The notes beneath the pieces were generated by a model. The model saw only the letters and a list, made by a program, of their open reading frames with translations. It was not told the DNA's origin and made no database searches. Below are positions 1 to 32,932 of a stretch of DNA of 32,932 bases, piece after piece. This DNA comes from Bacteroidaceae bacterium (GTDB lineage Bacteria; Bacteroidota; Bacteroidia; Bacteroidales; Bacteroidaceae): contig JAFZYE010000011.1 in the NCBI GenBank assembly GCA_017616445.1, forward strand, positions 1-32,932. Direction: 5' to 3'. Position 1 is the stretch's first letter. Each line of letters opens with the position of its first letter. A program made the position numbers and the translations under genes.

Positions 1-414
1 AGTGCGCGGATTTGATTTCATTGCTTTGAAGATTCTGCTTTCTAATTCGTACTACCATCAAATATAGATACTTACAAGCGGTTCAAGTGAACCTAATTTA
101 TTTTTTTAAAACTCGTCCATTTTTTAGTGGACATTAGTGAAGTTTGTTGATTAATTGATTTGATTAATTTGTTAATAAATAGGGTTTGAGTAAAATCTCT
201 TTACCGAGTGCAAAGTAAAGCATTTTCCGTAAAACAGCCAAACATTTTCCGTAGAAATGCCAATTTTTTTAACAGAAACAAGTCCAGAGACATCCTGTTT
301 TTCGTTTCAACCGCTTACTTTCTGGTATCATTTGTCAAAGAACTATTCACGTTTTACTGCGGAGTAACCAGAAAAAACAAATTCTTAACCAAGTAGTAGA
401 AATATCAGGAAATA
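1..414. other. Left-edge region without a convincing gene
   Basis: This AT-rich stretch has no ORF I would defend. On the - strand an ATG at 56-58 opens a frame of 19 codons to the window edge, which could be the start of a leftward gene but is too short to judge. A 14-bp dyad (GGTTCA-AG-TGAACC, 80-93) followed by a T-rich run could be an operator or a weak terminator. A GTG-initiated frame at 208-396 would encode 62 residues, but it covers a 22-bp direct repeat and has no recognisable domain. Confidence 0.5.
221..264. repeat. 22-bp direct repeat, two copies
   Basis: Two adjacent 22-bp units begin with CATTTTCCGTA (221-242 and 243-264) and differ at a few positions. The period is twice 11 bp, the same unit length as the much longer array starting at 514, so the two may have a common origin. 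Role unknown. Confidence 0.7.
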
Positions 415-446
415 TTTGGAAGATAACAATATTTTTCGTAACTTTG
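415..446 (+). promoter_or_regulatory. Bacteroidetes-type sigma-70 promoter
   Basis: TTTG at 415-418 is followed after exactly 20 bases by TAACTTTG at 439-446. This is a full match to the Bacteroidetes -33/-7 consensus (TTTG, 19-21 bp, TAnnTTTG). Transcription should begin near 453. The first downstream sequence is the 11-bp repeat array, not a gene, so the promoter drives either a non-coding RNA or a long leader of the his operon. Confidence 0.75.
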
Positions 447-513
447 CACAACAGAAACACATAAGGATTTCACCTATCTCTTCTGTGTAAAATTCATGAC
501 AAACAAGAAGCAC

Positions 514-722
514 CAACACTATATCAACGCTATATCAACTCTATCTCAACGCTATACCAACTCTATGTTACCTATAGGTTACCCCTAGGTTAACTCTAGG
601 TTAACTCTATATCCTCTCCCTAAGAGCAACACTACTTCTCTCTATGAGTGAAACGGCCTTTCTCTATGAGCGAAACTACTTCTCTCTATGAGCGAAACTA
701 CTTCTCTCTCCCAACGATTGTT
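514..722. repeat. 11-bp-period tandem repeat array, about 19 units
   Basis: The sequence divides without slips into 11-bp units from 514. Units 1-5 (514-568) have the form CAACnCTATnn. Units 6-9 (569-612) drift to TAnCnCTAggT. From 613 the units alternate between CTTCTCTCTAT-like and GAGCGAAACTA-like forms, giving a 22-bp super-period (635-656, 657-678, 679-700). The last units at 701-722 are degenerate. There are no unique spacers, so it is not CRISPR. The period is close to one DNA helical turn. Function unknown. Confidence 0.85.
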
Positions 723-791
723 TGTAACCCAACATTTGCATTACTGAGAGCGAGTAAACCGCTTTTTGACACAAAATATAGGTTTAAACTT

Positions 792-832
792 AAAAAATCC
801 GTGTACGGCAACAATGGAATGCGGATTTTTTT
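792..832 (+). terminator. Terminator-like hairpin before hisH
   Basis: AAAAAATCCG (792-801) pairs perfectly with CGGATTTTTT (822-831) across a 20-nt loop, and the right arm ends in a T run. The long loop and AT-rich stem make it weaker than a textbook terminator. It lies directly before the putative hisH -7 box, so it could end the upstream transcript or act as an attenuator. Confidence 0.45.
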
Positions 833-833
833 G

Positions 834-841
834 TATCTTTG
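834..841 (+). promoter_or_regulatory. Putative hisH -7 element
   Basis: TATCTTTG matches the Bacteroidetes -7 consensus TAnnTTTG and lies about 60 bp before the hisH start. No good TTTG -33 box is visible at the expected distance (about 810-815), so the call rests on the -7 box and its position. Confidence 0.5.
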
Positions 842-899
842 CACCTTGAATGCGCTATAATGAGCATTTTAAGATTAAAAAAATAAAAATATTGAAGTT

Positions 900-1499
900 T
901 TGGAGGTAGCAATCGTAAAATATAATGCGGGGAATATATGCTCTGTGATGAATGCACTGGAGCGATGTGGAGTGACCCCCATCCTGACAGATGACTTCGA
1001 GGTGTTGCAACGGGCTGACAGGGTAATCTTTCCAGGCCAAGGTCAGGCACACACCACGATGACCTACCTGAAAGAGCATAAGCTGGATCAGCTGATAAAG
1101 GACCTGCGCCAGCCTGTGTTGGGTATCTGCATCGGTATGCAGCTAATGTGTCGCCACAGTGAAGAGGACAATACGGACTGTCTCGGTATTTTCGATGTGG
1201 ATGTGGTGAAGTTCCGCCCTACCCTTTCTGAGGACAAGGTGCCTCAAATGGGTTGGAATACCATCATGGACACGAAGAGCGCATTATTCGAAGGGTTTAC
1301 CAAGCCAGAATTCGTGTATTACGTGCATAGTTTCTATGTGCCCTTATGTCCTGACACGATAGCGACTACGAACTACGTGCAGCCATATAGCGCAGCCCTG
1401 CACAAGGACAACTTCTATGCTGTGCAGTTTCATCCGGAGAAGAGTGGAAGTGTGGGTGAGAGGATAATCAGGAACTTCCTAAAAATGCATAATTCATAA
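900..1499 (+). CDS. hisH: Imidazole glycerol phosphate synthase, glutaminase subunit
   Basis: HisH hydrolyses glutamine and passes ammonia to HisF in the fifth step of histidine synthesis, forming IGP and AICAR in the cytoplasm. The protein has 199 residues, the usual size. The class I amidotransferase nucleophile elbow LGICIGMQ carries Cys77, and the His-Glu pair of the triad is in FHPEKSG near the C terminus. The start is TTG at 900, giving MEVAIVKYNAGN, which matches the family N terminus; no ATG fits. The last residues, MHNS, and the stop are written by a 7-bp repeat (1485-1512). It is first in hisH-hisA-hisF-hisIE; the early his genes are not in the window. Confidence 0.96.
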   Translation: MEVAIVKYNAGNICSVMNALERCGVTPILTDDFEVLQRADRVIFPGQGQAHTTMTYLKEHKLDQLIKDLRQPVLGICIGMQLMCRHSEEDNTDCLGIFDVDVVKFRPTLSEDKVPQMGWNTIMDTKSALFEGFTKPEFVYYVHSFYVPLCPDTIATTNYVQPYSAALHKDNFYAVQFHPEKSGSVGERIIRNFLKMHNS

Positions 1500-1512
1500 T
1501 GCATAATGCATA
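1485..1512. repeat. Heptamer array ATGCATA across the hisH stop
   Basis: Four 7-bp units: ATGCATA (1485), ATTCATA (1492), ATGCATA (1499) and ATGCATA (1506). The hisH stop codon TAA (1497-1499) lies inside the array, so the repeat forms the C-terminal residues. Confidence 0.8.
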
Positions 1513-1537
1513 AGAAGTAAAAAATTGAAATAAAATA

Positions 1538-2254
1538 ATGAACATTGAGATTATACCAGCAATAGACATGATTGACGGGAAGTGTGTACGCCTGACGAAG
1601 GGTGATTATGCTCAGAAGAAGGTGTATAACGACAATCCGTTAGAGGTGGCTAAGATGTTCGAGTCGAAAGGCATCAAGCGTCTGCATCTGGTAGATCTCG
1701 ATGGAGCGAAATCGAAGCATGTGGTAAACGACCATGTACTGAGAGATATATGCCGTGAGACGAACCTCATCGTAGATTTCGGTGGAGGCATCAAGACGGA
1801 AGAAGACTTGGAAAAGGTGTTCGATGCTGGTGCAGCTATGGCTACAGCAGGTAGCATCGCTGCTACTGACCGTGAGACGGTGTATGGATGGATAGAGCGC
1901 TATGGTGCGGATAAGTTGATACTGGGAGCGGATGTACGTAAAGGTAAGATCAGCATCAACGGATGGCAGGAAGACAGCAGCATAGACCTGATGGAGTTTA
2001 TTGAGGACTATATGGGTCGAGGTGTACGGAATGTGTTGTGTACAGATATCAACAAAGACGGAATGCTTCAAGGGCCGAATATCGGACTCTATAAAAGTAT
2101 CATGGAACGATTCCCGACATGTAAGCTCATCGCAAGCGGTGGTGTAAGCAGCATGGAGGACATCGAGGCGCTTGACCGTGCAGGTATACCTGCTGTGGTG
2201 TTCGGCAAAGCGTTTTATGAAGGGAAGATAGAAATTGAAAAATTGAAAAATTAA
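1538..2254 (+). CDS. hisA: ProFAR isomerase
   Basis: HisA converts ProFAR to PRFAR by an Amadori rearrangement, the fourth step of histidine synthesis. The 238-residue protein is a single TIM barrel of family length. It begins with the typical IIPAIDMIDGKCVRL strand, with catalytic Asp in AIDM, and has the second-half Asp in the LCTDINKDGML segment; phosphate-binding glycines occur in DFGGGI and ASGGVSS. The start is ATG. The C terminus, EIEKLKN, is low-complexity and overlaps an AAATTGAA-type repeat, so its last residues may not be conserved. Second in the his operon, 38 bp after hisH. Confidence 0.97.
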   Translation: MNIEIIPAIDMIDGKCVRLTKGDYAQKKVYNDNPLEVAKMFESKGIKRLHLVDLDGAKSKHVVNDHVLRDICRETNLIVDFGGGIKTEEDLEKVFDAGAAMATAGSIAATDRETVYGWIERYGADKLILGADVRKGKISINGWQEDSSIDLMEFIEDYMGRGVRNVLCTDINKDGMLQGPNIGLYKSIMERFPTCKLIASGGVSSMEDIEALDRAGIPAVVFGKAFYEGKIEIEKLKN

Positions 2255-2261
2255 AAGTGAC

Positions 2262-2336
2262 CCAATCACTCCCCTCTTGGGATTCCTGTCCCCCGATAAC
2301 GGGGGAACCGAAGGGGGTGCAGGGAGAGGGCTATAA
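2262..2336. repeat. GC-rich palindromic element after hisA
   Basis: Seven bases after the hisA stop begins a C/G-tract element. Its core hairpin is CCCCCG (2290-2295), ATAA loop, CGGGGG (2300-2305), with further C-runs to the left and G-runs to the right. It resembles the elements at 3734, 6004, 24869, 26229, 28110 and 31268. Confidence 0.7.
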
Positions 2337-2348
2337 ATAGAATTAGTT

Positions 2349-3104
2349 TTGTTAGCAAAGAGAATCATACCTTGTTTGGATATAAAAGACGGACAGACCG
2401 TGAAGGGAGTGAACTTCGTGGGTCTGCGTAGTGCTGGTGACCCCATCGAGTTGGGAAAGGCATATAGCGAGCAAGGAGCTGATGAGTTGGTGTATCTGGA
2501 TATCACAGCCAGTCACGAAGGGCGGAAGACCTTCACTGAACTGGTGGGACGAATAGCAAAGGAAATCAACATACCGTTTACCGTAGGAGGTGGTATCAAC
2601 GAGTTGAGCGATGTAGACCGCCTGCTCAATGCAGGTGCAGACAAAGTGAGCATCAACTCTGCTGCGATACGCAATCCTGGACTGATAGACGAAATAGCAC
2701 AACACTTCGGCAGTCAGGTATGTGTAGTAGCTATAGACGCTAAACAAACGGCACAAGGCTGGAGATGTTTCCTCAACGGAGGACGACTGGAGACAGAACG
2801 CGACCTGTTTCTGTGGGCAAAAGAAGCGAACGAGAGAGGTGCTGGTGAAATTCTTTTTACGAGCATGGACCATGACGGAGTGAAAGAAGGATTTGCCAAC
2901 GAAGCACTCTCCACCCTATCCCACTCGCTTACCATTCCGGTTATCGCATCGGGTGGTGCGGGAGCAAAAGAACATTTCAGGGATGCATTCACAGTAGGAC
3001 ATGCCGACGCTGCTTTAGCAGCAAGCGTGTTCCATTTCGGCGAAATCAGCATTAAGGAGTTGAAAGAATACTTGAGAAAGGAAAACATTATAGTTAGAAG
3101 TTGA
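2349..3104 (+). CDS. hisF: Imidazole glycerol phosphate synthase, cyclase subunit
   Basis: HisF uses ammonia from HisH to turn PRFAR into IGP and AICAR. It is a 251-residue TIM barrel of normal length. The N terminus [20 protein letters not shown] is diagnostic, with catalytic Asp11 in CLDIK; the second catalytic Asp is in the [11 protein letters not shown] segment, and ASGGAG forms a phosphate loop. The start is TTG at 2349. In the same operon as hisA, separated by a GC-rich palindrome, and 17 bp before hisIE. Confidence 0.97.
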
Positions 3105-3121
3105 AAATATAATAAGCATAT

Positions 3122-3733
3122 ATGAATATCGATTTTGAGAAGATGGACGGACTGGTACCGGCAATCATTCAGGACGACAAGACACTGAAGGTACTGATGC
3201 TGGGATTCATGAACGAGGAAGCATACCAGAAAACGGTGGAGACAGGTAAAGTGACCTTCTGGAGCCGTACGAAGAACCGTCTATGGACAAAGGGCGAGAC
3301 AAGCGGTAACTACTTGAACGTAGTGTCAATCATGAACGATTGTGATAACGACACCTTATTGATTAAGGTAAATCCCGTTGGCCCTGTATGCCACACAGGT
3401 GCAGACACTTGTTGGAATGAGACGAACGAGAACCCCATCATGTTCCTGACAGAACTGCAGCGTTTTATTGAGAAGCGTCACGAAGAGATGCCTGAAGGTT
3501 CGTACACCACCAGCCTGTTCAAAGACGGACTGAGCCGCATGACACAGAAAGTAGGCGAAGAAGCCGTGGAACTGGTCATCGAATCGATGAAAGGTGACAA
3601 CGAGCGTATGATTTACGAAGCATCGGATATGTTCTACCATCTCATCGTGTTGCTGACATCCAAGGGGCTGAGCATTGAGGATATTGCCAAGGAACTGATT
3701 GAACGTCACGATCCGAATTGGCATAAACACTAA
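3122..3733 (+). CDS. hisIE: Bifunctional PR-AMP cyclohydrolase / PR-ATP pyrophosphatase
   Basis: This fusion carries out the second and third steps of histidine synthesis. Residues 1 to about 105 are the HisI cyclohydrolase domain, with the metal-binding segment [13 protein letters not shown]. Residues about 110-203 are the HisE pyrophosphohydrolase domain, with the helical [10 protein letters not shown] motif that binds Mg. At 203 residues it is a full-length fusion. It ends the his cluster and is followed at once by a GC-rich palindrome (3734) and an AT-rich repeat before ftsE. Confidence 0.97.
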
Positions 3734-3855
3734 GAGACCCTCCCCTGTCCCCTCCCTTCTCTCCCCTTGAGGGGAGTGCGAAGGGAGAGAATACGGTCTC
3801 TTCCCCCCTCAGCCCCGAGGGGCTCTGTCCCCCGAGGGGGATGAGGGCGGGGAGT
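3734..3855. repeat. Large GC-rich multi-hairpin element after hisIE
   Basis: The element begins right after the hisIE stop. It has an outer pair GAGACC (3734-3739)/GGTCTC (3795-3800) enclosing the hairpin CTCCCC-TTGA-GGGGAG (3761-3776). These are followed by AGCCCC-GA-GGGGCT (3811-3824) and CCCCC-GA-GGGGG (3829-3840). It may form a strong mRNA 3' structure, or be two neighbouring copies of the dispersed element. Confidence 0.75.
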
Positions 3856-3877
3856 AAAATGTGTGCGGATGTAATTA

Positions 3878-3952
3878 GCTAAATAGCTAAATAATAAAAT
3901 AGCTGAATTGTAAATAAATAGTTAAATTGTCAATTGTCAAATTGTAAATTAG
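3878..3952. repeat. AT-rich 7/8-bp repeat tract before ftsE
   Basis: TAGCTAAA-like 8-mers are followed by TTGTCAA-like 7-mers up to the ftsE start. The register is less clean than in other arrays. It fills the position after the GC element, as in the polyamine operon gaps. Confidence 0.55.
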
Positions 3953-3955
3953 ACT

Positions 3956-4666
3956 GTGTTAATAGAGTACAAGCATGTAGATGTGTATCAGGAGGTACAA
4001 GAAGTGCTGACTGACGTGACTTTCACGATTGATGAAGGTGAATTTGTGTATGTAATCGGTAAGGTGGGATCGGGCAAGAGCTCGCTGATAAAGACACTTT
4101 ACGGAGAGTTGCCTATCCATAGCGGTGAAGCAACCGTAATGGAGCACGACATGTGCAACCTAAAACGCAAACATCTGCCAGACCTTCGCAGGAAGCTGGG
4201 TGTGATTTTCCAAGACTTCCAACTGTTGACAGACCGTACAGTAGATGCCAATCTGCGGTTTGTGCTGAAAGCAACAGGATGGAAGAACAAGGAAGACATC
4301 AACAACCGCATAGAAGAAGTGCTGGAATTGGTAGGCATGAGCACGAAAGGCTACAAACTGCCAAGCGAACTCTCAGGCGGCGAACAGCAGCGTATCGCTA
4401 TTGCACGCTCTATCTTGAACTATCCAAAACTGATTCTGGCAGACGAGCCTACAGGTAACCTTGATGCAGACACCAGCAAACAGATTACCGAACTGCTCAT
4501 GAAGATTGTGAAGGAGCAAGGAGCTACCGTCGTGATGATTACCCACAACCTGAATCTGCTCGACATGTATCCAGGCCGAGTGTTTGAATGTAAAGACAAA
4601 GCACTTATTGAAGTGAGCAACGAAAACCTGCAAGAAGCAGAGAATGAAGTGAACGAACAAGCATAA
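3956..4666 (+). CDS. ftsE: FtsE-like ABC transporter ATPase
   Basis: This is a 236-residue ABC ATPase of the FtsE/LolD group. Walker A is GKVGSGKSS, the signature is LSGGEQQRIAIARS, Walker B is LILADEPTGNLD, and the switch His is in MITHN. Known FtsE proteins pair with the membrane protein FtsX to control peptidoglycan hydrolysis during division. No FtsX is present here, so the partner must be elsewhere. The start is GTG at 3956, giving MLIEYKHV, the usual N terminus; no ATG is near. The stop is 13 bp before lysC, suggesting co-transcription. Assignment to FtsE rather than a general LolD-type ATPase is by overall resemblance. Confidence 0.82.
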   Translation: MLIEYKHVDVYQEVQEVLTDVTFTIDEGEFVYVIGKVGSGKSSLIKTLYGELPIHSGEATVMEHDMCNLKRKHLPDLRRKLGVIFQDFQLLTDRTVDANLRFVLKATGWKNKEDINNRIEEVLELVGMSTKGYKLPSELSGGEQQRIAIARSILNYPKLILADEPTGNLDADTSKQITELLMKIVKEQGATVVMITHNLNLLDMYPGRVFECKDKALIEVSNENLQEAENEVNEQA

Positions 4667-4679
4667 GATAATAAAAGAA

Positions 4680-5996
4680 ATGAAAGTACTAAAGTTTGGA
4701 GGAACTTCCGTAGGAACACCTCAAAGAATGAAAGAAGTGGTAAAGCTGATTAACGACGGCGAGCAGAAAATCGTAGTCCTCTCAGCTATGTCGGGTACGA
4801 CTAACCAACTCTATGAGATTGCTGACTACCTGCATAAGAAGAATCCGGTAGGAGCCAACGAAAACATTAACAAACTCGAAGAGAAATATCTGCAGCACGT
4901 AGAAGATCTGTATGCTACAGACGAGTATAAAAAACAAGCCATTGAGTTCCTCAAAGAAGAATTCGATTACATTCGTTCGTTCACCAAGGGCATCTTCACG
5001 ATGTACGAGGAGAAAATCATCGTAGGTCAGGGAGAAATCCTCAGCACAAATATGGTGACCTTCTATATCAAGGAACTGGGAATCGATGTAGAGTTGCTTC
5101 CGGCACTCGACTTCATGCGTACAGATAAGAATGGTGAGCCTGACTTGGAATACATCCGCGAAAAGCTGAAACTCGTTCTTGCAGAATGCCCAGACAAAGC
5201 CATCTACATCACTCAAGGCTTCATCTGCCGTAATGCATACGGAGAGGTGGACAACCTACAACGTGGAGGTTCTGACTATACAGCTTCACTCATTGGTGCT
5301 GCAATCGGGGCAAGTGAAATCCAGATTTGGACAGATATCGACGGTATGCACAACAACGACCCACGCTTTGTGGATAAGACATCACCTATCGACAGCTTGA
5401 GCTTCGAGGAGGCATCAGAGTTGGCCTATTTCGGAGCAAAGATACTGCACCCAACCTGTGTACAGCCCGCAAGGTTTGCAGGTATCCCTGTCAAACTGCT
5501 CAACACAATGGATCCAACAGCTCCAGGTACAACTATCAGCAACAAAACACATCGTGGAACCATCAAAGCCGTTGCAGCAAAAGACAATATCACAGCCATC
5601 AATATCACTTCGAGCCGCATGTTGCTTGCATACGGTTTCCTACGTAAGGTGTTTGAGATTTTCGAGACCTACAAGACCAGTATTGACATGGTGACAACGA
5701 GTGAGGTGGGTGTATCTGTCTCGATTGACAACACAAGCAACCTGAGCAACATACTGAACGAACTGAAGAAACTCGGTACTGTTACGGTAGATGTTGACAT
5801 GTGCATCATCTGCGTTGTGGGCGACCTCGATTGGCACAACATCGGGTTTGAGTCGCTTGCGACTGAAACCATGAAGGAAGTACCTGTACGTATGATCAGC
5901 TATGGAGGTAGCAATCATAACATTTCGTTCCTTGTATCAGCTGCAGACAAAAAGAAAGCATTACAGTCATTGAGCAACCACTTGTTTAACAATTAA
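4680..5996 (+). CDS. lysC: Aspartate kinase
   Basis: Aspartate kinase phosphorylates aspartate, the first step toward lysine, threonine, methionine and diaminopimelate. The protein has 438 residues. The N terminus MKVLKFGGTSVG is the family signature; LQRGGSDYTASLIGAAIGA forms the aspartate/ATP site, and ELAYFGAKILHP is a further family motif. The last about 140 residues have the pattern of two ACT domains, normally the site of feedback control by lysine or threonine. It is not fused to homoserine dehydrogenase. It follows ftsE closely and precedes lysA, so both ends of the lysine pathway are adjacent here. Confidence 0.95.
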   Translation: MKVLKFGGTSVGTPQRMKEVVKLINDGEQKIVVLSAMSGTTNQLYEIADYLHKKNPVGANENINKLEEKYLQHVEDLYATDEYKKQAIEFLKEEFDYIRSFTKGIFTMYEEKIIVGQGEILSTNMVTFYIKELGIDVELLPALDFMRTDKNGEPDLEYIREKLKLVLAECPDKAIYITQGFICRNAYGEVDNLQRGGSDYTASLIGAAIGASEIQIWTDIDGMHNNDPRFVDKTSPIDSLSFEEASELAYFGAKILHPTCVQPARFAGIPVKLLNTMDPTAPGTTISNKTHRGTIKAVAAKDNITAINITSSRMLLAYGFLRKVFEIFETYKTSIDMVTTSEVGVSVSIDNTSNLSNILNELKKLGTVTVDVDMCIICVVGDLDWHNIGFESLATETMKEVPVRMISYGGSNHNISFLVSAADKKKALQSLSNHLFNN

Positions 5997-6003
5997 AGAC
6001 AGA

Positions 6004-6020
6004 CCCTCCCCCTTAGGGGA
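6004..6020. repeat. Short GC-rich palindrome after lysC
   Basis: Eight bases after the lysC stop is a CCCC-TTA-GGGG hairpin (stem 6009-6012/6016-6019) preceded by AGACCCT. The AGACCC lead-in is shared with the elements after hisIE, speB and the carboxyspermidine dehydrogenase gene. Confidence 0.65.
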
Positions 6021-6090
6021 ATTGTATAAAGCTTAGGGGCTTACAGCTTATAAATCAGGAGTAAAAGTTAAAGGCAAAGAAAACAAACAC

Positions 6091-7257
6091 ATGACACAAA
6101 CATTTCCCATAGAAGCACTGAAAAAAAAGGCTACACCTTATTATTATTATAATATAGAGCTATTGCGACAAACATTGGACGCAGTGAAGGCCGAGGTAAG
6201 CAAGCACGACAACTATTTCGTACACTATGCAATCAAAGCAAACGCCAATCCTGTAGTATTAAAACCTATCATGAAAGCAGGACTGGGAATTGACTGCGTG
6301 AGTGGAGGAGAAATAACAGCATCGCTGAAAGCAGGATTCCCTGCCGACAAGATTGTGTTCGCAGGTGTAGGAAAAGCCGATTGGGAAATCGAGATGGGAA
6401 TAGATAACAATATCTTCTGTTTCAACGTAGAGAGCATCCCTGAGTTGGAAGTCATCAACGAAATCGCCCAAAGGAAAGGCAAAGTGGTGAATATCTGTCT
6501 GCGTATCAATCCAAACGTTGGAGCCCACACGCATGCAAACATCACAACGGGGTTATCAGAAAACAAGTTTGGCATCGATATGGCTCACATGTTCGATGTC
6601 ATCAAGATGGCGAACGAGATGAGCAACGTTTCATTCCAAGGACTGCATTTCCATATCGGAAGCCAGATTCTGGAAATGGATGACTTCATTGCGTTGTGTC
6701 ATAGGGTGAATGAACTGCAAGATAAACTTGACGCACAAGGAATCAAAGTAAAAATCATCAATGTAGGAGGAGGATTAGGAGTGGATTATGATGACCCGAT
6801 AGGAAATCCCCTACCCCCTTTAAAGGAATACTTTGACGTTTACAACACACATTTGAAACTCAGAGCAGGTCAGGAGCTGCACTTCGAACTCGGAAGAGCC
6901 ATCGTGGCACAATGTGGCAGTCTGATCACCAAGGTGCTGTATATGAAGGACAACACCAATAAGAAGTTTGCGATTGTAGATGCAGGGTTCACAGAGCTGA
7001 TACGTCCTGCCCTTTATGGAGCACACCATAAAATCATGAATCTCACAAGCAACGGGCCACAAGACACATACGATGTGGTTGGTCCGATCTGTGAATCGAG
7101 TGACACCTTCGATACAGACATCAAACTGAATGAGGTAAGACGTGGAGACCTAATTGCCATGCTCAGCGCAGGAGCCTACGGAGAAGCGATGGCTTCGTGC
7201 TATAACTGCAGGAAACTGCCGAAAGGCTACTCATCAGAGGACATTATGGCAGAATAA
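6091..7257 (+). CDS. lysA: Diaminopimelate decarboxylase
   Basis: LysA decarboxylates meso-diaminopimelate to lysine with PLP. It is a 388-residue alanine-racemase-fold (group IV) decarboxylase. Lys49 in VHYAIKANANP holds PLP; the HFHIGSQI and GGGLG segments bind the cofactor, and CESSD supplies the C-terminal active-site Cys from the partner subunit. The start ATG at 6091 gives the expected length. A GC palindrome lies between lysC and lysA, so co-transcription is likely but not proven. Confidence 0.95.
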   Translation: MTQTFPIEALKKKATPYYYYNIELLRQTLDAVKAEVSKHDNYFVHYAIKANANPVVLKPIMKAGLGIDCVSGGEITASLKAGFPADKIVFAGVGKADWEIEMGIDNNIFCFNVESIPELEVINEIAQRKGKVVNICLRINPNVGAHTHANITTGLSENKFGIDMAHMFDVIKMANEMSNVSFQGLHFHIGSQILEMDDFIALCHRVNELQDKLDAQGIKVKIINVGGGLGVDYDDPIGNPLPPLKEYFDVYNTHLKLRAGQELHFELGRAIVAQCGSLITKVLYMKDNTNKKFAIVDAGFTELIRPALYGAHHKIMNLTSNGPQDTYDVVGPICESSDTFDTDIKLNEVRRGDLIAMLSAGAYGEAMASCYNCRKLPKGYSSEDIMAE

Positions 7258-7323
7258 GTCATAAATGCTGCCTATTGGCATCTGATTTGCACTTTACCTT
7301 GATGGAACAAAAACACTAGCATT

Positions 7324-7872
7324 ATGAAAGAGAAAGAAGAAATAAAGAAAAAAGAAGAATCTGCAGAAGAAGAGTCTCAGTCAGTAGATCAGACAACAGA
7401 GATTCCTGTTGAAGACGAAAAGACCGACTTGGAAAAAGCCAATGAGAAGATTGCAGAACTGGAAGATAAATACCTGCGCCAGGTAGCAGAGTTTGACAAC
7501 TATCGTCGTCGTGTGATGAAAGAAAAAGCTGAGTTGATTCTGAACGGAGGAGAGAAAGTACTCACTGAGATCCTACCCATCGTAGATGACTTGGAACGTG
7601 CAGAGCAGCAGATGGAACAGATGACTGATGTGGATGCTGTGAAAAAAGGTGTGGAACTCATCATAGACAAATTCATCAAGTTCCTCAATTCTCAAGGAGT
7701 GAAAGAGATAGACACCAAAGATCAGGATTTCGATGTGAACTACCACGAAGCCATTACTATGGTGCCAAGCCAGAATGATGACCAAAAAGGAAAAGTAATT
7801 GACTGCGTGACCAAGGGCTACACCTTAAACGACAAGGTCATCAGATATGCAAAAGTGGTAGTTGCCAACTAA
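7324..7872 (+). CDS. grpE: GrpE nucleotide exchange factor
   Basis: GrpE releases ADP from DnaK in the Hsp70 cycle. The protein has 182 residues. The first about 35 are charged and Glu-rich, as usual, followed by a long coiled-coil helix (about 36-90) containing EKYLRQVAEFDNYRRR-like family sequence (here EDKYLRQVAEFDNYRRR), then the C-terminal beta domain ending in GYTLNDKVIRYAKVVV. It lies 9 bp before dnaJ; DnaK is not encoded here. No clear heat-shock element was recognised in the 66-bp gap upstream. Confidence 0.96.
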   Translation: MKEKEEIKKKEESAEEESQSVDQTTEIPVEDEKTDLEKANEKIAELEDKYLRQVAEFDNYRRRVMKEKAELILNGGEKVLTEILPIVDDLERAEQQMEQMTDVDAVKKGVELIIDKFIKFLNSQGVKEIDTKDQDFDVNYHEAITMVPSQNDDQKGKVIDCVTKGYTLNDKVIRYAKVVVAN

Positions 7873-7881
7873 ACAAACGAT

Positions 7882-9039
7882 ATGGCGAAAAGAGACTATT
7901 ATGAAGTGCTGGGCGTAGAAAAGAATGCCAGCGCAGACGAAATAAAACGAGCCTATAAGCAGATGGCCATAAAGTATCATCCGGACCGTAATCCTGGTGA
8001 TAAAGAGGCTGAAGCAAAATTCAAAGAAGCAGCAGAAGCATACGATGTGCTTCGTGACCCGGAAAAACGTCAACGATATGACCAATTCGGTTTTGAAGGA
8101 GTAAGCGGAGCAGGAGGATTTAATGCCCAGAACATGAACATGGATGACATCTTCTCCATGTTCGGTGATTTGTTTGAAGGAATGGGCTTCGGTGGAGGCT
8201 TTAGTGGTTTTGGAGGTAGTGGCACTCGTCACAGCAAACCCGTTTATAAAGGTCAAGATCAGCGATTAAGAGTTGATCTGAACCTCAACGAAATCGTGAA
8301 CGGAACCACAAAAAAATTCAAGTTAAAGAAACATGTGACTTGTTCACATTGCCATGGAAGCGGTTCGGAAGACGGCAACACATCTACATGTCCTACCTGT
8401 AAAGGAACGGGCTATGTGATTAAGACCCAACAGAGTTTTTTCGGCATGATGCGCACTCAGGCTGTTTGTCCAGAATGTCGCGGCGAAGGTACTGTGATTA
8501 AGAACAAATGTACCCAATGTGGAGGTGAAGGAATTGTGATGGGAGAAGAAATCGTTGAGGTAAACTTCCCTGCCGGACTTGCAAACGAGATGGTGCTGAA
8601 CGTACCAGGAAAAGGTGGTGCAGGTCGTAGAAACGGTGTAAACGGAGACCTGCAGATTATCATCCATGAACTGGAAGACGATACGTTGGTACGTGATGGA
8701 AACGATTTGGTGTACAACCTGATTCTTCCAATTCCAACTGCGATACTTGGCGGTACGGTGGAAGTACCGACAGTAGAAGGAAAAGCAAAAATCACCATTA
8801 CTCCAGGTACTCAGCCAGGAAGTGTATTGCGCCTGCGAGGAAAAGGCATTCCACAAGTACAAGGATATAATAAAGGCCAGAAAGGCGATGAGGTCATCAA
8901 TATTAGTGTCTATATGCCTGAGACCTTGAATAAAGAGGAGAAGGAAATGGTGCAGAAGTTGGCAGAAAGCGAGAATTTCAAACCAACTGACAGCATCAAG
9001 GAGAGAATCATGCGAAAGTTCAAAGCAATATTTGATTAA
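7882..9039 (+). CDS. dnaJ: Chaperone DnaJ (type I Hsp40)
   Basis: DnaJ delivers unfolded clients to DnaK and stimulates its ATPase. The 385-residue protein has all type I parts. The J domain carries HPD at 33-35, a Gly/Phe-rich region follows (about 70-115), and the zinc domain has four CxxCxGxG motifs ([32 protein letters not shown]). The C-terminal substrate-binding domains follow. It follows grpE by 9 bp and its stop is one base from the folC ATG, so the three genes are probably one transcript. Confidence 0.98.
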
Positions 9040-9040
9040 C

Positions 9041-10291
9041 ATGTCCAAATTCGAACAATACACAGAATACCTGTTTTCTCAAGTGCCTATGTTTCAGAAT
9101 GTAGGAAGCGATGCATACAAAGAAGGGCTTGAGAACACACATATTCTGGATGAGCATTTTGGACATCCACACTCACAATTCCGCACTATTCACATTGCAG
9201 GAACAAATGGAAAAGGATCGTGCTCACACACGATTGCTTCCATCCTGCAAGAGGCCGGCTATAAGGTTGGCCTTTTCACGTCACCCCATCTGACAGATTT
9301 CAGGGAACGTATCCGTGTAAATGGAGAGATGATATCGGAACAATATGTGATGGACTTCATAGACAACGAGCGTGATTTCTTCGAACCACTCCACCCTACA
9401 TTTTTTGAACTCACCACAGCACTCGCATTCAAGTATTTCGCAGAACAAAAAGTCGACGTAGCTGTCGTAGAGGTAGGATTGGGTGGACGATTGGATTGTA
9501 CCAACATCATCACACCAGATATCAGTATCATTACAAACATCAGTTTTGACCACGTACAGTATCTAGGAGACACACTCGAAAAGATTGCAGGAGAGAAAGC
9601 TGGTATCATCAAAAAAGGTGTTCCTGTCATTATCGGAGAAACTCAGACCGAAACCACTCCTGTATTCACCGCAAAAGCAGCTGAACAACAAGCAAAGATT
9701 TACTTTGCAGACGAATACAAAACTGATAGAACCTACCAATACGAACTCAAGGGGTTGTACCAAAGCCGGAATATGAGAACGGTCCTCTGTGCTATTTCCC
9801 AACTCATCCAGAAAGGTTACCACATCAGTTCAGAGAATATACAAAACGGACTGCTTCATGTAACACGTAATACAGGTTTAAGAGGCAGATGGCAAATTGT
9901 GCACCACTCCCCTACTGTGATTTGCGATACCGGACATAATGTCGGAGGCATCACCTATACTGCCCAACAGCTACAGGAGCAGCAATGCAAGACACTCCGT
10001 ATCGTATTTGGAATGGTGAGTGACAAGGATGTTAGCGGCGTACTCGAATTGATGCCGAAAAATGCCATTTACTATTTCTGTCAGGCAAGTGTAAAACGCG
10101 CTATGCCACATCAGCAACTGAAAAAGCTGGCAAAACAACACGGTCTTCAAGGAAATTCGTATAAAACGGTCGAAAATGCATATAAAAAAGCACAAAGTCA
10201 GGCCGACCCTCAAGATTGCATTTTTGTAGGCGGAAGTACATTCGTAGTTGCAGATTTCCTTAGTTATGAAGAAAAAAACAACAAATTATGA
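9041..10291 (+). CDS. folC: Folylpolyglutamate synthase / dihydrofolate synthase
   Basis: FolC adds glutamate to dihydropteroate and to folates, an ATP-dependent cytoplasmic step. It is a Mur-ligase-fold enzyme of 416 residues. The P-loop GTNGKGS is at 54-60, followed by GLFTSPHL and the VEVGLGGRLDCTN motif; the C-terminal domain has the ICDTGHNVGG segment. An in-frame TTG at 9032 lies inside dnaJ, but the ATG at 9041 fits better. It follows dnaJ with a single-base gap. The functional link to chaperones is positional only. Confidence 0.94.
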   Translation: MSKFEQYTEYLFSQVPMFQNVGSDAYKEGLENTHILDEHFGHPHSQFRTIHIAGTNGKGSCSHTIASILQEAGYKVGLFTSPHLTDFRERIRVNGEMISEQYVMDFIDNERDFFEPLHPTFFELTTALAFKYFAEQKVDVAVVEVGLGGRLDCTNIITPDISIITNISFDHVQYLGDTLEKIAGEKAGIIKKGVPVIIGETQTETTPVFTAKAAEQQAKIYFADEYKTDRTYQYELKGLYQSRNMRTVLCAISQLIQKGYHISSENIQNGLLHVTRNTGLRGRWQIVHHSPTVICDTGHNVGGITYTAQQLQEQQCKTLRIVFGMVSDKDVSGVLELMPKNAIYYFCQASVKRAMPHQQLKKLAKQHGLQGNSYKTVENAYKKAQSQADPQDCIFVGGSTFVVADFLSYEEKNNKL

Positions 10292-10378
10292 AGAATCATT
10301 GCCAAATAATTTGCATAATTGAAAAAAAAGAGTTTTATTTGCAATAAATTCATTTACTAACAATAAATCCTTTCTGAA

Positions 10379-11467
10379 ATGAGCGAAAACATCACAAAAA
10401 ACCTCTCAGGTCTGAAAAGAGAAGATTTCCAAGCAGAAATCAAAGGAAAGAAAACAGATTTGTTTTTCTTACGCAACAATAAAGGCTACGAAGTTGCAAT
10501 AACCAACTATGGTGGCGCAATGGTAGCTATTATGGTACCCGATCGAAATGGGAAAGTAGCAAATGTCATTATGGGTCACGATAACATCAATGATGTAGTG
10601 AACAAACCCGAGCCTTTCCTCAGCACGTTGATCGGACGTTATGGTAACCGTATCTGCAACGGACGTTTCACCCTTGATGGAGTAGAATACACCTTAGCAC
10701 TCAACAATGGGCCTAATTCTCTGCATGGTGGTCCAACAGGCTTCCACGCAAGAGTTTGGGATGCCAAACAAATTGACACACAGACGTTAGAGCTGCATTA
10801 TGTTGCAGCAGATATGGAAGAAGGATTCCCAGGCAAGCTGGACGTGACAGTCGTCTATCAATTCAATGATGACAATGCTTTGGTCATCAGCTATAAAGCA
10901 ACAACAGACAAGAAGACTGTTGTCAACCTTACCAATCATGGTTATTTTGCTTTGGCAGGCATCGCAGACCCAACACCTGTAATCGACGACCTGATTTGTG
11001 AAATCAATGCAGACCACTTCATCCCTATTGATGAAACTGCGATTCCACTTGGACCGATTGCTTCTGTTGAAGGTACTCCATTTGACTTCCGTAAGCCGAA
11101 ACCCGTAGGTCAGGACATCGATGCTGATGACACTCAGATTAAGAACGGAGCGGGATATGATCATTGCTATGTCCTTAATAAGAAAGAGGTGGGTGAACTC
11201 AGTTTTGCAGCAAAGATTACCGAACCTCATTCTGGAAGGACAATGGAGGTTTATACAACTGAGCCTGGAGTTCAGTGCTATTCTGACAACTGGGGTTCAG
11301 GACAAAAAGGTACACATGGAGCGACTTATCCTCGCCGTAGTGCTATATGCTTCGAAGCCCAGCACTTCCCCGACAGTCCAAACCGCCCATACTACCCTTC
11401 TGTCGTATTATGTCCAGGAGAGACTTACACACAAAAGACTATTTATAAATTCGGAACAGATAATTAA
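10379..11467 (+). CDS. galM: Aldose 1-epimerase (mutarotase), cytoplasmic
   Basis: GalM interconverts alpha and beta anomers of galactose and related aldoses, supplying alpha-D-galactose to galactokinase. The protein has 362 residues and no signal peptide. Family segments include GRYGNRI, NNGPNSLHGG, NLTNHGYFAL (catalytic His), the GYDHCYVL segment and a C-terminal E in GVQCYSDNW/ICFEAQHFPDSPN. It is directly upstream of galK (18 bp). A second, lipoprotein copy follows galK. The 87-bp gap to folC is AT-rich with no convincing promoter. Confidence 0.94.
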   Translation: MSENITKNLSGLKREDFQAEIKGKKTDLFFLRNNKGYEVAITNYGGAMVAIMVPDRNGKVANVIMGHDNINDVVNKPEPFLSTLIGRYGNRICNGRFTLDGVEYTLALNNGPNSLHGGPTGFHARVWDAKQIDTQTLELHYVAADMEEGFPGKLDVTVVYQFNDDNALVISYKATTDKKTVVNLTNHGYFALAGIADPTPVIDDLICEINADHFIPIDETAIPLGPIASVEGTPFDFRKPKPVGQDIDADDTQIKNGAGYDHCYVLNKKEVGELSFAAKITEPHSGRTMEVYTTEPGVQCYSDNWGSGQKGTHGATYPRRSAICFEAQHFPDSPNRPYYPSVVLCPGETYTQKTIYKFGTDN

Positions 11468-11485
11468 CTTTTAAACACTAAAGAT

Positions 11486-12649
11486 ATGAGACTAACTATT
11501 GATGACGTAAGAAGCCGTTTCATCAAGCATTTCGATGGAACTACAGGCACAATTTATGCTGCACCTGGTCGTATTAATCTAATTGGTGAGCACACCGATT
11601 ATAACGGAGGATTCGTATTCCCAGGTGCTGTAGAACAAGGCATGATTGCCGAAATTAAGCCAAATGGTACTCGCAACATTCGCGCTTATTCAATTGACTT
11701 GAAAGACTATTATGAATTCTCCATTGATGATGATAAAGGCCCCCGTGCAACCCATTTCCGCTACATATTCGGAGTAGCTCGTGAAATGATGAAGAGAGGC
11801 GTAAAAGTAGAAGGATTTGATACTGCTTTTGCAGGTGACGTTCCACTCGGATCAGGCATGTCGTCCAGTGCTGCACTTGAAAGCACTTACGCATTTGCAC
11901 TTAACGATCTGTTCGGTGGTAACCTTGACAAGATGGAACTTGCCAAAGTAGGTCAGGCAACAGAACACAATTACATCGGTGTAAACTGTGGCATCATGGA
12001 CCAGTTTGCATCTATGTTCGGAAAAAAAGGCAGTCTTATGCGATTGGATTGCCGTTCAGGCGAATTTGAATATTTCCCATGGAACCCACAAGGATTTAAG
12101 TTAGTACTCATTAACTCATGTGTTAAGCACGAGTTGGTTGGTAGTCCTTATAACGACAGAAGAAACAGTTGTGAGAACGTAGTGAAAGCTGTAAAAGCAG
12201 CAACTAAACCTGATGCAGAAACGTTGCGCGACTGCACATGGGAAGACCTTGAGGCCATAAAGAGCCAAGTGAGTGAAACTGACTATAAGCGTGCAAAATA
12301 CGTACTTGGAGAAGTAGATCGCGTATTGGCAGTTTGTGATGCACTCAAAGCAGGTGATTATGAGACTGTTGGTGAGAAAATGTATGAAACCCATGAAGGT
12401 TTGAGTAAAGACTATGAAGTAAGTTGCGAAGAACTTGACTTCCTTGTTGAATTAGCTCGCGACTGTGGCGTGACTGGTTCAAGAATTATGGGTGGTGGTT
12501 TCGGCGGTTGTACAATCAACCTTGTTCGCAACGAACTCTATTCTACCTTCATTCAGGAATGCCAAACTCAATACAAAAAGAAATTCGGCAAAGCTTGCAA
12601 AGTCATCGAAGTATTCATTGGCGATGGAGCCCGTAAGCTTTCCGAATAA
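11486..12649 (+). CDS. galK: Galactokinase
   Basis: GalK phosphorylates alpha-D-galactose at C1 with ATP, the entry to the Leloir pathway. This is a 387-residue GHMP kinase of normal length. The galactokinase signature GRINLIGEHTDYNGG is near residues 29-42, the ATP loop PLGSGMSSSAALE follows about residue 116, and the C-terminal GHMP motif is GSRIMGGGFGGC. galT and galE are not in the window, so the next steps must be encoded elsewhere. A strong terminator follows. Confidence 0.97.
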   Translation: MRLTIDDVRSRFIKHFDGTTGTIYAAPGRINLIGEHTDYNGGFVFPGAVEQGMIAEIKPNGTRNIRAYSIDLKDYYEFSIDDDKGPRATHFRYIFGVAREMMKRGVKVEGFDTAFAGDVPLGSGMSSSAALESTYAFALNDLFGGNLDKMELAKVGQATEHNYIGVNCGIMDQFASMFGKKGSLMRLDCRSGEFEYFPWNPQGFKLVLINSCVKHELVGSPYNDRRNSCENVVKAVKAATKPDAETLRDCTWEDLEAIKSQVSETDYKRAKYVLGEVDRVLAVCDALKAGDYETVGEKMYETHEGLSKDYEVSCEELDFLVELARDCGVTGSRIMGGGFGGCTINLVRNELYSTFIQECQTQYKKKFGKACKVIEVFIGDGARKLSE

Positions 12650-12669
12650 CTCAATTTTTATACTATTTT

Positions 12670-12698
12670 GGACGTATCATCCGATACGTCCTTTTTTT
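12670..12698 (+). terminator. Rho-independent terminator after galK
   Basis: A perfect 9-bp stem, GGACGTATC (12670-12678) with GATACGTCC (12683-12691), closes a 4-nt loop and is followed by seven T. It separates galM-galK from the following lipoprotein gene. Confidence 0.93.
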
Positions 12699-12824
12699 AT
12701 GCTTACAGATTTATAAACGTAGTTTATAGACCCATATTTTTATGATATTCATGTTTTTTTGTACTAGAATGCCCTTTTTTTACGTTTTTTTATAAAAAAG
12801 TTTTTAGTTGTCATAAATATTTAT

Positions 12825-12832
12825 TAAGTTTG
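12825..12832 (+). promoter_or_regulatory. Putative -7 element for the galM paralogue
   Basis: TAAGTTTG matches TAnnTTTG and lies 64 bp before the lipoprotein gene, after the galK terminator. A T-run at 12801-12805 sits at the -33 distance but is not a full TTTG, so the promoter is plausible rather than certain. Confidence 0.5.
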
Positions 12833-12896
12833 CAGTCTAAAGTAACGAATGTAAACAATTAACTCATTCATTAACAATAAAATTTTACTAAAAATC

Positions 12897-14120
12897 ATGA
12901 GAAATCTAAAATCAATCCTTTTCGGTTCAGCTGCAACAATTGCATTGTTATGTGCATGTGATTCAGCTGTAAAACAAGAGTCATTACTTACTCAGTCAGG
13001 TATTAATCCTGCGGATTTTGACACATGTATTGCTGTGGCTTATGAAGACGGCAAGTTCGTAGCTGACGCAGAGAACGCACAGGAAGTAGGACTCTACACT
13101 CTTACGAATGCAAATGGAATGGAAGTATGTATCACTAACTTTGGTGCACGAATCGTGAGCATCATGGTGCCAAACAAAGACGGTCAGCTTGTTGATGTCG
13201 TTTGTGGTTTTGATAAAGTGGAGAATTATTTCCCATGGAACTACGAAACAGACTATGGTTGTTCTGTAGGTCGCTATGCAAACAGAATTAACAACGGAAC
13301 ATATACATCTCCTGATGGCACAGTAGTTGAACTCGATAAGAACAACAATGGTGTTGCCAGTCTTCACGGAGGTTACACAGGATGGCAGTATCAAGTATAT
13401 GAAGTAGAAGAAGAAGCAGACAACTCACTCATCTTACGTCGCATCTCTCCAGACGGAGACAACAAATTCCCTGGCTATATCGATGCAACAGTTAAGTTTG
13501 AGCTTACAGACAACAACGAGATTGTCATCAACTACGATGCAATATCTGATGCTCCTGCTGTTATCAATATGACAAACCACTCATATTTCAACCTTTCAGG
13601 AGACCTCAACAACACAATCGACGAGTCTGTTCTTTATGTTAACGCAGACAACTACACCCCTGCAGACGACAACCTGATTCCTACTGGAGAAATCAAGTCT
13701 GTAGAAGGTACCGTATTTGATTTCCGCAAACCTAAGGCAATCGGTACCGACTTTGCAAGCGGTGACCCAGAACTTGAGTCAGTAGGTGGTGGTTACGACC
13801 ACAACTGGTGTCTAAACACAAAGGGTGACATAAAGAAAGTTGCTGTAACGATGACAGACCCACGCTCAGGTATCAAACTTGATGTTTACACCAACGAACC
13901 AGGTATCCAGTGCTATACTGCTAACTTCCAGGATGGAACTCGTCCAGGTAAAGGTGGCATCAAGTATCAGAAGCATTGTGCAATCTGCCTTGAGTCTCAG
14001 AAGTATCCAGACTCTCCTAACAAGTACACATTACCAGGTTGGGAAGCATGTAACCCATACGTAACTCCAGAAAATCCATATCATTCATATTGCAAGTTTG
14101 CATTTTCTGTAGTAAAATAA
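12897..14120 (+). CDS. Aldose 1-epimerase lipoprotein
   Basis: This 407-residue GalM-family protein begins with a lipoprotein signal, MRNLKSILFGSAATIALLCAC, with the lipobox cysteine at residue 21. It is therefore probably anchored in the cell envelope, facing the periplasm. The mutarotase domain has GRYANRINNG, SLHGGYTGW, NMTNHSYFNL (catalytic His), GYDHNW and QCYTANF segments. An envelope mutarotase would equilibrate sugar anomers before uptake by the symporter encoded 51 bp downstream. It is transcribed separately from galM-galK, judging by the terminator between them. Confidence 0.93.
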   Translation: MRNLKSILFGSAATIALLCACDSAVKQESLLTQSGINPADFDTCIAVAYEDGKFVADAENAQEVGLYTLTNANGMEVCITNFGARIVSIMVPNKDGQLVDVVCGFDKVENYFPWNYETDYGCSVGRYANRINNGTYTSPDGTVVELDKNNNGVASLHGGYTGWQYQVYEVEEEADNSLILRRISPDGDNKFPGYIDATVKFELTDNNEIVINYDAISDAPAVINMTNHSYFNLSGDLNNTIDESVLYVNADNYTPADDNLIPTGEIKSVEGTVFDFRKPKAIGTDFASGDPELESVGGGYDHNWCLNTKGDIKKVAVTMTDPRSGIKLDVYTNEPGIQCYTANFQDGTRPGKGGIKYQKHCAICLESQKYPDSPNKYTLPGWEACNPYVTPENPYHSYCKFAFSVVK

Positions 14121-14171
14121 GACATGATCATTATCAATTAACTTAATAATAATCAATTCAAATCATTTAAA

Positions 14172-16112
14172 ATGAACGTTTTAGAAGCTTTAAAAAACAA
14201 TGGTTTTGAAACCGTCGATTATATCGTGGTTTTCGTCTACATTGTTGTTCTCGTGGGATTAGGAATCTTCCTCTCTCGTGGAAAGAAAGGGCAGGAAAAA
14301 TCATCTAATGACTACTTCCTTGCAGGTAACGCATTAACATGGTGGGCTGTTGGTGCATCACTGATTGCTGCTAACATCTCCGCAGAGCAGTTTATTGGTA
14401 TGTCAGGTTCGGCATACGTTTCTGGTATCGCTATGGCTGCATACGAGCTAGAAGCCGCTCTTGCCCTTATCATCGTAGGTAAGTTCTTGCTTCCACTTAT
14501 GATTAAGAAGCAGATCTTCACTATTCCTCAGTTCTTGAGCGAACGCTACAACTGGGGTGTAGGTCTTGCCTTCTCAATCTTCTGGTTATTCCTTTATGTA
14601 TTCATCAACCTTACATCTGTAGCATGGCTCGGAGCTTTGGCTATTAAGCAGATTCTCGGCTTGCCTACCCAGATGACCACGTTCTGCGGAATGGAAATGG
14701 ATATGACTTTGATGGTTATCATCCTCTTCCTCTTCCTCATTGCAGGTATCTACTCTATCTACGGAGGTTTGGCATCAGTAGCATGGACAGACGTGATGCA
14801 GGTAACATTCCTTGTTGGTGGTGGTCTTATCACTGCTTACTTTGCTCTCGACTTCATCGCTGGTGAGTTGAATATCGAAGGTGGCGCATTAGGTGCTCTT
14901 GGAAAGATTTATTCTGAATTAGCAGAGATTCCTGGCGACAAACACTTTAACCTTGTGGTGAACCGCAACCCTGAGATTGCAGAGATTACCAAAGACCCAT
15001 ACTTTGATATCCCAGGTATTGTGGTTATCGTTGGTGCTCTTTGGCTTACAAACCTTGGTTACTGGGGCTTCAACCAGTATATTATCCAGAAAGGTCTTGC
15101 AGCTAAGAACCTTGACGAAGCAAAGAAAGGTATGGTATTTGCAGGTTTCTTGAAGATTTTGATTCCATTCATCGTTTGTATCCCTGGTGTATGCGCATAC
15201 TACATCGTTCACAATCATCCAGAACTCTACGAACAAATATTGAATGGTGGTGAGGGTATCACTCGTTCAGACGATGCATATCCATTCCTTATTCACCACT
15301 TCACTCCAACTGTTGTGAAGGGTCTCGCATTCGCAGCACTTGCAGCAGCTGTTATCTCTTCATTGGCATCTATGTTCAACTCAACATCTACAATCTTCAC
15401 TTTGGATGTTTACAAGAAGTTCATCAAGAAAGATGCTTCAGAGAAGAGACTGGTAACTGTTGGTCGTCTGACTTCTGTTTCTGCACTTATCATCGCACTC
15501 ATCGCAGTTTATCCAATCATGGGTGGTGCTGACCAAGCATTCCAGATCATTCAGGAATACTCAGGATTCGTATATCCAGGTATCGTAACTATCTTCGGAC
15601 TTGGTTTGTTGTGGAAACGTTCTTCTGGTACTGCAGCCGTTGTTACAGCAATCGGAACATTCGCATTCTCAATCATCTTCAAGTTTGCATTGCCTGAGAC
15701 TCCGTTCCTCATCCGTATGGGATATGTATTCCTCTGTCTGGTAGTTCTCTTCATTTCTATCTCAATGTTTAGCAAGAAGACCAAACCTGCAGAAGTATTG
15801 GATGCTACGACTATTAAGACTCAGTTGACATGGTCTACTATCATGTTGATTCTTTGTGTCGCTACTTTGGTAGCAGGTATCTACATGATGACTCAGGAGA
15901 ATCTGCGCAACTATGGAGCAGAGTCTATCTTCTTCCTCACAGTGATGTTCTTCACACTCTTCTGGTATCTCCGTTCGAATGCAAAAGATAAGGTTGAAGA
16001 CATTAAGTCCATTGGTGTTGACATTGCAATCTTCAAAACAAACACAGTATTCAACATTGGCGCAATTGGTATCATTGTTATTCTGGCAATTCTCTACGTT
16101 TGCCTGTGGTAA
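14172..16112 (+). CDS. Sodium/sugar symporter (SSS family)
   Basis: This 646-residue inner-membrane protein has a dozen or more hydrophobic segments from about residue 17 to the last residue region. It has the SSS family pattern, including SNDYFLAG near the N terminus, WWAVGASLIAANISAEQFIGMSG, and ASMFNSTSTIFTLDVYKKF near residue 415. SSS proteins use the sodium gradient to import sugars; the Vibrio galactose transporter vSGLT is the best-known relative. Its place between the envelope mutarotase and araD suggests galactose, arabinose or both as substrate. The substrate cannot be read from sequence alone. Confidence 0.92.
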   Translation: MNVLEALKNNGFETVDYIVVFVYIVVLVGLGIFLSRGKKGQEKSSNDYFLAGNALTWWAVGASLIAANISAEQFIGMSGSAYVSGIAMAAYELEAALALIIVGKFLLPLMIKKQIFTIPQFLSERYNWGVGLAFSIFWLFLYVFINLTSVAWLGALAIKQILGLPTQMTTFCGMEMDMTLMVIILFLFLIAGIYSIYGGLASVAWTDVMQVTFLVGGGLITAYFALDFIAGELNIEGGALGALGKIYSELAEIPGDKHFNLVVNRNPEIAEITKDPYFDIPGIVVIVGALWLTNLGYWGFNQYIIQKGLAAKNLDEAKKGMVFAGFLKILIPFIVCIPGVCAYYIVHNHPELYEQILNGGEGITRSDDAYPFLIHHFTPTVVKGLAFAALAAAVISSLASMFNSTSTIFTLDVYKKFIKKDASEKRLVTVGRLTSVSALIIALIAVYPIMGGADQAFQIIQEYSGFVYPGIVTIFGLGLLWKRSSGTAAVVTAIGTFAFSIIFKFALPETPFLIRMGYVFLCLVVLFISISMFSKKTKPAEVLDATTIKTQLTWSTIMLILCVATLVAGIYMMTQENLRNYGAESIFFLTVMFFTLFWYLRSNAKDKVEDIKSIGVDIAIFKTNTVFNIGAIGIIVILAILYVCLW

Positions 16113-16121
16113 CATCTCAAT

Positions 16122-16156
16122 AAAAAGCTACACCTATTCCGGTAGGTGTAGCTTTT
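16122..16156 (+). terminator. Rho-independent terminator after the symporter
   Basis: A 14-bp perfect stem (16123-16136 with 16143-16156) closes the loop TTCCGG, with an A-run on the left and T-run on the right. It should end transcription of the lipoprotein-symporter pair before the ara block. Confidence 0.93.
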
Positions 16157-16227
16157 CATCTTAAAAAATTCATTATTATCAAAAGAAATTAAAAACATAA
16201 ATCGATTGATTTTCTAAGCTTATTTTT

Positions 16228-16264
16228 CACTTCCGTAGATTAGCGTCTATAATCCTTGGAAGTG
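16228..16264. promoter_or_regulatory. Nested dyad upstream of araD, candidate operator
   Basis: CACTTCC-gta-GATTA-gcgtcta-TAATC-ctt-GGAAGTG reads symmetrically on both strands: outer 7-bp arms 16228-16234/16258-16264, inner 5-bp arms 16238-16242/16250-16254, and equal 3-bp spacers. It ends 39 bp before araD and has no T-run, so an operator for a pentose regulator is more likely than a terminator. The regulator gene is not in the window. Confidence 0.6.
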
Positions 16265-16303
16265 TAAAATATGAATAATCAGAAATCAAAAAAGTATTGA
16301 ATT

Positions 16304-17014
16304 ATGTTAGAAGCACTTAAAGAAAAAGTATTCAAAGCCAATCTTGACTTGGTGAAGCAAGGTCTTGTCATTTTCACATGGGGAAATGTATCAGGAATTG
16401 ACAGGGAAAAAGGCTTAGTAGTCATCAAGCCATCTGGCGTCAGCTATGATGAGATGAAAGCAAGCGACATGGTAGTTGTCGACCTTAATACAGGAAAAGT
16501 TGTTGAAGGCGATTTGAATCCTTCATCAGACACCCCGACACACCTTGTTTTATATAAAGCATTCCCAAATATTCAGGGAGTAGTACATACCCATTCTACT
16601 TATGCGACTGCATTTGCTCAGGCTGGTAAAGATATTCCAAACATCGGAACGACACATGCCGATTACTTCTATAAAGATATTCCGTGTACACGCGATATGA
16701 CTGAGGCAGAAGTAAAAGGTCAATACGAGCTTGAAACAGGAAATGTTATCGTGGATGAGATTCTCAACATTCGTAAAATCAATCCAGACCACACACCTGC
16801 TGTGTTAGTTAAGAATCATGGTCCATTCTCTTGGGGCACATCACCTGATAACGCTGTTTACAATGCAAAAGTAATGGAACAATGTGCTAAGATGGCCTTC
16901 GTGGCATTCTCTGTAAATCCACAGTTGACCATGAACCCATTGCTCATTGAAAAACATTATATGCGTAAACATGGACCTAATGCCTATTATGGACAGAAGG
17001 GACAGAAACATTGA
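16304..17014 (+). CDS. araD: L-ribulose-5-phosphate 4-epimerase
   Basis: AraD converts L-ribulose 5-phosphate to D-xylulose 5-phosphate, joining arabinose to the pentose phosphate pathway. The 236-residue class II aldolase-fold protein has the zinc site [10 protein letters not shown] plus later His residues, TWGNVSGID and [10 protein letters not shown] for phosphate binding, and NHGPFSWG. It is the first gene of araD-araA-kinase-tkt, downstream of a candidate operator at 16228-16264. L-fuculose-phosphate aldolase is a related alternative, but the length and ara neighbours favour AraD. Confidence 0.94.
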
Positions 17015-17069
17015 TAGAGAGAATAAAATACCAAATTAATATAACATTAACAAACAAAAACAAAATCTA

Positions 17070-18608
17070 ATGAAAGCATTTGAAAATTTAGAGCTTTGGT
17101 GGGTAACTGGAGCACAGCTTCTTTACGGAGGCGAGACTGTAAAAATCGTAGACGGCCACTCAAAGGAGATGGTTGAAGGTCTGAACAATAGTGGAATTAT
17201 CCCTATAAAAGTAGTGTACAAAGGAACTGCTAACTCTTCTAAGGAGGTTGAGGCAGTGATGAAAGCAGCAAACAACGACGAGAAGTGCGTAGGTATCATC
17301 ACTTGGATGCACACATTCTCTCCTGCTAAGATGTGGATCAAGGGTCTGCAGGCTCTTCAGAAGCCTCTCCTTCACTTCCACACTCAGTACAATGCTGAAA
17401 TTCCTTGGGATGCTATCGATATGGACTTCATGAACCTGAACCAGAGTGCTCACGGAGATATCGAGTTCGGACATATCTGTACTCGTATGCGTGTTCCTCG
17501 TAAGGTAGTTTGCGGCTATTGGAAGAACGAAGATTGCCAGAAGAAGATTGCTGTATGGGCTCGTGTTGCAGCTGGTGTAGCTGATGCAAAGAACGTACGC
17601 TGTCTGATGTTCGGCATGAACATGAACAACGTAGCTGTAACTGATGGTGACCGTGTTGAATTCGAGCAGCGTCTTGGTTATCATGTAGACTACTACCCTG
17701 TTTCATCATTGATGGAGTACTTCAAGAAAGTAACTGATGCTGAAGCAGATGCTTTGGTTGAAGAGTACAAGAAACTCTACACTATCAAAATTGATGAGAG
17801 TGGAGAACAAGTTTACTGGGAAAAGGTGAAGAATGCAGCAAAGGCAGAAATCGCTCTTCGTCGCGTATTAAAAGATGAAGGTGCTACTGCATTCACAACT
17901 AACTTCGACGACCTTGGTGACGCAGACATAGATGATCCAAACTTCGTTGGTTTCGATCAGATTCCTGGTCTCGCTTCTCAGCGTCTGATGGCCGAAGGAT
18001 TCGGTTTTGGAGCAGAAGGAGACTGGAAGACAGCTTGTCTCTACCGCTCACTTTGGGTTATCCAGCAGGGAATGCCGATTGGCTGTTCATTCCTTGAGGA
18101 CTACACCCTCAACTTCGCAGGCGACCGCAGTTCATGTCTGCAAAGCCACATGCTCGAAATATGTCCAATGATTGCGTCCGACAAACCAAAGCTTGAGGTT
18201 CACTTCCTCGGTATCGGTATTCGCAAGCAGCAGACTGCTCGTCTCGTGTTCACATCAAAGACAGGCCGTGGTATCAAGGCAACAGTTGTTGACCTCGGTA
18301 ATCGTTTCCGCCTGATTTCTCAAGAAGTAGAGTGTATCGAGCCAAAACCAATGCCTCATCTGCCAGTTGCATCTGCTCTCTGGGTTCCACAGCCAACATT
18401 TGAGATCGGTGCAGGTGCATGGATTCTTGCTGGAGGTACTCACCACAGCGCATTCTCATACGACATCACAGAAGAGTATTGGGAAGACTTCGCAGAAATG
18501 TGCGGTATCGAGTATGTGAAGATCAACAAAGATACGAAGACTTACGAGTTCAAGCAGCAGCTGCAGAACAATGAGATGTATTACATGTTGAACAAAGCTT
18601 TAAGATAA
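17070..18608 (+). CDS. araA: L-arabinose isomerase
   Basis: AraA isomerises L-arabinose to L-ribulose using Mn. The 512-residue protein is slightly longer than the E. coli enzyme but of the same family. Recognised segments include MHTFSPAKMWIKGL, the Glu/His metal region around EGDWKTA and LEDYTLNF, SHMLEICPM, and GGTHHSAFS near the C terminus, carrying the last metal His. It follows araD by 55 bp. The normal path to the kinase gene is interrupted by the GxxExxY cassette. Confidence 0.97.
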   Translation: MKAFENLELWWVTGAQLLYGGETVKIVDGHSKEMVEGLNNSGIIPIKVVYKGTANSSKEVEAVMKAANNDEKCVGIITWMHTFSPAKMWIKGLQALQKPLLHFHTQYNAEIPWDAIDMDFMNLNQSAHGDIEFGHICTRMRVPRKVVCGYWKNEDCQKKIAVWARVAAGVADAKNVRCLMFGMNMNNVAVTDGDRVEFEQRLGYHVDYYPVSSLMEYFKKVTDAEADALVEEYKKLYTIKIDESGEQVYWEKVKNAAKAEIALRRVLKDEGATAFTTNFDDLGDADIDDPNFVGFDQIPGLASQRLMAEGFGFGAEGDWKTACLYRSLWVIQQGMPIGCSFLEDYTLNFAGDRSSCLQSHMLEICPMIASDKPKLEVHFLGIGIRKQQTARLVFTSKTGRGIKATVVDLGNRFRLISQEVECIEPKPMPHLPVASALWVPQPTFEIGAGAWILAGGTHHSAFSYDITEEYWEDFAEMCGIEYVKINKDTKTYEFKQQLQNNEMYYMLNKALR

Positions 18609-18616
18609 ACTTAAAG

Positions 18617-18652
18617 CACAGAGAATACTGAGGAGACAGAGGACACAGAGAT
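18617..18652. repeat. Left 9-bp-unit terminal array of GxxExxY cassette
   Basis: Four 9-bp units start at 18617: CACAGAGAA, TACTGAGGA, GACAGAGGA and CACAGAGAT. Read on the - strand they give CTCTGTG-type units in the same order as the right-hand array, including one CTCTGTC unit in the matching second place. Confidence 0.85.
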
Positions 18653-18664
18653 TTTCTCTTTTAT

Positions 18665-19066
18665 ATGCAAGATGTAAGCAAAGAAAGAATTGAACAGCTG
18701 AATAAATTGTCAGAAACTATTATTGGTGCTGCGATTGAGGTTCACAAATATCTTGGGCCAGGGCTGTTGGAAACCGTCTATGAAATCTGTCTCGTAGAAG
18801 AATTGGAACAAAGAGGGTTGAACGTACAACAACAGGTACATCTGCCATTATATTATAAAGGTCAGCTCACTAATAAGTATTTTGTAATTGACCTTTTAAT
18901 TGAGGATGAGGTTATTCTGGAACTAAAAGCAGTTGACAAGGTTTTACCTGTATACGAGAACCAACTCATGACCTATCTCAAACTAACACAGAAGAATCTA
19001 GGGTTACTCATTAACTTCAACGTTCCTCGTCTCATCGACGGAATTAGAAGAAGACTAAATGGCTAA
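18665..19066 (+). CDS. GxxExxY protein, PD-(D/E)XK nuclease-like
   Basis: This 133-residue protein carries the motif that names its family, G33-LL-E36-TV-Y39, within IGAAIEVHKYLGPGLLETVY. A PD-(D/E)XK-like active site is visible as Asp76 (VIDLL) followed by Glu86-Leu-Lys88 (LELKAV), the arrangement of this nuclease fold. The family's function is not established. It is transcribed in the direction of the ara genes but has no plausible role in pentose use. The 9-bp inverted arrays on each side support an insertion. Length is normal, so it is not a remnant. Confidence 0.88.
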   Translation: MQDVSKERIEQLNKLSETIIGAAIEVHKYLGPGLLETVYEICLVEELEQRGLNVQQQVHLPLYYKGQLTNKYFVIDLLIEDEVILELKAVDKVLPVYENQLMTYLKLTQKNLGLLINFNVPRLIDGIRRRLNG

Positions 19067-19070
19067 CAAA

Positions 19071-19106
19071 CTCTGTGAACTCTGTCTTCTCTGTGAACTC
19101 TGTGTA
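19071..19106. repeat. Right 9-bp-unit terminal array of GxxExxY cassette
   Basis: Four 9-bp units start at 19071: CTCTGTGAA, CTCTGTCTT, CTCTGTGAA and CTCTGTGTA. They begin four bases after the GxxExxY stop. Together with 18617-18652 they form an imperfect terminal inverted repeat of about 34 bp. Confidence 0.85.
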
Positions 19107-19123
19107 TTAATTAAATTAATAAT

Positions 19124-20716
19124 ATGACTGCAAAACAAACAATTCAAGAAGGTAAAGCCATTCTCGGTATCGAGTTTGGCTCTACCCGTATTAAGGCTGT
19201 CCTCATCGATCAGGACAATAAGCCAATAGCACAAGGCAGCCACACATGGGAGAACCAGCTGGTGGATGGACTATGGACTTATAGCACAGAAGCTATCTGG
19301 TATGGTCTTCAAGACTGCTATGCTGACCTTCGCAAGAACGTGTTAGCACAATACGAGATTGAAATTGAGACATTAGCTGCTATCGGAATAAGTGCGATGA
19401 TGCACGGATACATGCCATTCAAAGGTAATGACATCCTTGTTCCGTTCCGTACATGGCGTAATACCAACACAGGTAAGGCTGCAGCAGAGTTGTCTGAGTT
19501 GTTCAATTACAACATACCTCTCCGTTGGAGCATCAGTCACCTTTACGAGGCTATTCTCGACAACGAGGAACATGTAGGCGACATTGAATTCCTTACAACC
19601 TTAGCAGGTTATGTTCATTGGCAGTTGACAGGCGAGAAGGTACTGGGAGTAGGTGATGCTTCTGGTATGATACCTGTAGACCCAAAGACCAAGACCTATG
19701 ATGCAACGATGGTTGACAAGTTCAACAAGCTCATTGCACCAAAGGGATTCAATTGGACTTTGCTCGATATTCTGCCAAAATCACTCAACGCAGGCGAGAA
19801 CGCAGGATTCCTTACACCAGAAGGAGCTAATCGTCTCGATGTGTCAGGTCACCTCAAACCAGGTATTCCTCTCTGTCCTCCTGAAGGTGATGCCGGCACA
19901 GGAATGGTAGCAACCAATTCTGTAAAACAACGTACAGGTAATGTTAGTGCCGGTACCTCATCATTCTCAATGATTGTGCTCGAGAAGGAACTTTCCAAGC
20001 CATACGAGATGATTGATATGGTCACAACCCCTGACGGCTCACTCGTTGCGATGGTACATTGTAACAACTGTACATCTGACATCAACGCATGGGTGAAAAT
20101 CTTCAAGGAATATGCAGAACTCTTAGGAGTAAAACAAGACACGAATACGCTCTACACCAATCTCTTCAATATGGCACTCAAGGGCGACCCTGACTGTGGA
20201 GGTCTCATTTCCTTCAACTACATATCTGGTGAGCCTGTTACAGGTATGGCTGACGGACGTCCACTCGTTGTTCGTTCTGCAAACGACAAGTTCAACCTCG
20301 CCAACCTCATGCGTGCGCACCTCTATGGTGCTATCGGAGTACTTAAGGTAGGTAACGACATCCTGTTAAAGGAAGAGAATGTACAGGTAGACCGCATCAC
20401 AGGTCATGGAGGTTATTTCACGACTCCAGTAGTCGGACAGCGTATGTTGGCTGCGGCTCTCAACTCTCCAATATCCGTTATGGAGACCGCTGGTGAAGGT
20501 GGTGCTTGGGGTATTGCACTCCTTGCTGCTTATGTTGTCAACAACACCAAGAACCTCTCATTGGCCGACTATCTCGATCAGGTTGTGTTTGCTGGAAATG
20601 CCGGTACATCTATCGCTCCTACTCCTGAGGATGTTGAAGGTTTCAACCGCTATCTTGAAAACTACAAGGCAGACCTCGCTATCGAACAGGCAGCAGTAGA
20701 TCATCACAAGCTATAA
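19124..20716 (+). CDS. araB: FGGY-family pentulose kinase, probable L-ribulokinase
   Basis: The 530-residue FGGY carbohydrate kinase has an N-terminal phosphate loop [13 protein letters not shown], where Glu stands in the usual Asp position, and a second-domain ATP segment [28 protein letters not shown] is the family sugar-side segment, and GTSSFSMI lies between the domains. Related Bacteroidetes proteins are often labelled xylulokinase, but the place between araA and transketolase, with no xylose isomerase, favours phosphorylation of L-ribulose. It does not closely resemble enterobacterial AraB, so activity on D-xylulose is possible. The symbol is inferred from context. Confidence 0.85.
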
Positions 20717-20746
20717 ATATTACATTATTAATAAATTAAACAACAA

Positions 20747-22768
20747 ATGGCAAATTCTATTCAAGTATTAAATCACGCAGCTGACAACATTCGTATCCTT
20801 GCTGCATCAATGGTAGAAAAGGCTAAGTCTGGTCACCCAGGCGGTGCTATGGGTGGAGCAGACTTCATCAACGTACTGTATTCAGAGTATTTACAATACG
20901 ACCCTCAGAAACCTGAATGGGTGGGACGTGACCGTTTCTTCCTCGATCCTGGTCACATGGCTCCAATGCTCTATGCTCAGCTGGCTCTTATCGGTAAGTT
21001 CTCACTTGCTGAGTTGGCACAGCTTCGTCAATGGGGTTCACCAACTACAGGTCACCCTGAGTTCGAAGTAGCACGTGGCATTGAGAACACATCTGGTCCA
21101 CTTGGACAGGGACATGTGTTCGCTATAGGAGCTGCTATTGCAGCAAAGTTCCTTGCAGCTCATACCGGCAACCCTACATTCGCAAAGGAGACCGTATATG
21201 CATATATCTCTGATGGAGGTATCGAAGAGGAAATCAGCCAAGGTGGAGCCCGTATAGCAGGTATCCTCGGTTTGGACAACCTTGTGATGTTCTACGACTC
21301 AAACGACATCCAGCTCTCTACAGAGACCAAGGTAGTGATGAACGAGGACACAGCTGCCAAGTATCGTGCGTTGGGATGGGAAGTAAAGACCATCAACGGA
21401 AATGATGCCGCACAGATTCGTGAAGCTATCGAATGGGCAAAAGGTGTTCAAGGTAAGCCTGCACTCATCATCGGTAAGTGTATTATGGGTAAGGGTGCTC
21501 GTAAGGATGACGGTTCTTCATACGAAGCAAACTGCAAGACCCACGGAGCACCACTCGGAGGAGATGCTTATCGCAACACAATCACCAACCTTGGTGGTAA
21601 CCCAGATGATCCATTCCAGATTTTCGACGACGTAAAGGATCTTTATGCAAAACGTGCTGCTGAGCTGAAAGACATCTGCGCAGCTCGTTATGCAGAGGAG
21701 GCAGCATGGGCAGCAGCTAATCCAGACAAGGCTGTTCAGCAGGCTGAGTGGTTCAGCGGTGCAGCACCAAAGGTAGATTGGGCCGCAGTTCAGCAGAAAG
21801 CAAATGATGCAACACGTAGTGCAAGTGCAGCGGTACTCAGCGTACTCGCAGAGCAAGTTCCAAATATGATTTGTGCTTCAGCCGACCTCTCTAACTCAGA
21901 CAAGACTGACGGCTTCCTGAAGAAGACTCATGCATTCACGGCTGGTGACTTCTCTGGTGCATTCTTCCAGGCTGGTGTTGCTGAGCTTACGATGGCATGT
22001 TGCTGCATTGGTATGGCACTTCATGGAGGTGTGATTCCAGCATGTGGAACCTTCTTCGTATTCTCTGATTACATGAAGCCAGCTGTTCGTATGGCAGCCC
22101 TCATGGAACTTCCTGTTAAGTTCATCTGGACTCACGATGCATTCCGTGTAGGAGAAGACGGTCCTACTCACGAGCCAGTTGAGCAAGAGGCACAGATTCG
22201 TCTCATGGAGAAACTCCAGAACCACAGCGGAAAGAACTCTATGCTCGTTCTCCGTCCTGCTGATGCAAAGGAGACAACTGCTGCATGGAAGCTCGCGATG
22301 GAGAACACCACTACCCCATCTGCACTCATCCTTTCTCGTCAGAACATCACAGATCTGCCAGAAGGAAACGACTACAGCCAAGCTGCTAAGGGTGCATATA
22401 TCGTAGCTGGTAGCGATGCCAATCCTGACGTTGTACTTGTTGCTTCAGGTTCAGAGGTTTCAACACTCGTAGCAGGAGCTGAACTCCTCCGTAAGGATGG
22501 TGTGAAATGCTCTATCGTTAGTGTTCCATCCGAAGGACTCTTCCGTACTCAGTCTGCGGACTATCAGGCAAAGGTACTTCCTGCTGGCGTGAAGAAGTTC
22601 GGTCTTACAGCTGGTCTCCCTGTTAACCTCGAAGGACTTGTTCCACGTAACGAAGGTAAGATATGGGGTCTCAGCAGTTTCGGATTCTCTGCTCCATACA
22701 AAGTGCTTGACGAGAAACTCGGATTCACAGCTGATAATGTTTACAATCAAGTGAAGAGCATTCTGTAA
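20747..22768 (+). CDS. tkt: Transketolase
   Basis: Transketolase moves two-carbon units between pentose phosphate sugars with thiamine diphosphate, and here would consume the xylulose 5-phosphate made by the ara enzymes. It is 673 residues, normal for the full enzyme. Seen are SGHPGGAMGGAD near the N terminus, FLDPGHMAPMLY, GPLGQGHVFAIGAA, the TPP-Mg region SDGGIEEEISQGG...NDIQ, and HDAFRVGEDGPTHEPVEQ in the pyrimidine domain. It follows the kinase by 30 bp and ends the ara block, with a strong terminator after it. Confidence 0.96.
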   Translation: MANSIQVLNHAADNIRILAASMVEKAKSGHPGGAMGGADFINVLYSEYLQYDPQKPEWVGRDRFFLDPGHMAPMLYAQLALIGKFSLAELAQLRQWGSPTTGHPEFEVARGIENTSGPLGQGHVFAIGAAIAAKFLAAHTGNPTFAKETVYAYISDGGIEEEISQGGARIAGILGLDNLVMFYDSNDIQLSTETKVVMNEDTAAKYRALGWEVKTINGNDAAQIREAIEWAKGVQGKPALIIGKCIMGKGARKDDGSSYEANCKTHGAPLGGDAYRNTITNLGGNPDDPFQIFDDVKDLYAKRAAELKDICAARYAEEAAWAAANPDKAVQQAEWFSGAAPKVDWAAVQQKANDATRSASAAVLSVLAEQVPNMICASADLSNSDKTDGFLKKTHAFTAGDFSGAFFQAGVAELTMACCCIGMALHGGVIPACGTFFVFSDYMKPAVRMAALMELPVKFIWTHDAFRVGEDGPTHEPVEQEAQIRLMEKLQNHSGKNSMLVLRPADAKETTAAWKLAMENTTTPSALILSRQNITDLPEGNDYSQAAKGAYIVAGSDANPDVVLVASGSEVSTLVAGAELLRKDGVKCSIVSVPSEGLFRTQSADYQAKVLPAGVKKFGLTAGLPVNLEGLVPRNEGKIWGLSSFGFSAPYKVLDEKLGFTADNVYNQVKSIL

Positions 22769-22797
22769 TGAATCAGAATGCTCCATAAGAGCATGAT

Positions 22798-22826
22798 AAA
22801 ACCCGGAGGTTTCCCTTCGGGTTTTT
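22798..22826 (+). terminator. Rho-independent terminator after tkt, possibly bidirectional
   Basis: AAAACCCG (22798-22805) pairs with CGGGTTTT (22818-22825), and inner pairing GAGG/CCTT extends the stem to 12 bp with a 4-nt loop. T-runs are present on both strands, so it could also serve the converging gene at 22847-23239. Confidence 0.9.
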
Positions 22827-22846
22827 ATTTTTACATCATTTTTGAT

Positions 22847-23239
22847 TTAGCGGAGCTCTGATGCAGCTTTTGCAGCTTTTTCTGCTTCCTCTTTAGCTTT
22901 ACGAGCTTTCTCTGCAGCCTTCTCAGCTTTCTCCTTTGTCTTGATTGCCTTGTCTACAATCTTTTTCTTCTTCTTTAATTCTTTGAGTTCGTTTTGTTGC
23001 TGTTTCAGTCTCACCTTAACTGCATATGAACTCTCACCAGGATTCTGGCCTTGCTTTTCAGCAAATTTAGCTTGCTTGAGATCGACTTGTACTTGCTTGA
23101 TGTCAATCTGCTTCTGAGCGATATCCTTTGCATACTGAGCGCTTAGTTCCTTGTCTGAAAGACGAGAAAAATCTTGTGCCGATGCAAACACGCTTACGCA
23201 TAGAAATGCGAAAAGAATAAGTGTTTTCTGTAATTTCAT
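22847..23239 (-). CDS. Secreted Ala/Lys/Glu-rich coiled-coil protein
   Basis: This 130-residue protein starts with a cleavable signal peptide, MKLQKTLILFAFLCVSVFASA, with likely cleavage after ASA near residue 21. The rest is charged and predicted to be helical, with a Lys-rich segment around 90-100 and an Ala-Lys-Glu repeat at the C terminus (KAAEKARKAKEEAEKAAK). No named family is recognised. It should be periplasmic or envelope-associated. A terminator lies between it and the upstream Hc1-like gene, and no promoter of the TTTG/TAnnTTTG type was found, so it may depend on read-through. Confidence 0.8.
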   Translation of the reverse strand: MKLQKTLILFAFLCVSVFASAQDFSRLSDKELSAQYAKDIAQKQIDIKQVQVDLKQAKFAEKQGQNPGESSYAVKVRLKQQQNELKELKKKKKIVDKAIKTKEKAEKAAEKARKAKEEAEKAAKAASELR

Positions 23240-23277
23240 AAGCCTTATATTTTAATATTAATGTGTTTTAACAGCAT

Positions 23278-23302
23278 AAAGAGCCATCGGAGATGACTCT
23301 TT
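23278..23302 (-). terminator. Terminator after the Hc1-like gene
   Basis: Read on the - strand, AAAGAG-T-CATC pairs with GATG-G-CTCTTT across a 3-nt loop, giving an 11-bp stem with one G-T pair and a short T-run. It lies about 30 bp after the Hc1-like stop. Confidence 0.75.
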
Positions 23303-23330
23303 ATATTTTGGCATTTTTCGGAAGTGAGAA

Positions 23331-23501
23331 TTACTTCTTAGCAGCTGCGATAGAAGCCTTACGGAACTCCTTACCTACCTTCTCGAGTTCGAGAGTAGCT
23401 TTACGTACACGTGCAGCAGCAGCCTTGTTGCCTTCTGACTTGTCAATGTCAGCCTTAATTGCGTCAACGAGAGTGTTGATTTCAGCGATTAATTTTTTCA
23501 T
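23331..23501 (-). CDS. Histone H1-like (Hc1-type) DNA-binding protein
   Basis: A 56-residue gene: MKKLIAEINTLVDAIKADID, then KSEGNKAAAARVRKATLELEK, then VGKEFRKASIAAAKK. The Lys/Ala-rich, helical sequence with the KAAAARVRKATLELEKxxKEFRK pattern matches the small histone H1-like proteins of Bacteroidetes related to chlamydial Hc1. These are thought to bind DNA and help compact the nucleoid. It has a very good promoter (23554-23584), a 46-nt leader and its own terminator, which fits a highly expressed single gene. The neighbouring 130-residue protein has a similar Ala/Lys-rich tail but carries a signal peptide. Confidence 0.9.
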   Translation of the reverse strand: MKKLIAEINTLVDAIKADIDKSEGNKAAAARVRKATLELEKVGKEFRKASIAAAKK

Positions 23502-23553
23502 TTTGTAACAATTGTTTAAAAGTTAATAAATAACATTTGCTTTAAAGCATGGG

Positions 23554-23584
23554 CAAAGATAATAATAATTTACCATTTACCAAA
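23554..23584 (-). promoter_or_regulatory. Strong promoter of the Hc1-like gene
   Basis: On the - strand TTTG (23584-23581) is followed after 19 bases by TATCTTTG (23561-23554), a full match to the Bacteroidetes consensus. Transcription should start near 23547, about 46 nt before the ATG. Confidence 0.85.
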
Positions 23585-23666
23585 TACTATTTCCGTTTTT
23601 TTTTTATTTTTTTTCAATTATTGCCCTCCAAGTACGTATTTTGCACTTTTTGAAGCTTTTCATTGA

Positions 23667-24794
23667 TTAAATACGTGATTTGAAATCATCATAGCAAAAT
23701 TGCTTCCAAAGGGTCAAATTCTCCCCTCTACGTATGTAGATGTTGGGTAGAGGCATCCCATTGAAGGTGTTGGTCTTCACCATCGAATAGATGGCCATAT
23801 CACCAAAAACAATTTCATCTCCTTCGTGTAATTCCTGAGCAAACTGATAGGTTCCGATAATATCGCCGGAAAGACAAGTTGGACCACCAAGACGATAAGA
23901 CCCACTCTTACTATCCCCGATGGGAGGAAATAGAATCGGAGGTGTATACGGCATCTCAATCACATCGGGCATGTGACAGGCGGCTGAGGTGTCAACAATC
24001 ACGTTTTGGATTCCGTCAGTTCCTGTAGGCTGTACTTCCATCACACAGCAATGCAGTTCGCCTGCATTGAGGGCAACAGCCTCGCCTGGTTCCAGATAAA
24101 CCTCCAAACCATATTCTGTCTGCATTCTACGGATGCAACATTCAAGTCGTGGAATGTCATAGTCTTCACGGGTGATATGATGTCCTCCTCCGAAGTTTAT
24201 CCACTTCATGTGAGGCAGATACTTACCGAATTTCTCTATTACGGCATCAAGCGTAGTTTCCAAATCGTCTGAGTTCTGTTCACAGAGCGTATGGAAATGG
24301 AGACCGTCTAACAACGAAAGATTGTCTGCAATTTGTGATTCGAACTGTAAGAGTGTGGTTCCCAGTCGACTTCCTGGCGCACAGGGATCATATATTGCAT
24401 GACCTTCCTGAGTAGAACATTCGGGATTGATTCTCAGTCCCACCTGAAGTCCTGCATCTTTCGCCCGTTGTCCATATAATGCCAACTGACGTGGTGAGTT
24501 GAAAACGATGTGGTCACATATTTTGAATATTTCGTCTATTTCATCTTCGTGGAATGCAGGTGAGAAGATATGGATCTCCCCTTTTGGCATTTCCTCATGA
24601 CACAGGCGGGCTTCATAGAGCCCAGAAGCAGTCATACCATGAAGGTATTGCGAAATGAGCGGATACAATCCGTAACAGCTGAAACACTTCTGCGCCAGCA
24701 GAATCTTACAACCGGTACGGTCAATCACACCTCGAAGCACCTTCAGGTTCGCTTCAATCAGGTCTGCATCAATTATAAAATATGGCGTTTTCAA
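23667..24794 (-). CDS. nspC: Carboxy(nor)spermidine decarboxylase
   Basis: The enzyme removes CO2 from carboxyspermidine (or carboxynorspermidine) to give spermidine. The 375-residue protein is an alanine-racemase-fold PLP decarboxylase. Lys36 in ILLAQKCFSCYG holds PLP, and HFHTLCEQ, NFGGGHH and EPGEAVAL are family segments. It is the last gene of the polyamine operon, after the matching dehydrogenase. The start codon is TTG at 24792-24794, inside the heptamer array 24789-24865; no ATG gives the family N terminus (MKTPYFIIDAD). Product specificity between norspermidine and spermidine cannot be read directly; spermidine is usual in Bacteroidales. Confidence 0.93.
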   Translation of the reverse strand: MKTPYFIIDADLIEANLKVLRGVIDRTGCKILLAQKCFSCYGLYPLISQYLHGMTASGLYEARLCHEEMPKGEIHIFSPAFHEDEIDEIFKICDHIVFNSPRQLALYGQRAKDAGLQVGLRINPECSTQEGHAIYDPCAPGSRLGTTLLQFESQIADNLSLLDGLHFHTLCEQNSDDLETTLDAVIEKFGKYLPHMKWINFGGGHHITREDYDIPRLECCIRRMQTEYGLEVYLEPGEAVALNAGELHCCVMEVQPTGTDGIQNVIVDTSAACHMPDVIEMPYTPPILFPPIGDSKSGSYRLGGPTCLSGDIIGTYQFAQELHEGDEIVFGDMAIYSMVKTNTFNGMPLPNIYIRRGENLTLWKQFCYDDFKSRI

Positions 24795-24865
24795 CTTTCA
24801 ACTGTCAATTTTCAACTGTCAACGCATTCTACTGACTATAAACTATAAACTTTAAACTATAAACT
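24789..24865. repeat. Eleven-unit heptamer array between dehydrogenase and decarboxylase genes
   Basis: Eleven 7-bp units in one register on the + strand: TTTCAAC, TTTCAAC, TGTCAAT, TTTCAAC, TGTCAAC, GCATTCT, ACTGACT, then ATAAACT, ATAAACT, TTAAACT, ATAAACT. The nspC start codon lies in the first unit. Two unit types are joined without loss of phase. Confidence 0.88.
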
Positions 24866-24868
24866 TTA

Positions 24869-24896
24869 TTCCCCCTAAAGGGGGTTAGGGGGTCTA
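24869..24896. repeat. GC hairpin element at the dehydrogenase stop
   Basis: In the gene's sense the element reads TAGACCCCC, CTAA, CCCCC, TTTA, GGGGG. It starts directly after the TAA stop. Its core and layout are nearly the same as the element at 26229-26256. Confidence 0.85.
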
Positions 24897-26156
24897 TTAC
24901 GGAACTAATACCGGATTCTCATCTACTTGCCAAGGAAGTCCCCACTTGTTGAGTGCCTCCATATATGGATCTGGGTCGAACTCCTCTACGGTGAATACAC
25001 CTGGACGTTTCCACAATCCCTGTAGCACCATAGCGGTACCAATCATTGCCGGAACACCTGTCGTATATGATATCGCTTGTGAGCCTACTTCACGATAGCA
25101 TTCCTGATGGTCACATACATTATAAATATATAAGGTGCGCTCCTTGCCGTCCTTGATACCTGTATAGATACAACCGATATTGGTCTTTCCGACAGTACGT
25201 GGACCTAACGAAGCAGGATCGGGCAGCAGACGACGCAGGAACTGAATCGGCACAATCTCATGTCCCTCAAACTCTACGGGTTCAGTACCCAGCATACCGA
25301 CATTTTCCAGACACTTCATGTGTGTCAGGTAGCTCTGACCAAAAGTCATGAAGAAACGGATACGCTTCACGTGTGGGATATTCTGTGCTAACGATTCTAT
25401 CTCCTCATGATGTAGCAGATACATGTCCTTCTCCCCTACTCCGTCAAAGTTATAGGTACGATGAATCTCCATCGGCTTGGTCTCTACCCAATGACCGTTT
25501 TCCCAATATGATCCATTCGCACTCACCTCACGCAAGTTAATCTCTGGATTGAAGTTGGTTGCAAACGGATATCCATGATCACCTCCATTACAATCCAGAA
25601 TATCTATAGTGTGTATCTCATCGAAGTAATGCTTCTGAGCATAAGCAGTGAAAACACTGGTCACACCAGGATCGAATCCTGTACCCAACAAAGCAGTAAT
25701 ACCAGCCTTTTCGAATCGTTCACGATAAGCCCATTGCCAAGAATAGTCGAAGTAAGCCGTGAAACCCTTCTCCTTGCATCGTTTCTCATAGATAGCTCGC
25801 CACTCAGGGTCGTTAGTGTCCTCACATTCGTAGTTGGCAGTATCCACATAATCAACTTTCGTCTTCAGACATGCCTCCATGATGGTGAGGTCTTGATAAG
25901 GAAGTGCTAGGTTGAGTACGATATCAGGCTTTACCTCATTGATGAGAGCCACCAACTGATCCACCTTGTCTGCATCGACCTGAGCTGTTGTAATCTTTGC
26001 CTTTGTCTTGCCTTCAAGTTTCTGTTTCAATGCGTCACACTTGCTCACCGTACGGCTAGCGATACAAATCTCGTTGAATACATCTGCATTCTGAGCGCAT
26101 TTCTGAATAGCGACTCCGGCCACTCCTCCGCAGCCGATAACCAATACTTTGTTCAT
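24897..26156 (-). CDS. Carboxy(nor)spermidine dehydrogenase (synthase)
   Basis: This 419-residue saccharopine-dehydrogenase-like protein belongs to the group that condenses putrescine with aspartate semialdehyde and reduces the product with NADPH to carboxyspermidine. The Rossmann loop VIGCGGVAGVAIQKC is at the N terminus, with SRT after the second strand. DYVDTANYE, LGTGFDPGVTSVF and CNGGDHGYPFATNF are segments typical of the carboxyspermidine subgroup. It is adjacent to the matching decarboxylase and downstream of arginine decarboxylase and a ureohydrolase. The aspartate semialdehyde links it to the lysC pathway upstream. Condensation with agmatine instead of putrescine is an open alternative. 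Confidence 0.93.
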   Translation of the reverse strand: MNKVLVIGCGGVAGVAIQKCAQNADVFNEICIASRTVSKCDALKQKLEGKTKAKITTAQVDADKVDQLVALINEVKPDIVLNLALPYQDLTIMEACLKTKVDYVDTANYECEDTNDPEWRAIYEKRCKEKGFTAYFDYSWQWAYRERFEKAGITALLGTGFDPGVTSVFTAYAQKHYFDEIHTIDILDCNGGDHGYPFATNFNPEINLREVSANGSYWENGHWVETKPMEIHRTYNFDGVGEKDMYLLHHEEIESLAQNIPHVKRIRFFMTFGQSYLTHMKCLENVGMLGTEPVEFEGHEIVPIQFLRRLLPDPASLGPRTVGKTNIGCIYTGIKDGKERTLYIYNVCDHQECYREVGSQAISYTTGVPAMIGTAMVLQGLWKRPGVFTVEEFDPDPYMEALNKWGLPWQVDENPVLVP

Positions 26157-26192
26157 CTATTAATTTACTATTTACGGATTTACTATTTTTAC

Positions 26193-26227
26193 TAAAGTCT
26201 AAAGTCTAAGGTCTAAGGTCTAAAGTC
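26193..26227. repeat. Five-unit heptamer array TAAAGTC
   Basis: Five 7-bp units: TAAAGTC, TAAAGTC, TAAGGTC, TAAGGTC, TAAAGTC. The same TAAAGTC-type heptamer recurs at 29759-29786, at the end of the Ste24 gene. Confidence 0.9.
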
Positions 26228-26228
26228 T

Positions 26229-26256
26229 CTCCCCCTAAAGGGGGAAGGGGGGTCTA
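26229..26256. repeat. GC hairpin element overlapping the speB stop
   Basis: In gene sense the element is TAGACCCCCC, TT, CCCCC, TTTA, GGGGGA. Its first three bases are the TAG stop codon of the ureohydrolase gene. It is joined on its far side to the TAAAGTC heptamer array. Confidence 0.85.
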
Positions 26257-27108
26257 TAGCCGGAGCACAATTTCTCTCACCAACTTCCCTGCTACTGCTG
26301 TCGACACCCCCGTAGGATCAAGTGTAGGAGCCAGTTCATTCACATCCAGCCCCACGATATTCAACCTGCTGCAGACCGTCATCAGGGCTTCACGCAATTC
26401 GTTGAAGCTCACTCCTCCAGCCTCAGGCGTACCTGTTCCAGGAAAGACAGATGGGTCGAGCACATCGAGGTCAACAGTCAAGTAAACAGGCACTTCCGTT
26501 TTCTCCAGTTGGTCCACCACAGCACTCACGCCATCCAGATTCAATGGATGGAAGTCGGTATGTCCAGACTTTGCCCATTCAAATTCTGCTCGTTCGCCTG
26601 AGCGGATTCCAAACTGGTGAATCTTACCGTCACCTATCAGTTCATGACAACGACGCATCACACAAGCATGCGACAGCTTCACTCCGAGATAGTCGTCACG
26701 CAAGTCTGCGTGGGCATCAAAATGAATGATGTGTATATCCGTGTATCTCTTCTGCACCTCACGGAATGCACCAAGTGTCACCAGATGTTCACCTCCCAGC
26801 ATGAACGGCACCTTTCCGTCATCCAGAATTTCAGCTGTTCGTTCCGATAGCGCATCAAGTGCCATCTCGGCCGACCCCATCGGCAGTTCTATATCGCCTG
26901 AGTCAAATACAGCGATGTCTTCCAGATCTCTGTCAAGATAAGGCGAATAGGTCTCAAGCCCATACGACTCATGTCGGATGGCTGCACTACCGAATCGTGC
27001 TCCTGGCCGATAGCTGGTTGTTGAGTCGAAGGGTGCTCCGAACAACACGATGCGAGCATCCTTGTACTCAGCATTACAAGCGATAAAGGTCTCAACGTTC
27101 TTTCTCAT
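26254..27108 (-). CDS. speB: Agmatinase-family ureohydrolase
   Basis: Agmatinase hydrolyses agmatine to putrescine and urea. The binuclear Mn site is complete: GGEH, DAHADLRD, SHACVMRR and TVDLDVLDPS followed by PGTGTPEAGG. The ATG at 27106-27108 is preferred, giving 284 residues beginning MRKNVETFIAC; its ATGA overlaps the TGA stop of the upstream speE-like gene, a sign of translational coupling. An upstream in-frame start at 27210 would lie inside that gene. It follows arginine decarboxylase and a SpeE-like gene in the operon. An alternative substrate is aminopropylagmatine if the carboxyaminopropylagmatine route operates. Confidence 0.93.
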   Translation of the reverse strand: MRKNVETFIACNAEYKDARIVLFGAPFDSTTSYRPGARFGSAAIRHESYGLETYSPYLDRDLEDIAVFDSGDIELPMGSAEMALDALSERTAEILDDGKVPFMLGGEHLVTLGAFREVQKRYTDIHIIHFDAHADLRDDYLGVKLSHACVMRRCHELIGDGKIHQFGIRSGERAEFEWAKSGHTDFHPLNLDGVSAVVDQLEKTEVPVYLTVDLDVLDPSVFPGTGTPEAGGVSFNELREALMTVCSRLNIVGLDVNELAPTLDPTGVSTAVAGKLVREIVLRL

Positions 27109-27956
27109 TCCACTTTTGCTAACAGTTTCTCCACGTATGCAGGCAAGGCAAAGCATCCCTTGTGGAGGTTCGTTGTATAGTAGTTGGTTTCGATTCCCAG
27201 TTTGTTCCATCTTTTGGCGTTCAGGTCATCCACAGGATGATATTTCTTCGAAGCATAACCGAACAGCCAGTAACCTGATGGATAGGTAGGGATATGTGCC
27301 TGATACACACGGCTGATTGGGAAGCATTCCACGATTCGCTTATGTGCCTTCTGGGTTTCAGCACGATCTTCTGCATAGAATGGCGACTGATGCTGGTTCA
27401 CCATGATACCGTCTTCTTTCAGTGCCTTATAACACGAGCCGTAGAACTCACGCGACAGCAGACTCTCGCCTGGTCCATAGAACCCCGCAGAGTCGACGAT
27501 AATCACGTCGTACTCACCCACGATATGACGCACATACCTCAAAGCGTTCTGGGTATAGATGGTTACTTTCGGGTCATCCAGTCCGCTTGCTGAGAACGGC
27601 AGGTATTTCTTGGCTGCTTCCACCACTCCCACGTTCACCTCAACCATATCGATACGTTCCACATCAGGATACTTCAGCAACTCACGCACCACACCTCCGT
27701 CGCCTGCACCAAACACAAGTATCTTCTGTGGGTGCGGGTGAACAGCCATTGGGATATGCGTCATCATCTCATGGTAGATAAACTCATCACGCTCCGTCAT
27801 GACGATATATCCGTCAGCAGTCAACACTCTGCCATATTCTGGCGATTCAAAGATATCGATGCGGTTGTGGTCGTTCTCTTCAGAGAAGATATGCTTGTTC
27901 ACCTTGATCGACAGCTTTACATTCTCCGTATGTAGCTCAGAAAACCAAAATTCCAT
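27105..27956 (-). CDS. speE: SpeE-like (spermidine synthase family) protein with altered active site
   Basis: Spermidine synthases transfer aminopropyl from decarboxylated AdoMet to putrescine. This 283-residue protein has the fold: GAGDGGVVRELLKY at about 83-96 for the nucleotide, and TERDEFIYHEMMTHIP. Several acidic positions conserved in true synthases appear changed by eye: VEVN (105-108) where VEID is usual, QNALRYV (N137) where D is usual, and DSAGFYGP (155-162) where DSTDPxGP is usual, so the second Asp is Gly158. No speD is in the window. The operon also encodes the carboxyspermidine route, so it may be a diverged aminopropyltransferase or methyltransferase-fold protein of other function. 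The symbol reflects family, not activity. Confidence 0.75.
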   Translation of the reverse strand: MEFWFSELHTENVKLSIKVNKHIFSEENDHNRIDIFESPEYGRVLTADGYIVMTERDEFIYHEMMTHIPMAVHPHPQKILVFGAGDGGVVRELLKYPDVERIDMVEVNVGVVEAAKKYLPFSASGLDDPKVTIYTQNALRYVRHIVGEYDVIIVDSAGFYGPGESLLSREFYGSCYKALKEDGIMVNQHQSPFYAEDRAETQKAHKRIVECFPISRVYQAHIPTYPSGYWLFGYASKKYHPVDDLNAKRWNKLGIETNYYTTNLHKGCFALPAYVEKLLAKVE

Positions 27957-27979
27957 CTATTTATAATTATCTATTTTTA

Positions 27980-28047
27980 AGAAGTTATCGCTTCGCTCGA
28001 AGTTATAGAAGTTACCGCTAACGCTCAGAAGTTATCACTTCGTTCGA
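27980..28047. repeat. Three-copy AGAAGTTA repeat
   Basis: Three units of about 20 bp begin with AGAAGTTA (27980, 28007, 28027). Copies 1 and 3 continue as TCnCTTCGnTCGA; copy 2 has ACCGCTAACGCTC. A partial AGTTAT separates copies 1 and 2. It lies between the speE-like and arginine decarboxylase genes. Confidence 0.75.
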
Positions 28048-28057
28048 CGATACTGCG

Positions 28058-28106
28058 CTAACCGTTAACCACTAACCTTTCAACTTTTACATTCTACATT
28101 TTACAT
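28058..28106. repeat. Seven-unit heptamer array
   Basis: Seven 7-bp units: CTAACCG, TTAACCA, CTAACCT, TTCAACT, TTTACAT, TCTACAT, TTTACAT. The unit type changes midway without loss of register. Confidence 0.85.
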
Positions 28107-28109
28107 CAG

Positions 28110-28141
28110 TCCCCCTTCCCTTTGGGAGGGGTCGGGGGGTA
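28110..28141. repeat. GC hairpin element after the arginine decarboxylase gene
   Basis: CCCC-TT-CCC, TTT loop, GGG-AG-GGG, followed by a further G-run. It starts a few bases beyond the TAG stop in gene sense, and the heptamer array lies on its far side. Confidence 0.8.
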
Positions 28142-28146
28142 GGCTC

Positions 28147-29607
28147 CTAGTAGATCGTCGCTTCCTTTATCACATTCAAATACTCAATCTTCGGGTCTTC
28201 AGGGCCAGTCATCGAACAACCTTTCTCCTTTGCGTAGATGATGTAATCGATGATTTCCTGAGTGATACGCTCACCTGGAGCCAGAATAGGGATACCTGGA
28301 GGGTAACTCATCACAAACTCCGTACAGATACGGCCGTTCGTCTCTCTGATTGGAATCATCTCCTCCTTCGGTGCATAAAACGCCTCCTGCGGACTCATCA
28401 CAACGGATGGGTTGATATATTCATGGTCGAACAGACCTGTACGGTCTTTCTTGAATCTTCTACGAATGTCATACAAGGCACTCACCAGTCGCTCTATCTC
28501 ACGCATACGGTCACCTATCGATATATAGGCCAGCGTATTGCCGATGTCACCCAACTCCATCTGGATGTCGTACTCATCTCTCAGCAGGTCATACACCTCG
28601 ATGCCTGCCAGTCCCACATCCAGGGTGAAGACCGTCAGTTTCGTCTTATCAAAGTCATAAATCGAATCACCATTGATCAGTTCCGACCCGTATGCATAGT
28701 AGTCACCTATCTTATTGATCTCCGTCCGTGCATACTCTGCCATATTCACCACCTCGGCAAAAGCCTCTTTGCCCCTCAGGGCCAGATTTCTGCGTGAGAT
28801 GTCGAGCGAAGCAAGCAGCAGATACGACGCACTCGTGGTCTGGGTCAGGTTGATTACCTGACGCACATATCCAGGTCCTACGGTTGAGTTGGTCAGCAGT
28901 ATGCTGCTCTGAGTCAGACTACCACCCGACTTATGCATCGACACACACGACATGTCTGCTCCAGCAGCCATAGCCGATATCGGCATATCATCGCCGAAGT
29001 AGAAGTGAGTACCGTGAGCCTCATCCACCAGCACCAGCATATTGTGCTCGTGTGCCAGTTCCACAATTTTCTTCAGGTTCGAACAGATACCGTAGTACGA
29101 GGGGTTGTTCACCAGAATCGCAACAGCATCAGGATTCTCCTCGATGGCCTTCTCCACCTGCGAAATCTTCATACCCAACGCAATACCCAGACGATTATCC
29201 ACGTCAGGATTCACATAGATAGGAGTCGCTCCGTTCACAACCAGCGCGTTGATCACACTCCTGTGTACGTTACGAGGCAAGATAATCTTCTCACCCTTCT
29301 TCGAAGCCGTCAGCACCATCGTCTGAACCGCAGAAGTAGTACCACCCACCATCAGGAATGCATGAGCCGCACCAAAAGCTTCAGCTGCCAGATCCTCCGC
29401 CTCTTTGATGACAGAGATAGGATGACACAAGTTGTCGAGCGGCTTCATAGAGTTCACATCCAGTTCCACACATTGCTTGCCCAGCAGCTTCACCAACTCT
29501 GGGTTACCACGACCACGTTTGTGGCCAGGTACATCGAAAGGAACCACCCTGTTCCTTCTGAATTCTACGAGCGCCTCGTAGATAGGGGCATAAGCTTGAT
29601 TACTCAA
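28147..29607 (-). CDS. speA: Arginine decarboxylase (aspartate-aminotransferase fold)
   Basis: The enzyme probably decarboxylates arginine to agmatine with PLP, the first step of the operon's pathway. The 486-residue protein belongs to the Orn/Lys/Arg decarboxylase class I family, of the compact type seen in Bacillus. PGHKRG is near residue 30, DEAHG at 195-199, and PLP lysine is Lys226 in VSMHKSGGS. Ornithine or lysine decarboxylase activity cannot be excluded by sequence, but the ureohydrolase in the same operon favours arginine. The start is TTG at 29605-29607. It is the first gene of the operon, with a promoter at 29638-29670. Confidence 0.88.
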   Translation of the reverse strand: MSNQAYAPIYEALVEFRRNRVVPFDVPGHKRGRGNPELVKLLGKQCVELDVNSMKPLDNLCHPISVIKEAEDLAAEAFGAAHAFLMVGGTTSAVQTMVLTASKKGEKIILPRNVHRSVINALVVNGATPIYVNPDVDNRLGIALGMKISQVEKAIEENPDAVAILVNNPSYYGICSNLKKIVELAHEHNMLVLVDEAHGTHFYFGDDMPISAMAAGADMSCVSMHKSGGSLTQSSILLTNSTVGPGYVRQVINLTQTTSASYLLLASLDISRRNLALRGKEAFAEVVNMAEYARTEINKIGDYYAYGSELINGDSIYDFDKTKLTVFTLDVGLAGIEVYDLLRDEYDIQMELGDIGNTLAYISIGDRMREIERLVSALYDIRRRFKKDRTGLFDHEYINPSVVMSPQEAFYAPKEEMIPIRETNGRICTEFVMSYPPGIPILAPGERITQEIIDYIIYAKEKGCSMTGPEDPKIEYLNVIKEATIY

Positions 29608-29637
29608 TTTCCGATTATGTTTTTAATTTCTAGGGTG

Positions 29638-29670
29638 CAAATTTAAGAAATAATTTCTATTTCCCCCCAA
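29638..29670 (-). promoter_or_regulatory. Promoter of the polyamine operon
   Basis: On the - strand TTG (29670-29668) is followed after 22 bases by TAAATTTG (29645-29638). The -7 box is perfect and the spacer is one base longer than the usual 19-21. Transcription would start near 29631, about 24 nt before the TTG start. Confidence 0.7.
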
Positions 29671-29757
29671 TATTTCCTCTTTATTTGCATATTCACTTAA
29701 TAAATAATAACAAAAACATTAAAAACAGCTTTTCATTGTTTTTGTTTTATCAACTAT

Positions 29758-30984
29758 CTAAAGTCTAGAGTCTAATGTCTCAACTCTCTCTTTCAATGTC
29801 GGATGCGAATAGCTCACAAACACCACAAACGGATGTGGTGTCAGGTTCGACAGACTCTTAGCCGACATCTTCTTCAACGCCGAAGCCTCATCAGCCCCTA
29901 CCCCATGTTCCAAGGCAAATCTGTCTGCCTGTCGCTCGTTCTTGCGCGACCACACGCTACTCACAATCCCCAGCACCATCGTCAGTGGTGCATAGAGCAT
30001 CGAGAACACTGTCAGGTTCACATAGAACGATGGTTCGCTACTACCTGCTGCTGCGGCTATCGAAGGGTTGTCGATAATCAGTCCGAACAGATAGAATGTC
30101 ACCAATGTGGTCAGCAATCCCACGAAGAGCGACTGCACGATGTGCCGATGCTTGTAATGCCCTATCTCGTGTGCCAGCACACCCACGATCTCCTCCGTCG
30201 TCAGTTGCTCCATCAACGTGTCATACAACACGATACGCTTCTGTCGTCCCCATCCTGTAAAATATGCGTTCGAATGCGTGCTGCGTTTCGAGCCGTCAAT
30301 CACATAGATGTTCTTCAGCTTGAAATCCACCTTCGACGCGAAGGCCTCGATGGCATCTCTCAGTTCACCCTCCTCCAGCGGAGTCTGCTTGTTGAACAGC
30401 GGCACGAGCAACACAGAATAGAAATACTGGATGAACAGCATCACGACAGCTGTCACACCCCAAGCCAACAGCCAGAACCACTCATGAGTCAGCCCGTAGA
30501 TCCACACCACAAGCGCCAGCAGACCGCCACCGATCACAATCCCCAGCGCCAGACTCTTCAACGTGTCCATGATATACAGCTTCGGAGTCGTCTTGTTGAA
30601 TCCGAACCGTTCCTCCACCACAAACGTATCATACACATCGAACGGCAAGTCAAGCAGCCAACTCAGTCCACCGAACAGTCCCATAAATAATAAGGTACGC
30701 AGAATCTCGGAGTCAGTCACACCACGTACCAGCTCATCTGCCCAGGCAAATCCGCCAAAGGCAAACACACCAATCGTAGCGATTGTGCTGATTAAAGAAG
30801 ACCAGAACCCTACCCTTTTGTTCGCACGGAAATACGCCTGCTGCTTCCTGTAGCTCGCCTCATCATAGATACCTTCCAACACCTTCGGAATCGGGCGCTT
30901 CGATGCCTTCACATTCAGAAGGCTCAACACCTGTCCATACACATATTCCGCAATCTCAATCACTATAATTATCCAGTATAACAT
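29758..30984 (-). CDS. Ste24/CAAX-protease-type M48 metallopeptidase
   Basis: This 408-residue inner-membrane zinc protease has an N-terminal M48-associated membrane domain (hydrophobic segments at about 1-20, 60-85, 95-112, 145-165 and 170-197) and a cytoplasm-facing catalytic domain. The zinc motif HEIGH is at 272-276 in VLAHEIGHYKHRH, and a Glu ligand is in NERQADRFALEHG. Ste24 homologues in bacteria are thought to handle membrane-protein quality control; substrates are unknown. The last residues, ETLDSRL, and the TAG stop are encoded by the heptamer array 29759-29786. It has its own unit upstream of the polyamine operon, in the same direction. Confidence 0.93.
   Translation of the reverse strand: MLYWIIIVIEIAEYVYGQVLSLLNVKASKRPIPKVLEGIYDEASYRKQQAYFRANKRVGFWSSLISTIATIGVFAFGGFAWADELVRGVTDSEILRTLLFMGLFGGLSWLLDLPFDVYDTFVVEERFGFNKTTPKLYIMDTLKSLALGIVIGGGLLALVVWIYGLTHEWFWLLAWGVTAVVMLFIQYFYSVLLVPLFNKQTPLEEGELRDAIEAFASKVDFKLKNIYVIDGSKRSTHSNAYFTGWGRQKRIVLYDTLMEQLTTEEIVGVLAHEIGHYKHRHIVQSLFVGLLTTLVTFYLFGLIIDNPSIAAAAGSSEPSFYVNLTVFSMLYAPLTMVLGIVSSVWSRKNERQADRFALEHGVGADEASALKKMSAKSLSNLTPHPFVVFVSYSHPTLKERVETLDSRL
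29759..29786. repeat. Heptamer array forming the C terminus of the Ste24 gene
   Basis: Units TAAAGTC, TAGAGTC, TAATGTC and TCAACTC run from 29759. In the gene's sense they encode the last residues and the TAG stop (29758-29760). The unit is the same type as at 26193-26227. Confidence 0.82.
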
Positions 30985-30989
30985 GATTC

Positions 30990-31038
30990 AATAGTCAATG
31001 TAAAATGTAAAATGTATAATATAAAATTTATAATATCT
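30990..31038. repeat. Seven-unit heptamer array before the Ste24 gene
   Basis: Units AATAGTC, AATGTAA, AATGTAA, AATGTAT, AATATAA, AATTTAT and AATATCT run in one register from 30990, six bases upstream of the Ste24 ATG, in the place where its leader would be. Confidence 0.82.
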
Positions 31039-31072
31039 TTATTTGAGAACACCCATTTTTTCTTATTTTTTT

Positions 31073-31197
31073 CTTGACTGTGATGCGAGGCCGTAGGCTG
31101 TTCGGAGGTATCGGACTAAGGGCTGTTAAGCTCGCTTAGACAGACCTGAGAACGAAGACTTCGGACTGATGCTCATAGAGCATGTATCACAGGCAAG
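31073..31197 (+). ncRNA. Candidate structured RNA or small inverted-repeat element
   Basis: This 125-bp GC-richer island in AT-rich DNA is closed by CTTG-A-CTGTGAT (31073-31084) and ATCACAG-G-CAAG (31186-31197), an 11-bp stem with one mismatch. Inside are a perfect hairpin ATGCTC-ATA-GAGCAT (31169-31183) and a 5-bp pair GCGAG/CTCGC (31085-31089/31131-31135) enclosing GCC-GTA-GGC. A T-rich run follows on the + strand (31198-31222), suggesting that strand. I do not recognise a family; a MITE-like repeat with inverted ends is an equal alternative. No convincing promoter was found. Confidence 0.45.
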
Positions 31198-31267
31198 TAT
31201 TTTTAATATTTTTGTTTTTTTCTCCGAAGGACTTTTTTATCTTTAAACTAAACACAGATTTTTACCA

Positions 31268-31310
31268 GTGAGCCCTTTTTCCTCCCCTATTTGCGGGAGT
31301 CAGAGGGGGC
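31268..31310. repeat. GC palindromic element, intergenic
   Basis: Outer arms GAGCCC and GGGCTC enclose CTCCCC and GGGAG with an ATTTGC-like loop. It resembles the other C/G-tract elements but is not next to a recognised stop codon. Confidence 0.6.
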
Positions 31311-31321
31311 TCCTCTTTATT

Positions 31322-31392
31322 ATCTTCCTTAATTCTCGGATTCCTCATTTTCCTATTATCTTTGTTTCATCTTCCTTAATTCTTAGATTCCT
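31322..31392. repeat. 24-bp direct repeat, two copies
   Basis: ATCTTCCTTAATTCT followed by nnGATTCCT occurs at 31322-31345 and 31369-31392, differing at two positions, with a 23-bp gap. Function unknown. Confidence 0.75.
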
Positions 31393-31456
31393 TAGACTTT
31401 ATTTTTCAACTTTCAGAAATTTTTTACAAAGATACAACATTTTTTTCGCAAAACGC

Positions 31457-31487
31457 ATTGTCAAACCAAAAAAACTTACTAACTTTG
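31457..31487 (+). promoter_or_regulatory. Promoter of tRNA-Lys
   Basis: ATTG (31457-31460) is followed after 19 bases by TAACTTTG (31480-31487), a near-complete Bacteroidetes promoter. The start near 31494 lies about 58 bp before the mature tRNA. Confidence 0.8.
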
Positions 31488-31551
31488 CAGTCGCTTTTGC
31501 AAAGGCACAGGCTAAAACCCTGTAAAAAGCCTCCAAAAGCTGATAAGGTTA

Positions 31552-31627
31552 GACTCGCTAGCTCAGTAGGTAGAGCATCACACTTTTAATGTGGGGGTCT
31601 TGGGTTCGAGCCCCAAGCGGGTCACCA
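31552..31627 (+). tRNA. tRNA-Lys (UUU)
   Basis: A 76-nt cloverleaf with encoded CCA. Acceptor arms GACTCGC and GCGGGTC pair with one G-T; the D arm has AGCTCAGTAGGTAGAGC; the anticodon loop CTTTTAA gives anticodon UUU; the T arm is TTGGG-TTCGAGC-CCCAA-like. The discriminator base is A. Its own promoter and terminator make it a single-gene unit. Confidence 0.97.
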
Positions 31628-31653
31628 AAAAAGGTTGCATCAGCAACCTTTTT
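31628..31653 (+). terminator. Terminator of tRNA-Lys
   Basis: AAAAAGGTTGC (31628-31638) pairs with GCAACCTTTTT (31643-31653) across a 4-nt loop, immediately after CCA. Confidence 0.93.
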
Positions 31654-31696
31654 CGTTTTTCTCCAATAAGTTTTTACATTTTCTTTGGTGGTTTTA

Positions 31697-31745
31697 TTTG
31701 AACTTTGAACGTTGAACCTTGAACCTTCAACTATCAACTGTCAAT
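31697..31745. repeat. Seven-unit heptamer array after tRNA-Lys
   Basis: Units TTTGAAC, TTTGAAC, GTTGAAC, CTTGAAC, CTTCAAC, TATCAAC and TGTCAAT run from 31697. The next bases weakly continue the 7-bp rhythm. The flanking non-coding region 31654-31928 otherwise shows only the hairpin repeats listed next. Confidence 0.87.
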
Positions 31746-31844
31746 TAGTAAAATTCGTATAATCCGTGATAAAAAAAGAAGAGGGATTGCAGAAATTATT
31801 CACTGCTTGCTACGTATATCTTGCGCTTCATAACTCATAATTTA

Positions 31845-31938
31845 TGTCCCGTTTTTTCACGAGACTATATCCCCTATCTTGTACAGCGGATTATCTCCGC
31901 TTCAAACTGTCCCGTTTTTTTACGCGGATTACATCCGC
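31845..31938. repeat. Paired hairpin repeats beside the Y1 transposase gene
   Basis: TGTCCCGTTTTTTnACG occurs at 31845 and 31908, and two related hairpins follow: AGCGGA-TTATC-TCCGCT (31885-31901) and GCGGAT-TAC-ATCCGC (31924-31938). The second contains the transposase stop codon. Two similar hairpins next to a REP-associated-type transposase resemble the paired repeats those enzymes recognise. Confidence 0.65.
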
Positions 31939-32932
31939 AAAAACATCCGTCCCATCTCATTCAGGGCCACAAACCTATACCGTTGTGATTCCACAGGAAC
32001 ATCTGTATATGCATAATGTTTTGCCTCTGCTTTCTGCCGCAACGTCGCCTCAACTGCCGCCTTTACAATAGGATTGACAAAGGCGCTCTCCTCAGGCTCC
32101 ATCAGCAACAGCCTACCCTTTGAACAAGCCTCGAAATATGCACCGCCAGGTTTGTAGAAGCGCTCTTGCTCTGCCCCCTCTGCTGGAAAACCTTCATTCA
32201 GTAGCACAACCAACGGAAACCCATGCTCACGCACCGTTCTGGCAATCTTCTGCTCACCTTTGTTAATCGCCGCCGTATAGGTCACGGCACCATTATGGGC
32301 TGCCACCATCACCTCTTTCAGTCGTTCTGCAATCTGTGCCTCACTGGCACTCCTGCTCAACTCTACCAATTGCCTGTCAGGCCAGTCCAACAAAAAATGA
32401 TTACCCATTGAAGTGAACTGAAGCCCACACGCTTCCGTCTTTCGGTGCATACGAAAGAGGTCGGGATTCTGTCTGCGCTGCCAAGCACGCTCCGTATTGG
32501 CTTTCACATATTCTATCATAGCGTGTAGCTGTCCCTTGTGCGTCAGCACACGATAGAAAGGCGGAGCATCATATAGGTTCTCTGTAAACCCCAGCTTACG
32601 CGCCTCTCCCTTGCAACCTTGCATATATCCGCGTACCAACTCCCTGATGCTGCGGGGCATCGTCCGCTGTACCTGTAGTACCATGTGATGATGGTCAGGC
32701 ATCACTTTGTCAGCAAGAATCTTTATCTCAGGACACAGCTCCAACAGCCTACGCTCTTGATTGATAAGAGCCCAGCCTATCGGAGTCTTTTCCACAACCG
32801 CCTCAGAACCATTATGCGTGAGTTTGCCAAACAACGCCTGACGTGAGTTAGCCACCATCGTGACATGCACGATGCAAGGCTTGCGCCAAGCTCCTGGCTC
32901 CAGCCAAGAGAATTTCTCGCTCTTAGGTTTTG
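31929..32932 (-). CDS. Y1 (REP-associated-type) transposase, 5' end off the window
   Basis: The frame is open from the right edge, so the gene is partial at its N terminus; 334 codons are visible including the stop. A GTG at 32870 is an internal codon, since coding-like sequence (SWLEPGAWRKPCIVHVTMV) continues upstream of it. The HUH motif of Y1 transposases is present as MPDHHHMVLQV, and the candidate catalytic Tyr is in AMIEYVKANTERAW. These enzymes cut and join single-stranded hairpin DNA. About 130 residues follow the catalytic domain, more than in IS200 TnpA, as in RAYT-type proteins. The C terminus RMFLRM and stop lie in a hairpin (31924-31938). Confidence 0.82.
   Translation of the reverse strand, partial: KPKSEKFSWLEPGAWRKPCIVHVTMVANSRQALFGKLTHNGSEAVVEKTPIGWALINQERRLLELCPEIKILADKVMPDHHHMVLQVQRTMPRSIRELVRGYMQGCKGEARKLGFTENLYDAPPFYRVLTHKGQLHAMIEYVKANTERAWQRRQNPDLFRMHRKTEACGLQFTSMGNHFLLDWPDRQLVELSRSASEAQIAERLKEVMVAAHNGAVTYTAAINKGEQKIARTVREHGFPLVVLLNEGFPAEGAEQERFYKPGGAYFEACSKGRLLLMEPEESAFVNPIVKAAVEATLRQKAEAKHYAYTDVPVESQRYRFVALNEMGRMFLRM

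Follow-up and report, generated by a model that had tools for sequence, protein, structure and literature searches.

Hairpin repeats at stop codons and heptamer arrays between the genes of an uncultured gut bacterium of the Bacteroidaceae

In three gaps of the polyamine operon of an uncultured gut bacterium (family Bacteroidaceae), a hairpin of C- and G-tracts stands at the upstream stop codon and an array of 7-bp units follows it (Table 1). Are hairpin and array a single dispersed element that settles at gene ends, or an RNA device working between the genes of an operon, as a sequence-only reading of the window (the whole stretch of DNA that was analysed, 32,932 nucleotides) had suggested? 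The arrangement itself was confirmed by the sequence and by the best lag-7 segment scores of the three gaps (19.5, 25 and 14, versus maxima of 9, 11 and 9.5 among 300 dinucleotide-preserving shuffles, with 12 as the threshold for an array). The carboxynorspermidine synthase gene ends in TAA (24899-24897, minus strand) with TAGACCCCCTAACCCCCTTTAGGGGG immediately after it, the TAG of the agmatinase gene (26256-26254, minus strand) is the opening triplet of TAGACCCCCCTTCCCCCTTTAGGGGG, and the TAG of the decarboxylase ('speA') gene (28149-28147, minus strand) is followed by GAGCCTACCCCCCGACCCCTCCCAAAGGGAAGGGGG. The hisIE-ftsE gap, which was thought to repeat the plan, does so in its large hairpins but only weakly in its array, the lag-7 score being 9 (shuffle maximum 8).

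Table 1. Hairpins and periodic tracts in the gaps of the window.
Feature	Position	Strand	Remark
Large C/G hairpin at hisIE stop, outer stem AAGAGACC...GGTCTCTT	3732..3802	+	End approximate
Second large C/G hairpin, two inner palindromes	3803..3853	+	Ends approximate
Weak 7/8-bp periodic tract ahead of ftsE	3872..3950	+	Under array threshold
Second heptamer array, AGTTGAA-type units	24789..24823	-	Extends into nspC start
Heptamer array, AGTTTAT/AGTTTAA units	24835..24868	-	Directly behind S1
S1 hairpin GACCCCCTAACCCCCTTTAGGGGG	24871..24894	-	2 nt past TAA of carboxynorspermidine synthase gene
Heptamer array, TAGACTT/TAGACCT units	26192..26228	-	Directly behind S1
S1 hairpin GACCCCCCTTCCCCCTTTAGGGGG	26231..26254	-	First base is last base of agmatinase TAG
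Heptamer array, AATGTAA/AATGTAG, AGTTGAA units	28056..28106	-	
Related three-tract hairpin CCCCCCGACCCCTCCCAAAGGGAAGGGGG	28111..28139	-	About 7 nt past speA TAG

Two of these hairpins belong to S1, a hairpin-forming short DNA repeat with the pattern GACCCCC-NNN-CCCCCTTTAGGGGG, whose core has 70 copies (41 on the plus strand, 29 on the minus strand) in the 2.38-Mb, 70%-complete draft genome, 57 of them with the full pattern; the reversed control pattern has 0 matches in the same draft. The 5' edge of the copies is mostly (A/G)GACCCCC, and 55 of the 70 lie outside called open reading frames and 15 within, genes having been called with our own script instead of a standard caller. In the copy list the copies appear mostly solitary. 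Among 200 genomes, the full pattern occurs 57 times here, 11 times in G014, 3 times in G007 and once each in G006 and G238, and is absent from the other 195; the same-genus genomes that carry it are three (11, 3 and 1 copies), with 0 copies in the remaining 13. These sequence counts mark S1 as an evidently recently multiplied family, mostly confined to the present species. Another pattern, the three-tract S2, occurs in 6 of 120 genomes, and 5 of these belong to the present genus. The 'motif-blind' sample of the draft covers the opening 20 kb of contigs within the set C1-C70 and omits the window's contig, C65, and nine contigs with other TAGACCCCC copies (sampled separately), and is therefore slightly biased against S1.

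Many S1 copies are anchored to stop codons, and from one side only. Fifty intergenic copies have both neighbouring genes called, with a stop toward the 5' side in 37 cases and toward the 3' side in 15 (3 copies between convergent genes are counted in both groups and are among the anchored copies); the repeat is stop-adjacent in 28 of the 37 and in 0 of the 15 (Fisher, 2.9e-7). When only codirectional gaps are counted, which excludes the convergent copies, 25 of 34 sense copies stand at the upstream stop versus 0 of 12 antisense copies (P=7.6e-6), of which 4 lie in one region (L281) where the neighbours are distant and possibly miscalled. The core lies 8-12 nt beyond the gene end in 23 of the 28, in which GACCCCC, where intact, is at -2 to +2; uniform placement in the present gaps would give 1.76, which is too low as a chance figure, since ancestral gaps often measured just 0-10 nt or were overlaps. 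The joints span a 5-nt window over the stop codon, irrespective of the stop triplet, and some copies provide the stop themselves (TAG or TGA at the 5' edge, CCC-TAA or CTT-TAG internally), with an S1-coded 'TP*' C-terminus at four anchored sites (L020:10502, L023:4776, L278:10648 and L272). The precise joint noticed in the window is confirmed, and holds for S1 in general across the draft genome.

Similar placement is seen beyond these copies: 8 of 9 stop-facing S1 copies in the sister species (G014) are adjacent to the stop, and the other three-tract hairpins of the draft genome are stop-adjacent in 10 of 31 cases versus 0 of 19 facing the opposite way (P=0.008). Stretches longer than 8 kb from three same-genus genomes (G006, G011 and G003) contain 7 three-tract hairpins; of the 5 with a stop toward the 5' side 2 are adjacent to it, and of the 5 with a stop toward the 3' side 0 are, and loci longer than 8 kb from other hosts (L065-L144) contain 3 intergenic ones, 0 of them at a stop. 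Within the draft, 42 of the 70 S1 copies are not stop-anchored, 12 being antisense between codirectional genes. The idea that the stop triplet is simply a target motif in the DNA was rejected: of the 42 non-anchored copies, 4 were dropped for an unclear 5' edge, and 15 of the remaining 38 carry a stop triplet at the joint, against a background of 41-53%, and since copies not adjacent to stops show no such preference, it is gene ends that matter and not a triplet motif. The hairpin is nearly symmetrical and does not obviously account for the one-sidedness at stops.

Filled and empty sites were compared for 20 of the 28 stop-anchored copies, and at 20 of 20 some same-genus relative has no S1; the same C-terminal residues are found in a relative at 12 of the 18 sites with C-termini available. 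The relatives' gaps, with lengths counted by eye, are frequently 0-10 nt or an overlapping ATGA, and at seven compared sites the relative's gap is about 29-104 nt and S1 is still at the stop here. Read by eye, the filled and empty sites differ by small local replacements with no constant duplication, the relatives being too diverged for exactness. A C/G element of a different type starts within about 10 nt of the stop in another species at five genes: PGK, nadC, nadA, sigB and that of L181. The polyamine-operon gaps read in same-genus relatives have no such hairpin; the speA-speE gap of three other loci (L065, L066 and L146) has an array without a hairpin where the present genome has the related hairpin (judged by eye), and at L018:8915, filled by S1 here, G003 likewise has an array alone. 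For the hairpin, a recently inserted, sense-oriented and stop-anchored family, the idea of a dispersed element that settles behind genes is correct.

The arrays have a wider distribution. Lag 7 gives 178 arrays in 438 gaps, versus 0-27 at lags 5, 6, 8, 9, 10, 11 and 13, and 124 of the 438 gaps contain them. Both hairpins and arrays stand far above chance in the genome as a whole. These 7-bp tandem arrays are mainly intergenic (110 fall within 76 kb of gaps and 10 within 476 kb of coding sequence), and C4+...G4+ hairpins number 28 in 76 kb of gaps and 15 in 476 kb of coding sequence, with 0.65 expected in shuffled gaps. There are 40 unit families among 176 arrays, the commoner units occurring in both orientations. 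An array stands immediately behind 15 of the 28 stop-anchored S1 copies, compared with 94 of the 311 gaps used as controls (P=0.018), and accompanies 6 of the 41 copies away from gene ends; hairpin and array share 16 gaps versus 11.5 expected with length matching (permutation P=0.06). The link between S1 and arrays is real, though of moderate size. The order is less fixed than it had seemed: of 16 codirectional gaps that contain both, 10 have the array only downstream of the hairpin, 4 have it on either side and 2 only upstream, and the hairpin-then-array order results mainly from the position of the hairpin at the stop. Imperfect 24-mers common to gaps number 344 versus 216-253 after shuffling of the unit order, an excess that makes some copying of arrays between gaps likely.

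S1 resembles the REP/BIME/REPIN elements that accompany RAYT (TnpA_REP) transposases, palindromes 20-40 nt long, in being a short, mostly intergenic palindrome with many copies from a burst in a single lineage. It differs from canonical REPs, which carry a GT[AG]G foot (PMC6006769, PMC3733652), in having this foot in only 4 of 70 copies, where a TAG triplet comes after a G. REP-like elements near stops are already known in E. coli, where REPs within 15 nt of stops are reported to stall ribosomes (260/496 or 446/4,072 by two counts; PMC12306157); S1 is anchored more sharply, and on one side. A simple REP expression, applied to 350 kb of E. coli MG1655 and counting clustered REPs singly, which gives longer distances, puts a stop-facing REP no more than 15 nt from the stop in 3 of 40 cases on the tail side and 6 of 41 on the head side. 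The 70%-complete genome has one Y1_Tnp gene, flanked by GCCCCAAAGGGGC, palindromes other than S1; its WQ and YIKNQETHH resemble the published subclass 1.2 motifs, and its NHVH differs. The S1 core is absent from all 10 Y1 loci examined in the genus, which thus gave no sign of a link between S1 and a nearby Y1 transposase, and no S1-flanked transposase was found. One of these regions (L196) has another C/G hairpin about 225 nt behind the Y1 open reading frame. S1 is also like MITEs and other small mobile repeats (non-autonomous, dispersed, short and palindromic), but neither a constant target duplication nor the terminal inverted repeats typical of any known transposase were recognised, and at stops S1 stands in sense orientation only. 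The heptamer arrays are like the LSSR/STRR of cyanobacteria and the TAACTGA repeats of Beggiatoaceae, 7-bp tandem direct repeats that are mainly intergenic and patchy between species; five Bacteroidetes are reported to have TAACTGA arrays as well, and in one genome of the Beggiatoaceae most of them lie directly 5' of start codons, 13 sets overlapping an upstream stop (PMC4679880). Unlike these, the present arrays comprise many unit families in both orientations and coexist with a stop-anchored hairpin. The open-access papers searched gave no match for stop-anchored palindromes or heptamer arrays in Bacteroidales.

That hairpin and array move as one composite element, as first proposed, is very unlikely. 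Similar composites do recur at several loci (three share a 119-138-bp unit that is 93-100% alike), and the arrays behind stop-anchored S1 are consistent with it, but few S1 copies elsewhere have an array, 63 of 74 array-bearing gaps have no C4-G4 hairpin, the arrays behind S1 are of different unit families (AGTTTAT, TAGACTT, AAAAGTG), and a relative has the array alone at the same joint; hairpin and array are, in the main, two repeat layers rather than one element. Ordinary intrinsic terminators or attenuators inside operons would account for C/G stems right after stops in transcript orientation, but this reading was rejected as highly improbable: no T-run stands behind the stems in the window's gaps, a terminator scan lists none at the three operon gaps, the operon gaps of same-genus relatives have no such hairpin, and a family-like resemblance with a recent burst is unusual for an origin as terminators.

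The placement of S1 might be due to survivorship only, which we consider unlikely: insertion would be random, only the spacer between stop and start would be harmless in packed operons, and sense copies would survive more often by rebuilding the stop. The short or overlapping gaps of relatives, the stops near the 5' end of sense S1 and the four S1-coded C-termini agree with this, but behind a complete natural stop both orientations would be expected, not 0 of 15 in one, and several relatives' gaps are long. It is similarly doubtful that insertion is guided by stop codons, a joining step being directed to the ends of translated messages, in sense, within the stop or 1-2 nt behind it, for example by an RNA-primed or mRNA-end-coupled reaction or by a nuclease acting where ribosomes terminate. 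The narrow joint over any stop triplet, the role of gene ends rather than a DNA motif, the seven sites with long gaps in relatives and the five stops with other elements argue for it; the copies away from stops argue against it, and no enzyme or intermediate was identified. E. coli REPs lie near stops, and we know of no targeting there. Improbable, too, is the broader proposition of a class of very short bacterial mobile palindromes that are directed to stops in sense orientation, so that a given gene end would acquire different hairpins again and again in sister species; instead of a DNA motif, the guide would be the terminating ribosome or the point where the translated message ends.

The explanation that we prefer, with about an even chance of being correct, is that S1, a non-autonomous palindrome of the REP-like kind, was put or retained in sense orientation at gene ends, where it perhaps serves the upstream cistron as a 3' hairpin, and that the arrays are separate. 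S1 multiplied recently in the present species; behind a gene it lies on the coding strand with its 5' end mostly inside the stop codon or within about 2 nt after it, an insertion that leaves both neighbouring genes largely intact and would set a C/G stem in the mRNA right behind the ribosome terminating on the upstream cistron. Stop-anchored copies may have been tolerated or favoured as 3' hairpins while many other placements were lost, and the hairpin may act as a barrier to 3'-5' decay or as a termination brake, as has been reported of E. coli REPs near stops. The arrays are a different, genome-wide 7-bp tandem class in the same gaps, probably arising by slippage or copying. A putative RNA device between genes, as first proposed, is possible for the hairpin. 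RNA folding gives a mixed picture: the three operon gaps have z values of -3.2, +1.3 and +0.6, the hisIE-ftsE stretch has -2.8, and two short S1 stretches have -1.3 and 0.0, the S1 stretches as a whole folding hardly better than shuffles; the only Rfam match at curated thresholds is a tRNA (31552-31624). Points against the preferred explanation are the rare GTAG foot, the lack of an S1-flanked transposase, the folding near that of shuffles, the copies within open reading frames or antisense between codirectional genes, the orientation asymmetry of a nearly symmetrical hairpin and the chance figure that is too low.

The joint of S1 to the stop can be read to within one or two bases, is one-sided with respect to transcription and is recent, with filled and empty sites in sister species. 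Targeting and selection can therefore be told apart by direct test. Guidance of the insertion by gene ends would amount to a novel way of choosing a target; if selection is responsible, it would be strong, orientation-specific selection on message-end hairpins in a little-studied gut lineage.

S1, a short C/G hairpin repeat, is a dispersed, recently expanded palindrome that is sense-oriented where it joins stop codons. All 70 copies of its core, CCCCCTTTAGGGGG, which is orientable because of the loop TTTA, were placed in the draft genome of the window (2.38 Mb, 70% complete, with the window as its contig C23; the nearest named records to the window are rumen and gut Bacteroidales assemblies): 34 sense and 12 antisense between codirectional genes, three between convergent genes, one between divergent genes, 15 within called ORFs (nine antisense, six sense), and five with a neighbour missing. 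Among the 50 intergenic copies with both neighbours (the three convergent copies counting in both groups), 28 of the 37 stops on the 5' side are abutted, versus none of the 15 on the 3' side being within 14 nt; the joint to stop codons that the sequence-only reading saw in one operon holds genome-wide. In 23 copies the core begins 8-12 nt beyond the end of the gene, which puts GACCCCC at -2 to +2 (1.76 expected under uniform placement within the present gaps). For codirectional copies alone, 25 of 34 sense and 0 of 12 antisense copies abut a stop (P 7.6e-6).

The stop at anchored copies is TAA, TAG or TGA, complete before the element or finished by its first bases; in four, the CCC-TAA of S1 itself terminates the gene, giving C-termini in -TP. 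GACC is clear in 25 anchored copies, of which 22 have a stop triplet at -2 to +2, and no such excess was found at copies away from gene ends. Other, three-tract C/G hairpins follow the same trend less sharply, adjoining 10 of 31 5' stops versus 0 of 19 3' stops. In the sister species (G014; 13 copies on 11 fetched stretches), eight of nine stop-facing copies abut the stop, a replicate that is only partly independent, as at least two of the eight (nadA, sigA) are at the same genes as here. Copies near contig ends (Table) are expected if the repeat breaks assembly.

The full S1 pattern occurs 57 times in this genome, 11 times in G014, three times in G007 and once each in G006 and G238, with none in the remaining 195 of 200 genomes. 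Of the 28 anchored sites, 20 (two, eight of nine sought, and ten of ten, in three sets) had a corresponding gene end that was readable in same-genus relatives, and this comparison of orthologous gaps, which the sequence-only reading had proposed between strains, found S1 absent from at least one relative at all 20. C-terminal residues are identical in a relative at 12 of the 18 sites where they were compared; the last residues differ at the others. Separately, GACCCCCTCNNNNCTCCCCC... matches run in one direction per genome (6/6 plus in G011, 9/9 minus in G007, with double counting of some sites), and about 1.2 kb separates some of the pairs.

Coordinates of repeats and sites (C, contigs; L, fetched sequence stretches; G, genomes)
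Feature	Location	Remark
Several S1 copies about 250 bases or less from a contig end	G000 (this genome) C16:32634, C42:63593, C61:55780, C76:39011, C60:161	
Third dispersed repeat, GTATCGTCGAACGAAGTGATAACTTCTGAGCGTTAGCGGTAACTTC type	window 27980-28050	speA-speE gap; by eye
Partial GTATCGTCGAACGAAGTGATAACTTCTGAGCGTTAGCGGTAACTTC-type repeats	gaps in L058, L273, L016, L338	by eye
Tandem 11/22/44-bp repeats	window 512-709, near left end	units differ from heptamers
Y1 transposase gene (151 aa ORF)	L024:1441-2040	between repeated GCCCCAAAGGGGC palindromes
Larger cloverleaf-like C/G repeats (GACCCCCTTTGTCCTTCGGACATCTCCCCC...)	L190:5893-6202, L190:7006-7114, L051:11460-11826, L184, L022, L018, L041	inner hairpins, closing outer stem; 42-95 bp alike between loci
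S1 sites with a longer gap in a relative	PGK, nadC, L266, L021, L276, L017, L278:4326	about 29-104 nt; by eye
Different-type C/G elements of another species	PGK in G014 and G006; nadC and nadA in G003; sigB in G014; L181 gene in G007	start within about 10 nt of the stop
GACCCCCTCNNNNCTCCCCC... matches	G011:C8, C36; G007:C16	

The polyamine operon of the window encodes, in transcription order, 'speA' (a basic amino-acid decarboxylase with sub-cutoff family matches only), spermidine synthase, agmatinase, carboxynorspermidine synthase (scoring under that model's cut-off) and nspC. The succession of stop codon, C/G hairpin and 7-bp array is present in the coding direction in all three of its gaps named by the sequence-only reading; in the proposed fourth instance, hisIE-ftsE, the hairpins are larger and the periodic tract is no more than weak.

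Seven-bp periodicity, for which that reading had proposed a genome-wide search, proved prominent. In 867 kb with 438 gaps of at least 20 nt, taken apart from contigs known to carry TAGACCCCC, lag-7 identity was 0.319 versus 0.285 at lag 6 and 0.291 at lag 8, 124 gaps bore arrays, and arrays numbered 178 at lag 7 and 0, 1, 27, 22, 2, 8 and 0 at lags 5, 6, 8, 9, 10, 11 and 13; a separate later sample of 79 kb was consistent (8/38 gaps). Arrays were rarer in samples of same-genus genomes (G006, 8/91 gaps; G011, 10/64; G003, 1/16), two other genera of the family (0/34 and 1/51) and G121 of another family (4/91). A 20-base, roughly three-unit AACTCCT pattern has 61 matches here, 113 in G121 and one each in three more genomes, being absent from 144 of the 149 genomes searched in the order; of 151 genomes searched in the family, six have a TAGACTT pattern. 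In unit length and patchy occurrence between genomes, the arrays match the established class of 7-bp simple repeats described in PMC4679880. The first array of a gap crowds within 10 nt of the stop (35/90 versus 19 expected) and not near the next start (13 versus 19 expected), and in the leading third of gaps the units are biased towards being purine-rich on the sense strand (81 to 44).

Hairpin and array had been suggested to form a single element of fixed order; mostly they do not, and the arrays are a second layer. C4+..G4+ hairpins favour gaps (28 in 76 kb versus 15 in 476 kb of coding sequence; 0.65 expected), and codirectional gaps of matched length hold both features in 16 cases versus 11.5 expected (P 0.06), the array lying after the hairpin only in 10, on both sides in four and before only in two. 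The units of 176 arrays fall into 40 families, the commoner ones in both orientations. A moderate link stands: an array lies at once behind 15 of 28 stop-anchored S1 copies, compared with 94 of 311 in control gaps (P 0.018), but behind only 6 of 41 other copies, and some hairpin-array pieces were copied jointly.

The kind closest to S1 is the REP, and S1 is REP-like in habit and not a member by test, because the GT[AG]G foot, a REP feature, is missing in 66 of 70 copies and no cognate S1-flanked transposase was found in the 70%-complete genome, whose sole Y1 gene is flanked by other palindromes. No S1 core lay in any of 10 Y1 loci examined from the genus; at one (L196) a different C/G hairpin is nearby. 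The Y1 gene of L024 has a same-genus copy (L195) with similar flanks and, against the subclass 1.2 motifs printed in PMC6006769, is alike in WQ and YIKNQETHH and different in NHVH. For E. coli, a 2025 mSphere report (PMC12306157), citing earlier work, describes REPs that lie 15 nt or less from stops (260 of 496) and an effect of these on translation. Our count in 350 kb of MG1655 (52 intergenic REPs by a simple consensus) gave broad stop distances on both sides and only 3/40 and 6/41 within 15 nt, far under the published figure, perhaps partly because clustered REPs were counted singly.

Random insertion into tight gaps accounts for part of the stop adjacency, because many relatives' gaps are 0-10 nt. 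The empty speB-carboxynorspermidine synthase gap is 4-9 nt in some relatives and 39-40 nt in others, the carboxynorspermidine synthase-nspC gap 3 nt in one, and the nadA gap 6-9 nt; an overlapping ATGA occurs among relatives at both sigma-factor genes and at the L018:8915 site. At that last junction the genes overlap in G006 and G007, G003 has an array without a hairpin, and this genome has S1 together with a brief TAGACTT run that falls below the array threshold. Random insertion leaves the one-sidedness of S1 unexplained, and at seven sites where a relative's gap is longer, S1 is still at the stop here (Table). Insertion may also be guided to gene ends, a less favoured reading that would account for both adjacency and one-sidedness. 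At five stops another species has a different type of C/G element (Table). Predicted RNA folds of S1 gaps are not consistently exceptional. Once at gene ends, S1 copies may be tolerated or favoured as putative 3' hairpins of the upstream cistron.
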